Below, one piece after another: positions 1 to 54,391 of a stretch of DNA of 54,391 nucleotides. The stretch comes from Yinghuangia soli (lineage in GTDB: Bacteria; Actinomycetota; Actinomycetes; Streptomycetales; Streptomycetaceae): contig NZ_JAKFHA010000027.1 of the NCBI RefSeq assembly GCF_021502675.1, positions 17,955 through 72,345 of the forward strand, given 5' to 3'. The notes beneath the pieces were generated by a model. That model searched no databases and had not been told where the DNA came from. It was given only the letters and a program-made list of their open reading frames with translations. The translations under genes and the position numbers were made by a program. Each line of letters opens with the position of its first letter. Positions within the stretch are counted from its first letter, which is position 1.

Positions 1-6
1 GCAAGC

Positions 7-45
7 GGCGAGGGCCCGTCCGCGGTGTGCGGACGGGCCCTCGCC
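7..45 (-). terminator. Strong hairpin downstream of sepF-like gene
   Basis: A perfect 17-bp inverted repeat (7-23 pairs with 29-45) encloses a 5-base loop. It lies directly after the stop codon of the minus-strand sepF-like gene. There is no T-tract, as is common for actinomycete terminators. Confidence 0.75.
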
Positions 46-82
46 GTGGTCGTGTGCGGGCGGCTGCTGCCCCCGGGCCGGA

Positions 83-607
83 TCAGGCCTGGTTGAAGAA
101 GCCGTCGTGGTTGTTGCTGCCCGGGTCTCCGGTCAGCAGTGCGACGTCGCCCGGCAGCAGGAGGAAGACCCGCTTGGCGAGACGCTCTATCGTGCCTCGG
201 CGGCCGAACGTCAGCCCCGACGCGAAGTCGACGACGCGCTTGGCGTCCGACTCGTCCATCGCGGTGAGGTCGATGATGACCGGGATGTCCTGACGGAAGT
301 ACTCGCCTATTGCGCGAGCCTCGTGGTAGCTCTTCGGGTGTACGACCGAGATCCGCGAGGTCGGCTTGACCAGTTCGGCCGCAGCCGCGGCGCGGGCCGC
401 GAAGATCTCCGACGCCGGCACGACGCTCCCTTCCAAGGGGCGGGAGCGGTCCTCGGGCTCGTCGTCGTAGACCCAACCGGCGTCCACGTCGTCGTCCTCG
501 TCGTATGACCCTGTGTCGTACGCGCCCCTGCCGGTGCGGTACATGTCGTCGTCCTCGTCCCCCGAACCGAGCCCGAGCCAGGAGCCGGCCTTGCGCAGCG
601 CGCCCAT
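83..607 (-). CDS. sepF: SepF-family cell division protein (paralogue)
   Basis: This 174-residue protein ends in a SepF/DUF552 domain (about residues 82-165) with the family segments RISVVHPKSYHEA, IPVIIDLT, AKRVVDFASGL and VFLLLPGDV. SepF tethers and bundles FtsZ at the division site. The N terminus (MGALRKAGSWLGL) resembles the amphipathic membrane-binding helix of SepF and is followed by an acidic, Asp/Tyr-rich linker (residues 17-60). The ATG at 607 was chosen because GGGAGG lies 5 bases upstream and the protein then starts with that helix. The frame stays open further upstream but lacks family similarity there. The gene stands alone, away from any dcw cluster (ftsZ, ylmD, ylmE), so it is more likely one of the extra SepF-like proteins of streptomycetes (SflA/SflB type) than the main SepF. 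That assignment is inferred from context only. Confidence 0.9.
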   Translation of the reverse strand: MGALRKAGSWLGLGSGDEDDDMYRTGRGAYDTGSYDEDDDVDAGWVYDDEPEDRSRPLEGSVVPASEIFAARAAAAAELVKPTSRISVVHPKSYHEARAIGEYFRQDIPVIIDLTAMDESDAKRVVDFASGLTFGRRGTIERLAKRVFLLLPGDVALLTGDPGSNNHDGFFNQA

Positions 608-847
608 GGGCACCTCCCTCTCCGCTCGTCCCGGCCCCGTCCGGGCTATCTCTTCGTCCTCCACTCGACCGCACTGTATGCCAGCACCCGGCCCGTTGGG
701 CCGAGCGACGCGCGCGCCGGGTGGACATTTGTCGACCTGAGATAAACCGGGGCCGAAAGAGCCCCTCATCGTCCCGCAGCGGGCACGGGGGATCCAGCGG
801 GATTTCCCTCATACCGGCGAATCGTCGGGAAACGCGGCCCCGGCGAG

Positions 848-889
848 TCGGAGCGGTGGTACGTGCCGCCGTACGTACCACCGCTCCGA
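848..889. terminator. 17-bp perfect inverted repeat
   Basis: Bases 848-864 pair perfectly with 873-889 around an 8-base loop. The arms read TCGGAGCGGTGGTACGT and its complement. A terminator is not expected between two divergent genes. It could be a terminator of an unannotated transcript, part of a small RNA, or a large operator. Confidence 0.5.
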
Positions 890-908
890 TCGGGGCGGGC
901 CGGTCCCG

Positions 909-939
909 CGTCCCGGGCTCCTGGCGGGAGCCCGGGACG
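909..939. terminator. 13-bp perfect inverted repeat
   Basis: Bases 909-921 pair perfectly with 927-939 around a 5-base loop. It sits 19 bases after the previous hairpin, so the two form a tandem hairpin pair in a region with no recognised gene. Confidence 0.5.
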
Positions 940-1253
940 GTTCCGGCCGCCCGGTTCCGGGGCGGTCCGGCGCTCGGCACCGGGCCGCGGTTCCTGCTCT
1001 CGGGGGTGCCTGTGTCGGCGCCCCCCGCCATGCTTGTCGGGGGGTGCCTTGGCGGGCGCCCTCTGCTCCTTTCGCTCCTTTTCGAGGTGCCGCGGTGCGC
1101 GCCTCTACTCCTTCGAGTCGCGCGGGGCCAGGAAGGTTCCGATGTTGTCCCGACTCCCGGGGGCGGGCTGCGTTTTCGGGATAGGCACGGACGGCGGCAC
1201 GTGTCGACTTCCTAGCCTGCCGGGGAGTCGGCTGACAGCCAGGGGGAGGTCGG

Positions 1254-2072
1254 ATGGCGCACAGTGCCGGAGTCGGCGTGCTGGGCCCGCTCGAAGTGCG
1301 CGCCGCAGGCACGCCCCCGCACGGCCTCTGGCAGCCGGTGCCCGGGGCCCGGCCGCGCTCGCTGCTGGCCCGGCTGGCCGCCGCGTCCGGACGCGTCGTG
1401 CTCACCGAGCGGCTGCTCACCGAGGTGTGGCCGGATGAGCCGCCTGCCATGCGTGCCAAGGCAGTTGCGCAAGTGGTGCACCGGTTACGGAAGTTGATCG
1501 GGGATCGGCAGGGCGTGCTGATCGCGACCCGGCCGCAGGGGTACGAACTCCGAGTACCGGACGTGGAGATCGACGCGGTTCTCGCCGGCCTGCTGGTGGA
1601 ACGCGGCCGGGCGCGCCTGGCCTGCGGCGACCCGGTGGGTGCGTCGGCGCTGCTGGGCCGGGCGCTCGGCATGTGGCGCGGCGATCCGTACGACGGGGTC
1701 GACATGGCCGACCCGGCCGGCCCGGTGGCCTGCCACGGCGCGCACCTGGCCCGGCTGCGCGTGACCGCGCTGGAGGCGCGCATCGACGCGGACCTCGCGC
1801 TCGACCGGCACCGCGAGGTCGTCGACGAACTGTCCAACCTGATCGCCGCCGATCCGCTGCACGAGCCTTGGTGGCCGCGGCTCATGCTGGCCCTGGACGG
1901 CTGCGGGCGGCGCGGCGACGCGCTGTACACGTACCAGCGGCTGCGCGCCCTCCTCGTGGACGGCCTCGGCATCGAACCCGGTCCCGAGGCGCGCCGCGTG
2001 CACCGGCGGATTCTGGCGGGCGACGACCTCGGCAAGGAGTGCGGCTGCGTGTGCGGGTGCTGCTGCAGCTGA
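1254..2072 (+). CDS. BTAD-domain (SARP/AfsR-type) transcriptional regulator with Cys-rich C-terminal tail
   Basis: This is a 272-residue regulator. Residues 8-100 form an OmpR/PhoB-like winged helix, with the family segments LGPLEV, LLARLAAASGRVV, VWPDEPP and the closing GYELRV. Residues 105-262 form the all-helical bacterial transcriptional activation domain (typical pieces DADLALDRHREVVDEL, LHEPWWPRLMLAL, LGIEPGPEARRVHRRIL). This is the size of a single-module SARP such as ActII-ORF4, without NTPase or TPR extensions. SARPs bind direct repeats near the -35 box of pathway genes and activate secondary metabolism. The ATG has GGGGAGG 5-6 bases upstream. Unusually, the protein ends KECGCVCGCCCS, six cysteines in the last ten residues, which is not part of the SARP fold. 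No biosynthetic core gene is adjacent, so its target is unknown. Confidence 0.88.
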   Translation: MAHSAGVGVLGPLEVRAAGTPPHGLWQPVPGARPRSLLARLAAASGRVVLTERLLTEVWPDEPPAMRAKAVAQVVHRLRKLIGDRQGVLIATRPQGYELRVPDVEIDAVLAGLLVERGRARLACGDPVGASALLGRALGMWRGDPYDGVDMADPAGPVACHGAHLARLRVTALEARIDADLALDRHREVVDELSNLIAADPLHEPWWPRLMLALDGCGRRGDALYTYQRLRALLVDGLGIEPGPEARRVHRRILAGDDLGKECGCVCGCCCS

Positions 2073-2318
2073 CCGGCGTGCGCGGGCACCTTCGTGCCAG
2101 GGCGCCTTCGTGCCGGGAAGCTGCGTACCGAGCTCCTGGTTACCGGGCTCCCGGGTACTGAGCTCCTGCGTCCGAGCCGGCGGTGTTTCCGGGCGCGGCC
2201 CGGCGGCCGCTGCAACAGCCGCCGCGCCGCACCCCGTGCCGCCCGCGGGGGACGGGCGGTGCCCGGCCGGACGTCCGGATCGCCGTCCGGGGCCCGACCG
2301 GGGCAGGCTGCTCCGTTC

Positions 2319-2361
2319 AGGGGATCAGGGATCAGGGATCGGGGGTCAGGGGATCAGGGGC
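2319..2361. repeat. Short GGGATCA-type tandem repeat
   Basis: About five degenerate copies of GGGGATCA/GGGATCA lie just beyond the stop codon of the minus-strand secreted-protein gene. Weaker duplications (CCTTCGTGCC twice) lie at 2090-2115. No gene is visible in 2073-2353. Confidence 0.5.
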
Positions 2362-2827
2362 AGGCCGTGACCAGGGGCGACCAGATCACGCGGCTCTCGT
2401 ACCAGTAGTAGCCGGTGGACGCGAAGACGTTGATGCAGCTCGACGCGGTGATCTTGTTCAGCGGGCCCTTGCAGAACCGGGTGCTGTAGGTCGGGAAGCT
2501 GCTCGCCGCGCAGCTGTTGGCGCCGCCGTTGCCGCCTGCCGCGTCGATGACCGAGATGCTGTTGATCGGCGGCAGGTAGCGGGTGCCGGTGCTGGTGTTG
2601 TAGGCGATCACGTACGCCTGCGCGTAGCCGCCGCCCCACGCGATGCAGCTCTGGATGGCCGAGTCGCTGGTCAGGTACGTCGGGTCCGAGCACTTGGCGT
2701 TGCCGAGCTGCGGGTACGAGGTGCCCCAGCTGACCGCGGCGGCCGAGGCACTGGTCTGCGTGGCCGCGGTGAGCGCGATCGCAGAGGCGAGCAGGCCGAC
2801 GGCCTTGCCGATCTTCGAGCGGAGCAT
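2354..2827 (-). CDS. Small secreted cysteine-containing protein, unknown function
   Basis: The 157-residue product starts with a clear Sec signal peptide: basic MLRSKIGK, hydrophobic AVGLLASAIALTA, and cleavage expected near ASA/A at about residue 29. The mature part has six cysteines, consistent with three disulfides, and is rich in Ser, Thr, Ala, Gly and Tyr. The ATG at 2827 was chosen because AAAGGG lies upstream and it begins the signal peptide. The open frame upstream has no secretion signal. I recognise no catalytic motif or named family. It could be a small secreted inhibitor or a wall-binding protein, but nothing in the sequence decides. It lies opposite a DUF6325 gene and is probably transcribed alone. 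Confidence 0.75.
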   Translation of the reverse strand: MLRSKIGKAVGLLASAIALTAATQTSASAAAVSWGTSYPQLGNAKCSDPTYLTSDSAIQSCIAWGGGYAQAYVIAYNTSTGTRYLPPINSISVIDAAGGNGGANSCAASSFPTYSTRFCKGPLNKITASSCINVFASTGYYWYESRVIWSPLVTACP

Positions 2828-3096
2828 ACGGAGCCCTTTCGGGGGAGACGCCGGCGGCGGGGGGCACCGCCTGACCTGACACGTGATCAGGCCCGCATGA
2901 TGCTGGCGGCCGCTGGTTCCACACCGGTTCCACGCCGGTTCCACCGCGGTTCCACGTCGGAGCGGGTGTGCCGGGGGTGCCAGGGGTGGGTGCCGAGCGG
3001 ATGCTGGGGGCCCGTATCCGCATGCGCGCCGGGCCGTACCGCCTTAGCGTGGAAGGCGTATCCGGGATGCGCAAACCGCTGGAGGAGGCCATGCAC

Positions 3097-3570
3097 ATGG
3101 GCGAGCTGGGACCCGTCGACGCGATCGTGCTCGGATTCCCGGGCCAGCGGTTGACTCCGTCGGTGCTGGACGCGGTCGACGAGGTGGAGGCCCGCGGCGA
3201 CGTCCGGGTCATCGACATGCTGATCGTGGTCAAGGACGTGCACGGCGAGATCAGCCACCACGAGATCAGCGAGTACGAGGACCTGCGCGACATGGCCGCC
3301 GAGGTGGCCGCCCGGCGCATGCTCGGCCTGGCGGGGGAGAGCGACGCCGAGCAGATCGGGCTGATCATGCCGCCCGACTCGCTGGTGGTCGTGGTCTTCG
3401 TGGAGAACGTGTGGGCCCGGGAGGTCGCGGTCCGGATCCGCGAGGCGGGCGGCCGGCTGCTGTCGTACACCCGTTTGCCGCAGGCGACGCTGGACGACAT
3501 GGAAGACCAGATCGAGACCGCGGCGGCGATGGGCGGCGGCGACAACGGCCCGGAGCAGCGCGACGTTTGA
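3097..3570 (+). CDS. DUF6325 family protein
   Basis: This 157-residue soluble protein matches the DUF6325/DUF1269-like pattern: an N-terminal beta-alpha unit (MGELGPVDAIVLGFPG), then IDMLIVVKDVHGEI, a helical middle, and a second strand region (SLVVVVFVENVWAREVAVRIREAGG). Family members are actinobacterial and poorly characterised; DUF1269 relatives are often membrane-associated or stress-induced. The start was set at ATG 3097 because GGAGGAGG ends 8 bases before it. An ATG two codons upstream would sit only 2 bases from that site. The frame extends further 5' without a better start. It appears monocistronic. Confidence 0.78.
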   Translation: MGELGPVDAIVLGFPGQRLTPSVLDAVDEVEARGDVRVIDMLIVVKDVHGEISHHEISEYEDLRDMAAEVAARRMLGLAGESDAEQIGLIMPPDSLVVVVFVENVWAREVAVRIREAGGRLLSYTRLPQATLDDMEDQIETAAAMGGGDNGPEQRDV

Positions 3571-3745
3571 AGAGGGGGACGGGGCCGCTACCTGCGCACC
3601 CCGGCCGACGGCCTCCGCCGCAGGGCAGGCTGCCGCGTGAGAATCCGGACGCGGCACCGCGCCCACAAGAAGGGCACTCGGGGCCCGGGCCGCCGCTGAG
3701 CTCCTTCGCTGAACGGGTTTGCCGCTGAGCGGCTCCGGCCTTGTG

Positions 3746-4015
3746 GCATCCCGCTCGCTGTGCCGCATCCCGGTCGGCTGTGCCTCGCTCCGGCCTTGTG
3801 CCGCACCCCGGTCGGTTGTGCCTGTGCTCCGCCCTTTGTGCCGCACTCCGGTCGGCTGTGCCTCGCTCCGGCCTTGTGCCGCGCCCCGCTCGCTGTGCCG
3901 CATCCCGGTCGGCTGTGCCTCGCTCCGGCCTTGTGCCGCGCCCCGCTCGCTGTGCCGCATCCCGGTCGGCTGTGCCTCGCTCCGGCCTTGTGCCGCACCC
4001 CGCCCGCTGTGCCGC
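3746..4015. repeat. 57-bp higher-order tandem repeat
   Basis: Nearly identical 57-bp units start at 3746, 3881 and 3938, and a fourth partly diverged unit starts at 3995. Between 3803 and 3880 lie two shorter units of 40 and 38 bp. The 57-bp unit is built from three sub-units of 18-20 bp that each end in TGTGCC, and the shorter units have two of them. Because 57 is a multiple of three, the block stays open in several frames on both strands, but none has a start site or protein similarity. The flanks 3571-3745 and 4016-4272 hold no recognisable gene. Confidence 0.8.
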
Positions 4016-4272
4016 ATCCCGGCCCGCTGCGCCGCGCTCTGCCCCGCTGTGCCGCGCCTTGCCCCGCGCCCCGTGCCACGCCCCGCCGCCCACGCCGCCG
4101 ACGCCGCGCCACACCGTGCCATACCGGTCCATCGCCGGCCCGGAACTCCGCCCCACAACCCATTCGTTGTGGAATGCAAGGGGCCCACCCACTTTGCCCG
4201 CCCCTGACGTCCCTTTCCACCGACCAATGCCATCGCGGCGGCCCCCTGCCGCGGCCCCCTACCGTGTCCGCC

Positions 4273-5550
4273 ATGCAGCGAACCGACGAGCCGCCGACCG
4301 TGCTCCTCACCCGGCACGACTCCCCGCTCCCCAAGCACTGGCGACTCACCCGCGACGGCACCCGCATCACCCGCGAGTCCTGGACCGGAGCCGGCAAACC
4401 GCGGTCCACCTCCCGGCACATCGACGGCCCACCCGCTGCCGCGGCCCAGGAGTTCCGCAAGCAGGTGCGCCGCAAGATGCACGAAGGCTTCGCCGTCCTG
4501 CGCGTCCCCGACGCAGCCCGCCCGGGCGATCTCCTGCTCGAGTGCACGGTCCCGAACCGGTACGTCTCCAGCGCCTTCGACCTGCGCCCCGACGGCGCCG
4601 AGGTCGCCGTCGCGACCAGCCTCCGGGACGGCTCCGGCGCCGAGATCCACCTGATCGACGTGGCAACCGGCGTACGCCGCCCGGTCCACACCGAGCCCGC
4701 AGCGGGGCCGCACGGCACCCGGGCGTACACCGTCCTGCACGCGCTGGGCTACGACAGCACCGGCACCGCACTCGTCTTCGCCCTCGACGGCGAGACGCGC
4801 CGACTGGACCTGCGCACCGGCGAAATCCGCGTGCTCGCCTCGTACCGGCACCTGCACGACGCGCACTTCAACCCCTACCGCCTCGAACCCGAGTGGGACG
4901 CCTCCCGCACCCGCCTGCTCGTCTTCGACACCGGCGACACCGTCCGCATCCAGGACGCCGACGGCACCGCCCTGTTCGCCCTGCCCGTCGCCGACCCCGT
5001 CACCGGCCCCGCCACCGAGTGCCGCGCGGCCGCGCTGTCGCCGTCCGGCCGCCTGCTCGCGCTCTACCGGCCCAGCCACGGCAGCATGCACAGGTACGGC
5101 GACGCCATCGAAGTGTGGGACGTCGACACAGGCACCCTCCGCAGCCGCATCCAGGTACCGGCGCCCTACCCGGACAACCGACTGGACCGCATCGGCTTCG
5201 ACCCGGACGAGAAGCTGATCGTCGCCAATATCGAGCCCGCGCAGGGCCCGTTCGCCTTCTCAGCAGAAACCGGCGAACTGGCCTGGCACACTCCGGCCGC
5301 CACCCGGACCGAGCCCGACGACCCCTGCTTCACCTGGGCGTACGCACCCGACGGCAGCCTTCTGGCGATCGGACGGCAACGCGCCGACCGCGGCATCGAC
5401 CTGCGCGACGCGACGACCCGCGAGCCGGCGCCGATCACCCTGGAACGCATCGAAGGGCACCGCGTGCGCAGGCTGGTGTTCTCCGCCGACAGCAGGATCC
5501 TCGCGGCCGGCGGCGATTCGGACCTGCTGACCGTCCGCAAGATCCGATAG
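4273..5550 (+). CDS. WGR-like / beta-propeller repeat protein
   Basis: This 425-residue protein has two parts. Residues 20-78 look like a degenerate WGR domain: an aromatic-rich strand (HWRLTRDGTRI), an SWTGAGKPR turn where WGR is usual, and a helix with AAAAQEFRKQVRRKMHEGF. Residues 95-425 show repeated blades of WD40/YVTN type, for example AFDLRPDGAEVAVA, LSPSGRLLALYR, VWDVDTGTLRSRI, YAPDGSLLAIGR and VFSADSRILAAGG. There is no signal peptide, so it should be cytoplasmic. WGR domains bind nucleic acid or mediate protein contacts in polymerase-like and kinase-like proteins, and propellers are scaffolds; the function here is unknown. ATG 4273 follows directly after the repeat block and starts the recognisable domain. 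The gene stands alone. Confidence 0.8.
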   Translation: MQRTDEPPTVLLTRHDSPLPKHWRLTRDGTRITRESWTGAGKPRSTSRHIDGPPAAAAQEFRKQVRRKMHEGFAVLRVPDAARPGDLLLECTVPNRYVSSAFDLRPDGAEVAVATSLRDGSGAEIHLIDVATGVRRPVHTEPAAGPHGTRAYTVLHALGYDSTGTALVFALDGETRRLDLRTGEIRVLASYRHLHDAHFNPYRLEPEWDASRTRLLVFDTGDTVRIQDADGTALFALPVADPVTGPATECRAAALSPSGRLLALYRPSHGSMHRYGDAIEVWDVDTGTLRSRIQVPAPYPDNRLDRIGFDPDEKLIVANIEPAQGPFAFSAETGELAWHTPAATRTEPDDPCFTWAYAPDGSLLAIGRQRADRGIDLRDATTREPAPITLERIEGHRVRRLVFSADSRILAAGGDSDLLTVRKIR

Positions 5551-5720
5551 CCCCCAAGCCGCCCAAGCCGCCAAGCCGCCAAGCCGCCCAAGCCGCCAAA
5601 CCGCCTAAGCCGCCCGAGCCGCCCGAGCCCGCAAGCCGCCCAAGCCGCCAAACCGCCCAAGCCGCCAAACCGCCTAAGCCGCCCGAGCCCCCAAGCCGTT
5701 CGGGCCCCCAAGCCGTTCGA
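5551..5720. repeat. Low-complexity AAGCCGCC repeat
   Basis: Right after the stop of the propeller gene there are about eighteen imperfect copies of an 8-9 base AAGCCGCC / AAACCGCC / GAGCCGCC unit. It lies between convergent genes and is probably non-coding slippage-generated sequence. Confidence 0.8.
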
Positions 5721-5773
5721 GCCGCACCACGCGACACCCATCCGCACCCGGCCGCACGAACCCGACCGATTCC

Positions 5774-6457
5774 TCAGCCCCCGGCCCGCGTCCCGACAAG
5801 CCGCGCGAACGCGACCACGTTCGACTGGTAGCCGCCCGCTTGCCTGTCGTACGCGCCGCCGCACGTGATCAGCCGCAGCTGCGCGTCCTCGGTGTCCGCG
5901 TACACCCGCTCGCTCGGGAAGTCCTTCTTCTCGAAGACCTCGACCGACTCGATGCGGAACGTCGCCACCACACCGTCCGCCCGGGTGATGTCGGCGGTGT
6001 CCCCGGGCCGCAGCTCACCAAGGCCGAAGAAGGCCGCGGGGCCCGTCTTCGTGTCCACGTGCGCGACCACGATCGCCGTCCCGGGCGAGCCGGGCGTGAC
6101 GCCGTCCTGGTACCAGCCCGCCACGTTGCGGTCGTCCGGATCCGGCACGGCAAGTTCACCGGACGCCTCCAACGACAGCCCCACGAGCGGCGCATTCGTC
6201 CCGATCTTGGGAATCGCCACCCGCACCGGAGCCGACGGCGGCAGCACCGCCGGGGCCCCCGCCGCCGGGTCGACCGCAGCCTGCGCGTCCGGGGTGATCG
6301 CTCCGTACGGACGAGCCGCGGACGCAGGCGGCTGCGGCGGCCCGCCCCCGTCCCCGCCCGGCGTCCGGGAAACCAGCAGGCCGCCCGCGAGGACGACCAG
6401 TACGGCAACAGCCAGCAGCATCCGGAATCCGCGTCCGGACTTCGACTCGGCGGCCAA
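5774..6457 (-). CDS. Class F sortase (TTG start)
   Basis: The 227-residue protein has an N-terminal membrane anchor (about residues 12-30, MLLAVAVLVVLAGGLLV), a Pro/Ala linker, and a sortase catalytic domain from about residue 75. The catalytic pair is visible as His133 (IVVAHVDTKTG) and Cys199 (LRLITCGG), with a C-terminal Arg region (GAYDRQAGGY) following. Sortases are membrane transpeptidases that cut a C-terminal sorting signal and link surface proteins to the wall or to each other; class F is typical of actinobacteria. The start is a TTG: AGGAGG lies 5 bases before it, no ATG fits, and the reading upstream lacks similarity. The upstream gene encodes a likely substrate, so the two probably form an operon. 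Confidence 0.85.
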   Translation of the reverse strand: MAAESKSGRGFRMLLAVAVLVVLAGGLLVSRTPGGDGGGPPQPPASAARPYGAITPDAQAAVDPAAGAPAVLPPSAPVRVAIPKIGTNAPLVGLSLEASGELAVPDPDDRNVAGWYQDGVTPGSPGTAIVVAHVDTKTGPAAFFGLGELRPGDTADITRADGVVATFRIESVEVFEKKDFPSERVYADTEDAQLRLITCGGAYDRQAGGYQSNVVAFARLVGTRAGG

Positions 6458-6665
6458 CAGGTCCTCCTGAAAGGGCGGTTCGGCAAAGTCGGCAGGCCCT
6501 ACCCGAAGGCGGGCCCCGAAGAGCCCGCCCCGCAAATCCCGGTGCCGAAGCCGGGAATGCGGGACGGGCTCTGGAACTGCTCCACCCGACGAGTGACGCG
6601 GCGCGCCGCCGGTGCGTGAGCGCGGTGCAAGGAAGACGCGCGGCCGGCCCGTCAGGCCCGGGTCG

Positions 6666-7175
6666 CTACGCCGTGGGGCTGGAGGAACTGCGGCGGCGCA
6701 GCGCGTACACGGCAAACGCGCCACCACCGAGCAGCAGCGCACCGCCGGCCGACAGGCCCGCGGTTTCAGTCTCGGCAGTGCCGCCCGAACCCGCCTTCAC
6801 GCCGCCCGTGGGCTTGGTCGTGGGCGTGGTCGGCTTGGTCGACGTGCTGCCGGTCACCGAGAACGAGCCGGACGCCGACTTGCCGTTGCCGCAGGTCAGC
6901 TTGACGCCGTACGACCCGTTCGGCACTTCCTTCACGGTCCCGGAGCCGACCATGGTCTGGGTGCCCTTGGACAGCGTGATCGTGCCGAAAGCCTCGGAGG
7001 TGGCACTCGCCGCCGTGCCGGCGCAGAGGTTGCCGTCGTTCACGGTGACCTTGGTGCCCGGGCTTCCGGACCCGGGAAAGACTTCTGCCCCCTGGGCGTG
7101 GGCGGCGGTGGGCGCGAGAGCGAGCAGGGCTATCGCGGAAGAAGCGCCAAGGACGTAAGTGCAGGAACGACGCAT
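6666..7175 (-). CDS. Secreted, C-terminally anchored surface protein (likely sortase partner)
   Basis: The 169-residue protein has a Sec signal peptide (residues 1-27, ending AAHAQG) and a small mature domain with two cysteines (NLCAGT and KLTCGN) that likely form a disulfide. A Thr/Pro/Lys wall-spanning linker covers residues 110-130. The C-terminal cassette is a hydrophobic segment (LSAGGALLLGGGAFAVYAL) followed by RRR, the layout of a cell-wall sorting signal. No canonical LPxTG or LAxTG is seen; the segment before the hydrophobic stretch reads TAETETAG, so recognition by the sortase is inferred. The class F sortase gene lies about 210 bases downstream on the same strand, a recurrent pairing in streptomycetes. 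AAGGA lies upstream of the ATG. Confidence 0.75.
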   Translation of the reverse strand: MRRSCTYVLGASSAIALLALAPTAAHAQGAEVFPGSGSPGTKVTVNDGNLCAGTAASATSEAFGTITLSKGTQTMVGSGTVKEVPNGSYGVKLTCGNGKSASGSFSVTGSTSTKPTTPTTKPTGGVKAGSGGTAETETAGLSAGGALLLGGGAFAVYALRRRSSSSPTA

Positions 7176-7745
7176 GACAGGTGAGTCCTTTCGGCGTCTG
7201 CGGCGGGCGCGGCCGTCGATGACCGCGGGGGACCCCGCAGTGCCTCACTCATCTTCAACGGGCTTTCCGGACATTGCATCTCGAAATCCATCAAACAGAC
7301 ACGTATTGACTGAAGGTCAAATGATGCCCCGTCACCCGATCGGCGCATCCGCAATCCGCCAGGAGTGCCCCTTTTGCCCCGCCCCGAACGGCGGCCCGGC
7401 TGGTGCCCCCCGCATGACTGTCCGAATCCTTGACCCGAATCACCCCATGAACATGGCCCTACCGCGTCCGCAACTCGAAGCCACCACCACCAACAGGCCC
7501 ATGCAGCACGGCATTCGCTGCGCGATCCACCGCCGCCAGGAGCCCGCTGTAGGAGGCCTCACGCCGGAACGGGAGTCGCTGCGCCGCCAGTTGCCCCCGA
7601 CGCTGATCTCCTGGTCACCGTTGTTGTTCCCAACCGATCGGAAGCCGTTCACTGCCCTGGGGTGCGCGGTCGCGCTACGGTCGTCTATGGGGGTCTCGGT
7701 GGGCCGCCGACGACGTGTCCGCGTGCTGTCGCCTGAGGGGACCGG
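7176..7745. other. Intergenic region upstream of the sortase-partner and STAND NTPase genes
   Basis: I see no supported gene in these 570 bases. Base composition is less GC-rich than the flanks. Minus-strand TTGACC (7313-7318) followed 19 bases on by TTTGAT is a weak promoter candidate for the sortase pair. No clear promoter for the NTPase gene is visible; its ATG is preceded by GAGGGGACCGG. Confidence 0.4.
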
Positions 7746-10373
7746 ATGACACGACTGAACTTACGCGCCGCCTTCATGAGTGGTGCTTCATCAGCTGTCG
7801 CCGCACAGCAGGTGTTCACCAATCGAGTCGACGAGGTGGCTGCCTTTCGGCGGTCGCTGACTGCGCTGCACCAGTCCCTGGCCGATGCGCCCATCTCGCC
7901 CGTGGTCGACCGGATACAAGGACGCCGCAATGTCCTCTCGTACTACGGGGTGGGCGGGATAGGAAAGACGACGCTCTCCCATGAACTGGAGCGTCTCTTC
8001 CTCACCGCCGCCCAGGACGACGGACGGCAGGACGTCGTGGCCGTGCGCATCGATCTTTCCGAGGACGGCGCCTCGGACCTTGAAGGCGTTCTCTTACGCC
8101 TGCGCGCCGGCTTGGGGCAGTTGGGAAGCCGCTGGCAGGCGTTCGACTTGGCGCTTGCCGCGTACTGGGAACGCGCCCATCCGGGGGAACCCCTGCAGGA
8201 GTTCCTGGACTCCTCGCCGGCAATGCGCCGAGCTTCGCGGAGCGTCGGTCTGAACGAACAGTTCACGTCCAACGTCGGTGCCGTCCTCCCGCCCGACCTG
8301 GGCGGACTCGTCGGCATCGCGCAGCGCGCGGCCCTGGGCACCTACCGGGCGATTCGGGACCGCGTACGCGAGGGGCGACTGCTCTCGGACTGCGACTTGT
8401 TCGCGGAGTTGGTCGAGGCAGAGGCCGACTACGAGACGCTCTCGTACTTCCCCTACTTGCTGGCCTGGGATCTGGACCGCCAGACCAAGCGGGGCAAGCG
8501 ACCTCAGGTCTGCGTCTTCCTGGATACCTTCGAAGCCCTGGGCGGGGCGGCGGACCGCACGGCCGAGCGGTTCCTGCAGCGGTGCGTGTACCTGATGCCG
8601 AACGTCCTGTTCGTGGTCACCGGCCGCAACCGGATCGACTGGGCCGACCACGGCACCAGTGGCGAGCTCGACTTCACGGGCCCGCAGTGCTGGCCGTCCC
8701 TGCACTTCAGCAACGACACGGACGAACCACGGCAGCATCTCGTCGGTTACCTGTCGGACTCCGACGCCGACAGCTTCCTCCGCGAGGCCCTCACCGAAGA
8801 CGGTGCACCCGCGATGCCCGCGCCGGTCCGTGAACGCATCATCTCCGGTGGTCAAGGACTACCCCTCTACCTGGACCTTTCCGTCTCGCATTTCGTCGAG
8901 TTGCTCGCCCGTGGAGCACAGCCCTCGGTCGACGACTTCGGAGGATCGTTCACCGCCGTCGCCACACGGTCCATCCGGGACCTCTCCCAGGAGGAACGCG
9001 ACCTCGTCCGTACCGCGGCGTTGATCGACCGAGTCGATGCAGCGCTGCTCCGCGCAGGCCAGCCCTCGCTCTCGGATGGGCGCATCGCCCGCTTTCTCCG
9101 GCGTCCGTTCCTGACCCACGACGATGCCTACGAACGCCCGTACGCCCTCCACGCCGCACTCCGCCACGCCATCGGAGAGGCCGACCAGGGACTCCCGGAC
9201 GGCTGGTCCGATCGCGACCGCGCCGAGGTCGCCAACCGGCTGCTCAGGTGGCTCGGCAGGCAACTGGAACCTGACACGGGACGTGTGCTCGTGGCCCAAG
9301 CACTCGAGTCCGGCCTCAGACTGTCGGGCTCGTACGGAATCTTCGAAGACTGGATGGTCCGCGCAGCCCAGCGCCTGGTCGAGGCCGGCCAATGGACGAG
9401 CATCGGCGCGGGCCTCGCCGGCGGCTCGACGGGTTCTCCGGAATTCAGGACGATCTCCGCTGCGATACAAGGTGTGCACCTGCGCCGGACCGGGCGCGCT
9501 CCAGAGGCCGTAGCGGTCCTGGACGGCGCCCAGGCAGGAATCGGCAGCGGGAGTCTTGCCGCGCATTTCGTCCAGCTTCACCTCGCGCATGCGCTGCGGA
9601 ACGCGGGTGACTACAAGCGGGCCGCGGAGATCTACCGCGACCTGCTGGGCGGAGAGTTTGATGCCGCTGCGCGCTACTGGCTCTGCGATTACGACTACCT
9701 CAATGGACGCTTCGTCGCAGCCTTGGAGGCACTGCGAAGTGAACGTGCCGGCAACGCGGCTGAAGAAGGCGAACGGCTGCGGTTGATCGGGCACATCTGG
9801 CGTGTCAACGCGCGGTTCGCCGAAGCCACGGACGCCTACACCCAGGCGATTGCGCTGGCCCGAGGTGAAGGATTGGCTGCGGCCGAGGCGAAGGCGCAGG
9901 CCAACCTCGCCCAGACCGCCTGCTGGTCCGGAGACGCATCGACGGTGGCTGCCGCCGCGGAGCGCGCGCGGGAACTGCTGGACCTTGTCCCGAACCCGGT
10001 GGAGCTCGTCAAGGTCCGTTCTGCCGAGGCCGTTGCCGCAGCGATGGGCGAGGACCACGCGGCAGCCCGCCGGACGGTCGCCGACACCCGGCGGCTGACG
10101 GACGGAATCGGGTACCGCGGGGGCCACAACCTGGCCGACGTCGCGGAGATCCTCCTCAACGTGCGCGCGGGTGACTACGAAGCCGCTCGCCGCTTACGTG
10201 CCGAACTGGATGAGCGCACGCGTGCATCCGGTGGCAACGTCTACTGGGTACCGGTCGCCACGTCCTGGATCGACGGTGTCGATTCCGCGGCGCAAGACCC
10301 GCACGCTGTCGACTGGGTGGACGGCCCCGAGGCGGCCTTGGGGCGCTGGGCGCAGGCGGTGGTTCAGAGGTGA
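7746..10373 (+). CDS. STAND-type P-loop NTPase with C-terminal TPR-like repeats, TTA codons
   Basis: The product is 875 residues. The N-terminal NTPase module has Walker A GVGGIGKTT (68-76), Walker B VCVFLD (255-260) and a sensor-like segment FVVTGRN (289-295), followed by a helical and winged-helix-like region. Residues 560-860 are helical repeats of TPR style (HLAHALRNAGDYKRAAEIYRD, EAKAQANLAQTACWSGDA). This is the plan of STAND ATPases, which oligomerise on ligand sensing and serve as transcription regulators, AfsR-like proteins or anti-phage Avs/NLR proteins. No N-terminal effector (nuclease, TIR, protease) or HTH is visible. Three in-frame TTA codons (codons 6, 117 and 817) predict dependence on the bldA tRNA. 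The next gene is an oxidoreductase about 60 bases on. The role is unknown. Confidence 0.85.
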   Translation: MTRLNLRAAFMSGASSAVAAQQVFTNRVDEVAAFRRSLTALHQSLADAPISPVVDRIQGRRNVLSYYGVGGIGKTTLSHELERLFLTAAQDDGRQDVVAVRIDLSEDGASDLEGVLLRLRAGLGQLGSRWQAFDLALAAYWERAHPGEPLQEFLDSSPAMRRASRSVGLNEQFTSNVGAVLPPDLGGLVGIAQRAALGTYRAIRDRVREGRLLSDCDLFAELVEAEADYETLSYFPYLLAWDLDRQTKRGKRPQVCVFLDTFEALGGAADRTAERFLQRCVYLMPNVLFVVTGRNRIDWADHGTSGELDFTGPQCWPSLHFSNDTDEPRQHLVGYLSDSDADSFLREALTEDGAPAMPAPVRERIISGGQGLPLYLDLSVSHFVELLARGAQPSVDDFGGSFTAVATRSIRDLSQEERDLVRTAALIDRVDAALLRAGQPSLSDGRIARFLRRPFLTHDDAYERPYALHAALRHAIGEADQGLPDGWSDRDRAEVANRLLRWLGRQLEPDTGRVLVAQALESGLRLSGSYGIFEDWMVRAAQRLVEAGQWTSIGAGLAGGSTGSPEFRTISAAIQGVHLRRTGRAPEAVAVLDGAQAGIGSGSLAAHFVQLHLAHALRNAGDYKRAAEIYRDLLGGEFDAAARYWLCDYDYLNGRFVAALEALRSERAGNAAEEGERLRLIGHIWRVNARFAEATDAYTQAIALARGEGLAAAEAKAQANLAQTACWSGDASTVAAAAERARELLDLVPNPVELVKVRSAEAVAAAMGEDHAAARRTVADTRRLTDGIGYRGGHNLADVAEILLNVRAGDYEAARRLRAELDERTRASGGNVYWVPVATSWIDGVDSAAQDPHAVDWVDGPEAALGRWAQAVVQR

Positions 10374-10434
10374 CGGTCCGCGTACGGCAGAGCCCCGCGC
10401 ACGCAGGGCTTTCACGACAGGAGCAGCAGAACAG

Positions 10435-11397
10435 TTGAGTGGTTCGGTACAGGTCGGCCTGGTCGGCCTCGGGCACATCGCGGAGACCCACCTCGAAGTC
10501 CTCGCAGGACTGCCAGACGTCTCCCTGGACTTCACCGTCGATCCGCACCCGGACGGACCGGTCGACTTCCGCGGAGGCACGCCACCGCACTACGGCGGCG
10601 TCGCAGAAGCGCTCGAGGTCCACCAGCCCGACCTGGTCGTGATCGCCACACCCACAGACACCCACGCTGACCTCGCCGAACAAGCGCTCGCCCTATCGTC
10701 CGCTCGCGTGCTGGTCGAGAAGCCTCTTGTCCACGACCTCGCCGCGCTCGACCGGCTGCGGGCGCTGGACGCCAAGGCCGACGTACGCGGCCGCGTGTTC
10801 ACCGCACATCACTTCGCCTTCTCACCCGAAGTGCGATGGGCTGCCCAGCAGCTCGGCGAGCATCCCGAATGGGGACCGGTCACCACGATCACCTCGGCAT
10901 TCCATGACCCGTACATCCTCCGCGGCGAGCAGGCCTTTGCCTCGTACGGATCAAGCTGGATGGACTCCGGGATCAACCAGCTCAGCGTGCTGGCCGGCCT
11001 GGTTGACCTGACGAGCCTGACGTCCGCGACGCAACTCGACGGCGGCGCGAGCGCGTGGTGCACCTTCGCCTTCAAGTCACGTGGCGCGACAGGAACGGCA
11101 AGGCTGCGCACCAGCTGGCTGACCGGCTCCAGCAGCAAGGAGACCGTCATCGCCTTCGGGGAATCCGGTGTGGAGGTATGGATCGACCACACCGCAATGA
11201 CCGGTTTCGCCGCCCGCGGCGAGACGCTCCTGGCCGCGCACACCGACGACGGCCGGACCCCAAGGAAGCACGCCCACTACCGGCCGCTCTACGAGAGCCT
11301 CCTGTCCGACCACCCCGACACCGTGCTCGGCTTCGACGCCGCAGTGACCGTGACACAGCTCCACCACGCAACGCCGCCGGCGTCTGCGGTCGAGTAG
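10435..11397 (+). CDS. Gfo/Idh/MocA-family oxidoreductase (TTG start)
   Basis: This 320-residue protein has an N-terminal Rossmann fold with GLVGLGHIAETH (residues 8-19), the strand DLVVIATPTDTHADLA, and the family signature VEKPLVHD (94-101) whose Lys97 is the usual catalytic lysine. The C-terminal half is the alpha/beta substrate domain. The family oxidises or reduces sugars, inositols, biliverdin and similar compounds with NAD(P). The start is TTG 10435, giving MSGSVQVGLVG, with AGGAG 11 bases upstream; no ATG is available and the frame upstream overlaps the NTPase gene without similarity. It is likely co-transcribed with the STAND NTPase, an odd partner for a sugar dehydrogenase. The substrate cannot be told from sequence. 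Confidence 0.82.
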   Translation: MSGSVQVGLVGLGHIAETHLEVLAGLPDVSLDFTVDPHPDGPVDFRGGTPPHYGGVAEALEVHQPDLVVIATPTDTHADLAEQALALSSARVLVEKPLVHDLAALDRLRALDAKADVRGRVFTAHHFAFSPEVRWAAQQLGEHPEWGPVTTITSAFHDPYILRGEQAFASYGSSWMDSGINQLSVLAGLVDLTSLTSATQLDGGASAWCTFAFKSRGATGTARLRTSWLTGSSSKETVIAFGESGVEVWIDHTAMTGFAARGETLLAAHTDDGRTPRKHAHYRPLYESLLSDHPDTVLGFDAAVTVTQLHHATPPASAVE

Positions 11398-11458
11398 CCG
11401 ATGGCTGTCGGCGATGACAGGGCGCTGCCGCTCCTGATCAGGGACGGCAGACGCGCCG

Positions 11459-11498
11459 AAAAACGACCAAGGCCATCCGTACGAATACGGATGGCCTT
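11459..11498 (-). terminator. Intrinsic terminator of tRNA-Lys
   Basis: AAGGCCATCCGT and its complement form a perfect 12-bp stem (11469-11498) with a 6-base loop. Read on the minus strand it lies just after the tRNA and is followed by GGTCGTTTTT, a true T-tract. Confidence 0.85.
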
Positions 11499-11503
11499 GG
11501 ACT

Positions 11504-11580
11504 TGGTGCGCCGCCAGGGACTCGAACCCCGGACCCGCTGATTAAGAGTCAGCTGCTCTAACCAACTGAGCTAGCGGCGC
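11504..11580 (-). tRNA. tRNA-Lys (anticodon CTT)
   Basis: The minus strand folds as a full cloverleaf. The acceptor stem GCGCCGC pairs with GCGGCGC, the D arm contains TAGCTCAGTTGGTTAGAGC, and the anticodon stem GCTGA/TCAGC encloses loop CTCTTAA (anticodon CTT). The T arm contains GGTTCGAGTCC, and the discriminator A is followed by an encoded CCA (11504-11506). A weak promoter (TACTAT about 25 bases upstream) precedes it. Confidence 0.97.
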
Positions 11581-11793
11581 GTGCTGCGTGGAAAATAGTA
11601 CCCGATCTCCGAGGGTGCTCGACACCGCATTAACGGCGGGTCGCGGGGGGCGGCGCCGAGCGGGCGTCAGGGGCCTCCGGGGCGGGTTCAAGCGGTGGGT
11701 GTGTGCGGGCGCACTACGGCGGACTGATTGACATCGCGGGCGGGCGCGCGTAGATCTGACGGGTAATCAGATCAAGGTGTGAGGAGCGCGCCC

Positions 11794-12579
11794 ATGACCG
11801 GTTTGGCTGAGGATTTCGCGACGAAGACCGGCGCGGCGGTCGTGGTCGGCGCCAGTGGCGGCCTGGGAGCGGCGATCGCCCGCATGCTCGCGGAGCGCGG
11901 CAGCGACCTGGTCCTCACCTACCGCAGCAATGCCGGGGCGGCCGACGAGATCGCCGAGGAGGTCCGCACCAAGCACGGGCGCCGTGCCAAGACGTGGAAG
12001 GCGGACCTGACGGACGCCGCCGGGGTGGCCGCGGTGCTCGACGAGGCGGCCGCGGAGTTCGGCGGGATCCACACGCTGGTCTACGCGTCCGGCCCGCACG
12101 TGCCGATGATCCACCTCAGCCGCGTCTCGCCCGAGCAGTTCAAGGGCCAGATCGACAACGACGCGGTGGCCTTCTTCAACCTCGTGCACCCCGCGCTGCC
12201 GCACCTGCGGGTGAGCAAGGGCAGCATCGTCGCGGTCACCACCGCGGCCACCAAGCGTTATCCGATCCGGGACGGGCTGTCCTCGGCGCCCAAGGGCGCG
12301 GTCGAGCAGACCGCGTGGGCGCTGGCCGCCGAGGAGGGCCGGTTCGGGGTCCGGGTCAACTGCGTCGGCCCCGGCATGCTGACCGAGGGCATGGCCGCCG
12401 AGCTGATCGGCAGCGGTGCGCTGGACGAGCGCGCCCTGGACGTGGCCCGCAACAACATCCCGCTGCGCACGTTCGGCGTCGCCGCCGACATCGCCGAGGC
12501 GGTCTGCTTCCTGGCCTCCGACCGGGCCGGCTTCATCAGCGGCCAGAAGCTGGACGTGGATGGCGGGTACGGCGTCTGA
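11794..12579 (+). CDS. SDR-family oxidoreductase with altered active site
   Basis: This 261-residue Rossmann protein has the cofactor motif VVGASGGLGAAIA near residues 16-28, the strand DLVLTYRS, the ADLTD segment, and a C-terminal FISGQKLDVDGGYGV, all classical SDR features. It should bind NAD(P)(H). The usual active-site YxxxK is changed: the lysine region reads GLSSAPKGAVEQ, so Ser stands four residues before Lys where Tyr is expected, and the usual serine strand reads VAVTTAATKRYP. The only nearby Tyr is 11 residues before the Lys. It may therefore be a non-classical SDR with a shifted catalytic residue, or a catalytically weak one. GAGGAG lies 8 bases before the ATG. It stands alone, converging with the TetR gene. 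Confidence 0.83.
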   Translation: MTGLAEDFATKTGAAVVVGASGGLGAAIARMLAERGSDLVLTYRSNAGAADEIAEEVRTKHGRRAKTWKADLTDAAGVAAVLDEAAAEFGGIHTLVYASGPHVPMIHLSRVSPEQFKGQIDNDAVAFFNLVHPALPHLRVSKGSIVAVTTAATKRYPIRDGLSSAPKGAVEQTAWALAAEEGRFGVRVNCVGPGMLTEGMAAELIGSGALDERALDVARNNIPLRTFGVAADIAEAVCFLASDRAGFISGQKLDVDGGYGV

Positions 12580-12648
12580 GGATGCCGGCGCGGGCTGCTG
12601 CCTGCGACTTGCGGCGCGCCGAGTGCGCGCTGCGTGCTGTACGACTTC

Positions 12649-12681
12649 GAGAGGCGGCCCGCAGGCGCGGGCCGCCCCTCG
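12649..12681. terminator. Bidirectional terminator between SDR and tetR
   Basis: GGCGGCCCGC (12653-12662) pairs perfectly with GCGGGCCGCC (12667-12676), with further near-complementary flanking bases and a 4-base loop, between two convergent genes. Confidence 0.7.
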
Positions 12682-12695
12682 GCGTTCGTCCGGGG

Positions 12696-13337
12696 CTACG
12701 GCCGTACCGCGTAGTCGCCCAGCGCGCGGGTCAGCTGCGCGAAGGCCGCTTCGGTGCTGTCCCGGACCGCGGCGGCGATCGCATCGTCCGGTTCCCCGTC
12801 GCGGGTGCGGCGCTGCAGTTCCTGGAACAGGGCCCGGTGTACACCGCCGATCTGCGCGGCGGCCAGCTTCGGTACGAGGTCGCCGGCGTCGGCACCCGTC
12901 TCCGCGGCCAGGACGTCAGCCAAAGCCTCTTCGCGCTTGTCGTGCAGTTCGCGCAGCCGGGCGACCAGCGTCGGGCTCGCCGCGACCATGCGGGCGAACG
13001 GCTCGCCGCTGAAGCCGAGCACCGGGTTGCGGGTGGCCAGGGCCTCCCGGAACGCCTCGTGCAGCGCGCCGACCGCGGACACGCCCGGCGAGCGCGCCGC
13101 GACGGTCGCGGCCAGGCTCGCGACGAAGGCGTCCGCATGGTCCAGCGCCAGGTCCTCCTTGCGGGGGAAGTAGTTCGTGACGGTCATCTTGGCCACCCGC
13201 GCGGCGCCCGCGATGTCCGCGATCGTCGTCGCGTCGAAGCCGTTCTCGATGAACAGCCGGGTGGCGTGGTCGGAGATCGCCTGCCGGGTCTCCAGCTTCT
13301 TCTGGGCCCGCAGCCCGACCGCTTCTCGCGTGCTCAT
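12696..13337 (-). CDS. TetR-family repressor, probable regulator of the adjacent sigma factor
   Basis: The 213-residue protein has a TetR N-terminal DNA-binding domain (about residues 14-60: TRQAISDHATRLFIENGFDATTIADIA, then VAKMTVTNYFPRKEDLAL, the recognition helix). It is followed by a helical ligand and dimer domain of normal size, whose C-terminal part resembles the TetR_C_17 class. The start at 13337 was chosen because GAGG lies 9 bases upstream; the ATG three codons earlier is too close to that site. It is transcribed divergently from an Hrd-like sigma gene. The short intergenic region contains two related palindromic sites, one over the sigma promoter, so the protein probably represses both itself and the sigma gene. 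The inducer is unknown. Confidence 0.88.
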   Translation of the reverse strand: MSTREAVGLRAQKKLETRQAISDHATRLFIENGFDATTIADIAGAARVAKMTVTNYFPRKEDLALDHADAFVASLAATVAARSPGVSAVGALHEAFREALATRNPVLGFSGEPFARMVAASPTLVARLRELHDKREEALADVLAAETGADAGDLVPKLAAAQIGGVHRALFQELQRRTRDGEPDDAIAAAVRDSTEAAFAQLTRALGDYAVRP

Positions 13338-13373
13338 GGGGGTCATCCTCGCATAGGTCCGACACTTTTTTGG

Positions 13374-13431
13374 GTCGGATCTATTTTTAGGGTTGACAGT
13401 CTCTGGTGTCGATCCTAAATTTAGGACCGAC
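13374..13431. promoter_or_regulatory. Paired palindromic operator sites (TetR)
   Basis: The core at 13413-13426 is a perfect 14-bp palindrome, TCCTAAATTTAGGA, within a 24-base element GTCG...CGAC (13408-13431). A degenerate second copy with the same ends and the shared core CTA..TTTAGG lies at 13374-13397. The first overlaps the sigma promoter -10 region and the second abuts the repressor start region. Binding by the divergent TetR protein is inferred. Confidence 0.7.
13393..13421 (+). promoter_or_regulatory. Promoter of the Hrd-like sigma gene
   Basis: A consensus -35 TTGACA (13393-13398), a 17-base spacer and -10 TAAATT (13416-13421) lie 24 bases before the start codon. The -10 box is inside the 14-bp palindrome, so a bound repressor would block polymerase. 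Confidence 0.7.
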
Positions 13432-13444
13432 CTAAGGAGATGCT

Positions 13445-14401
13445 TTGACCACTGCCGCCACCGCCGCTCCCACGACCGCCACCGCCACCACTGCTGTGCA
13501 GGCCGACCCCGCGGCCGCCTACCTCAAGGCGATCGGGCGCACCCGGCTGCTGGACGCGGCGGCCGAGGTGGAGCTGGCCCGGCAGATCGAGGCCGGGCTC
13601 TTCGCCCAGGACCGGCTCGACACCGCGGACGGCCTGACCGCCGCCGACCGCGCCGACCTGGAATGGCTCGCCGCGGCCGGCCGCATCGCCAAGGACCGCA
13701 TGGTCGAGGCGAACCTGCGCCTCGTCGTCTCGGTGGCCAAGCGCTACATGTACACGGGCATGCCGCTGCTCGACCTCGTGCAGGAGGGCAACATCGGGCT
13801 GATCCGCGCGGTCGAGAAGTTCGACCACACGCTCGGCTTCAAGTTCTCCACCTACGCCACCTGGTGGATCAAGCAGGCGGTGCACCGCGCCGCGGACGAC
13901 CAGTCCAGGACCATCCGCGTCCCGGCGCACATGGCCGAGCTGATCGCGAAGGTCGCGCGCACCCGCCGCGCGCTGGAGACGGCCCTGGGCCGCGAGGCCG
14001 CCCCCGCCGAGATAGGCGCCGAACTCGGCCTGACCGCAGACCGCGTCACGGAGGTCCTGGCGTACGACCGGGCTCCCGTCTCGCTGCACGCCCCGCTGGG
14101 CGAGGACGGCGGCGAACTCGGCGACCTCGTCGAGGACACCGCGGGCCCGTCCGTCGAGGACTCCGTCACCGGCGCCACGCTCCGCGCGCAACTCGACCAG
14201 GTGCTGGCGGAGTTGACCGAGCGCGAGGGCGAGGTCCTGGCGCTGCGCTACGGCCTGGCCGACGGCGAGGTGCACACCCTCGACGAGGTCGGCCGGACGT
14301 TCGGGGTCACCCGCGAGCGCATCCGGCAGATCGAGAAGAAGGCCCTCGCCAAGCTGCGCCTCCGCCCGCGCGCCGAACTCCTGCGCGACTACCTCGCCTG
14401 A
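13445..14401 (+). CDS. Group 2 (Hrd-like) sigma-70 factor
   Basis: The 318-residue protein has sigma-70 region 1.2 (DPAAAYLKAIGRTRLLDAAAE), an uninterrupted regions 2.1-2.4 (NLRLVVSVAKRYMYTGMPLLDLVQEGNIGLIRAVEKFD, then FSTYATWWIKQAVHRA), region 3, and regions 4.1-4.2 (LTEREGEVLALRYGL; TLDEVGRTFGVTRERIRQIEKKALAKLR). It lacks the long region 1.1 and acidic insert of the primary HrdB, so it belongs with alternative HrdA/C/D-type factors that recognise near-consensus -10 and -35 boxes. The start is TTG 13445 with AAGGAG 5 bases upstream. It lies divergent from a TetR repressor with operators over its promoter, so expression is likely induced by the TetR ligand. A small ORF follows. Confidence 0.92.
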   Translation: MTTAATAAPTTATATTAVQADPAAAYLKAIGRTRLLDAAAEVELARQIEAGLFAQDRLDTADGLTAADRADLEWLAAAGRIAKDRMVEANLRLVVSVAKRYMYTGMPLLDLVQEGNIGLIRAVEKFDHTLGFKFSTYATWWIKQAVHRAADDQSRTIRVPAHMAELIAKVARTRRALETALGREAAPAEIGAELGLTADRVTEVLAYDRAPVSLHAPLGEDGGELGDLVEDTAGPSVEDSVTGATLRAQLDQVLAELTEREGEVLALRYGLADGEVHTLDEVGRTFGVTRERIRQIEKKALAKLRLRPRAELLRDYLA

Positions 14402-14561
14402 CAGGGCCGGAGCCGGACCTGCCGCCGCCGTACTTGCCTGCCCCTTGAGAAGAGGAACGCCTTTGCTCGCCCGCCCAGGTGCACGTGCTTCGGCCGCCAT
14501 GCCGAAGCTGTCCGTCGTCCCTGCGGTCCTTGCCGCCCCTGCTGTTCGTGAGGAGTCGCTT

Positions 14562-14795
14562 GTGTTCACCCGTACTGCCGCGGTTGCCGCGGTTGTTGCC
14601 GTTGCCGGCTTCGGCCCCGTCAGGACCTCGGCCGCGGAGGCCCGGCCCGCCGGCGTCCTGAGCGCCGCCTTCGCCACCACGGCGACCGCCGCCAAGCCGC
14701 GACGGAACGGCTCCGCCGCAGGCCACCGCGCTTTGATGCCCACCCACGCCGCCCCGGCCGCCGCCAGGTTGCCGCACCGAGGCCGGGCCCGGTGA
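14562..14795 (+). CDS. Possible small exported peptide downstream of sigma gene
   Basis: This 77-residue frame starts at GTG 14562 with AGGAG 6 bases upstream. It opens with a basic-then-hydrophobic stretch (MFTRTAAVAAVVAVAGFG) like a signal peptide, then a low-complexity Ala/Arg/Pro region. Third codon positions are mostly G or C, as in the neighbouring real genes, which favours coding. An alternative in-frame TTG start at 14463 also has a fair ribosome site (AGAGGA). No homologue is recognised. It is followed by a terminator-like hairpin and could be co-transcribed with the sigma gene. I hold this call weakly. Confidence 0.35.
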   Translation: MFTRTAAVAAVVAVAGFGPVRTSAAEARPAGVLSAAFATTATAAKPRRNGSAAGHRALMPTHAAPAAARLPHRGRAR

Positions 14796-14826
14796 TGCCG
14801 CCGCCCGCTCCCGTGAGCGGTCCGGT

Positions 14827-14864
14827 CGAAGGCCCCTGATGCCTCGGTGCAACGGGGGCCTTCG
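14827..14864 (+). terminator. Hairpin terminator
   Basis: CGAAGGCCCC and GGGGCCTTCG form a stem of about ten base pairs around a loop of about 17 bases, ending the sigma-factor unit. Confidence 0.6.
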
Positions 14865-14989
14865 TCGCCCGCGGAATAGCCGGACACCCGGCGCGGCTTG
14901 AGTGATCCGCGGCGTTCGCCGCACCACGATCGTCTTGATGTCCGCGCCCGGCGGCGCGGCCCGCCCGCTCACGGATTACGGAGTCGTCG

Positions 14990-15391
14990 ATGCCCACGCT
15001 GCCCTGGACCGTCCCCAACCCGCCGCAGGGCGAGACCGCGCTCGTCATGGCCTCGCGCTTCGAGGTACGCAGCCTCAAGGACGTGCCGCGCTTCTTCCTC
15101 AAGTCGCTGTCCGCCTGGCGCCAGGTACGCAGCGCCCCCGGCTGCTTCGGCGCCTCGCTCGTCGCGAGACCCTTCGCGCGCACCTTCCTGACGCTCTCCG
15201 CATGGGACGACCGCGCCTCGCTCATGGCCTACAACGCCACCGACCCGCACAAGAGCATCGTCACCGCGATGCGCCCGACGATGAAGACGTCCGTCTTCGT
15301 GTTCTGGAACACCGGCACGGCCGACCTCCCCGTGACGTGGGCGGAGGCCGAGCGCCGCATCGCGGAGAAGTCCGCGGAAGGCGCGGCATAA
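14990..15391 (+). CDS. DUF3291 / monooxygenase-like small protein
   Basis: The 133-residue protein matches the DUF3291 (spheroidene-monooxygenase-related, dimeric alpha/beta barrel) pattern: VMASRFEVRSLKDVPRFFLKSLSAWRQVRSAPGCFGASL, then TFLTLSAWDDRASLMAYNATDPHKSIV and a C-terminal strand. The middle W/F residues and the late His are typical of heme- or quinone-handling ABM-fold proteins, but the actual reaction is unknown. The start is set by GGAG 6 bases upstream of the ATG. A short hairpin follows the stop. The gene appears monocistronic. Confidence 0.78.
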   Translation: MPTLPWTVPNPPQGETALVMASRFEVRSLKDVPRFFLKSLSAWRQVRSAPGCFGASLVARPFARTFLTLSAWDDRASLMAYNATDPHKSIVTAMRPTMKTSVFVFWNTGTADLPVTWAEAERRIAEKSAEGAA

Positions 15392-15398
15392 CGCGTAC

Positions 15399-15425
15399 GT
15401 CCGCGGCGTCTTCGCCACCGCGGAC
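15399..15425 (+). terminator. Short hairpin after DUF3291 gene
   Basis: GTCCGCGG (15399-15406) and CCGCGGAC (15418-15425) form a perfect 8-bp stem just downstream of the stop codon. Confidence 0.5.
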
Positions 15426-15637
15426 GGGCTGACGGCACGGTCACCTGGCTCCCGATCACCTGCCTGATCACCCGGCGACCGAACACCCGACGGCTGGCGT
15501 ACCGGCGACCCTGCGACCCTGCATGACACGGAACCGTTTCGGTTGGCGCACGAATCCGACCGTCCTGTGGCCGGTTCGCCCGCTGGTCGTGTTCCGTTGC
15601 GGACACGGCCGCTCGGCCGACCAAAACGGGGGCCGCC

Positions 15638-16357
15638 ATGTCCGGACAAGCATCCGCCGCCCAGCCCGCGTACTGGCGCCCGCCGCCGCGCGAACTTCCC
15701 ACCAGCCCGGCGCGATTGGCCAGACTGGCGGTGGCAGCCTGCTGCGGCACCCTCGCCTTCGCCGCGGCGAACGTGTACGCGTCCCTCGTGTACCGGGACT
15801 GGCGCGCCGAGCTGGCGGCCCGCATCGACGACCCCGCGGAGCGGGCCGAGCTGGCCGACGCGAGTCTGATGATCCGGACCGGCAACGGCGCGACGCAGTG
15901 GGCCGGGCGCCTGATCGTGCTCGCCTTTGCCGCCATGGTGGCGCTTCTCGTGTGCTGGGCGGTCGCGGCGCAGCGCAACCGCCGCGCCTTCCGGCACCCG
16001 CGCCCGGGGTTTGTGGCCTGGCCCCGGGACGAATGGGAACGGGAGGCCAAGCAGGCCGCCCGGCTCCGCATCGGCCCGATTCCGCTCGCCTGGCTGTGCC
16101 TGGCGGTGTTCGCGGTCGTGTTGTTCCTGCGGGCCATCGGTCCGATGAGCCACTACTACGACGAATCGACTCTCCAGCAGCTGGAGATGGAGACCGACTA
16201 CGTGGGGGAGCGGATCGTCTACGCGCTCACCCACGCCGGCTGCGCACTCGCGGCCGGCGTCGTCGTCCTGCGGACCACCCGGCGCCAGTTGGCGGCACTG
16301 CGTCGAGCCGAGCAGCCCGGCGGCGCGGATGCGGAAGCGCCGCCACCTGCCTCCTGA
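15638..16357 (+). CDS. Four-helix membrane protein, unknown function
   Basis: The 239-residue protein has a Pro-rich cytoplasmic N terminus and four predicted membrane helices at about residues 27-48, 86-107, 146-166 and 192-213. Between helices 1 and 2 lies a charged extracytoplasmic segment (DWRAELAARIDDPAERAELAD), and between 2 and 3 a basic WPRDEWEREAKQAARLR loop. The arrangement recalls DUF4328-type actinobacterial membrane proteins, but I cannot confirm the family. Third-position GC is high and the ATG (MSGQAS) begins the region of coding character. It faces QueA convergently across a strong terminator. No partner gene is evident. Confidence 0.7.
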   Translation: MSGQASAAQPAYWRPPPRELPTSPARLARLAVAACCGTLAFAAANVYASLVYRDWRAELAARIDDPAERAELADASLMIRTGNGATQWAGRLIVLAFAAMVALLVCWAVAAQRNRRAFRHPRPGFVAWPRDEWEREAKQAARLRIGPIPLAWLCLAVFAVVLFLRAIGPMSHYYDESTLQQLEMETDYVGERIVYALTHAGCALAAGVVVLRTTRRQLAALRRAEQPGGADAEAPPPAS

Positions 16358-16377
16358 CGGCGCCCGACGCCCGGCAT

Positions 16378-16410
16378 CCGGCGCCCGGCGCCCGGCGCCC
16401 GGCGCCCGGC
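16378..16410. repeat. CCGGCGC tandem repeat
   Basis: About five copies of a 7-base CCGGCGC / CCGGCAT unit lie just after the stop of the membrane-protein gene. Confidence 0.6.
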
Positions 16411-16423
16411 GTACGACGTACGG

Positions 16424-16457
16424 CCGTGCCCCGCGCCGGTCAGAGCGCGGGGCACGG
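16424..16457. terminator. Bidirectional terminator
   Basis: CCGTGCCCCGCGC (16424-16436) pairs perfectly with GCGCGGGGCACGG (16445-16457) around an 8-base loop, between convergent genes. Confidence 0.8.
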
Positions 16458-16495
16458 GGCGAGGTGCAGCACGAGGCAGGAAGACGGCGACGGCC

Positions 16496-17641
16496 TCACC
16501 GCAGCAGCAGGCTGGAGTCGCCGAACTCGTGCCACAGGTAACCGTGTTCGAGAGCCGCCTCGTACGCCCGGCCGACCACGTCCGGGCCTGCCACCGCCTC
16601 CAGGAGCAGCAAGTGCGAGGCGTCCGGCGCGTGCAGGCCGCTGATCAGGCCGTCCACCACATATGCGGGGCGGTCCGGGCCGAGTACCAGGTCGGTCCAA
16701 CCCTCGCCGGGCAGGATGCTCCCGTCCGGCAGCGCCGCGCTCTCCAGCGCGCGGGTGGCGGTGGTGCCGACCGCGATGACGCGGCCGCCGCTGCGCCGGG
16801 TCAGTTCGACCAGCCGGGCGGTCTGCTCGGGTACGCGGTAGCGCTCCGGCAGCGGCGGTTCGCCGGCCTCCAGCGAGGAGACGCCGGTGTGCAGGGTGAT
16901 CGGCGCCACGACGACCCCGGAGGCGATCAGGTCGAGGACGATGTCATTGGTGAACGGGCGTGCCGCACTGGGCATTTCAGCGCTGCCCGGGTCGCGTGAG
17001 AAGACGGTCTGGTAGTGCGCGAGCGGCCAGCGGCCGCGCAGGTATCCGTAGGTGATCGGGCGGCCGTGCTCGGCCAGGTACGCGGGTACTCCGGCGGGCG
17101 CGTCGGTGCGCACCGCCCACAGCCTGCTGCCGGTGATCGTGCACGGGTCCGGGTACGCCGCGTCCACATGCAGCCGGACGCCGCCGGGCAGGAGCACCGC
17201 TTCGCCGACGCGGCCGTCCGGGATCGGGCCGCCCTTGTTGTCCGGCGGCCGCAGTTCGGCGAGCCAGCGGCCGTCGTCCAACTCGGTGGAGAAGTGCACG
17301 ATCACACCGCGGCCGTCCTCGCGGACCGCGTCGACCGCGGCCGGGAGCGTGCCGGAGGTGTTGACCACCAGCAGGTCGCCGGGCCGCAGATGGGCGCCGA
17401 GTTCGCGAAACCGGGCGTGCCGGACGGTGATCTTGCCGCCGCCTGCGGCCTCGCCATCTTCGGCGCCACCGCCTGCGGCCCCGCCCCCTTCGGCCCCGCC
17501 CCCTTCGGCCCCACCGCCGTCGGCGACCAGCAGGCGGACGCCGTCCCGGGTCAGCCCCCGGGCCTCCGGCGGTTCTGCGGCGTGCAGTTCGTCGGGGAGG
17601 GAGAAGCGGGTCTGTGCGGCGGCCAGGTCGAGAACCTTCAT
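16496..17641 (-). CDS. queA: QueA-like S-adenosylmethionine:tRNA ribosyltransferase-isomerase
   Basis: The 381-residue protein carries QueA signatures: LRPGDLLVVNTSGTLPA, RWPLAHYQTVFSRDPGSAEMPSAARPFT, LIASGVVVAPITLHTGVSSL, GGRVIAVGTTATRALESAA and a WTDLVLGP segment. QueA transfers the ribose of SAM to 7-aminomethyl-7-deazaguanine in tRNA to give epoxyqueuosine. A low-complexity Gly/Ala/Glu insert (residues 42-69, several GGGAE units) interrupts the N-terminal domain. No other queuosine gene (queC, queD, queE, queF, tgt, queG) is in the window, so in this setting it could act on a related deazaguanine or a different substrate. It overlaps the upstream SDR stop by four bases (ATGA) with GAGGAGG 7 bases before the ATG, so the pair is translationally coupled and probably under SoxR control. 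Confidence 0.86.
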   Translation of the reverse strand: MKVLDLAAAQTRFSLPDELHAAEPPEARGLTRDGVRLLVADGGGAEGGGAEGGGAAGGGAEDGEAAGGGKITVRHARFRELGAHLRPGDLLVVNTSGTLPAAVDAVREDGRGVIVHFSTELDDGRWLAELRPPDNKGGPIPDGRVGEAVLLPGGVRLHVDAAYPDPCTITGSRLWAVRTDAPAGVPAYLAEHGRPITYGYLRGRWPLAHYQTVFSRDPGSAEMPSAARPFTNDIVLDLIASGVVVAPITLHTGVSSLEAGEPPLPERYRVPEQTARLVELTRRSGGRVIAVGTTATRALESAALPDGSILPGEGWTDLVLGPDRPAYVVDGLISGLHAPDASHLLLLEAVAGPDVVGRAYEAALEHGYLWHEFGDSSLLLR

Positions 17642-18483
17642 CGCGGGACCTCCTCAAGCGTGACGGTGCTACTGCCGGACGAGTCACCGGAGTTGCCAGG
17701 ACTGTCGGTCTTGCCGGTTGTGCCGGTCGTGTTACTCGTGTCGGTCGCGCCGGTCGTGCCGGCCGTGCCGGTAGCGCGGGAAGCGCCCCCCGCCGCGAAG
17801 CCGGAAGCACGGTGGCGTCCGCTCTCCGGGCGCCGGTCGAGCAGGTTCAGCAGCCCGGGCACGACAGTTCCCGGTTCGGGGCGGTCCGAGATGTCCTCGC
17901 CGGGGAACGCCTCCTGGTGCATCGCGGTGCGCATGTCGCCCGGGTCGACCGCGTAGAACCGCAGCTCCGGGTTCTCCGCGGCAAGGGTCCCGGTGATGTG
18001 GTCGAGGGCGGCCTTGGACGCGCCGTACCCTCCCCAGCCGGGGTATGCCTCCACCGAGGCGTCCGAGGTGACGTTGACGACGATGCCGCCGGCCGCGGCG
18101 AGTTGCGGCAGCAGCAGCTGGATCAGCGCCAGCGGCGCGACGGTGTTGATGCGGAAGGCCTCTTCGAGCGCCTGCGCCGGGTAGTCGGCGATCGCCGGGA
18201 GCGGGCTGATGCCGAGCGTCCCGGCGTTGTTCACCAGCAGGTCGAGAGAGCCGAGCGCGGCGACCGTACGGGCGATCTCGCGCCGGTGGTCCGGATCGGC
18301 GACGTCGCCGGTGACCGTGACGACCTTCGTCTCGGTACGCAGGTCGGCGGCCGCCCAGGCCAGCTCGTCGACGCCGCGGGCCGTGACGATGAGCGTCCAG
18401 CCGCGTTCGGCGAGGCCGTGGGCGAGGGAGAGGCCGAGTCCGCGGGAAGCGCCGGTGATGAGGGCGACGGGCATGAGGATCAT
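17638..18483 (-). CDS. SDR-family oxidoreductase, probable SoxR target
   Basis: This classical SDR has TGASRGLGLSLA near the N terminus, the NNAG motif (LLVNNAGTLG), the catalytic serine region VVNVTSDASVE and the active-site YGASK, so the Ser-Tyr-Lys set is complete. It should be an NAD(P)-dependent alcohol dehydrogenase or ketoreductase. The last 45 residues are a Thr/Gly/Ser-rich low-complexity tail, possibly disordered. ATG 18483 was chosen because AGGA lies about 7 bases before it; ATG 18474 is also possible. It overlaps queA by ATGA and lies divergent from soxR, with the soxR operator between, suggesting redox-stress induction. Confidence 0.85.
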   Translation of the reverse strand: MILMPVALITGASRGLGLSLAHGLAERGWTLIVTARGVDELAWAAADLRTETKVVTVTGDVADPDHRREIARTVAALGSLDLLVNNAGTLGISPLPAIADYPAQALEEAFRINTVAPLALIQLLLPQLAAAGGIVVNVTSDASVEAYPGWGGYGASKAALDHITGTLAAENPELRFYAVDPGDMRTAMHQEAFPGEDISDRPEPGTVVPGLLNLLDRRPESGRHRASGFAAGGASRATGTAGTTGATDTSNTTGTTGKTDSPGNSGDSSGSSTVTLEEVPR

Positions 18484-18537
18484 CCCCAATTCCTGTGATG
18501 GTCCGTCAAGGAGCGGTTACGTCACCTATGCTGCAAG

Positions 18538-18558
18538 TTGAAGTTGACTTCAAGTCAA
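18538..18558. promoter_or_regulatory. SoxR-type operator with overlapping divergent promoters
   Basis: TTGACTTCAAGTCAA (18544-18558) is a 15-bp palindrome with a single central base, and overlapping TTGAAGTTGACTTCAA (18538-18553) has 7-base arms. On the minus strand the palindrome sits inside a 19-base spacer between TTGACT and a weak -10 (CAGCAT), the long-spacer geometry of MerR/SoxR-activated promoters. The target would be the SDR-queA operon. Confidence 0.65.
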
Positions 18559-18594
18559 GGAATCTGCGCGAGGCGATGCAAGAAGGGCCCGGCC

Positions 18595-19053
18595 ATGAAG
18601 GACACCGACCTGTTGACCGTCTCCGAGGTCGCCAAGCGCAGCGGCTTCGCGGCCTCGGCCCTGCGCTTCTACGAGCGCGAAGGCCTCATCGGCGCACTGC
18701 GCACCAGCGGGGGCCAGCGCCGGTACGAGCGCCACGTCCTGCGCCGGCTCGCCTTCATCCGGGCCGCCCGCCACGTGGGCCTCAGCCTCGACGAGATCCG
18801 CGCGGCGCTCGCCACCCTGCCCGCGTCGCGCACCCCCAACAAGGCCGACTGGGCCCGCATCTCGCGCAGCTGGCGGACCCGGCTGGACGAGGAGATCGCC
18901 GCCCTCACCACCCTGCGCGACGGCCTCGACCAGTGCATCGGCTGCGGCTGCCTGTCGCTGCAGCGCTGCGCGATCTCCAACCCGGACGACTCCGCGGCCC
19001 GCTTCGGCTCGGGCGCCCTCTATCTCCCGCAGGTGCTGCGCGAGGACCACTGA
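18595..19053 (+). CDS. soxR: SoxR, redox-sensing MerR-family activator
   Basis: The 152-residue protein has an N-terminal MerR winged helix (LTVSEVAKRSGFAASALRFYEREGLI, with the family SGGQRRYERHVLRRL next), a dimer helix, and the SoxR [2Fe-2S] ligand set CIGCGCLSLQRC (Cys-x2-Cys-x-Cys-x5-Cys). The C-terminal residues SGALYLPQVL are typical of actinobacterial SoxR. Oxidation of the cluster by redox-cycling metabolites such as actinorhodin-type quinones or phenazines activates target promoters. ATG 18595 was chosen as the first start that gives the MerR domain; AGAAGGG lies upstream. The divergent neighbour is an SDR-queA operon with a SoxR-like operator between. That differs from the well-known Streptomyces SoxR regulon (NAD(P)H dehydrogenase, monooxygenase, ABC transporter). 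Confidence 0.93.
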   Translation: MKDTDLLTVSEVAKRSGFAASALRFYEREGLIGALRTSGGQRRYERHVLRRLAFIRAARHVGLSLDEIRAALATLPASRTPNKADWARISRSWRTRLDEEIAALTTLRDGLDQCIGCGCLSLQRCAISNPDDSAARFGSGALYLPQVLREDH

Positions 19054-19112
19054 CCGCCCGGCCCCGCCGGTAACCGCTTGCCTCCAACGAGTCGGATCAT
19101 CACACTGTCCCG

Positions 19113-20546
19113 GTGATCCGACCTGACGAGACCGCCGACCCGTCCGCCGCCGCCCCTGCCGCGGCGCCGGACGGCACCGCAATCCCGCAGCAGGGCGCGC
19201 GGCCGGCGGCCGGCGCGGCCTCCGCCGCGACCCGCACGTACACCTGCCCGCGGCCCGGCTGCGGATGGTCGGGCAGCTTCGACCCGGCTTTCGTGGCCTG
19301 GTGCCGGCAGTGCAACCACGGCGCGGTGCCGTCGGCCGACGCGGTCACTCAGGCAGAAGCGGCTGCCATGCTCGGGCGCCGCGGGGCCGCGCGGGCCCTG
19401 CGGGCGGCCGAGGCGAGCCGTGCCCGCGCGGAGGCGCTGTACACCGAGCTGAGCTCGGGGGCCGACCCGCGCCCGGCCGCCGGGACGCGCTGGGCGGTCG
19501 CCGCTTTCGGACTGGCCGTGCATCTGCCGTTCGTGCTGATCGTGGCCGGTGCCGCCGCCTGGTTCGCCGCCGATCCGGGCAACTGGGTCGCCTGGCTCGG
19601 ATGCGTCATGGCCGTGGGACTCGCCGGCGCGGTCCGGCCGCGCGTCGGCCGCGGCCCGCGCGGCCGCGACTGGCACCGCCGCGAGCAGATGCCCGCGCTG
19701 TTCGGCATCCTCGACACCGTCGCCGCGTCCGTCGGCGCGGCACCGCCGGACGCCGTCGCGTTCGACACCCGGGTCAACGCCGCCACCGGCCGCGCCGGCC
19801 TGCGCCAAGAGCGCTTCCTCGTCCTCGGCCTCCCGCTGTGGACGGTGCTGCGCGAGGACGAACGCGTCGCGCTCCTCGCCCACGAGTTCGCCCATCAAGT
19901 CAACGGCGACGCCACGCACGGCGTCATCGGCGGCAGCGCCCAGGCCAGCCTCGCCGAGTGGGAGGCGCTTCTCGACCCGCGGGCGGCCCGCGCCGCCGGC
20001 CACCACCGGAGCGGCGACGAAATCGGCTTCCTCATGAGCTTCGTGCAGACCTACCTGCTGCCCGTCCTGCTCTTCCCCTTCTACCTGTTCGCGAAGGGCA
20101 TGCGCCGCCTGCACGGTCGCATCTGGACCGCCACCAAGCCGCGCGCCGAATACCTCGCGGACCGGCTGGCCGCCCGCGCCGCGTCGACCGATGCGGCGAT
20201 GCGGCTGCTCGACGTCGTGGTCCTGGCCCCGCGCATCGACGGGTTCATCGACCGGCAGCGCGCCCGGACGACCTCCCGCCAGGGATCCGCGTCGCTGTGG
20301 GACGACCTCCAGGCCTACCTGGCGGTGCTCCCGGAACATGAGCGCGAGCGCCTCTCGCTGGTCGACGAGCAGACCGGCGCGTCGGTCGACGCCACCCACC
20401 CGCCGACGTACCTGCGCCGCCGGCTCCTCGCCGAACTCCCGGCGCAGCCCGGCGACGTACGCGTCGCACCGGAGCAGTGGACCCGCGCGGAGGCCGAACT
20501 CGACGCCGTGAAGCGGGAGAAGGCCCGCGACCTCACCGTCGGCTGA
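19113..20546 (+). CDS. M48-family membrane metalloprotease with N-terminal zinc ribbon
   Basis: The 477-residue protein opens (residues 40-68) with a zinc-ribbon-like TYTCPRPGCGWSG...WCRQCNHG. Two hydrophobic segments at about 128-175 act as membrane anchor. The M48 catalytic motif HEFAHQVNGD (about residues 254-263) gives the two zinc histidines and the general-base Glu, and EYLADRLAAR (about 346-355) supplies the third, glutamate ligand. A further hydrophobic stretch (QTYLLPVLLFPFYLFAKG) lies between, as in HtpX and Oma1. These proteases degrade damaged membrane proteins. The start is GTG 19113, with no obvious ribosome site. The fusion to a CxxxxC...CxxC ribbon is typical for a streptomycete subgroup. 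The stop is close to the convergent phosphotransferase gene. Confidence 0.88.
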   Translation: MIRPDETADPSAAAPAAAPDGTAIPQQGARPAAGAASAATRTYTCPRPGCGWSGSFDPAFVAWCRQCNHGAVPSADAVTQAEAAAMLGRRGAARALRAAEASRARAEALYTELSSGADPRPAAGTRWAVAAFGLAVHLPFVLIVAGAAAWFAADPGNWVAWLGCVMAVGLAGAVRPRVGRGPRGRDWHRREQMPALFGILDTVAASVGAAPPDAVAFDTRVNAATGRAGLRQERFLVLGLPLWTVLREDERVALLAHEFAHQVNGDATHGVIGGSAQASLAEWEALLDPRAARAAGHHRSGDEIGFLMSFVQTYLLPVLLFPFYLFAKGMRRLHGRIWTATKPRAEYLADRLAARAASTDAAMRLLDVVVLAPRIDGFIDRQRARTTSRQGSASLWDDLQAYLAVLPEHERERLSLVDEQTGASVDATHPPTYLRRRLLAELPAQPGDVRVAPEQWTRAEAELDAVKREKARDLTVG

Positions 20547-20561
20547 TCGGCACTCCAGGGG

Positions 20562-21524
20562 TCAGCCGAGATCGGCGACCGCGTCCGCGACCAACCGCCG
20601 TGCGTACGCTCCCATTTCGTGCTGCGGTGGCCGTGTCGTGTCGACCAGCGAGCGCTGGTGGATGCCTTCGAGCAGCACGGCCAGCCGGAAGCGGGACAGC
20701 GTCACGTAGTAGGTGAGGTCCGGGACTTGGCGCCCGCTGCGTTCGGCGTACCGGGCGGCCATCTCGTCCCGGTCGCTGCCCTCGTGCGGACCGGTCTCGA
20801 ACCAGATGCGCAGGAACGCGGCCAGGTCGAGCAGCGGATCGCCGATCGTCGCGGTCTCCCAGTCGACGATCGCGGCCACGCGCACCGGGGGTTCGGGGGC
20901 GATGAGGACGTTGCCGAAGTGGTAGTCGCCGTGCATGAGCACCGGTGTGAACGGCCCGGGCAGGTTGCCGGCCAGCCATGCGGCGACCTTCTCGATGCCC
21001 GGCAGGCCGTCGCCGCCGTAACTCGCGAGCTGCTTGCTCCAGCGCCCGACCTGCCGCTCGTGGAAGCCGTCCGGCCGACCCAGGTCGGCCAGGCCCAGCG
21101 CGTCCGGGTCGAGGGCGTGCAGGTCGGCGAGGGCGTCGACCATCGCGAGTCCGATCGCGCGGCCGTCGAAGCCCTCGGGCAGCGCACCGGGCATCGGCGC
21201 GAAGCCGCGGACCCGTTCCATCATGTAGAACACCGTGCCCAGCACCACGGGTTCGTCGCACAGGCCGATGACGCGCGGGTGCGGTACGCCGGTGCCGCCG
21301 AGCGCGTCCAGGATGCGGTACTCGCGGCGCAGCCCGTCCTCGGCACGGGCCATGGCGACGCCCGCGGGGCGACGCAGGACCCAGGAGTGGTCGCCGCGGC
21401 GTACCTCGAACATGGCGTTGGAGCGGCCGCCGGACAGCGGCGAATGGGCGATCGGCTCGCCGGCCGCCAGCCCCAGGCCGTCGAGCCAGGCGGCCAGCCG
21501 GCCGGGGTCCAGGAGGGAACTCAT
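20562..21524 (-). CDS. APH-family phosphotransferase (FadE36/ACAD10-kinase type)
   Basis: The 320-residue protein has the protein-kinase-like APH fold. The nucleotide-binding lobe contains LSGGRSNAMFEV and WVLRRP, the catalytic loop reads VLMHGDYHFGNVLI (His-Gly-Asp, then Asn), and the metal-binding aspartate sits in IVDWETATIGDPLLDLA. This subgroup (mycobacterial FadE36, the kinase domains of ACAD10/ACAD11) phosphorylates hydroxyl groups of small acyl substrates rather than aminoglycosides. The ATG overlaps the stop of the upstream SDR by four bases (ATGA), so the two are translationally coupled. The pairing suggests one pathway, for instance hydroxy-acyl compound breakdown, but the substrate is unknown. 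Confidence 0.85.
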   Translation of the reverse strand: MSSLLDPGRLAAWLDGLGLAAGEPIAHSPLSGGRSNAMFEVRRGDHSWVLRRPAGVAMARAEDGLRREYRILDALGGTGVPHPRVIGLCDEPVVLGTVFYMMERVRGFAPMPGALPEGFDGRAIGLAMVDALADLHALDPDALGLADLGRPDGFHERQVGRWSKQLASYGGDGLPGIEKVAAWLAGNLPGPFTPVLMHGDYHFGNVLIAPEPPVRVAAIVDWETATIGDPLLDLAAFLRIWFETGPHEGSDRDEMAARYAERSGRQVPDLTYYVTLSRFRLAVLLEGIHQRSLVDTTRPPQHEMGAYARRLVADAVADLG

Positions 21525-22366
21525 GTGGCCGCTCCGCGCAGGTTGTCGACGATCCCGTTGCCGCCGCTGCCGGTACGCCGGGTCGACGCGGCCCGGACCC
21601 GCGAGCCGCCGTCCACGATCAGGTCCGCCCCGGTGATCCAGGCGGCCTGCTCGGAGGCGAGCCACACCGCGGCGGCGGCGATGTCGCCGGGGATCCCGAT
21701 GCGGCCCATCGGGATGCCGGACGCCGCGGCCGACTCGTCGGGCGCCCAGATGGCACGGGCCATCTGCGTCTTGACCAGGCCGGGGGAGATGGAGTTGACC
21801 CGCACGCCCGGGGCGAGTTCGCCGGCCAGCTGGCGGGTGAAGTGGGCGAGGGCGGCCTTGCTGGTCTCGTACGCGCCGATCATGGGGGCGACGCCGTACG
21901 TGCCCTCCGTGCTGATGTTGACGATCACGCCGCCGTGCTCGCGCATCCAGGCCCGCCAGACCGCCTGGGCGAACAGCAGCGGGCCTTCGAGGTTGACCTG
22001 GAACGTCTTGCGCCACGCGCCGATCGAGACGTCCATCAGCGGCCCGAACGCGGGATTCGTGGCGGCGTTGTTGACCAGCACGTCCACCCGGCCGAATTCG
22101 GCCACCGCGCAGGCGACGGCCGCCTCGACCTGCTCGGGCTCGCCCGCCGACCCGGCGAACGCGACCGCGCGCCCCGGGGCGCCGAGTTCGGCGAGCCCGG
22201 CCAGTGCCTCGTCCAGCTCGTGCTGCTTGCGGGCGGTCAGGCACACGTCGGCGCCCGCGCGCAGGAACGCCTCGGCGGTCGCCAGCCCGATGCCGCGGGA
22301 GGCCCCGGTCACCAGGACGGCCTGGCCGCGGAAGGACGGCGACGTCGGGTCGGCCGGTTCGTGCAT
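21521..22366 (-). CDS. SDR-family oxidoreductase coupled to APH kinase
   Basis: The 281-residue classical SDR has [22 protein letters not shown], the serine strand VIVNISTEGTYG and the active-site YETSK, and ends IVDGGSRV plus a short Arg-rich tail. The Ser-Tyr-Lys catalytic set is complete, so it should be an active NAD(P)-dependent dehydrogenase or reductase. GAGG lies 10 bases before the ATG. It is the first gene of a two-gene unit with the APH-type kinase, joined by an ATGA overlap. The unit is divergent from a dienelactone-hydrolase-like gene. A similar SDR-kinase pairing occurs in acyl-compound catabolic loci of actinobacteria. Confidence 0.87.
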   Translation of the reverse strand: MHEPADPTSPSFRGQAVLVTGASRGIGLATAEAFLRAGADVCLTARKQHELDEALAGLAELGAPGRAVAFAGSAGEPEQVEAAVACAVAEFGRVDVLVNNAATNPAFGPLMDVSIGAWRKTFQVNLEGPLLFAQAVWRAWMREHGGVIVNISTEGTYGVAPMIGAYETSKAALAHFTRQLAGELAPGVRVNSISPGLVKTQMARAIWAPDESAAASGIPMGRIGIPGDIAAAAVWLASEQAAWITGADLIVDGGSRVRAASTRRTGSGGNGIVDNLRGAAT

Positions 22367-22527
22367 GGGGGCACCGCCTCGCGTTCGGGGTCCGGGTCCG
22401 GGACCGGTACGCGGTACCTGACCTGCTGGAATGTCGGTCGATGCTAGGTGCGCCCCGGCTTGGTGTCCAGGTGCGTGGCATAGTCAAGTAACTGGGGCGG
22501 GGCATAAGCAGGCGGCACCTGCGGCCC

Positions 22528-22548
22528 GTCATTGCCGTACGGCATGAC
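22528..22548. promoter_or_regulatory. Palindrome between divergent SDR and hydrolase genes
   Basis: A 10-bp perfect palindrome GCCGTACGGC is flanked by GTCATT and ATGAC, giving a near-perfect 21-base inverted repeat. It is a candidate operator; no regulator gene is adjacent. Confidence 0.4.
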
Positions 22549-22613
22549 AACCGGAATGACCGGACCGCCCCTCGGCGGGACGGCACCGGGCACCGCCGTG
22601 GTTCGCTACAGCC

Positions 22614-23516
22614 ATGATCACAACTGAGCGTGTCACCTTCGCCGTCGACGGCGTGGAGCTGATCGGCGAGCTGCGGCTGCCGGACGGCGCCGGACCGGAC
22701 GCACCGGCGCCCGGACTCGTCTTCACCGGCCCCTTCACCGGCGTGAAGGAACAGGTCGCCGGCCTTTACGCGGCGGAGTTGGCGGCGCGCGGCTACGCGA
22801 CGCTCGCCTTCGACCACCGCAACTGGGGCGAGTCCGGCGGCACCCCGCGGCAGCACGAGGACCCGCAGGCCAAGCTCGCCGACCTCGGCGCGGCGGTCAG
22901 CCTGCTGCGCGGCCGCCCCGAGGTGGACGCCGAGCGGATCGGTGCGGTCGGGATCTGCCTCGGCGGCGGCTACGCGCTGAAGTTCGCGGCGTTCGACCCG
23001 CGCGTGAAGGCCTTCGCGGGCATCGCGGGCGCGTACAACACCCCGTACGGCATGCGCAGCGGCTTCGGACCGGACAACTACCGCGCGGTGCTCGGCTCGT
23101 TCGCCGCCGCGCAGGAGACGATCGACAACGGCGGCGAGCACGAGTACCTGCCCGCGGTGGCCGCCGAGGGCGAGGCGGCGATGCCCGGCGACGAGCCGTT
23201 CGCGTACTACGGCACCGAGCGCAGCTTCTCGCCGCACTGGGAGAACCGCGTGACGCGCGTGACGCCGCGCGCGCTCATCACCGTCGACAACATGGCCGGG
23301 GCGGACTTCCTCGGGCCGACGCCGGGCCTGATCGTGCATGGCGTCGAGGACGCGTTCTGCTCGCCGGAGGGGGCCAAGGAGGCCCACGAGCGGATGACCG
23401 GGCCGAAGGAAATCGTCTGGCTGGACGCCAAGTTGCACATCGACCTCTACGACAACGCGCCGTATGTCGCCCAGGCCGTCGACGCCACCGAGCGGTTCCT
23501 GCGCACCCACCTCTGA
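22614..23516 (+). CDS. Dienelactone-hydrolase-like alpha/beta hydrolase with Cys nucleophile
   Basis: The 300-residue protein has the alpha/beta-hydrolase fold with oxyanion segment FTGPFTGVKEQ, the strand TLAFDHRNWGESGG, nucleophile elbow GICLGGGYA, acid in HGVEDAFCSPE and the late histidine in DAKLHIDLYD. The elbow carries Cys rather than Ser (G-x-Cys-x-G), as in dienelactone hydrolase. Such enzymes open lactones or cut small esters. It starts at ATG 22614 with no strong ribosome site. It is divergent from the SDR-kinase pair and may serve the same pathway. The true substrate is unknown. Confidence 0.85.
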   Translation: MITTERVTFAVDGVELIGELRLPDGAGPDAPAPGLVFTGPFTGVKEQVAGLYAAELAARGYATLAFDHRNWGESGGTPRQHEDPQAKLADLGAAVSLLRGRPEVDAERIGAVGICLGGGYALKFAAFDPRVKAFAGIAGAYNTPYGMRSGFGPDNYRAVLGSFAAAQETIDNGGEHEYLPAVAAEGEAAMPGDEPFAYYGTERSFSPHWENRVTRVTPRALITVDNMAGADFLGPTPGLIVHGVEDAFCSPEGAKEAHERMTGPKEIVWLDAKLHIDLYDNAPYVAQAVDATERFLRTHL

Positions 23517-23580
23517 GGCTCTCGGGATGTCTGCCGGGTCAATCGGCCCGGGCGTCCCGGACCTACCGCCCCCGGAACGC

Positions 23581-23622
23581 CGAGAGGGGTGCCCCGCGCT
23601 CGCGCGCCGGGCACCCCTCTCG
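23581..23622. terminator. Bidirectional terminator
   Basis: CGAGAGGGGTGCCC (23581-23594) pairs perfectly with GGGCACCCCTCTCG (23609-23622), a 14-bp stem between convergent genes. Confidence 0.85.
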
Positions 23623-23645
23623 TCGACTCCGGGTCGGGCCGCCGG

Positions 23646-24977
23646 TCAGCCGGCCGGCTTCACCCCTGCCGGGACCCCGGCCGGAACTCCCGGCGCCGGG
23701 GCGGCCGGAGCAGCCGGCGGAGCCGCGGGCGGCGCGGCCGGGTTGAGGAACGTCCCCCAGTCCGGCTTCTCGCCCACGTTCAGCTTCTGCAGCTTCGCCA
23801 GCACCGCCGGGTCCTGCGCGTCCAGCCAGTCGGCGAGCTGCCGGAACGACACGCAGCGCACGCCTTCCTTGGTGCACGCGGTCCGCATCGTCTTCTCGAC
23901 GGCCTTCATGTAGATGCCGCCGTTCCAGCTCTCGAAGTGGTTGCCGATGATCAGCGGCGCCCGGTTCGAGGAGTAGGCGCGCTCGAAGCCGCCCATGAAG
24001 CTCTGGTACGCCTGCTCCTGCCACGCCCCGAAGTTCGACGGGTCGCCCTTGACGGTGCGCGACTGGTTCATCATGACGTTGTAGTCCATCGACAGGACTT
24101 CGAACTTACGGCCGGGGAAGGGGATCTGCTGCAGCGGCATGTCCCAGATCCCGTTGGCCTTCGCGGGCCAGACCTGGCGGCCGCCCGGGCCGCTGGAGTC
24201 GTACCGGAAGCCCATCTGCGGCGCAGCCTGCAGCAGGGCCTTCTGCCCCTCGAGGCACGGGGCGCGCCCGCCGACCAGCTCCTTCTTGTAGTCGAAGGGC
24301 AGCGGCGGCAGGTCGGTGATGCCGGTGGTGGACTTCCACGTCTGCACGAACTTCAGGGCCTGCTCGGTCTCCTTGGCCCAGTCGGCTGGCGACCACGAGC
24401 CGCCGCCGGTCGGGCCGCAGAAGTGGCCGTTGAAGTGCGTGCCGACCTCGTGGCCGTCCTTCCACGCCAGGCCGAGCTGCTCGATGGTGTCGCGCACTTC
24501 CTTCGGTTCGAGGAAGCCGATGTCGCTCTGCCCGACCGCCTTGTTCGGCCCCTGGTACTGCGCCCGCTGGCTGCCCGGCAGGACGTAGATGCCGCTGAGG
24601 AACAGCGTCATCGTCGCCTTGGACTCCTGGGCCACCTTGCGGAAGTGCGAGAACAGGTGCTGGTTGTCCTCGCCGACGCCGTCCCACGAGAACACCACGA
24701 ACTGCGGCGGCACTTCGCCCGGCTTCAGCTTCTCGACCGGCAGCTGATTGGGCTGCGGGCCGGTGTGCGACGTCGAGCCGTCGCCGATCAGGGTGACCGC
24801 GCCGGCCGGCGGGGGAGCGGCCTGGACCTTCTGGCCGTCCTTGCCGCCGCCTTCCGCGGCCTTGGCGGTGTCGTTCTTGGCTTTCTTGTCGTCGCCGTCC
24901 TTGGCCAGGAACACGAATCCCACGGCGGCCAGGACCGCGACGACGACGAGCAGGGCTGCACCACGAGCGGAGCGCAC
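23646..24977 (-). CDS. Secreted or membrane-anchored polysaccharide-deacetylase-like protein
   Basis: This 443-residue protein starts with an uncleaved-looking membrane signal (MRSARGAALLVVVAVLAAVGFVFL) and a Lys/Asp/Gly linker. The main domain (about residues 90-390) shows NodB-like deacetylase features: FVVFSWDGVGED with the motif-1 Asp, HEVGTHFNGHFCG with His-x4-His metal ligands, a Trp-rich middle, and LIIGNHFESWNGGIYM late in the barrel. Such enzymes remove acetyl groups from cell-wall or capsular sugars. The protein ends in a Pro/Ala/Gly-rich tail (residues 412-443). The start is GTG 24977 with GAGG 6 bases upstream. It is monocistronic between two terminators or promoters. Substrate unknown; some motifs are divergent, so activity is not certain. 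Confidence 0.8.
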   Translation of the reverse strand: MRSARGAALLVVVAVLAAVGFVFLAKDGDDKKAKNDTAKAAEGGGKDGQKVQAAPPPAGAVTLIGDGSTSHTGPQPNQLPVEKLKPGEVPPQFVVFSWDGVGEDNQHLFSHFRKVAQESKATMTLFLSGIYVLPGSQRAQYQGPNKAVGQSDIGFLEPKEVRDTIEQLGLAWKDGHEVGTHFNGHFCGPTGGGSWSPADWAKETEQALKFVQTWKSTTGITDLPPLPFDYKKELVGGRAPCLEGQKALLQAAPQMGFRYDSSGPGGRQVWPAKANGIWDMPLQQIPFPGRKFEVLSMDYNVMMNQSRTVKGDPSNFGAWQEQAYQSFMGGFERAYSSNRAPLIIGNHFESWNGGIYMKAVEKTMRTACTKEGVRCVSFRQLADWLDAQDPAVLAKLQKLNVGEKPDWGTFLNPAAPPAAPPAAPAAPAPGVPAGVPAGVKPAG

Positions 24978-25098
24978 GACTCACCTCGTCCGGAGGGTGA
25001 AGAGCAAATGGACCCTCACCGTACGGCGGCAATATCCGCTTTCTTGGGAAAAGCAATGACTCATTCGGGTGTGTCGCAATATGTTCATCCGTTAATAG

Positions 25099-25128
25099 TT
25101 GACCCCTGCATGTATATCCCCGCACAAT
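25099..25128 (+). promoter_or_regulatory. Promoter of the leader-TauD unit
   Basis: TTGACC (25099-25104), an 18-base spacer and CACAAT (25123-25128) lie in an AT-richer stretch about 95 bases before the leader-peptide start. No other promoter-like pair is seen before the dioxygenase genes. Confidence 0.55.
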
Positions 25129-25221
25129 CGAGGCAGACGCGGAGCGAACCCGCGTACCACGTGCAGTCGTTGCACGCGTGTGCGGCTGCCCGCACACCAT
25201 GAGCCGGAAGGGAGAACCGCG

Positions 25222-25293
25222 ATGCGCGAGCTGGTCCGCCACCGCATCTCCCACCTTCCGGTGCCCCCCGGCGCGCACTGTCACTGTCGCTGA
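25222..25293 (+). CDS. Short Cys-containing leader peptide (putative attenuator)
   Basis: A 23-codon ORF begins at ATG 25222 with an excellent ribosome site (GGAAGGGAG, 8 bases upstream). The peptide has basic N-terminal residues and ends AHCHCR, two cysteines in the last four residues. It ends 134 bases before the first TauD-type gene. A short hairpin (CCGCGCC/GGCGCGG, 25326-25342) lies in between. Streptomycetes often carry such small Cys-containing leader ORFs ahead of sulfur-assimilation genes, where ribosome stalling at Cys codons is thought to report cysteine supply. Three more leaders of related type occur later in this window. Function is inferred. Confidence 0.7.
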
Positions 25294-25427
25294 CCGACGC
25301 GCGCCGCCCCTCCCGTACGCCCTATCCGCGCCCGAGGCGCGGCGGTCGCGCGCATCCGCCTGTCCCCGAGTGCCGCCCCCTGCGCGGCGCCGGTACGCCG
25401 TATGCCAAAACCGAAGGGAACCCGCTC

Positions 25428-26363
25428 GTGACCGCCACCACGCTCGCCACCACCCCTGCTCTCCCGGACACCGCCGAGGGCATCACCGTCACCAAGGTCT
25501 CCGGCCGCATCGGCGCGGTCATCGGCGGGGTGCGCCTCTCCGGCGACCTCGACGAGGCCACCGTGCAGGCCGTCCGGGACGCGCTGCACGCCCACAAGGT
25601 GATCTTCTTCCGCGGCCAGGACCACCTGACCGACGAGGCCCAGTTGGAGTTCACCCGCCTGCTCGGCGACCCGATCGGCCACCCCACGGTCAACCTCGAG
25701 GGCGAACTCGTCCTGCCCATCACCAGCGAGTACGGCGGCGCCGCGGACCAGTGGCACACCGACGTCACCTTCGTCCCGGCGTACCCGCTCGCCTCGATCC
25801 TGCGCGCCATCGAGATCCCGGAGGCCGGCGGCCACACCCTGTGGGCCAACACCGCCGCGGCGTACGACGAACTCTCCCCGGCCCTCAAGGAGTTGGCTGA
25901 CTCCCTGCGCGCCGTGCACACCAACCTCTACGACTACGCCGCCATCTCCCCGGACCGCGACCCCGAGCTGATCAAGCGCTACCAGGAGATCTTCGCCTCC
26001 ACCGTCTACGAGACCGAGCACCCGGTCGTCCGCGTCCACCCGGTCACCGGCGAGCGCAACCTCCTGCTCGGCGGCTTCGTCCAGCGCCTCGCGGGCTACG
26101 GCGGCGACGACTCCAAGCTGCTCATCCAGCTCCTGCAGAACCACGTCACCCGCGTGGAGAACACCGTCCGCTGGTCCTGGCAGCCCGGCGACGTCGCCAT
26201 CTGGGACAACCGCGCCACGCAGCACCGCGCCATCTCCGACTTCGGCACCGCCAAGCGCGTCCTGCACCGCACCACCGTCGACGGCGACATCCCCGTCGGC
26301 GTCGACGGCCGCAGCAGCACCGCCATCAAGCCCGCCCCCGCAACCCCCGCCCAGGCCGCCTGA
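25428..26363 (+). CDS. TauD/TfdA-family Fe(II)/2-oxoglutarate dioxygenase (copy 1)
   Basis: The 311-residue protein has the TauD fold with metal ligands His110 and Asp112 (QWHTDVTF) and His266 (NRATQHRAI), and the 2-oxoglutarate-binding Arg281 in RVLHRTTV. Conserved N-terminal segments are [16 protein letters not shown] and [10 protein letters not shown]. TauD relatives hydroxylate the carbon next to a sulfonate or sulfate ester, so that sulfite or sulfate is released; the best-known members act on taurine and alkyl sulfates. Starts at GTG 25428 with GAAGGGAA 8 bases upstream. It follows a Cys-containing leader peptide, supporting a role in sulfur supply. A paralogue lies 97 bases downstream. 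Exact substrate unknown. Confidence 0.88.
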
Positions 26364-26460
26364 CCCACCAAGCGCCCCAGCGGACCACACCCGGCCCCGG
26401 CCGCCCACAAGGCACGGCCGGGGCCCGGGCACACTGGGCTCCCGCCACGAGAGGACGCCC

Positions 26461-27387
26461 ATGCCGCCCGCCGAGATCGCGCCGAGCCCCGACCGAACTG
26501 CTGCGCCCGCCGCGCCGCAGGTCACAGTCACCCCGGTGGCCGGGCGGATCGGCGCGGTGCTCGGCGGCGTGCGCCTGTCCGGCGATCTCGACGCCGGCAC
26601 CGTCCAGGAGATCCGGGACGCCCTGCACGCCCACAAGGTCGTCTTCTTCCGCGGCCAGGACCATCTGGACGACCGGGAACAAGTCGCGTTCACGCGCCTG
26701 CTCGGGGAGCCGAGCGTGCACCCGCTCGTGGACCACGACGACGGGTTCGTGCTGCCGATCACCAGCGGCTACGGAGGCCAGGCCGACGCCTGGCATACGG
26801 ATCTCACGTTCGTCCCGGACTTCCCGGCCGTGTCGATCCTGCGCGCGGTCCGGCTGCCGGCCTTCGGCGGCGACACCATGTGGGCGAACACCGCGGCCGC
26901 CTACGCGGGCATGCCGGAGCCGCTGCGGGACTTCGCCGACCGGCTCGACGCCGTGCACAGCAACGTCTACGACTACTCGGCGCTCGCGCCCGAACGTGAC
27001 CCCGAAGCGCACGCCTGGTACCGCGAACTCCTCGCCGCGGCGCCGTTCGAGGCCGTGCACCCGGTGGTGGGCGTGCATCCCGAGACCCGGGAACGCACCC
27101 TGCTCCTTGGCGGGTTCGCCCAGCGGCTCGACGGCTTCAGCGCTGCCGACTCGGCGACACTTGTCCGACTCCTGCAAGGGCACGTCATCCGGGCGGAGAA
27201 CACCGTCCGGTGGTCGTGGCGGCCCGGTGACGTCGCGATGTGGGACAACCGTGCGACGCAGCACCGGGTCGTGGCCGACTTCGGGGACGCGGTCCGGGTC
27301 CTGCACCGGACCACGGTCGGGGGACCGGAGTCGGAGGGGGTGGACGGCAGGCGCGGCCGGGTTGCCGGGGTGCCCGGCCGCGCCTGA
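26461..27387 (+). CDS. TauD/TfdA-family Fe(II)/2-oxoglutarate dioxygenase (copy 2)
   Basis: The 308-residue protein is a close paralogue of the upstream gene and keeps the active site: His112 and Asp114 (AWHTDLTF), the late His (NRATQHRVV) and the co-substrate Arg (RVLHRTTV). The two share long identical pieces such as HAHKV and [14 protein letters not shown] lies upstream of the ATG. Tandem duplication with divergence in the middle suggests two related sulfonates or sulfate esters as substrates. It is probably co-transcribed with copy 1. The convergent amidase gene ends 5 bases after this stop. Confidence 0.87.
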   Translation: MPPAEIAPSPDRTAAPAAPQVTVTPVAGRIGAVLGGVRLSGDLDAGTVQEIRDALHAHKVVFFRGQDHLDDREQVAFTRLLGEPSVHPLVDHDDGFVLPITSGYGGQADAWHTDLTFVPDFPAVSILRAVRLPAFGGDTMWANTAAAYAGMPEPLRDFADRLDAVHSNVYDYSALAPERDPEAHAWYRELLAAAPFEAVHPVVGVHPETRERTLLLGGFAQRLDGFSAADSATLVRLLQGHVIRAENTVRWSWRPGDVAMWDNRATQHRVVADFGDAVRVLHRTTVGGPESEGVDGRRGRVAGVPGRA

Positions 27388-27392
27388 CGGGG

Positions 27393-28814
27393 TTACTCGG
27401 CGGGGTTCCAGGGGGCCTGCCAGGGCCAGGGGGCGGCTTCTTCGAGTTGGGCGGAGAGGCGGAGCAGGGTGGCCTCGGAGCCCATGCGGCCGGCGAGTTG
27501 GACGGCCAGGGGGAGGCCGCGGTCGTCGAAGCCGGCCGGGACCGAGGCGGCGGGCTGGCCGGTGACGTTGAAGACCGAGGTGAACCAGGTCATCTTGCCG
27601 GCGTTCGGCATGGTCTCCATGCGCGTGGTGTCCATCCAGCCGAGCTCCGGCACTTCGAGGCCCAGGGTGGGGGTGAGCCACACGTCGAACTCGGCGAACC
27701 ACGGGGCGATTCCGCGGCCGATGGTTTCGGCCTGCTGGAGGGCGCGGACCAGGGAGGTCGCGTTGCCGAGGTGTTCGTGGGTCCAGCGGGTGGCGGGTTC
27801 GAGGTCGTCGTCGGCCAGGTCGCGGCCCAGTTCGGCGAGCCGGTCCTCGATCTGCGCGGACGTCGCGGTGCCCATCACCGATCCGAGGACCGCGGTGACC
27901 GCGGTCATGTCCCATGAAGGGGCGGACTCCACGACCTCGTGGCCGAGTTCCGCGAGCAGCGCGGCGGTGCGCTCGACGGCGCGGGCGGCTGCCGGGGCGA
28001 CCAGGGTGCCGTTCGCGCTGACCGTGGAGTAGCCGATGCGCAGGCGGCCGGGCGGCTCGGCGAGGGCGGCGAGGAACGAACCCGGGTCCGCGGGCGCGAG
28101 CGTCGCGTCGCCGAGTACCGGGCCGGCCACCGCGTCCAGCAGGGCCGCGTTGTCGCGGACCGTGCGGGTCACTGCGTTCGCCACCGACAGCGGGTAGGCG
28201 AAGGCCGCGTTCCCGGCGTCGAACGGGACGCGCCCGCGCGACGGCTTGAGGCCGAACAGCCCGCAGCAGGCCGCCGGGATCCGGATCGAGCCGCCGCCGT
28301 CGTTCGCGTGCCCCGCGGGCACGATGCCAGCCGCCACCGCGGCCGCCGAGCCGCCGCTGGAACCGCCGGTGCTGTGGCCGGTTTTCCACGGATTGCGGGA
28401 CGGTCCGAACAACTGCGGCTCGGTGCTCGCGTTCTTGCCGAACTCCGGCGTGTTCGTCTTGCCGACGATCACCAGGCCGGCCTTGCGGTAGCGGGCCGCC
28501 AGGATCCCGTCCCGCGCGGGGATCGCGCCCGCGAAGAGCCGGCTGCCATTCGTCGACGGCAGGCCCGCGACATCGCAGCCCAGGTCCTTCACCACGAACG
28601 GCACACCGCGCAGCGGGCCGTCCGGCAGCCCCTCGGCGATCTCCTGGTACGCGGCGTCGATACGGGTCGCGACCACCGCATTCAGCAGCGGATTGCGCTC
28701 TTCGAGGCGCGTGACCACGGCGTCGAGGATTTCCGAGGGCTTGACCTGGCCGCTGCGCACCAGTCCCGCGAGGCCGACCGCGTCATGCCCGTCGAGCAGT
28801 TCCACTATGTCCAC
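27393..28814 (-). CDS. Amidase signature family hydrolase
   Basis: The 473-residue protein has the amidase signature. Lys76 in PFVVKDLG, the serine cluster [18 protein letters not shown] with Ser152, and Ser176 in [10 protein letters not shown] make the Ser-cisSer-Lys triad with normal spacing. The family hydrolyses carboxamides, carbamates and acyl-amides. The start is GTG 28814 (MDIVELL) with AGGAG upstream. It follows a cytosine-deaminase-like amidohydrolase on the same strand, and an acetamidase-like gene is divergent, so this is likely a small nitrogen-scavenging locus. It is not a GatA subunit, since gatB and gatC are absent. Substrate unknown. Confidence 0.87.
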
Positions 28815-28939
28815 GCCGTGCTCCTTGCGTCGCTCTGCGGGCGCGGGGGACGCCCGCAGAGCATCATGCGACCGGAGCGTGACGATCTCCAGAGCCGCAC
28901 AGCATGCACTTCGGCAGGAGCAACGGTCTTGACGGTGTG

Positions 28940-30205
28940 TCAGCGCGCCCCGGCGGGCACCCGGCCGCGCTGCCGCGACAGCACACCGGTGCTCCGGCTG
29001 CGCAGCGTCCCGGCACGCGGCACGGCCGTACGGCTGACCACGCGCCCGCGCCGGAACACGATGCGGTCCGCGGGCGGCGCCATGACCGCCTCCGCGAGGC
29101 TGCTCGCGCGTACCGCCAACAGGTCCGCGACCGCGCCGGGTTCGGGCCCGGCCTTGGGCAGGCCCATGATGCGCCGGGCATCGGCGCCGACCGCCGCGTA
29201 CGCCTGCTCGACGGTGAGCTGACCCGTCGTCACCAGCAGCGACGCGGCCTCCAGTGCGTCCGCGCGGCCCATCGGGTGCAGTGCGTCCCGCAGGTGGTCG
29301 CCGCCCGCGCCCAGCGGTACGCCCGCCTCCAGGAGCGCATGCAGCGGCCCCGGACCGCCGCACGGCGGCACCGCACGGGTCCCGTTCTCGGTACGCGGCG
29401 CCGCGGGCAGCGCGATCACCGCCATGCGCGACGCCGCTATGGCCTCGACCACCTTGGCCAGCGCGGGCGGCCGCAGGACGCCCAGGCCCGCGCAGTGGCT
29501 CGCGGTCACCTGGCGCCCGAAGCCCGAAGCCCGCAGCAGCCGGGCCAGGTCCGCGACGGCCAGGACCCGGGAGTCGGGCTGGTCGTCGAGGTGCAGGTCG
29601 AGGTCCACTTCGGCACGGTCGGCCAGCCGCAGCAGGCGGCGGGTCTCGGCCCGCGGGTCCGCCGCGGAGTGCGGGCGCCCGCCGAGCAGTCCGGCGCCCG
29701 CCGAGAAGGCGTCGAGTGCGGACCGGTCGGCCAGACCCGGCGACGGCACCGCGACGATCTGCAGGTCGAGGATGCGGTGCAGGTCCTCGCGCAGTTCGCG
29801 CAGCACCTCGACGGCCCGCAGCGGCGACCCGGCGCCCACGCCGATGTCGATGTGCGCGCGCACCGCGGTCACCCCGTTCGCGGACAGCGCCTGCAGCGCG
29901 CTGCGCGCCCGGCGGCGCAGGTCCGCGGTGCTGTACCGGGCCGGCCAGGCGCGCCACGAACGCACCGGGCCGTCCCGGCCGTCCGGGTCGCTGCCCACCG
30001 GCTCCCAGGTCAGCGCCCGGTCCAGATGCAGATGCGGTTCGGCGGGGGCGGGCAGCAGCAGATAGCCGGTGAGGTCGATGACGGACTCGCCGGGATCGGG
30101 TATCCCGACCGGACGCAGGTGGCTCACGCTCCCGTGCCGCAGCACGACGTTGCGGACGTGCCCGTCGGGCAGCGTCGCTCCGGTCAGTGTGGTCGTTTCG
30201 GTCAC
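28940..30205 (-). CDS. Cytosine-deaminase-like amidohydrolase
   Basis: The 421-residue metal-dependent hydrolase has the HxH motif PHLHLDRAL (His58, His60), then HIDIGVGAGSP, HLDDQPDSR, the metal His in TASHCAGLG and the Asp region GAGGDHLRDALHP. This order fits cytosine deaminase/CodA and N-isopropylammelide-type enzymes, which deaminate or dechlorinate N-heterocycles. The start is GTG 30205 with AGGAG 6 bases upstream, in frame with a conserved beta-sandwich N terminus (VVLRHGSV). The C-terminal 40 residues are Arg-rich. The amidase lies 125 bases downstream on the same strand, consistent with stepwise ring opening and amide hydrolysis. Exact substrate unknown. Confidence 0.83.
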   Translation of the reverse strand: MTETTTLTGATLPDGHVRNVVLRHGSVSHLRPVGIPDPGESVIDLTGYLLLPAPAEPHLHLDRALTWEPVGSDPDGRDGPVRSWRAWPARYSTADLRRRARSALQALSANGVTAVRAHIDIGVGAGSPLRAVEVLRELREDLHRILDLQIVAVPSPGLADRSALDAFSAGAGLLGGRPHSAADPRAETRRLLRLADRAEVDLDLHLDDQPDSRVLAVADLARLLRASGFGRQVTASHCAGLGVLRPPALAKVVEAIAASRMAVIALPAAPRTENGTRAVPPCGGPGPLHALLEAGVPLGAGGDHLRDALHPMGRADALEAASLLVTTGQLTVEQAYAAVGADARRIMGLPKAGPEPGAVADLLAVRASSLAEAVMAPPADRIVFRRGRVVSRTAVPRAGTLRSRSTGVLSRQRGRVPAGAR

Positions 30206-30304
30206 GGTTTCTCCTATGCGCCGGGTGTGCTGCGTGCGCTGCGACTTGTCCGGGTGCGCGGGAACGGTGTTGCCGACAACTGTGGTGGTGGGCTGTTGCC
30301 ACAG

Positions 30305-30380
30305 GGTTACCGAGGGGTTACGGGCCGGGCGATCCCGCAGGAAACCGGCGCGTAACCGGCACGACGCAGCGTGGTTACGG
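30305..30380. repeat. GGTTAC elements between divergent genes
   Basis: GGTTAC(C/G)G occurs at 30305, 30316 and 30373 in direct orientation, and GTAACC occurs inverted at 30352. The cluster lies between the amidohydrolase and the acetamidase-like gene, where a shared regulator site is plausible. No regulator is encoded next to it. Confidence 0.45.
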
Positions 30381-30401
30381 ACCGGGCGTACAACCTGGGA
30401 C

Positions 30402-31358
30402 ATGTCCCGAGATCTGCTGGCGTCGCGGCCCGGCACCGTGCTGTGGGGATGGCTGCCCGGCGCCGTGGACCGGCCGGTCCTGAGCGTCGCGACGGGCGCC
30501 ACCGTAGTCGTGGACACGCTGTCGCACCAGGGGTTGATGCCCCATCAGGGACGCGACCCGGTGGCCTACTTCGGGGCGTTCGGGGTGGACCCTGCGGAAG
30601 TGCTCGAAGACGCCCGTGAGCTGGCCGCTTCCGGTGCCGCGCACGATCCCGCGGTGGACGGCCCGCACCTGGTCACCGGCCCGATCGAGGTGCGCGGCGC
30701 GCGTCCCGGCGATGTGCTGGCCGTCCACATCGCGGCCCTGGAACCGCGCGTTCCGTACGGTGTGATCGCGGCGCGCGGCGGCGCCCCGGACGAACTCCAC
30801 CGGATCGGCCCGGCTGGCCCGGTGCCTTTCCGGCCGTCGCTCGCCGTGATGGGCGTCGCGACGTCGGACGGGCTGCGCCGGCACTCCGGCAGCGCCGGGA
30901 GCTTCGGCGGCAACCTGGACCTGCCCGAATTGTCGGCCGGCGCGACACTCCACCTGCCGGTCCAGGCGCCCGGCGCGCTGTTCCACGTCGGCGGACCGCG
31001 CTTCGGGCGCCGCCCCGGCGTCCCCGGCGCGCTGTGGGAGGGCCCGCTGCGCGCCACGCTGCGGCTCGACGTGATCCCGCACGCCCAGGTGCGCGACTGG
31101 TCCGGCGCGGGCCGTCGGCCGTACGTCACCACCGCCGAGCACCTCGTCCCGCTCGGCCTGGACGCCGACGTGGAGCGCGCCCTGATGCAGTGTCAGTCCC
31201 AGGCATACGGGCTGCTCGCGGGGCGGTACGGCGTGCCCGGCGCGGCGGCCCGGGCCCGCCTCGCCGCCGCCGACTTCCGCATCCACCGGTCCGGATACGG
31301 AGTGCATGCACGCCTCCCGCTGCCGCGCCGTGAAACGGTCGCCGCGACCGCCGCCTAA
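30402..31358 (+). CDS. Acetamidase/formamidase-family protein
   Basis: The 318-residue protein follows the FmdA/AmdA pattern: an N-terminal half with GPIEVRGARPGDVLAVHI, a central PSLAVMGVA region and GGNLDLPELSAGATLHLPVQAPGALFHVGG, and a C-terminal ADVERALMQCQSQAYGLLAGRYG. The family uses a metal centre to hydrolyse formamide or acetamide to the acid and ammonia. The usual HxxQGDGE motif of the metal site is replaced by FHVGGPRFGRRPG, so activity may be altered. The start is ATG 30402, with no strong ribosome site and little leader sequence. It is divergent from the amidohydrolase-amidase pair and probably belongs to the same amide or N-heterocycle use locus. Confidence 0.78.
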   Translation: MSRDLLASRPGTVLWGWLPGAVDRPVLSVATGATVVVDTLSHQGLMPHQGRDPVAYFGAFGVDPAEVLEDARELAASGAAHDPAVDGPHLVTGPIEVRGARPGDVLAVHIAALEPRVPYGVIAARGGAPDELHRIGPAGPVPFRPSLAVMGVATSDGLRRHSGSAGSFGGNLDLPELSAGATLHLPVQAPGALFHVGGPRFGRRPGVPGALWEGPLRATLRLDVIPHAQVRDWSGAGRRPYVTTAEHLVPLGLDADVERALMQCQSQAYGLLAGRYGVPGAAARARLAAADFRIHRSGYGVHARLPLPRRETVAATAA

Positions 31359-31547
31359 GCGGCCGTCCGCATTCCGCTTCGCCTCATGAAACTGCTTGTT
31401 TTCCAAGGCAGTTCGTGTCGAGTGCGAACGCGGAGCCTTCCCTCGCAACCCGAGTCAACCGCGCAATGCGGGAACTCACGGAGATATACGGAGAGTTGCC
31501 ATCCGGAGGGTTGCCATGGCGCGCGCCACTGGGTCAGGATCGCCCCC

Positions 31548-32228
31548 ATGACGACTTCGGAAACCGCTGAGGCACCCGAGACTCCGCTGTGGCTCCAGGG
31601 CCGCGATGCCGTCGTCGCGGCCGCACCCGCGAGCGACTGGCGCGAGGAAGCCCCCGACTACCACCTGTCCCACACGGTGATGCCGGGGCAGCGCACCCAC
31701 ACCTTCGACGCCGGCTCGCTGGAGGCCATCGTCGAGAGCATCGTGCAGGTCTTCGAGATGGAGGTCTCGCACAAGAAGGACCCGGACACCTGGGTCTCGA
31801 TGGTCACCGAGAAGTTCCGCACCCGCGTCAACGGCGGCCCCTGGGCCACCGCGGCCGACATCGCGGCGATCGGCAGCTACAACATCCTGATCGGCGACAG
31901 CGTCTTCTACCGCACCGGCCAGGAGAGCTTCGAGTCCTCGCACGACGTCTTCCACGAGGCCATGCCCAACGGCTTCTTCTGGGAGGTCCTCGAAGTCCTC
32001 ACCCCGCCGCCGGTGGTCACCTTCAAGTGGCGGCACTGGGGCTCCTTCGACGGCGCCTACAACGGCTTCGAGCCGACCGGCGAGACCATCGAGATGTTCG
32101 GCATCAGCATCGCCAAGGTCAGCGACGACCTGCGGCTCCTCGACGTCGAGCACTTCTACGACCCCAACGCGTTCCTGGGCAAGATGACCGGCGGCTGCCC
32201 GGTCGCGCACCGCCCCGCGGCCGAGTAG
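31548..32228 (+). CDS. SnoaL-like (NTF2-fold) protein
   Basis: The 226-residue protein has a SnoaL-like domain from about residue 50. Diagnostic pieces are WVSMVTEKFRTRVNG, the charged pocket strand VTFKWRHWGSFDGAYNGFEPTGE, and the closing GISIAKVSDDLRLLDVEHFYDPNAFL. Proteins of this fold include polyketide cyclases, hydroxylases and non-enzymatic binding proteins. The tail GGCPVAH resembles leader segments of redox proteins but is not a motif I can assign. AGGA lies 8 bases before the ATG. It stands alone between the acetamidase-like gene and endonuclease V. Function unknown. Confidence 0.75.
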   Translation: MTTSETAEAPETPLWLQGRDAVVAAAPASDWREEAPDYHLSHTVMPGQRTHTFDAGSLEAIVESIVQVFEMEVSHKKDPDTWVSMVTEKFRTRVNGGPWATAADIAAIGSYNILIGDSVFYRTGQESFESSHDVFHEAMPNGFFWEVLEVLTPPPVVTFKWRHWGSFDGAYNGFEPTGETIEMFGISIAKVSDDLRLLDVEHFYDPNAFLGKMTGGCPVAHRPAAE

Positions 32229-32275
32229 CGGGATATCCGGTAGGCCGGGCCCGACCCCGTGCCTACTGTGGGGAC

Positions 32276-33046
32276 GTGCCGAACGCGACCGACCCCACGC
32301 ACCCCGCTCCCGCTTCTGCTCCGGAGCCCGCCGCCGACAACGGCGTCGACGGCCGGCCCGAGACCGCCGAGCAGGCCCGCGCCCTGCAGGACCGGCTCCG
32401 CCCGCTCGTCGTCACCACCGGCCCAGGGCCTGCCGACGTGCGGCGCGTCGCCGGACTGGACGTCGCGTACGCCGAGGACTCCGACCGCCTCGCCGCCGCC
32501 GTGGTCGTCCTGGACCCGGACACGTTGCAAGTGCTGGAGCGCTCGGTGGTCCTCGGCCACGCCCGCTTCCCGTACGTGCCCGGCCTGTTCGCGTTCCGCG
32601 AGCTGCCCTCGCTCGTCGAGGCGCTGGACGGGCTGTCCGTCCCGCCCGATCTGCTGGTGTGCGACGGGCAGGGCCTGGCCCACCCGCGCCGCTTCGGGCT
32701 GGCCTGCCACCTGGGCGTGCACACCGGCATCCCGAGCATCGGCGTCGGCAAGACCGCGTTCGTGGGCACCTACGACACCCCGCCGCCGCACCGCGGCGCC
32801 GCCTCCGACCTGGTCCTGGACGGCGACGTGGTGGGCGCCGTGCTGCGCACCCAGGACAACGTCAAGCCGGTCTTCGTCTCGGTCGGCCACGGCCTCGACC
32901 TGGCCGCAGCCTGCCGCCATGTCCTCGCCCTCAGCCCGCACTTCCGGCTGCCGGAGACCACCCGCCAGGCGGACACCGCCTGCCGCGCCGCACTCGCCCA
33001 GGCCACCGCCGCGGGCCTGGCCCGCGACGCGGTCCGCAGCGACTGA
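32276..33046 (+). CDS. nfi: Endonuclease V (deoxyinosine 3'-endonuclease)
   Basis: The 256-residue protein matches the endonuclease V fold. The active-site aspartate is in VAGLDVAYAED, followed by RFPYVPGLFAFRELPSLVEAL, the second acidic site DLLVCDGQGLAHPRRFGLACHLGV and IPSIGVGKT, and a late basic VGHGLDLAAA. It cuts DNA one base 3' to deoxyinosine, starting repair of deaminated adenine; some members also cut inosine in RNA. The N-terminal 30 residues are a Pro/Ala-rich extension. The start is GTG 32276; the frame runs open upstream but without similarity. It is monocistronic and ends at a strong terminator. Confidence 0.92.
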   Translation: MPNATDPTHPAPASAPEPAADNGVDGRPETAEQARALQDRLRPLVVTTGPGPADVRRVAGLDVAYAEDSDRLAAAVVVLDPDTLQVLERSVVLGHARFPYVPGLFAFRELPSLVEALDGLSVPPDLLVCDGQGLAHPRRFGLACHLGVHTGIPSIGVGKTAFVGTYDTPPPHRGAASDLVLDGDVVGAVLRTQDNVKPVFVSVGHGLDLAAACRHVLALSPHFRLPETTRQADTACRAALAQATAAGLARDAVRSD

Positions 33047-33068
33047 CCGCGGAATCCGCCGCACGCGC

Positions 33069-33106
33069 AAAGGCGCCTGCTCCCCCGACAGGGAGCAGGC
33101 GCCTTT
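33069..33106. terminator. Bidirectional terminator
   Basis: AAAGGCGCCTGCTCCC (33069-33084) pairs perfectly with GGGAGCAGGCGCCTTT (33091-33106) around a 6-base loop, a 16-bp stem ending in TTT on either strand. Confidence 0.9.
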
Positions 33107-33132
33107 CGCACGGGCCGGACGGCCCGCCGGGA

Positions 33133-35706
33133 TCACTCGGAGGCGATCGCCGCCAGCACGTTCATCCGCGAGGCCCGCAGCGCCGGCAGCAGCGCGGCCA
33201 GCAGGCCGACCACCGCCGAGGCGATGACCACGGTGACCACCGTGCCCCACGGGATGGTCAGGACCTCCAGGCCCTGCTCGGACAGCAGCCGCTGGGCGGT
33301 GACGCCCCACGACAATCCGAGCACCAGGCCCACCAAGGCGCCGAACACCGCGATCACGATCGATTCGAGCCTGATCATCCGGCGGATCTGCCGGCGCGAG
33401 GCGCCGATGGCCCGCATGAGGCCGATCTCCCGGGTGCGCTCGACCACCGAAAGCGCCAGCGTGTTGATGACGCCCAGGATCGCGATGATGATCGCCAGGC
33501 CGAGGAGGCCGTAGATCATGTACAGCAGGACCTTGATCTGGCCCTGCACCAGCTCCTTGTAGTCGGCCTGGTCGCGCACCGACACCTGCGGGAACGGGTC
33601 CAGCGTGGCCTCGAGCTTCTCGCTCACCGCGGACTTGTCGGCACCCGGCGCGGCGTTCGCGAAGATCAGGAAGTCCTGCACGTCCGGCGCGACCTCCTCG
33701 AGCGTGGAGATCGGCAGCGTCGGGATGTTGCCGAAGCCGAACTGCAGCCCGCCCTTGACGTGCTCGCGCAGCGCGACGACCTTGGCGTCCACCGACTTGC
33801 CGCCCGGGAACGTCACCTTGACGGTGCCGCCGACCCCGACGCCGTGGTCCTTCGCGGCCTGCTCGTCCAGCACGATGCTGCCCGGCGTGCCGACCTGGCT
33901 CGCGTCGCCGGCGGTGTACTTGAGCTTCCACACCGAGTCGAAGCCCTTGTCGACCGCGTTGACCTGGTCCTTGCTGGTCTGTCCGTCGGGGTAGGTGACC
34001 TCGACGTCCGGCAGCAGCCGGGCGCGGACCGGGGTGCCGACGCCCTCGGCGCCCTTGACCGTCTGGTAGATGTCCGGCCCCATCGGGCCGCCGCTGTTGC
34101 CCTGCACGGTGAAGTCCGCGCCGAACGAGCGGTCGATCTGCTTGGACAGCGAGCTGTTCATCGACGAGGCGAACACCGCGATGCCGCTGACCAGCGCGAC
34201 ACCGATCATCAGCGCGGCGGCGGTGGCACCGGTACGCCGCGGGTTGCGCATCGAGTTGTCCCGGCTGAGCTTGCCCATCGGGCCGAACAGCTTCGGGAAC
34301 CCGGCGCCCAGCCACGGGATGACGGTACGGGCCAGCACCGGGCCGAGCACCACGAACGACACCAGCGTCATCAGGATGCCGATGACCAGCATGAAGCCGC
34401 CGTTCTTGGCGCTGCTGGCAGTCGCCGCGGCGACCAGGCCGAACACGCCGATCGCGGCGATCACGATGCCGATGACCGTGCGGCGGCGCAGCGGCTTCTG
34501 CACCGGGGCGCTCGCCTCGCGCAGCGCCGCCATCGGCGAGATGCGCGCGGCGCGGCGGGCCGGGATGTACGCGGCCAGCACCGTGACGATGATGCCCACG
34601 CTGTACGCGGCGATCGGGGTGGCCGGGTTGAACACCAAGCTGGTGCCCTTGAGGTTCATCCCGAAGCTCTGGATCAGCGCCTTGAGCCCGATGGCGAGGC
34701 CGAAGCCGGCCGCCAGGCCCAGCGTCGAGCCGACCACGCCGAGCAGCAGCGCCTCGACCACGACGGAGCGCTTGACCTGCTTGCCGCTGGCCCCGACGGC
34801 GCGCATCAGGCCCAGTTCACGGGTGCGCTGCGCGACCAGCATCTGGAAGGTGTTGAAGATCAGGAAGATGCCGACCAGCACCGCGACGCCGGCGAAGCCG
34901 AGCATCGCGTACTTCATGAAATTGATGAAGGTGCCGATGTCGTCGGACGCGTCCTTGGCCGCCTCGGCCTTGGTCTTGACCTCGAAGCCGGCCCCGAGCT
35001 GGCTGCTCACGGTCTGCTTGAGCTGCTCGTGGGTGACGCCGGGTGCGGCGTCCAGCTCCACATCGCTGATCTTGTCGGTCGACCCGAGGAACGCCTTCTG
35101 GGCCGCCGCGGTCTCCAGGAACACCAGCGTGGCGCCGGGGTTCGTGGTGGTGAAGGTGGCGACACCCACGACCTTGACCTCGGTCGTGCCGGGCGCCGCG
35201 ATGACGCGCAGCGAGTCGCCGATCTTGATCTTCTTGCGGTCCGCGGTGTCGGCGTCGACGACCGCCTCACCGGCGGCCTGCGGCACCCGGCCACTGGTGA
35301 TCTTGACCGGCGAGCGGTCGCTCTCGTACCAGTTCAGGCCGATGGTCGGGGCGCCGCCGTCCGGGCCGACCGACTTGTTCTTGCTGTCGACCACGGTGAT
35401 GTTCTCGACCGAGACCGCGGCGTGCGCGGCCTTGACGCCGGGCATCTTCGCGACCTGGTCGGTGGTGCCCACCGGGATGGACTTGACCTGGCCGGTGACC
35501 GCGAGGTCGCTGTCGCTCTGCTCGGACTTCTGGGACACCGTGACGTCGGCCGCGGTGGACTTGAAGAGGTCGTCGAAGGTCTTGGTGATGGTGTCGGTGA
35601 AGATCAGCGTCCCGGAGACGAACGCCACCGACAGCAGGACGGCGATGGCGGAGAGCGCCATCCGGCCCTTGTGCGCGAGGAAGCTTCTGAACGTCGCTTT
35701 GAACAT
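33133..35706 (-). CDS. FtsX/MacB-type ABC transporter permease
   Basis: The 857-residue permease has the layout of a duplicated FtsX-domain exporter. An N-terminal membrane segment (LSAIAVLLSVAFVSGTLIFTD) precedes a large extracytoplasmic domain (about residues 50-265), followed by three helices (about 270-385) with LGLMRAVGASGKQVKR. Two further helices and a second extracytoplasmic domain come next, and the C-terminal FtsX domain has REIGLMRAIGASRRQIRRM and ends LPALRASRMNVLAAIASE. It works with the ATPase encoded 19 bases upstream as a mechanotransmission-type exporter. Substrates of such actinobacterial systems include lipids, peptides and antibiotics; here unknown. Confidence 0.92.
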   Translation of the reverse strand: MFKATFRSFLAHKGRMALSAIAVLLSVAFVSGTLIFTDTITKTFDDLFKSTAADVTVSQKSEQSDSDLAVTGQVKSIPVGTTDQVAKMPGVKAAHAAVSVENITVVDSKNKSVGPDGGAPTIGLNWYESDRSPVKITSGRVPQAAGEAVVDADTADRKKIKIGDSLRVIAAPGTTEVKVVGVATFTTTNPGATLVFLETAAAQKAFLGSTDKISDVELDAAPGVTHEQLKQTVSSQLGAGFEVKTKAEAAKDASDDIGTFINFMKYAMLGFAGVAVLVGIFLIFNTFQMLVAQRTRELGLMRAVGASGKQVKRSVVVEALLLGVVGSTLGLAAGFGLAIGLKALIQSFGMNLKGTSLVFNPATPIAAYSVGIIVTVLAAYIPARRAARISPMAALREASAPVQKPLRRRTVIGIVIAAIGVFGLVAAATASSAKNGGFMLVIGILMTLVSFVVLGPVLARTVIPWLGAGFPKLFGPMGKLSRDNSMRNPRRTGATAAALMIGVALVSGIAVFASSMNSSLSKQIDRSFGADFTVQGNSGGPMGPDIYQTVKGAEGVGTPVRARLLPDVEVTYPDGQTSKDQVNAVDKGFDSVWKLKYTAGDASQVGTPGSIVLDEQAAKDHGVGVGGTVKVTFPGGKSVDAKVVALREHVKGGLQFGFGNIPTLPISTLEEVAPDVQDFLIFANAAPGADKSAVSEKLEATLDPFPQVSVRDQADYKELVQGQIKVLLYMIYGLLGLAIIIAILGVINTLALSVVERTREIGLMRAIGASRRQIRRMIRLESIVIAVFGALVGLVLGLSWGVTAQRLLSEQGLEVLTIPWGTVVTVVIASAVVGLLAALLPALRASRMNVLAAIASE

Positions 35707-35725
35707 GGTCGTCGGCCCGCCCGGT

Positions 35726-36508
35726 TCAGCTCGTGCGGGCGGCGTCGAAGCGCTTCATGCGCTCGAGCACCGCATCGGAGGTGGGCCGGTGCATCTCGTC
35801 GACGATGCTGCCGTCGGCGAGGAACAGCACGCGGTCGGCGTACGACGCGGCGTTCGGGTCGTGGGTGACCATGACGATGGTCTGGCCCAGCTCGCGCACA
35901 CTGCGCTGCAGGAAGCCGAGCACCTCGGCGCCGGCCCGGGAGTCGAGGTTGCCGGTCGGCTCGTCGCCGAAGATGATCTCCGGGCGGCTGGCCAGGGCGC
36001 GGGCGCAGGCCACGCGCTGCTGCTGGCCGCCGGACAGCTCGGCGGGGCGGTGCCCGAGCCGGTCGCGCAGGCCGACGGTGTCGATCACGTTGTCCAGCCA
36101 GGCCTGGTCCGGCTTGCGGCCCGCGATGTCCATCGGGAGCGTGATGTTCTCCAGCGCGCTCAGCGTGGGCAGCAGGTTGAACGCCTGGAAGATGAAGCCG
36201 ATGTTGTCGCGGCGGAGCTTGGTCAGCTCCTTGTCCTTGAGCCCGGTGATCTCGGTGTCGCCGATCCAGCTGCGGCCCGAGCTGACCGTGTCCAGGCCGG
36301 CCAGGCAGTGCATGAGCGTGGACTTGCCGGAGCCGGACGGGCCCATGATCGCGGTGAACTGCCCGCGGGCGATCTCCACGTCGACGGCGTTCAGCGCGAC
36401 GACGCGGGTCTCGCCGTCTCCGTACGCCTTGGTGAGCTGCTGGGCGCGGGCGGCGATGCCGGTTCCCCGGGGGTTCGCGTCTTTCGAGGCTGCCGTGGCC
36501 GTGGTCAC
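35726..36508 (-). CDS. ABC transporter ATP-binding protein (LolD/MacB type)
   Basis: The 260-residue ATPase has Walker A GPSGSGKST, Q-loop IFQAFNLLPTLSALEN, signature LSGGQQQRVACARALA, Walker B IIFGDEPTGNLD and H-loop VTHDPNAASYADR. All are consistent with the MacB/LolD subfamily that pairs with FtsX-type permeases. The start is GTG 36508 with AGGAG upstream. It forms an operon with the permease. A strikingly similar ATPase is encoded on the other strand at 38460-39266 without a permease. The promoter region upstream holds a small inverted repeat (ACGAT-GA-ATCGT near 36596). Confidence 0.93.
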   Translation of the reverse strand: MTTATAASKDANPRGTGIAARAQQLTKAYGDGETRVVALNAVDVEIARGQFTAIMGPSGSGKSTLMHCLAGLDTVSSGRSWIGDTEITGLKDKELTKLRRDNIGFIFQAFNLLPTLSALENITLPMDIAGRKPDQAWLDNVIDTVGLRDRLGHRPAELSGGQQQRVACARALASRPEIIFGDEPTGNLDSRAGAEVLGFLQRSVRELGQTIVMVTHDPNAASYADRVLFLADGSIVDEMHRPTSDAVLERMKRFDAARTS

Positions 36509-36689
36509 GAGTTTCTCCTGCGGTCTGTGGCGTTTCCGCCGCGGTGTTGCTGAGGACGATTCGAGCGAACACGATCACGCTATGGGCCGCGTAAGGACGA
36601 TGAATCGTCGTCAGGAACGGAAGACCTGCTCCTACGCAAGGAGGATCGGAGAGCCGTCGGCGTACGCCTCCCCTTAGGGGAGACCCGGG

Positions 36690-38168
36690 TCAGAGATGCC
36701 GGGTAGGACGGTCGGGGACCGTCTGGAGGGGCTTGACCGCGTTCTCCTCGGCCACTACGGAAGCGGCTTCGGCATCGAGGTCGGCGGTGTCCGCGTCCTG
36801 GCTGCGGGCCTCGGACGGGAGTTCGGCGGCATCCGCGGGGAAGACCGGGACGCCGTCCTTGTCGAGCAGGGCGCTCGGGCGCAGCAGGATCAGGGAAACC
36901 CCGAGCATCAGCACGAGGTTGGCGAGCAGCAGGCTGTTGCCGACCACGCTCTGCCACATCGTCCAGGTGAGGTCGAAGCCGTCCTGATGGGGCGTCATCC
37001 ACACCAGGCCGTACGGGAGTGCGTGCATCGAAGAGTCGAACTCTCCGTGCTTGCCCAGCCCCACGGGGTAGCACATCATCAGCGCGAGGTACGCGACGAG
37101 CCCGGCGAACAGCTGCTTGCGGCGCCGGCCGACCGCGGTGACCGCCTTGTGGGCGAGCAGGATCGCCGCGGGCAGCACCCACACCCAGTGGTGCGACCAC
37201 GAGATCGGGCTCACCAGCACGGTGACGCCGCCGCACAGCAGGACGCCGAGGAGCTCCTCGCGGCGCCGCGAGGCCTGGACCGCGGCGGCCAGCAGGATGG
37301 GCGTGGTGATCGCGCACGCGGCGACCCACAGCAGGCTCGCGGTCGAGTTGTCGGCACCGACGAGCCGGATGAACATCGCCCGGAACGACTGGTTGATGGC
37401 GTCCGCGATCGATACCGAATTGTTGACTTGCTCGGGCCCGCTGATGGCGTCGAACCAGAACCGGATCGCGGCTTTCGGGAGGAATGCGAAGCCCACCGCC
37501 ACGGTCGCGGCGAACGTCGCGGTCGCCGTCGCGGCGGCCCGGAACCGCCGGGTGAGCAGCAGATAGACGATGAACAGGCCCGGGGTGAGCTTGAAGCCCG
37601 CGGCCAGGCCGATGCCGATGCCCTTGGTGCGCGACCCGTCCGGACGCGACATGTCGTACAGAATCAGGGCAAGCAGGGCCAGGCTGACCTGCCCGTATCG
37701 GAAGGTCTTGTCGACCGGCTCCAGCCACATGGCCACGGCCGCGGTGCCGAAGGTCGCGGCCAGCCGCACCGCGGTGCGGTTCTTCGCGACCATGCCCCAC
37801 GACCACCACGCGATGGCCAGCACGCACAGGTGGTTGACGATCGAGGTCAGGACTTTCCAGGTCTCCCAGTCGAAGACCAGCATCGCCCTGAAGAACACCG
37901 CAGCGATCGGCGGGTACAGGAAAGGCCCAGGCCAGGGCCCGAAGGACTCCGTGTACAGGGCGTCCTGGCCGTGGCCCAGGGACTCCGCGGCACCGCGGTA
38001 GACCGCCAGGTCGAGCGACGTCCACAGCATGCCGGTGTTGCCGACCAGGAGCAGGATCCACAGCCCGAGCGAAATCGCCCAGGCCGCGGCCGCACCCGAC
38101 ACGAGCAATACCGCCCTGCGGGTAGGCCGAGATCTGCCGCCGTCGGACCGTTGACGGGGAACGAGCAC
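36690..38168 (-). CDS. GT87-family (DUF2029) polyprenol-dependent mannosyltransferase-like membrane protein
   Basis: The 492-residue protein has about ten or eleven hydrophobic segments from residue 20 on. It carries the GT87 pattern, with an early acidic motif in the first extracytoplasmic loop (TSLDLAVYRGAAESL), the YTESFGPWPGPFLYPPIAAVFF segment, FKLTPGLFIVYLL, and a late SPISWSHHWVWVLPAAILL. GT87 enzymes (PimE-like alpha-1,2-mannosyltransferases) add mannose from polyprenyl-phosphate-mannose to phosphatidylinositol mannosides, lipoglycans or proteins on the outer membrane face. The start is GTG 38168 with GGGAGGGG 7 bases upstream. The C-terminal 60 residues are acidic and cytoplasmic. 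It lies between two ABC ATPase genes, but the direction suggests a separate unit. Confidence 0.85.
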   Translation of the reverse strand: MLVPRQRSDGGRSRPTRRAVLLVSGAAAAWAISLGLWILLLVGNTGMLWTSLDLAVYRGAAESLGHGQDALYTESFGPWPGPFLYPPIAAVFFRAMLVFDWETWKVLTSIVNHLCVLAIAWWSWGMVAKNRTAVRLAATFGTAAVAMWLEPVDKTFRYGQVSLALLALILYDMSRPDGSRTKGIGIGLAAGFKLTPGLFIVYLLLTRRFRAAATATATFAATVAVGFAFLPKAAIRFWFDAISGPEQVNNSVSIADAINQSFRAMFIRLVGADNSTASLLWVAACAITTPILLAAAVQASRRREELLGVLLCGGVTVLVSPISWSHHWVWVLPAAILLAHKAVTAVGRRRKQLFAGLVAYLALMMCYPVGLGKHGEFDSSMHALPYGLVWMTPHQDGFDLTWTMWQSVVGNSLLLANLVLMLGVSLILLRPSALLDKDGVPVFPADAAELPSEARSQDADTADLDAEAASVVAEENAVKPLQTVPDRPTRHL

Positions 38169-38370
38169 GCCGAAACCCCTCCCGGCCCTGCTTGATGGAC
38201 ACCTCGTTGAGCAATGAAGCCTAGACGCCCGAGGTTGCACTCCGTGCACCGGGCGAGATCTCGGCTCCTCCTTCAGGGGGACGCGCCGCGACTCTCGCAG
38301 GTTCTCCGGGCTTGCATCCGGTCTACCGGGACGGGGCACGTGCGGGGGAGTCTGGACGTACAGCCACACA

Positions 38371-38427
38371 GTTTCCCCGCACTTTCCCCGCACTTCTTCC
38401 CGCACTTCGTCCCGCACTTCCGACGCA
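38371..38427. repeat. CCCGCACTT tandem repeat upstream of lone ATPase
   Basis: Four to five copies of a 10-12 base unit TTYNTCCCGCAC precede the ATPase gene, within its untranslated leader. The rest of 38169-38459 holds no gene. Confidence 0.55.
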
Positions 38428-38459
38428 CAGCCACCGAGCAACCACTCAGGAGGCTCCTC

Positions 38460-39266
38460 GTGGAGGACCGACGCGACAACAGCCCCGACCGCAACTCCGA
38501 CCGCAACTCCGACCGCGATTCCGACCGGACCGGCGCGGCGGCGCGCGCCGCGCAGCTGACCAAGGCGTACGGCGAAGGCGACACCCGGGTGGTCGCGCTG
38601 GACGCGGTCGACATCGAGATCCCGCGCGGCCGGCTGACCGCGATCATGGGCCCGTCCGGGTCCGGCAAGTCGACGCTGATGCACTGCCTGGCCGGGCTCG
38701 ACTCGGTCACCCGCGGCCGGGTGTGGATCGCCGGGACCGAGATCACCGGGCTCAAGGACAAGGAGCTGACCAAGCTCCGGCGGGACAAGATCGGCTTCGT
38801 GTTCCAGGCCTTCAACCTGCTGCCCACGCTGACCGCCGAGGAGAACATCACGCTCCCGACGGCCATCGCGGGCCGCAAACCGGATGCCGACTGGGTCGAG
38901 CAGGTGGTCGCTGCGGTCGGCCTGCAGGACCGGCTGCGGCACCGGCCTGCCGAGCTGTCCGGCGGGCAGCAGCAGCGCGTCGCGTGCGCGCGGGCCCTGG
39001 CAGCCCGGCCCGAGATCATCTTCGCGGACGAGCCGACCGGCAATCTCGACTCGCGCGCGGGCGCCGAGGTGCTGTCCTTCCTGCGCCGCAGCGTGGACGT
39101 GCTCGGCCAGACCGTGGTGATGGTCACGCACGACCCGGGCGCCGCGTCGTACGCGCACCGGGTGGTGTTCCTCGCGGACGGCCGCATCGTCGACGAGCTG
39201 GCCGACCCGACCGCGGAGGGCGTGCTGGAGCGTATGAAGCGCTTCGACAAGATCCGCACCTCCTGA
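38460..39266 (+). CDS. Lone ABC transporter ATP-binding protein (LolD/MacB type)
   Basis: This 268-residue ATPase is a close paralogue of the product at 35726-36508. It shares Walker A GPSGSGKSTLMHCLAGLD, FVFQAFNLLPTLTAEEN, LSGGQQQRVACARALA, FADEPTGNLDSRAGAEVL and the final LERMKRFD. It has an extra N-terminal Asp/Arg/Asn/Ser repeat (DRNSDRNSDRDSDR, about residues 10-23). The start is GTG 38460 with AGGAGG 7 bases upstream. Such ATPases need an FtsX-type permease, normally encoded directly downstream. Here the following sequence is a corrupt homopolymer patch and then an unrelated MFS gene on the other strand, so the partner has been lost, lies elsewhere, or was dropped in assembly. Confidence 0.92.
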   Translation: MEDRRDNSPDRNSDRNSDRDSDRTGAAARAAQLTKAYGEGDTRVVALDAVDIEIPRGRLTAIMGPSGSGKSTLMHCLAGLDSVTRGRVWIAGTEITGLKDKELTKLRRDKIGFVFQAFNLLPTLTAEENITLPTAIAGRKPDADWVEQVVAAVGLQDRLRHRPAELSGGQQQRVACARALAARPEIIFADEPTGNLDSRAGAEVLSFLRRSVDVLGQTVVMVTHDPGAASYAHRVVFLADGRIVDELADPTAEGVLERMKRFDKIRTS

Positions 39267-40929
39267 TCCGGTGGCTGCCGGTTCGGCAGCCCCGGCAGGC
39301 GAATGCGGTGGGGCGCCCCCCCCGGCGGGGCGGGGGGCCCCCCCCGGGGGGGGGGGGGGGGCGGGGGCCCCCCCCCCCGGCGGGGGGGGGGGGGGCCCCC
39401 CGGCCGGCGTCCTTCGCCGCGCCGTCCGCGCCGTCCGCGCTGTCCGCGCTGTCCGCGCCGTCCGCGCCGTCCGCGCCTTCCGCGGCCGGACCGGCGCCGT
39501 GGCGGGCCGCCTTGGCCGCGGCGCGGGCCACCAGCAGGCCGAGGACGGCCGCCGCGCCCATGAGCACGGCCTGGACCTCGAAGGCCCGGCTGAAGCCGTC
39601 CACCGACGCGGTCATCCGGTCGGTGCCCGACTTGATGCGGTCGTCGCGCACATTGGTGGCCAGGGTGACCAGGACCGCGATCCCGATCGCCGCGCCGATC
39701 TGCTGGCAGGTGGTGACCATCGCGGACGCGACGCCGCCGTCGGCCTCTCCCGCACCGCCGGTGGCCACATGGATGACGGCCACGAATGCCATGCCCAGGC
39801 CCAGGCCGGTGACCACCAGCGCGGGCATCAGGTGCGCGGTGAAGGAGCTTCCGGCATCCAGCAGGCTCATCGAGTACATGCCGCCCGCCGCGACGACCGG
39901 GCCGAGCACCAGCGGGACGCCGGGGCCGCGGCCGGTCAGCAGCTTCGCGGTCACCGCGCTGGCCACGCCCATGCCGGCACTGAAGGGGAGGTACGACAGG
40001 CCGGTGCGGAGCGGTCCCCAGCCCTGGACGTTCTGCATGTACAGGGTGAGGAAGTAGAACATCGCGAACAGCCCGCCCGCCGCGACCAGCACCATGAGCT
40101 GCGCGAGCACCGCCTGACGGATCTTCAGGAGGCTGCGCGGGATTAGTGGTTCGGCGGCGGTGCGCTGCCGCAGCGCGAATCCGGCGGCGAGCACCGCGGC
40201 ACCGGCCAGGCCGAGCAGTGTGCGGGCCGAGGTCCACGGGTGCGACTCGGTCTCGACGACGGTGTAGACAAGCAGTAGGACGGCCAGGGTGCCCAGCGCG
40301 GCCCCGACGAAGTCCGGTACGCGGCCCGGGGTGCTGCGGTCGTCGGCCGGGATGATGCGCGGCAAGGCCAGCAGGGCGACCGCGCCGATCGGCAGGTTGA
40401 TCAGGAAGATCCAGCGCCAGTCGGTCCATTCCACCAGGGCGCCGCCGAGCAGCAGGCCGGTGGCCGCGCCGAGGCCGGTCAGCGCCGCCCAGACGCCGAG
40501 TGCCCGGGCGCGTTCGCCGCGCTCGCGGAAGGTGGCCAGGAGGATCGCCAGGGCCGCGGGGGAGAGCAGCGCGCCGGCGATGCCCTGCGCGGCGCGGGCC
40601 GCGATCAGGGTGCCGGCGTTCGGGGCCAGGCCGCAGGCCGCCGAGGCCAGCACGAAGGCGGCCAGTGCGCCTGCGAAGAGGCGGCGGCGGCCCAGCAGGT
40701 CGGCGAGGCCGCCGCCGATGAGCAGGAAGCCGCCGAAGGTCAGGAAGTACGCGTTGGTGACCCAGGACAGCGCGCTGGAGGAGAACTCCAGGTCGGTCCC
40801 GATGGTCGGCAGTGCCACGTTGACGATCGTGTCGTCGACCAGCAGCACGAATTGGGCGGTGCACACGAGCAGCAGTACGAGCTTCGGGTCGGCCCCGGCC
40901 CGAGCCGGGGTGGAGCCGTGGGCTTCCAT
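39124..40929 (-). CDS. DHA2-family (14-helix) MFS drug exporter, 3' end corrupted
   Basis: The reliable part (residues 1-505, down to about 39412) is an EmrB/QacA-type proton-driven exporter: TM1 with FVLLVDDTIVNVALPTIGTDL, the motif A loop GGGLADLLGRRRLF, ARAAQGIAGALLSPAALAIL, and motif C ALTGLGAATGLLLGGAL, with 14 hydrophobic segments. After a low-complexity GADGADSADS tail, encoded by 9-base repeats at 39420-39482, the frame enters the GC homopolymer patch. It then reads into the complement of the ABC ATPase gene before meeting a stop. That last part is not credible protein, and the true stop probably lies within the patch. AGGAGG precedes the ATG. It is divergent from a TetR gene with tandem operators between, which indicates substrate-induced efflux. 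Confidence 0.82.
   Translation of the reverse strand: MEAHGSTPARAGADPKLVLLLVCTAQFVLLVDDTIVNVALPTIGTDLEFSSSALSWVTNAYFLTFGGFLLIGGGLADLLGRRRLFAGALAAFVLASAACGLAPNAGTLIAARAAQGIAGALLSPAALAILLATFRERGERARALGVWAALTGLGAATGLLLGGALVEWTDWRWIFLINLPIGAVALLALPRIIPADDRSTPGRVPDFVGAALGTLAVLLLVYTVVETESHPWTSARTLLGLAGAAVLAAGFALRQRTAAEPLIPRSLLKIRQAVLAQLMVLVAAGGLFAMFYFLTLYMQNVQGWGPLRTGLSYLPFSAGMGVASAVTAKLLTGRGPGVPLVLGPVVAAGGMYSMSLLDAGSSFTAHLMPALVVTGLGLGMAFVAVIHVATGGAGEADGGVASAMVTTCQQIGAAIGIAVLVTLATNVRDDRIKSGTDRMTASVDGFSRAFEVQAVLMGAAAVLGLLVARAAAKAARHGAGPAAEGADGADGADSADSADGADGAAKDAGRGAPPPPAGGGGPRPPPPPGGGPPPRRGGRPTAFACRGCRTGSHRIRRCGSCRSASYAPARPPRSGRPARRRCGRPRGTPPGARTTRRPGRA
39309..39409. other. GC homopolymer patch, probable sequencing or assembly artefact
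   Basis: About 100 bases consist almost only of runs of G and C up to 17 long. Nothing like this occurs elsewhere except at the very end of the window. Genuine actinomycete DNA rarely holds such runs. It lies exactly where the MFS gene should stop and where the permease partner of the lone ATPase would be expected. Confidence 0.8.
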
Positions 40930-40946
40930 CGCGCCCCTCCTACGAC

Positions 40947-40986
40947 TGTAGAAATGTTTTCTCCAGTTGTAGAGAAATCTTCTACA
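40947..40986. promoter_or_regulatory. Two tandem 19-bp TetR operators
   Basis: Two sites share the form TGTAGA-N7-TCTMCA: one at 40947-40965 (ending TCTCCA) and one at 40968-40986 (ending TCTACA). They are 21 bases apart, two helical turns, in the gap between the MFS and TetR genes. Binding by the TetR product is inferred. Confidence 0.75.
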
Positions 40987-41006
40987 GGCGTCAAGCCGAG
41001 GTCATA

Positions 41007-41660
41007 ATGGGTGCCATGGAAGCGAGTGAGGACGAGACTCCGGAGCGGCTGCCGGGCGAGGCGTCCGGGCGCCGCGTCCAGCTGCTCGACGCGGCGATCC
41101 GGGTGCTCTCGACGCAGGGGCTGCGCGGTCTCACGCACCGCGCGGTGCAGCAGGAGGCCGGACTGCCGCACGGTTCGGTGACGTATTACTTCAAGACCCG
41201 CGAGCAACTGGTCCTGGGCGTGATCGGCCGCATGACCGAGCTGGAGAGCGCGCAGGCCGGCGATGTGGCCGACGAACTCCTGCGCACGATGGCGGTGCGC
41301 CCGTTCGCGCCGGACTATCCGCGCATAGCGGAGCTCACCCACACCTGGTGGAGCACCAGCCGGGAGCGCCAGATCGCGCGCTACGAACTGCAGTTGGCGT
41401 CGATCCGCGAGCCGCTGATCCGCGAGGCGATGAAGCGCTCGGTCCAGGAGTTCTGGAAGCTCACCGAACTGGTCGCGATGGCCACCGGGTCGGCGGACCC
41501 GCGCAACGACGGGGAAGTGCTGCTGGCCTTCATCGACGGGATGCTGCACCACTTCCTGGTGCACGGCCCGGAGAACCCGAAGTACCTGGAGACCGGCCTG
41601 CGGCGGGCCATCGAATCGCTGCGCGCGGTACCGGACGACGGGGTGGCCGCCCCGGCTTGA
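41007..41660 (+). CDS. TetR-family regulator of the adjacent MFS exporter
   Basis: The 217-residue protein has a TetR DNA-binding domain (about residues 20-66: GRRVQLLDAAIRVLSTQGLRGLTHRAVQQEAGLPHGSVTYYFKTREQL), with the recognition helix in GLPHGSVTYYF. Then comes a helical effector domain containing WWSTSRERQIARYELQL and FIDGMLHHFLV, typical of the AcrR-like subgroup that controls efflux pumps. ATG 41007 was chosen for its spacing from GAGG; ATG 41016 is possible. It is divergent from the MFS gene with two tandem operators in the 77-base gap. It likely represses both genes until a drug-like ligand binds. Confidence 0.9.
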   Translation: MGAMEASEDETPERLPGEASGRRVQLLDAAIRVLSTQGLRGLTHRAVQQEAGLPHGSVTYYFKTREQLVLGVIGRMTELESAQAGDVADELLRTMAVRPFAPDYPRIAELTHTWWSTSRERQIARYELQLASIREPLIREAMKRSVQEFWKLTELVAMATGSADPRNDGEVLLAFIDGMLHHFLVHGPENPKYLETGLRRAIESLRAVPDDGVAAPA

Positions 41661-41701
41661 CGGCCGGTGCGCGGCGGGCCGGGCGCGCGGCCGGGCGTGC
41701 A

Positions 41702-41737
41702 GAGGCCCGCCCGGCGTGCGCCTGCCGGACGGGCCTC
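41702..41737. terminator. Bidirectional terminator
   Basis: GAGGCCCGCCCGGC (41702-41715) pairs with GCCGGACGGGCCTC (41724-41737) with one mismatch, around an 8-base loop, between convergent genes. Confidence 0.75.
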
Positions 41738-41758
41738 GGACTGCGGGGAGGGGCGGGG

Positions 41759-42700
41759 TCAGGAAGCCGCCCACTCCTCGTCGCGGCGCACCGCCGCCTC
41801 GTGCACGGCGCCCGGCGGCAGCGCGCCGAGCAGCCGCTCGCGCTGCTCGCGCAGCGCCGCGTCGTGGGTCGCGGCCCGGAACTCCGGGCGCAGGTACAGG
41901 CGCTGGGTGTACGCCCACAGGTTCGGGTAGTCGGGCAGCGCGCGACCGTCGCGCTCGATCGCCGCCTGGTAGCCGATCTCGAAGCGGATCAGCTTCACCC
42001 ACAGCCGGATGTCGGACAGCGTGAGCGCGCTGCCGTGCACGAACTCCGCCTCGCCGAGCAGGGTTTCGTAGCCGTCGAGGGCGTTCGCCGCGGAGCCGGC
42101 GGAGTCTGCGGAGTCCGGCAGGACGCCGCCCGCGCGGCCGTCCGCGGTGATGCGGGCGTCGAACGCGTCGATGTCCGCGCGCAGGGCCTCGGGATACAGA
42201 TCGACGTCGTTCGCGGCCCAGGCGTCGAAGCGGGTGGCCAGGTCCACCGGGATGACCGGGAAGTCGTTGCTGACCACGCGCGAGGTGGTCCGGTCCCACA
42301 GCGTCGGCACCGAGATGTGCCCGTCGTACCCGGGCTCGGTGGCCTCGTACGCATCGCGCAGCAGCGCGAACCCGTTCACCGGGTCGGGGCCGAAGCGCTC
42401 CCGGAACGCCCAGCCGCGGCCGTCCCGCGCCTCGTCGACGTAGGACGCGGTGACCGCTTCGCCGAGCCCCTTGGCCTCGCGGACGATCGCGGCGATCTGC
42501 GCCCACGGGCAGCCGTGCGCCAAGTAGAGGTGGTAGCGCCCGGGTTCGGCCGGGTAGAGGCCGTCCCCCGAAGCGGAGACGCGGTCCTGGAACGGGTAGA
42601 GCGGCCGTTCGACCCCGTCGCGCGGCGACGGCGGCCGCCCGCGGTAGGTGCCGAAGACCTCCTGGTCGACGGGACTGGCAAAGACGGTGATGGTGCTCAT
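41759..42700 (-). CDS. Glutathionyl-hydroquinone-reductase-like GST-fold protein 1
   Basis: The 313-residue protein matches the Xi-class GST / ECM4-YqjG family: thioredoxin-like N-terminal part with catalytic Cys64 in RYHLYLAHGCPWAQ, then GWAFRERFGPDPVNGFALLRDAYEATEPGYDGHISVPTLWD, and a helical C-terminal domain with VDLYPEALRADIDAFDARI and LSDIRLWVKLIRFE. Family members reductively remove glutathione from quinone conjugates through the Cys. Actinomycetes use mycothiol rather than glutathione, so the natural thiol donor may differ. GAGGAG precedes the ATG. The transcript begins with a Cys-containing leader ORF, and a second homologue lies 4 kb away beyond two flavin monooxygenases. Together these suggest organosulfur handling. 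Confidence 0.85.
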   Translation of the reverse strand: MSTITVFASPVDQEVFGTYRGRPPSPRDGVERPLYPFQDRVSASGDGLYPAEPGRYHLYLAHGCPWAQIAAIVREAKGLGEAVTASYVDEARDGRGWAFRERFGPDPVNGFALLRDAYEATEPGYDGHISVPTLWDRTTSRVVSNDFPVIPVDLATRFDAWAANDVDLYPEALRADIDAFDARITADGRAGGVLPDSADSAGSAANALDGYETLLGEAEFVHGSALTLSDIRLWVKLIRFEIGYQAAIERDGRALPDYPNLWAYTQRLYLRPEFRAATHDAALREQRERLLGALPPGAVHEAAVRRDEEWAAS

Positions 42701-42808
42701 GGGACTCCTCGGGCGAAGAGCGCATCCCGATGCGGCGGGTGGCTGCGCGTGCGAGAGGCGCGGTGGCGGATGCGCTCGGGCGCGGCGGAACGGCGGCGGG
42801 AGCGGGGC

Positions 42809-42889
42809 TCAGGCGCGCGGACAGGTGCTGCCGGCCACTCGGCAGAAGTCGATGTGGCGGCAGGACACCAGGCGAAGGTCCGCACTCAC
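42809..42889 (-). CDS. Leaderless Cys-containing leader peptide upstream of GST-like gene 1
   Basis: This 26-residue ORF starts at GTG 42889. The peptide contains SCRHIDFCRVAGSTC, with three Cys and the RHID[FL]xRV core shared with two other short ORFs in this region. There is no ribosome site. A promoter (TTGACA, 18 bases, TAGCGT) ends 7 bases before the GTG, so the mRNA probably starts at the GTG (leaderless), which is common for small actinomycete ORFs. It ends 108 bases before the GST-like gene. Peptides of this R-H-[IV]-D-[LF] kind are known as putative leader peptides ahead of streptomycete sulfur genes. Function is inferred. Confidence 0.75.
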   Translation of the reverse strand: MSADLRLVSCRHIDFCRVAGSTCPRA

Positions 42890-42896
42890 GTGATCG

Positions 42897-42957
42897 ACGC
42901 TACGAAGCCCGGCACGCGGCTGTCAACGTTGACCGAGCCCGGCGCGTCACGTAGGTT
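42897..42957. promoter_or_regulatory. Back-to-back divergent promoters sharing a palindrome
   Basis: GTCAACGTTGAC (42922-42933) is a perfect 12-bp palindrome that contains both -35 boxes. Minus strand: TTGACA, 18 bases, TAGCGT (42897-42902), serving the GST leader. Plus strand: TTGACC (42929-42934), 17 bases, TAGGTT (42952-42957), serving the monooxygenase unit. A regulator bound here would affect both units. Confidence 0.7.
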
Positions 42958-43150
42958 CCGAAGCAGGTCAGCCACGAAATCGGCGTGGTTCATGGGCAGT
43001 TCACAACTCGGCAATAACTGATGAGGCGTCAGGCCGGGAGCGGGAGGACGGGGGAGCGCGATGCCGCACCGGACCCTTGGCGGGGCCGCGGCGGTCCCGG
43101 CTGCCCGGTGTCCCGCGTCCTCCCCGGATGCCGAGGCGACCGCATCCCCG

Positions 43151-43231
43151 ATGCCCGCCGGGCCGGCCCTCTGCGCACGCCTGTACGTCGACCTCGGCCG
43201 CGTCTTCAGCGCGGCGTGTAGTCGCGCCTGA
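43151..43231 (+). CDS. Cys-containing leader peptide upstream of flavin monooxygenase genes
   Basis: The 26-residue ORF has two Cys and the core RLYVDLGRVFSAAC, matching the [HY][IV]D[LF]xRV...C pattern of the neighbouring leaders. An in-frame ATG at 43061 with a stronger ribosome site (GGGGAG, 4 bases upstream) would give a 56-residue form; the shorter one matches the length of the other leaders. It ends 201 bases before the first monooxygenase gene, leaving room for an attenuator structure. I see no T-rich terminator there. Function as a cysteine- or sulfur-sensing leader is inferred. Confidence 0.65.
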   Translation: MPAGPALCARLYVDLGRVFSAACSRA

Positions 43232-43432
43232 CCGAGGCGGTGCGGCCGGGGCCGACACGACCCGGCGGTGCGCTTCCGCGCAGCGGTCAGGCTTCCCGCG
43301 TCCGGCGTCCAGGAGCGCTGCCCACCCCCAGGGGCAGCGGGCACCACGCCGCACGCCGGCACCGCGGGCCCGCGCTTCCTGCGCCGGCCGGCGGAACTCC
43401 GCACGTACCGCCCCCCGTTCGAAGGGACCCCC

Positions 43433-44740
43433 ATGCCCGCCGTGCGCGACCACGTCCACCTTGCCGTCGCCCTCGACGGCGCCGGCCGCCACCCGGCGGC
43501 CTGGCGCGCCGCGGACACCCGGCCGGACCTGGTGTTCTCGGCTGCCTACTGGACCGCGCTGGTGCGCGAGGCGGAGCGCGGAACGCTCGACTTCGTCCGC
43601 ATCGACGACGGACTCGGCCTGCAGTCGCTGCGCGCGGACCGGCTGCGCGGCCGGCTCGACGCGGTGGCGCTGCTCGCCCGCACGGCCCCCGCCACGCACC
43701 GCATCGGACTTGTCCCGGCGGCCACCACCACGCACACCGAGCCGTTCCAGGTCTCCACCGCGCTCGCCACCCTCGACTTCGTCGCGCGCGGCCGGGCAGG
43801 GTGGTGGCCCAAGGTGTCGGCCACTGAGGACGAGACCCGTTTGTTCGGCCGCAAGGCGCTTGCATCGGATGGGGAACTCCTGGACGAGTCGGTCGAGTTC
43901 GTCGACGTGGTGACGAGGCTCTGGGACAGCTGGGAGGACGGCGCGGTGGTCCGGGGCGGGCCGCGCGGCGACTTCGTCGACCGCACCCGGCTGCACCAGG
44001 TCGACTTCGAGGGCACCTACTTCGACGTCCGCGGCCCGGCGGCCATGCCGCGGCCGCCGCAGGGCAGACCCGTCGTGACGATGACCGTGGACAGCGAAGA
44101 GGCTCTGGACGTCGCCGCGCGGGCCGCCGACGTGCTCTACATCGACGTCTCCACGCCCGGCCAGGCGCGGCGCCTGCGGGCCCGCGCGCACCGCATCGCG
44201 GAGGCCGCCGGGCGCGACCCCGAGGACCTGCGGGTGATGGCGGACGTGACCGTGCTGCTGCGGCGTACCGCGGCGCAGGCCGGCCGGGCCCGCCGCGACC
44301 TCGACGCGCTCGATGCGTGCGACGGCCAGGAGGGACCGGACGACACCGGCTTCAGGTCCCGCTCCGGCCTTGCGGCAGGCGCCGCTTCGGCCGTGCGGCG
44401 GCCCGGAGTCCTGCAGTTCACGGGTACCGCGAGCGGGCTCGCCGACCTGGTGGAGTCGTGGACGGCGGCGGGCGCGGTCGACGGCTTCACGGTCCTGCCG
44501 TCCGTGCTGCCCGACGGCCTGACCCGGTTCGTGGAGGCGGTCGTACCGCTCCTGCGCGAACGCGGCCTGTTCCGCACCGCCTACACCGCGGACACATTGC
44601 GCGGGCACCTCGGCCTGGGCCGGCCGCCGAGTCGGTATGCCCGGCCCAAGGCGCCGGCGGAACCTGCCTATCTGAAGCCGCGGTTGCCCGACGTACTTCC
44701 GGAGGGCCTCCGGGCGGCCGGCTTCGCGGGGATTGCATGA
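43433..44740 (+). CDS. NtaA/SnaA/DszA-family FMN-dependent monooxygenase 1
   Basis: The 435-residue protein is a luciferase-like TIM-barrel monooxygenase of the NtaA/SnaA/DszA group. Diagnostic parts are LVFSAAYWTALVREAERGTLDFVRIDDGLGLQ, TAPATHRIGLVPAATTTHTEPFQVSTALATLD, GRAGWWPKVS, EGTYFDVRGPAAMPRPPQGRPVV and the ending RGLFRTAYTADTLRGHLGL. These enzymes use FMNH2 from a separate reductase to oxidise sulfones, sulfonates, nitrilotriacetate or polyketides. GAAGGGA precedes the ATG. It overlaps the next gene by four bases (ATGA). It follows a leader peptide of the sulfur type and is flanked by two GST-like genes, so organosulfur oxidation is the favoured role. The C-terminal 30 residues are a Pro-rich extension. 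No flavin reductase is present here. Confidence 0.87.
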   Translation: MPAVRDHVHLAVALDGAGRHPAAWRAADTRPDLVFSAAYWTALVREAERGTLDFVRIDDGLGLQSLRADRLRGRLDAVALLARTAPATHRIGLVPAATTTHTEPFQVSTALATLDFVARGRAGWWPKVSATEDETRLFGRKALASDGELLDESVEFVDVVTRLWDSWEDGAVVRGGPRGDFVDRTRLHQVDFEGTYFDVRGPAAMPRPPQGRPVVTMTVDSEEALDVAARAADVLYIDVSTPGQARRLRARAHRIAEAAGRDPEDLRVMADVTVLLRRTAAQAGRARRDLDALDACDGQEGPDDTGFRSRSGLAAGAASAVRRPGVLQFTGTASGLADLVESWTAAGAVDGFTVLPSVLPDGLTRFVEAVVPLLRERGLFRTAYTADTLRGHLGLGRPPSRYARPKAPAEPAYLKPRLPDVLPEGLRAAGFAGIA

Positions 44741-45828
44741 GCGGCCGGTCGTCCGATGCGGGCGCAGGCCGCCGTCGGCAGATGCACCTTGCGGTGCAGT
44801 TCCCGGGCGGCTGCGCCGACTTCGCGGCGTACGAGCGCATCGCGCGGACCGCCGAGCGCGGCAAGTTCGACTTCTGCCTGCTGGGCGACGGGGACTTCGC
44901 GGGCGGCGGCGGCCCGGACACGGTCACCGTGCTCTCCGCCCTCGCCGCGGTGACCCACCGGATCGGCTTGGCCGCCACGGCGACCGCCGTCTACAGCGAG
45001 CCGTACGAAATCGCGCGCCGGATCGCCTCCCTCGACCACCTCAGCGCGGGCCGCGCGGCGTGGGACATGGCCACCTCGCCGGATGCGTACGACAGTGCGA
45101 ACTACCGGCGCGGGGACTTCCTTCCGGCCGTCCGGCGCCACGAGCGGGCCGACGAATTCGTGCACACCGTGCGCGCGGTCTGGGACGCATGGGCGCCCGG
45201 CGCGGTGGCCGCCGACCAGGCGGGCGGCGTCTTCGCGGATCCCGGCGGGCTCCGGCCGTTCGCCTTCCACGGCCGGTACTTCTCGGTCTCCGGGCACGCG
45301 ACGCTGCCGCGCAGCCCGCAAGGGAACCCCGTGCTGATCCATGCCGGAGATGCCGACGAGGCCCGCGATTTCGGCGCGGCGCACGCCGACGTCGTGCGCA
45401 CCGCGTGCACCGGACTCGACGAAGCGCGGGCCTTCGCCGCGGACCTGGAGGCCCGCGCGGCGGGGCACGCCCGCGGACCCGGGGACGTCCGGGTCATGCT
45501 CGACGCCGGGTTCGTGCTCGGCGGCAGCGAGGCGGACGCCCGCGGACGCGGACTGCAGGCCGGCCTGCCGGACGCGGACCGTCCCGTGTTCGCCGGCAGC
45601 GCCGCGCACATCGCCGCCCGCATGGACGCCTACGTCCAAGAGCAGGCCTGCGACGGCTTCGTCCTGCAGGCGGCCGACGCGCCGGACGGGTCCGGCTCCG
45701 CGGCCTTGACCGCCTTCGTCGACCAGGTGGTCCCGCTGCTCCGAGACCGCGGGTCGTTCCGCGCGGACTACACCGGGTGGACCCTGCGGGACCACCTCGG
45801 CCTGCCCGTTCCCGCGCCGCTGCCGTGA
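44737..45828 (+). CDS. NtaA/DszA-family FMN-dependent monooxygenase 2
   Basis: The 363-residue protein is a second luciferase-like monooxygenase, shorter than the usual 430-450 residues. It keeps AERGKFDFCLLGDGDF, VTHRIGLAATATAVYSEPYEIARRIASLDHLSAGRAAWDMATS, the Tyr/Asn-rich SANYRRGDFLPAVRRHERADEF, HGRYFSVSGHATLPRSPQGNPVLIHAGDAD and the typical end RGSFRADYTGWTLRDHLGLP. It lacks part of the barrel insertion seen in the first enzyme. The ATG overlaps the upstream stop (ATGA), so the two are made together, perhaps as a heteromer or for successive steps. It converges with the second GST-like gene, whose stop lies 20 bases away. Confidence 0.86.
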   Translation: MSGRSSDAGAGRRRQMHLAVQFPGGCADFAAYERIARTAERGKFDFCLLGDGDFAGGGGPDTVTVLSALAAVTHRIGLAATATAVYSEPYEIARRIASLDHLSAGRAAWDMATSPDAYDSANYRRGDFLPAVRRHERADEFVHTVRAVWDAWAPGAVAADQAGGVFADPGGLRPFAFHGRYFSVSGHATLPRSPQGNPVLIHAGDADEARDFGAAHADVVRTACTGLDEARAFAADLEARAAGHARGPGDVRVMLDAGFVLGGSEADARGRGLQAGLPDADRPVFAGSAAHIAARMDAYVQEQACDGFVLQAADAPDGSGSAALTAFVDQVVPLLRDRGSFRADYTGWTLRDHLGLPVPAPLP

Positions 45829-45848
45829 CCGGCGCGAATTCCCCGTCC

Positions 45849-46850
45849 CTACCCGCACGGTCCGCCCGTGGCGCCCGCGACCGCGCCGAGCGCCGCATCC
45901 GCGGGGACGCCGTCCAACCGCGCCCAGTCCACGATCGGAACCGCGCTGCCGCTTGCCGCGGGGCCGCGACAACTGGTGCGGTGGTGCTGCGCGATGTGGT
46001 CCAGCCGGACGTTGCGCCGGAACGCCGGGTGCTCGTAGAGCCGGGCGAAGTAGCCCCACAGCGCGGGGTGGTCGGCGATCCGGCGGACATCGTCGGCGTG
46101 CAGGTGGCGCCGGTGGACGGCGTCCACGTGCAGCAGCGTGGTCCACAGGTGCACGTCGGCCGCGGTCAGCTCCTCGCCGAGCAGGAAGCCGCCGTACGCC
46201 AGGCGGTGTTCGAGCATGCCCAGGGTGTTCAGGACGGTCCGCAGCGCCTCGTCGTAGCGGGCCCCGGCCCGGGCCCGGCCGGCCTGCTGAGCCGCCTCCC
46301 AGACGTCGTCGTCGAACAGCGCGGAGTACTGCGCGAGTCCGGCCGCGAAGCGGGCCGGGTACAGGTCCGGGCCGGTGCCGGCGAAGGCCGTGGCGAGGTC
46401 GGCCAGGATGTCCTCGGGCCGGTTGTTGACGATGCGGCCGCTCCAGCGGTCCCACAGCACGGGCACCGAGACGGGGCCTTCGTAGTGGTGCTCGGTGGCG
46501 TCGTACGCCTCACGCAGCAGCGCGAACCCGCCGACCGCGTCCGGGCCGTGGCCGTCGCCGTCGCGGAAAGCCCAGCCGCGGCCGTCGCGCACCGGGTCGA
46601 CCGCGGACAGGCCCACCCGGTCGGCGAGGCCGCGCAGGTCGCGGGTGATGGCCACGCGCAGCGAACGCGGGCACGCGAAGCAGACGTACAGGTGGTAGCG
46701 GTTCGGGTCGGCGGTGAAGCCGCTGCCGGGCATGCGGCCGATCCGGCCGCGGAACATGGGGGCCGGCCGACCCAACGTGCGGTGGCGCCCGTGCCGCCGG
46801 AAGTCGACGGGGTCGGCGGAACGGGGCTGCGGGGCGAGGGGCTTGGGCAT
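45849..46850 (-). CDS. Glutathionyl-hydroquinone-reductase-like GST-fold protein 2 (variant active site)
   Basis: The 333-residue protein is related to the product at 41759-42700: RYHLYVCFACPRSLRVAI with candidate catalytic Cys60, GWAFRDGDGHGPDAVGGFALLREAYDATEHHYEGPVSVPVLWD, and the C-terminal VDAVHRRHLHADDVRRIADHPALWGYFARLYEHPAF. The usual CPWA motif is CPRS here, so specificity may have changed. ATG 46850 was chosen for GGAG 7 bases upstream; the open frame further upstream lacks similarity. The transcript starts with its own leader ORF (47000-47107) behind a strong promoter. With homologue 1 it brackets the two monooxygenases, one per transcription unit. Confidence 0.83.
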   Translation of the reverse strand: MPKPLAPQPRSADPVDFRRHGRHRTLGRPAPMFRGRIGRMPGSGFTADPNRYHLYVCFACPRSLRVAITRDLRGLADRVGLSAVDPVRDGRGWAFRDGDGHGPDAVGGFALLREAYDATEHHYEGPVSVPVLWDRWSGRIVNNRPEDILADLATAFAGTGPDLYPARFAAGLAQYSALFDDDVWEAAQQAGRARAGARYDEALRTVLNTLGMLEHRLAYGGFLLGEELTAADVHLWTTLLHVDAVHRRHLHADDVRRIADHPALWGYFARLYEHPAFRRNVRLDHIAQHHRTSCRGPAASGSAVPIVDWARLDGVPADAALGAVAGATGGPCG

Positions 46851-46999
46851 GGCGGAACTCCCTGGAGGCCGGATCGGGCAGGGAACGGGAACGGCGGGCG
46901 GCACGGCACGCGATGCGGCCGCGCGCGGGCGGTCCGGCGCCTTGCGGGCGCGCGGAAGCCCCGCGGACGGCGGCGGGAACGGCCAAGGGCAGCGCGGCT

Positions 47000-47107
47000 C
47001 TAGGCGGCGCTGCAGACCCGGAGGAGATCGATGTGACGGCGCCTCAGGAAGCGTCCCGAGACGAGGGGGAGCGGCTGGGGGAAGAACGTCCCGCGGACAC
47101 CGCGCAT
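47000..47107 (-). CDS. Cys-containing leader peptide upstream of GST-like gene 2
   Basis: This 35-residue ORF ends RRRHIDLLRVCSAA, sharing the RHID[LF]xRV core with the leader of GST-like gene 1 and with the monooxygenase leader. The ATG at 47107 has GGAGG 9 bases upstream; an ATG two codons earlier (47113) is too close to it. It ends 149 bases before the GST-like gene. A good promoter precedes it, giving a 5' leader of about 25 bases. Role as a sulfur-responsive attenuator peptide is inferred. Confidence 0.72.
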   Translation of the reverse strand: MRGVRGTFFPQPLPLVSGRFLRRRHIDLLRVCSAA

Positions 47108-47138
47108 CGTCATCCCCCTCCTCGGCTCACCAGTCCGG

Positions 47139-47167
47139 ATTATTCGCGGGCCGCGAACGGGCGTCAA
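47139..47167 (-). promoter_or_regulatory. Promoter of GST-like gene 2 leader unit
   Basis: On the minus strand TTGACG (47162-47167), a 17-base spacer and AATAAT (47139-47144, five of six to consensus) form one of the best sigma-70-like promoters in the window. Confidence 0.75.
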
Positions 47168-47496
47168 TACCGGCTATCCGCATGGCAAGACGGTCGGTGA
47201 GACGGACGGAGAAGAGCGCAGGTGAGGCACGACGCAAGTCGTGAGGCCGCTGATGGGCGGGGTGGCGGGCGCCACGCGACGAGGGGCGGGACGGCGGCCG
47301 GACCAGGGGGCCCCGGCCGACCTCGGAGGACGGGCGTTGCACACGCTGCGGGGGCGCCTCCGGATCGGCAGCAGCGCGGTCGACGCATCCACCGGAACCG
47401 ATCGGCGACGAACGCGGGTGCGGGGTTCGGCCGGCAGGCATTTCGCGGCGGGAAGGATCGGCGAGGCAGTCGGTACCAGGCGGTCGGCCGACGCCG
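47168..47496. other. Intergenic region, no gene seen
   Basis: I find no supported gene or strong hairpin in these 329 bases. Short open frames exist on both strands but have neither ribosome sites nor protein similarity. Confidence 0.5.
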
Positions 47497-47769
47497 TCAG
47501 TGCTCCGGGATCGGGCGGCGTTCGTGGCGTTTCACCCAGGCGCCGGGGCCGGTGGTCCAGCGGTGCCGGCCGACGGCCTCGCAGACCATGCAGGCCTCCT
47601 GCTTGCCGACCGCCGCGACGCGGCCGCCGATCACCGCGGCCCGGCCGACGTAGCGCCAGCCGTCGCCGTCGCATGTCTGGCAGACCACCGTGAGGTCCCG
47701 GGGAAACCCGGGCGGCGGGTCGTCGAAGTGCTCCGGGGAGTCCGGAGGGCCGTCGTCCACTGCCCCCAC
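47497..47769 (-). CDS. Small zinc-ribbon-like protein
   Basis: The 90-residue protein has two CxxC knuckles (VVCQTCDGDGW and EACMVCEAVGRHRW) about 25 residues apart, which should bind one zinc ion, with a GGRVAAVG hairpin between. The arrangement resembles a half DnaJ-type or rubredoxin-like zinc ribbon. Trp and Arg-rich residues follow. The start is GTG 47769, or GTG 47760 three codons on; neither has a good ribosome site. It lies 55 bases after the rhomboid-like gene on the same strand and may share its transcript. Function unknown. Confidence 0.65.
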   Translation of the reverse strand: MGAVDDGPPDSPEHFDDPPPGFPRDLTVVCQTCDGDGWRYVGRAAVIGGRVAAVGKQEACMVCEAVGRHRWTTGPGAWVKRHERRPIPEH

Positions 47770-47824
47770 CGTAGCCCGGCCGGCGCCGGAGCGGCATGAC
47801 CCGGGCGGGTGCGCCGCGCCGCGG

Positions 47825-48715
47825 TCACCCGGTCGGGGAACCCCGCCCGGCGGGTTCCGGGGCCGCCTGCCGCTCCCACTCGGTGGCCGGGAGGGCCTGC
47901 GGATCCGGTGCGGCAGGCCTCGGCGCGCGGCCCGCCGCGCGGGCCGCGGTACGGCTCAGCGCGCGGGCGAACGCGCCCGGCTCGATGCCCTTGGACTCGC
48001 GGTACAGCCGGATGAAGCCCATGACCATTGCGGCTCCGATGGCGATCAGGTGCTCGCGGCCCGCGAGGTTGGGCACCGCGACCGACTCGATGATCATCAT
48101 CAGGCTGGTCAGCGAGAACAGCACCGGGGCGCGCTTGACCACCGCGATGTAGGAGAACAGCCCGACCACCGCTGCGGACGGCCCGGTGTCCAGCACGTAC
48201 GCCTGGTCCGCGCCGATGCCCAGCAGGTGGTCGGGGCCGAGCCAGATCATCAGGCGTGCCGACATGGTGCCGGCCAGCGTCGCGACGTACGCGACGAGCA
48301 GGGTGCGCTTCCAGCCCAGCAGCAGTTGCGCCAGGGCGAACGCGATGAACAACTGGGTGAGCCCGCCCCAGACCGGCAGGTGCAGGGCCGGCACGTACAG
48401 CGACATGGGGGTGCGCAGCAGGGCGAGCGGCAGCGGCAGGCCGGCCTGCACGCCGCCGATCCAGCGCACGAAGTCGTGGCCCCACGCGGTCAGGTGCACC
48501 GCGTGCAGGACGATCACGCCGAGGCAGGCCACGACCGCCAGGGTCAGGCCGCTCCAGCGGCGTTCCAGCACGAGCTTTCTGACGGGCAGCACGACGATGG
48601 CCTTGAACTCGGCAGCCAGGGTGCACCACAGAAAGCGGAGAAGTCGCAACACGATGTGACAATTTACGTATGAGATGCCCGGATGTCGTCCGTCCGCGGT
48701 CTGACATCCGGGCAT
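47825..48715 (-). CDS. Rhomboid-like integral membrane protein
   Basis: The protein has about six membrane helices (around residues 54-75, 110-130, 136-155, 175-195, 200-215 and 225-240 counting from 48715). Helices resemble rhomboid proteases: LHLPVWGGLTQLFIAFALAQLLLGWKRTL early, DTGPSAAVVGLFSY at the place of the serine, and REHLIAIGAAMVMGF at the place of the histidine. The serine motif is GPSAA rather than GxSG, so protease activity is uncertain. The C-terminal 50 residues are a Pro/Ala-rich cytoplasmic tail. The true start is unclear: the first 20 residues look unlikely and GTG 48652, 48595 or 48592 are alternatives. Confidence 0.72.
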   Translation of the reverse strand: MPGCQTADGRHPGISYVNCHIVLRLLRFLWCTLAAEFKAIVVLPVRKLVLERRWSGLTLAVVACLGVIVLHAVHLTAWGHDFVRWIGGVQAGLPLPLALLRTPMSLYVPALHLPVWGGLTQLFIAFALAQLLLGWKRTLLVAYVATLAGTMSARLMIWLGPDHLLGIGADQAYVLDTGPSAAVVGLFSYIAVVKRAPVLFSLTSLMMIIESVAVPNLAGREHLIAIGAAMVMGFIRLYRESKGIEPGAFARALSRTAARAAGRAPRPAAPDPQALPATEWERQAAPEPAGRGSPTG

Positions 48716-48796
48716 GTCACCCGTCCTGCCGGATGACCCCCGCCCCCGACCTGCCGGCGGCCCGGCCCGCGGCCGGACCCGCGGCGTGTCGGACCG

Positions 48797-49636
48797 TCAG
48801 AGGAACGCCTTCGCGTAGTGGTCCAGCGTGGCCAGGACCTCGTCCCTGGGCGCGTGCGGCACGGTGAGCACCACCTGCTCGACCACCCCCAGCTCGCGGT
48901 AGCGGTCCAGCTCGGCCGGGGTGGGCGGGAAGCCGCCGCACGGGATGATGCGCAGCTCCGCGGGGTCCCGGCCGATCTCGGCGCAGGCCCGGCGTATCTG
49001 CGGCAGGCCGTATTCGAGGCTCATGCTGCCCACCGGCAGCCAGCCGTCCGCGTACTCCGCGACGTGCCGGGCCAATACCGGGCCGCCGATGCCGCCGAGC
49101 AGCACCGGCGGCCCGCCCGGCTGCACCGGTTTCGGCCAGCACCAGCTGGGCGCGAACCGGACGTGCTCTCCCTCGTATGCGGCGACCTCCTCGCGCCACA
49201 GCCCGCGCATCGCCAGGACCCGCTCGCGGACCGAGGCCCGGCGCTCCGCCCAGACCACGCCGTGGTCCTCCGCCTCCTCGACGTTCCAGCCGAACCCGAC
49301 CCCGAACTCGACGCGGCCGCCGGACAGCAGGTCGAGGGAGGCGACCGCCTTCGCCGTCACGATCGGTTCGCGCTGGGCCAGCAGGCAGACGCCGGTGCCG
49401 AGCCGCAGCGTGCGGGTGGCGCCGGCCGCGGCGGTCAGCGCGACGAGCGGGTCGAGGGTGTGCCCGTACTCGACCGGGAGCTCGGCGAACATCGGCAGAT
49501 TGCTGCGCCTGCTGGTCGGCAGGTGGGTGTGCTCGGAAACGAAGAGCGAGGCGAATCCGCGCTCTTCGGCGGCCACCGCGATCTCGGTGACCGGAATCGT
49601 GAGGTCGGTCGCGAACATGGTCAGTCCGAATTGCAT
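48797..49636 (-). CDS. F420-dependent LLM-class oxidoreductase (Rv2161c-like)
   Basis: The 279-residue luciferase-like TIM-barrel protein matches the TIGR03619 F420 subfamily: [95 protein letters not shown] and the [27 protein letters not shown] segment. Such enzymes use cofactor F420 to reduce or oxidise small organic substrates. GGAGGG precedes the ATG. It is divergent from the SDR gene that begins the HDO/HAD-ACAD operon 130 bases away and may share its promoter region and pathway. Confidence 0.87.
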
Positions 49637-49766
49637 CGGCCCTCCGGGTGTCCGAATTCCGCCGCATCCTGTCGGCAGCGGTATTCCGCTGTGCGGCGTC
49701 GTACGCCAAGGTTCGGTCGGAACGAATCATGGCCGAAATTCCGAACCGGCGGGAGCGCGGATCAGC

Positions 49767-50528
49767 ATGGGAATATTCGATCTTGACGGGAAGTCGGCTT
49801 TCGTCACCGGCGCCTCGCGCGGCATCGGCCGGGCGGTTGCGCTGGCCTACGCCGCGGCGGGCGCCGACGTGGCATTGGCGGCGCGTTCCGCGGACGCGCT
49901 GGCCGAGGTCGCGGACGAGGTCAAGGCGGCCGGCCGGCGCGCACTGGTGCTGCCCTGCGACGTCACCGACCCGGCCGCGGTGGAGGCCGCGGCCCGGGCC
50001 GCGGTCGAGGGCCTGGGGCGCGTCGACATCCTGGTCAACAACGCCGGAGGGGTGCCCGCGGCAGGGCCCGCGGCGGGCCTGGATGCGGCGGGCTGGGAGG
50101 CCACCTGGCGGCTCAACCTCGACTCCGCGGTCAACGTATGCCGGGCGCTGGCACCGGAGTTGCTGGCCCGGGGCGACGCCTCGGTGATCAACATGACCTC
50201 GGTCGCGGGCATCGTCGGGGTGCCGTTCCTGAGTGCGTACGGTGCCGCCAAGGGCGGCATCGCGGCCTACACCCGCGGGCTCGCCGCGGAGTGGGCGGCG
50301 GCCGGCGTGCGGGTCAACGCGATCTGCCCGGGGCCGGTGTGCACCGACCTGAACCGGCCGTTCTGGGAGCATCCCGCGGTCCGCGAGCAGACCGCCGCGG
50401 TGGTCCCGATGCGCCGCTGGGGGCAGCCGGAGGAGGTGGCCGGGGTCGCGGTCTTCCTGGCCTCGCGGGCCGCCTCGTACATCACCGGCCAGGTGCTCGC
50501 GGTGGACGGCGGGCAGACCTCGGTCTGA
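49767..50528 (+). CDS. SDR-family oxidoreductase heading the HDO/HAD-ACAD group
   Basis: The 253-residue classical SDR has [24 protein letters not shown], the serine region [13 protein letters not shown], the active-site YGAAK and the end [13 protein letters not shown]. All catalytic residues are present, so it should be an NAD(P)-dependent ketoreductase or dehydrogenase of FabG type. The ATG gives [12 protein letters not shown]. The gene is followed by a perfect 10-bp hairpin, then by the HDO-like gene 196 bases on. It may be co-transcribed with read-through, or form its own unit; the shared direction and context suggest one pathway. Confidence 0.87.
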
Positions 50529-50570
50529 CCGCGACCGGGCGACCGCTCCCGGGAAGGAGTACGCGGCATG

Positions 50571-50604
50571 CCGCGCCAGGCTGTCCCGAATAGGCCTGGC
50601 GCGG
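50571..50604 (+). terminator. Hairpin between SDR and HDO-like genes
   Basis: CCGCGCCAGG (50571-50580) pairs perfectly with CCTGGCGCGG (50595-50604), followed by TTT. It may terminate the SDR transcript or attenuate the downstream operon. Confidence 0.6.
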
Positions 50605-50723
50605 TTTCCGTTCGGCTTCCGCAACGTAAACAAACGGAAGTCCGGACGCCGTTTGTCGAGATTGTGTGCGCGAGTCCTGCGCACTCTTTATTGACCGTGC
50701 CAAGCGCTGTTAGAAAGCCCGCC

Positions 50724-52301
50724 ATGGAGCAGGTGACGAAGATCATCGATGACTGGCGTAAGCGGATCGAAGACCACCCTCTGCACGTCTGGTTAGCCGC
50801 GGAGGACGAAATCGAGCCGGAGCAGAAGCTCTGGTTCTCGCTTTACTTCACGAACTTCATCATGTATTTCCGCGAACTGAACATCTACCACATCGCCTAC
50901 AGTTCACCGGCCGGCCTGGACGCCCCGCGGGCCGCGCTGACCGGGCACGCCGACGAGGACATGACCCACTCCCGGCTGTTCATGGCCGACTTCAAGACGC
51001 TCGGCTGGGACGAGCTGCTCGACTGGAAGCCGTCCGAGGTCTTCCACTGGCTCTTCAGCAGCCAGGTCAACGAGCAGCTGCGGCGCCGCACGACCGCGAT
51101 CACGAAGCTCTACATCGAGGCCCAGGACCCGGCCGTGCGCTACGCCGTGGTGGAGGCCATCGAGGCCTGCGGCAACGCGCTCTTCCGGCACACCGCGCGG
51201 CTCGCCGACCGCTACACCGCGAAGACCGGCCGCGAGCTCATCTACTGGGGCCAGTACCACCTCGAGCGCGAGACCGGGCACGCCGTCGAGGACGAGCACG
51301 AGGCCGTGTTCGCCGACATGGAGCTCACCCTCGCGCAGCGCGAGGACGCGGTGCGCCTGGCGGTCCGCGCCTTCGAGCTCATCGAAGAGCAGAACAGCCA
51401 CATGCTGCAGCTCGCCCAGGAGACCCTGTCCCAGGGCGGCTTCGACTTCCGCCGCCGCACGCAGGCCGAACCGCCCGCGCAGGTCGAAGCGGTCGAGCGG
51501 GAGGGCGACTACCAGGCCGGCGCGCTGTGGCCGGAGGGGTACTCGTTCAACTTCTGGCCCACCGACCCGCACCCCACGCAGCAGCCGCTCGTCGAGACGC
51601 TGCGCCGCGAGACGGACAAGGTCGCAGAGTCCGGCGTGCTCGACTTCTTCCGCGTCGACGACCTCGACGAAGGCGAGGCCCGGCTGCGGCTGGCCCTGCT
51701 GTTCATGGCCACCGACACCACCGGCACGCCGACCGTGTACCGGCACATGGTCCCGTACGCGTTCCCGGCCACCCCGGCCGAGCGGGCCGTGAACCGCCTT
51801 GCCGCGCGCTTCGGTTCGCGGTCCAAGATGCTGTACGTCGACTGGCGTTCGCTGGACCTGGACCGGCGCCTGGCCTGGCCGGTCAGCCGCACGCTGGAGT
51901 TCATCTACCTGGACCGCGCCACCGAGACGCACCGCGACCTGCGCGCCGTGGTCACCCACCACATCGACGTCACCACCGACCCGCTGCTGCGCTACTGGAC
52001 CGTCGTGGCGCTCAAGAAGATGACCGCCACGTACGCCGACGCGGTCGGCGCGCTGGCCCGCCGCGTCGAGGAGAAGACCGGCCGGCCGCTGCCGTACCTC
52101 ACCCTCAAGCGCACCCCGCACGACACGGTCATGGAGCCCGACCCGGCCGCGGACGCCGTGCGGTTCGACACCTGGGCGGCCGCACCGGAGACGGTGGACG
52201 CCGCGCAGGCGGCGATCGAGGGCATCGCGTCCTCGATCTTCGTGCGCTACAACCGCATGCTCGACTCGCTGGCGCACCGCGACTACCCCGAGGTCGCCTG
52301 A
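50724..52301 (+). CDS. Heme-oxygenase-like (putative diiron oxidase) protein with internal duplication and TTA codon
   Basis: The 525-residue protein is all-helical. The first half holds metal-ligand-like residues of heme-oxygenase-like diiron oxidases: GHADEDMTHSR (His75, His82), VEAIEACG (Glu144/147) and YHLERETGH (His179-x3-Glu183-x2-His186). The second half repeats the fold: DPAVRY (135-140) to KTGREL (167) matches DPLLRY (419-424) to KTGRPL (451) with identical 32-residue spacing, but its ligand positions are lost (Arg463, Asp467, Met470). HDO enzymes activate oxygen for C-C cleavage, N-oxygenation or alkene formation. Codon 24 is TTA (50793-50795), so bldA control is likely. ATG 50724 begins GC-biased coding; ATG 50568 has a better ribosome site but poor codon use. 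The stop overlaps the next ATG. Substrate unknown. Confidence 0.75.
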   Translation: MEQVTKIIDDWRKRIEDHPLHVWLAAEDEIEPEQKLWFSLYFTNFIMYFRELNIYHIAYSSPAGLDAPRAALTGHADEDMTHSRLFMADFKTLGWDELLDWKPSEVFHWLFSSQVNEQLRRRTTAITKLYIEAQDPAVRYAVVEAIEACGNALFRHTARLADRYTAKTGRELIYWGQYHLERETGHAVEDEHEAVFADMELTLAQREDAVRLAVRAFELIEEQNSHMLQLAQETLSQGGFDFRRRTQAEPPAQVEAVEREGDYQAGALWPEGYSFNFWPTDPHPTQQPLVETLRRETDKVAESGVLDFFRVDDLDEGEARLRLALLFMATDTTGTPTVYRHMVPYAFPATPAERAVNRLAARFGSRSKMLYVDWRSLDLDRRLAWPVSRTLEFIYLDRATETHRDLRAVVTHHIDVTTDPLLRYWTVVALKKMTATYADAVGALARRVEEKTGRPLPYLTLKRTPHDTVMEPDPAADAVRFDTWAAAPETVDAAQAAIEGIASSIFVRYNRMLDSLAHRDYPEVA

Positions 52302-54307
52302 TGCCCGACGCGACCGGGCCGGGCGGGCCGATCAAGGCGGTGGTGTTCGACGTCGGCGGCGTGCTCGCCCACCCGCCGGGTGGGCCGATGGCGCCGCCCA
52401 AGGACTTCTTCGGGCCGTCCGACGCCGACGGCGACCACCCCTGGCACCGCCTCGAACGCGGCGAGATCACCCTCATGGAGCTGTTCCGCGAGGCGATGAG
52501 CGGCAATGCCCCGGGCGGGCTGCAGCTTCCGCCGATGCCGCCGGGGATGCCGATGCCGCCGATGCCGGCGGCCGGCGGTCCGGGCGGTCCGGGCGGTCCC
52601 GGGGGATTCCCGGCGCCGCCGGGCGGGTTCCCGCCGCTGCCCCCCGGCGGTTTGCCCGGGGCGTTCCCGGGCGGCGGTCCGGGGCCCGCGGGCATGCCCG
52701 GCGGGATGCCGCTGCCGCCGCCGTTCACGTTGGACACCACGTACACCGGCCTGGCCGAGAAGCTCGCGGCCGCCGGAGTGCCGCTGGCGCTGTGCACCAA
52801 CGCCGTCGAGGAGTTGGAGCCGCTGTGGTGGGACCTCTACCCGTGGCCGGAGCTTTTCCCGGTGGTGGTCAGGTCGTACGAGGTCGGGGCGCGCAAACCG
52901 AACGCCCTGCCCTACCGCACGGTCCTCGAACTGCTCGGCACCAGCGCCGCGGAGACGCTGTTCGTCGACGACTCCCCGGCGAACATCGCGGCGGCCGCGG
53001 AACTCGGTTTCGCGACCGTGCTCGTGGACGGCCCGGCCGAGGCCGTCGCGGCGCAGGTGTGGGCCGCGCTCGGCATGGCGGCGCCGGCCGTCGAGCTGGT
53101 CGACGAGCCGCTGGACGAAGAAGTGGAGCCGGAGGCCGAGGCGGCTGCACCGGTCGCCGCCACCGAACTGTCCGTCGTGCCGCCCGCTTCTGCGCGCGCC
53201 GGTGAAGTCCTGCTCGCAGTCGCGGAGTTCGCAGCCGGAATCGCTGGGCGCGGCGCCGAGATCGAGGCGGCCGGGCGCATGCCCGAAGACGTCGTCGCCG
53301 GTCTGCGCGGTACCGGGCTGCTCGGTGCGCTCTTCCCCGAAGAGCTCGGCGGACCTGGCATGACGCCGTATCAGATCGTCACTGCGGTGGAGGAATTGGC
53401 GTACGCCGATGCCTCCGTCGCGTGGTGCGCCGCGATCGGCATCGATGCCGGACTGTGCGCGATGCACTGGGACGACGAGCAGGTCCGGGCCCTCTTCCCG
53501 GTGCCCGACCGGCTGGTCGCGGCCGTGCTCCCGCCGCTCGGCCGGGGCCGCCGCGTCGCGGGCGGCTACCGGGTGTCCGGGCGCTGGTCGATGGCCAGCG
53601 GCATCGAGGCCGCCGACCACGTGCTGTGCGGGGTCCTCGCCGAGGACGACGCACCCTCGTGGCGGATCGCCGTGCTCGACGCGTCCGAGGCGCGCGTGCT
53701 CGACACCTGGCACACCACCGGGCTGCGCGGCACCGGCTCGCACGACTTCGAGGTGCACGACGTGTTCGTGCCCCGCACGCACACGTACGAGTTCACCGCG
53801 AAGCCGCTGCGGACCGATCCGCTCTATGCGACCGCCGACCATCTCGTCGCGAAGATGGCCGGGGTGGCGCTCGGCATCGGACGGTCCGCACTGGACGCGG
53901 CGCAGGAACTGCTGCGCGACAAGACCGATGCCATGACGCGGCAGAAGGCCGGCCGCAACCCGCGCGTCCAGGCCGAGTTCGCGCATGCGGAGACCCTGGT
54001 GGGGGCGGCGCGCGCGTACGTCCGCACCACGCTGACGGACAGCTGGACCGAGCTGCAGGCCGGGCGCACCCCGGACCGCGGGCCGGGTGCGCTGGCCCGC
54101 CGGTATGCCTTCCGGGCCTGCCGCGAAGCGGTGCAGACGCTGTACGACCTGTGCGGCTCGGCGGCGGTGTACACCGGACGCACCCCGCTGGACCGCCAGT
54201 TGCGCGACATCACCACGGCGTGCCAGCACATCGCCGTGCAGGACCGGATGCTGGAGACGGTCGGCGACCTGCGGCTCGGCGGGGAACCGTTCTCGCCGTT
54301 CCTCTGA
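52301..54307 (+). CDS. HAD hydrolase - acyl-CoA dehydrogenase-type flavoprotein fusion with Pro/Gly-rich cap insert
   Basis: The 668-residue protein joins two enzymes. Residues 10-260 are a HAD hydrolase: nucleophile Asp17 (VVFDVGGVLA), Thr166 (LCTNA), Lys199 (GARKPN) and Asp223/224 (FVDDSPANI). Its cap is interrupted at about 71-141 by a Pro/Gly/Met-rich insert (MPPGMPMPPMP, GGPGGPGGPGG). After an acidic Ala linker (262-295), residues 297-668 form an acyl-CoA-dehydrogenase-like flavoprotein (LFPEELGGPG, VEELAYADASVAW, TGLRGTGSHDFEVHDVFVP) closest to the group D flavin monooxygenase type. Human ACAD10 also fuses HAD and ACAD domains, with a kinase between. ATG shares its A with the stop of the HDO-like gene, so the two are translationally coupled. 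Reaction unknown. Confidence 0.82.
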   Translation: MPDATGPGGPIKAVVFDVGGVLAHPPGGPMAPPKDFFGPSDADGDHPWHRLERGEITLMELFREAMSGNAPGGLQLPPMPPGMPMPPMPAAGGPGGPGGPGGFPAPPGGFPPLPPGGLPGAFPGGGPGPAGMPGGMPLPPPFTLDTTYTGLAEKLAAAGVPLALCTNAVEELEPLWWDLYPWPELFPVVVRSYEVGARKPNALPYRTVLELLGTSAAETLFVDDSPANIAAAAELGFATVLVDGPAEAVAAQVWAALGMAAPAVELVDEPLDEEVEPEAEAAAPVAATELSVVPPASARAGEVLLAVAEFAAGIAGRGAEIEAAGRMPEDVVAGLRGTGLLGALFPEELGGPGMTPYQIVTAVEELAYADASVAWCAAIGIDAGLCAMHWDDEQVRALFPVPDRLVAAVLPPLGRGRRVAGGYRVSGRWSMASGIEAADHVLCGVLAEDDAPSWRIAVLDASEARVLDTWHTTGLRGTGSHDFEVHDVFVPRTHTYEFTAKPLRTDPLYATADHLVAKMAGVALGIGRSALDAAQELLRDKTDAMTRQKAGRNPRVQAEFAHAETLVGAARAYVRTTLTDSWTELQAGRTPDRGPGALARRYAFRACREAVQTLYDLCGSAAVYTGRTPLDRQLRDITTACQHIAVQDRMLETVGDLRLGGEPFSPFL

Positions 54308-54329
54308 CCGGCCTTCCGCACCGAGGAGC

Positions 54330-54370
54330 GGGGGGGGGGGGCGGGCGGGGGGCGGCCCGCGCGGGGGGGG
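54330..54370. other. GC homopolymer patch at the window end
   Basis: Runs of G up to 12 long mixed with short C runs resemble the suspect patch near 39.3 kb. It is probably poor sequence close to a contig end or gap, so what follows the HAD-ACAD gene cannot be trusted. Confidence 0.7.
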
Positions 54371-54391
54371 TGGAACGCAGCTGGGCCGGCG

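Follow-up and report, generated by a model that had tools for sequence, protein, structure and literature searches.

AetD, the nitrile synthase of the aetokthonotoxin pathway (PDB 8JI2-8JI7, 8TWN, 8TWT, and 8TWW), is an iron enzyme that makes a nitrile from tryptophan; a single protein, which consists of one domain of approximately 240 residues, remodels the side chain of the amino acid. In the accessible text of PMC10654658, Fe1 of AetD is bound by H79, H172, and E176 and Fe2 by D76, E140, E176, and H179, and H72 is a ligand of neither iron and contacted an extra Ni in one crystal. The metal ligands are also given in the accessible part of PMC11611611. Characterized heme-oxygenase-like diiron enzymes (HDOs) are few, about a dozen according to the available portion of a review (PMC13108848). 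The words "fused", "two domains", "bidomain", and "didomain" are absent from that portion, in which the word "tandem" occurs once, in another sense. In the mangotoxin system, the HDO MboA has a dedicated oxidoreductase, MboB, described in the accessible part of PMC13185094 as a flavin/Fe2S2 reductase. The locus analyzed in the present study resembles this pair in combining an HDO with a dedicated partner; however, its partners are oxygenases and its HDO has two domains. We propose with moderate confidence that it encodes a small oxidative pathway around a tandem HDO of the AetD branch, which acts on an amino acid and passes its product to a dedicated monooxygenase. Consistent with the original prediction that no named pathway has this gene set, we found none in the titles and starts of abstracts of the open-access literature. 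The locus points to a pathway that would modify amino acids and is undescribed in this literature.

The locus lies in a stretch of 54,391 nucleotides from the 9.7-Mb genome of Yinghuangia soli (G000:C20:17955-72345), hereafter the window. Open frames confirmed the three predicted forward-strand genes, which encode an SDR-family NAD(P)-dependent oxidoreductase of 253 aa (49767..50528; PF13561, E 1.3e-69), a tandem HDO protein of 525 aa (50724..52301), and a HAD-ACAD fusion of 668 aa (52301..54307). The predicted coupling of the last two genes was also correct; the stop codon of the HDO gene and the start codon of the HAD-ACAD gene share one base in TGATG. Since the gap between the SDR and HDO genes is 195 bp, the SDR gene is not tightly coupled to the HDO gene. 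An F420-type LLM-class oxidoreductase gene (48797..49636; NCBIfam TIGR03619, 242 bits, cut-off 166.9) lies beside this cassette on the opposite strand.

A scan of genome contigs found 17 loci with tandem HDO relatives. Five of these (L015 to L019) form a clade of six loci with the window; their HDOs are 57-88% identical to that of the window, and they come from Yinghuangia seranimata, Wenjunlia, a MAG, Nonomuraea, and Actinomadura. Among named genomes that encode the protein, that of Y. seranimata (L015, 88%) is the nearest. The remaining 12 loci, at 26-32%, are from Sorangium (two), Polyangium (four), Acidovorax, a proteobacterial MAG, Yersinia similis, Salmonella arizonae, Salinisphaera, and Streptomyces (one). 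With three candidates scored per genome, an HDO match was present in one of 396 genomes of a phylum-wide sample, namely the genome of the window itself, and in nine of 391 genomes of an order-wide sample: tandem in the genome of the window and G277, single-domain in six, and weak in one (G005). Matches were found in 331 plasmid records, including 265 of Escherichia and 36 of Piscirickettsia, and 309 of them covered 80% of the HDO protein in one place; the relative on E. coli plasmids is an unnamed gene. Viral contigs scanned with the single HDO protein contained no relative. The genes of the clade and other loci were partly called with a simple purpose-written caller. L019, from Actinomadura, has a broken HDO frame in the draft and was excluded from analyses A2, A3, and A4, but kept in the neighborhood counts; L022 was excluded from analysis A2 only.

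The HDO protein did not exceed the cut-off of any Pfam or NCBIfam family. A Pfam HEAT_2 match (15 bits, cut-off 27.7) and PDB matches to replication factor C (E 0.2) were rejected. Chance-level matches aside, AetD was its only solved sequence relative. The AF2 model of the whole protein (pLDDT 88.4, pTM 0.90) has the heme-oxygenase-like seven-helix fold, as predicted; this model and that of the C-half matched AetD first, followed by other HDOs. For each domain, AetD headed both structure rankings, far ahead of the next family, and the absence of a fold from these rankings was never counted as evidence. The predicted second, ligand-free copy of the fold proved to be real, since the two halves are homologous (hhalign E 3.9e-42) and the C-half alone is modeled as an AetD fold. 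None of the six ligand residues is present in the C-terminal pseudo-HDO domain (approximately residues 284-517, 51573..52274) of the window or of four aligned clade members. Asp at the place of E183 in the window and L015 is the sole acidic residue remaining among the ligand positions.

Alignment with AetD places the complete ligand set in the N-terminal HDO domain (residues 1-240, 50724..51443), in which D79, H82, E147, H179, E183, and H186 occupy all six ligand positions. Among the ligands originally proposed, His82, Glu147, His179, Glu183, and His186 stood and D79 was added, whereas His75 and Glu144 were removed; His75 aligns with AetD H72, and Glu144 is not at a ligand position. AetD Y167 and F48 correspond to Y174 and F49, respectively, and AetD F44, which clamps the indole ring, corresponds to F45 through the ungapped stretch from 41 to 42 through 48 to 49. 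The AetD alignment used did not reach S214. We compared these positions in 17 tandem rows (the window and 16 loci, L019 left out), with hmmsearch E-values computed for a set of 17 sequences. Five of the six ligands were invariant and H186 was kept in 13 rows, being Phe in four Polyangium proteins; therefore, the full dimetal site is not universal. F45, F49, and Y174 were invariant in all 17 rows. Six single-domain Streptomyces relatives kept F45 (5/5 readable), but had Tyr at residue 49 and Glu at residue 79 (5/5 readable) and Phe at residue 174 (6/6). These differences mark the AetD-type residues at 49, 79, and 174 as characteristic of the tandem family; the fold itself does not dictate them. 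The alignments and models show that the N-domain is, by predicted structure, an HDO of the AetD branch that carries all residues of a 3H/3C dimetal site and that the C-domain is a degenerate copy.

Since the positions of the carboxylate-binding Tyr and substrate-stacking Phe of AetD are invariant in all 17 rows, the substrate is more likely to be a free alpha-amino acid than the small acyl chain or amine of the original prediction. Judged from two Phe and one Tyr, the likeliest substrate of the N-domain would be an aromatic amino acid (Trp, Tyr, Phe, or a derivative). We propose that the N-domain binds this amino acid in an AetD-like manner, through the amine and carboxylate at Fe1, and that it uses O2 to oxidize or fragment the side chain. 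The window HDO shares with AetD the fold, the six iron ligands, and the F44/F48/Y167 contacts. However, AetD is a one-domain protein, whereas the 525-aa window HDO carries the fused second copy, which may replace the second subunit of the AetD dimer. The AetD pocket residues M139 and A142 are also changed, to I and C, respectively. This change would suit N-oxygenase or C-C lyase activity of the kind known from SznF, HrmI, and BesC, with an amine or a non-aromatic amino acid as the substrate and only an ancestral likeness to AetD; moreover, HDOs with near-identical ligand sets catalyze different chemistry (accessible part of PMC13108848). We regard this alternative as possible, but rather unlikely, and favor AetD-like chemistry on a free amino acid.

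The DNA of the window plus L013 matched that of the Y. seranimata locus at 48807-49646, 49768-50533, and 50631-54311 (81-83%, pieces of at least 100 bp), with a single further piece of 110 bp outside these stretches. As the matches essentially end there, the conserved block consists of LLM, SDR, HDO, and HAD-ACAD. The LLM gene (83% identical DNA) and the SDR (85% identical protein) occupy the same places in L015. No LLM relative at E 1e-8 and no close SDR relative were found in L016 to L019; the nearest SDR in L016 is just 31% identical and approximately 7 kb away. SDR, HDO, and HAD-ACAD were rejected as a conserved unit because the SDR is present at only two of the six clade loci (the window and L015). 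Therefore, the predicted co-occurrence of the three genes held for the HDO and a HAD-borne oxygenase (five of six clade loci), but not for the SDR, and the commoner oxygenase partner was a P450.

The gene following the HDO gene encodes a HAD fusion at these five loci: HAD-ACAD in the window and L015, and HAD-P450 in L017, L018, and L019. In L016, the 21.5 kb examined contain no HAD match, but a P450 lies two genes away. The HDO and HAD genes overlap by one base in the window, four in L017, and 10 in L018, and L019 has a 4-base overlap after the broken HDO frame. The called start of the fusion gene in L015 is 43 bp past the HDO stop, so the one-base overlap is absent there unless an upstream GTG is used. 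L015 DNA also reads TGATG; however, the fusion gene is not in frame with this ATG, and conservation of the one-base overlap in L015 was rejected. We propose that the HDO product passes to the dedicated monooxygenase, which in most of the actinobacterial clade would be an oxygenase carried on the HAD domain and translated right after the HDO, and that a class-D flavin monooxygenase takes this place in Yinghuangia. A separate ACAD in L017, 38% identical to that of the window, ends 9 bp before the HDO gene, which is itself followed by HAD-P450. This coexistence of ACAD and P450 argues against a simple one-for-one replacement between the two.

Outside the clade, P450 genes adjoin the HDO gene in L020, L024, L026, L030, and L031, and a P450 would be the monooxygenase in about half of the family loci. 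A P450 was present within 2.5 kb of the HDO gene in nine of 17 loci against 0.29 expected (P 7e-13) and, with near copies collapsed, in seven of 12 against 0.21 expected (P 7e-11). The expected numbers were obtained from Pfam P450 counts per host genome, in which one gene may count twice, and the calculation assumes a 7.4-kb target, typed coordinates, and independent genomes. P450s at the loci were detected with a local profile derived from those adjacent to the HDO genes; Pfam scans backed chosen proteins. L015 has a P450 at 2.9 kb, outside this count. Acidovorax and MAG Bin_27 each have two P450 matches, one of which adjoins the HDO gene by coordinates. No P450 lies within 2.5 kb in eight of 17 loci, and the host genomes of Yersinia similis, Salmonella arizonae, and Salinisphaera have no P450 match anywhere, so the HDO enzyme is able to act in the absence of a P450. 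The divergence of the HDO and P450 was similar between loci (53 and 58% identity between L024 and L031, and 42 and 38% between L020 and L030, respectively). The P450 label requires three changes on the tree of 19 rows, from which L019 is absent. This number of changes is in keeping with an old P450 association and its subsequent loss from Yinghuangia, from Polyangium, and from the group of gammaproteobacteria, although gains may also have occurred.

The six single-domain relatives had no P450 match within 3 kb in the flanks seen (L043 and L047 lie at contig ends); L043 has a P450 approximately 6 kb away. In a search for HAD-P450 fusions apart from an HDO, none of the matches listed for 394 genomes of the class, with three candidates scored per genome, extended into the HAD part at residues 1-100. 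In a search of plasmids for HAD-ACAD, none of 329 records covered 80% of the query. The ACAD relatives L055 and L056 had neither HAD nor HDO, as detected with local profiles, and no LLM or SDR of the window type in 14-16 kb; L055 has a P450 approximately 5.6 kb away.

On replicons of enterobacteria and Piscirickettsia, tandem HDOs also occur with no oxygenase neighbor (three E. coli or Piscirickettsia plasmid regions were inspected), and, within the clade, conservation of the SDR and LLM is limited to the window and Y. seranimata. These findings would be expected if no pathway existed, with the HDO acting alone and the oxygenases linked to it by chance or by shared regulation. However, the enrichment of P450 near the HDO, the change of fusion partner at one and the same position, and the short gene overlaps in the window, L017, L018, and L019 speak against such an arrangement, which we consider improbable.

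The HAD-ACAD fusion of the original prediction is real; both halves exceed their Pfam cut-offs and the fusion recurs in Y. seranimata. The HAD domain covers approximately residues 1-250 (52301..53050; PF00702, 43.6 bits, cut-off 26.4). Motif I of HAD phosphatases is DxD. In an alignment of the five HAD fusions, motif I reads FDVGG, of the form D-x-G, in all five. Since the second Asp of DxD is absent, phosphatase activity is uncertain and the removal of phosphate, which had been assigned to this domain, is doubtful. The HAD domain may serve in tethering or binding instead of acting as a phosphatase. Its cap region holds a Pro/Gly/Met-rich low-complexity insert in the window (52508..52723) and a different one in L015, and is short in the P450-type HADs. 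Together with the HDO copies that occur without a HAD or P450 partner, this cap would fit a self-sacrificing HDO like CADD/PabS, or else a substrate bound to a protein or carrier, with the short-capped HAD and the pseudo-domain holding a macromolecular partner. We give this reading little weight.

The ACAD-fold domain (approximately residues 305-668, 53213..54304) had Rv3094c as its closest solved protein (E 7e-53), followed by three hydroxylases (1e-27 to 1e-19) and HPAH C2 (7e-18). Two "acyl-CoA dehydrogenase type 2 domain protein" chains (3e-14) and other dehydrogenases (2e-8 or weaker) ranked lower. The domain scored 136 bits against the HsaA family NF045629, below the 450 cut-off. ACAD10 has a HAD domain. 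The window fusion resembles ACAD10/ACAD11 in joining an ACAD fold to an extra N-terminal enzyme domain; however, it has no kinase domain, its ACAD is of the monooxygenase branch, and P450 substitutes for it in relatives. Twelve FMN contacts of Rv3094c are listed in the accessible text of PMC9904262. Eight are identical in the window, including the proton donor His643 (H351 of Rv3094c), whereas those at G113, W115, F136, and F352 differ. As Rv3094c is the closest protein and most contacts are kept, a flavin monooxygenase is a more probable assignment for the domain than a dehydrogenase. The group D monooxygenase type that had been predicted is supported by this kept His and by the ranking of two-component monooxygenases above dehydrogenases. 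Class-D flavin monooxygenases of the Rv3094c/HsaA/HpaH type share with it the ACAD fold, the majority of the flavin contacts, and the His that donates a proton. However, the window domain sits behind a HAD domain, and the gate residue Phe221 of Rv3094c is replaced by Leu.

In the HDO branch, a conserved site of the AetD type is combined with a second domain that is dead and an oxygenase partner that recurs, so its chemistry lends itself to direct tests with defined sets of genes. That P450 and flavin monooxygenase are exchanged on a single scaffold amounts to an unusual experiment of nature. More tentatively, and with considerable doubt, we suggest that the tandem protein represents a new enzyme class, a pseudo-dimeric HDO with one catalytic and one dead copy that would fragment an amino acid. 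The product (a nitrile, an aldehyde, or a shortened chain) would be handed to a tethered oxygenase, P450 and flavin monooxygenase being interchangeable on the HAD scaffold; a relative of this HDO lies near an iron/manganese transporter on E. coli plasmids.

Rv3094c is co-transcribed with Rv3093c according to the accessible text of PMC9904262. The parallel between this pair and the LLM and ACAD of the window is suggestive only; the NCBI family TIGR03841, of F420-type LLM proteins, takes its name from Rv3093c, and the window LLM belongs to another subfamily, TIGR03619. We speculate that the LLM and SDR supply a reduced cofactor or finish the product, and the LLM may possibly serve as a reductant or flavin partner.

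The TTA codon noted at codon 24 of the HDO gene was confirmed (50793..50795, forward strand). The HDO gene of L017 has TTA at codon 20, and none is present in the HDO genes of L015, L016, and L018 or in the first 347 readable codons of L019. Regarding the bldA control proposed for this gene, the codon is present, but its place is not kept among the orthologues; bldA dependence of the window HDO gene is possible from the codon, and it is not conserved. In 40 kb of the same contig, two of the 36 called genes bear TTA, the HDO gene among them.

The last metal ligand was replaced by Phe in the alignment of four tandem HDOs from Polyangium (L021, L022, L023, and L028). Because of this replacement, these four proteins may be mononuclear or inactive. 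The C-domains of the 12 tandem HDOs outside the clade (L020-L031) retained three of the six ligand positions, namely, the equivalents of H82, E147, and H179, and an extra His was present at the place of E183 in 10 of these 12 rows. Judging from the aligned residues, the retained positions and this His could constitute a single-metal site.

The single-domain AetD-like HDOs of Streptomyces-family genomes (L042-L047) formed a group apart from the tandem HDOs. The positions of D76, F48, and Y167 in AetD were occupied in this group, where readable, by Glu, Tyr, and Phe, respectively. The chemistry of this group is perhaps different.

In the draft of Actinomadura alba, the HDO reading frame (L019:10001-11568) stops early at 11044, and the HAD-P450 frame downstream of it is open. 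In Wenjunlia, a gene for a LOG-type protein (TIGR00730, PF03641; L016:11610-12326) follows the HDO at the slot of the HAD gene of its relatives. The HAD alignment revealed a Pro/Gly/Met-rich low-complexity stretch in the cap region in the window (52508-52723); this stretch has another length and sequence in L015 of Yinghuangia seranimata and is short in P450-type HADs. Two LLM monooxygenase genes and two glutathione-S-transferase-like genes upstream of the cassette (window 41759-46904) were located outside the conserved block in a DNA comparison with L015.

Tandem HDOs annotated as hypothetical proteins were also encoded on plasmids. An HDO match was detected in 265 of the 5,426 complete E. 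coli genomes searched, and 264 of the 269 matching places were plasmid-borne. In both E. coli plasmids read, one of which was IncF-typed (L011:9001-10503; the other, L057:7001-8503), the gene encodes 500 amino acids and is flanked by sitABCD and sopA. Plasmids with this arrangement are probably of the ColV kind. Thirty-six Piscirickettsia plasmid records matched the window HDO; in the P. salmonis plasmid region L012, transposase genes surround the tandem HDO gene (8944-10512).
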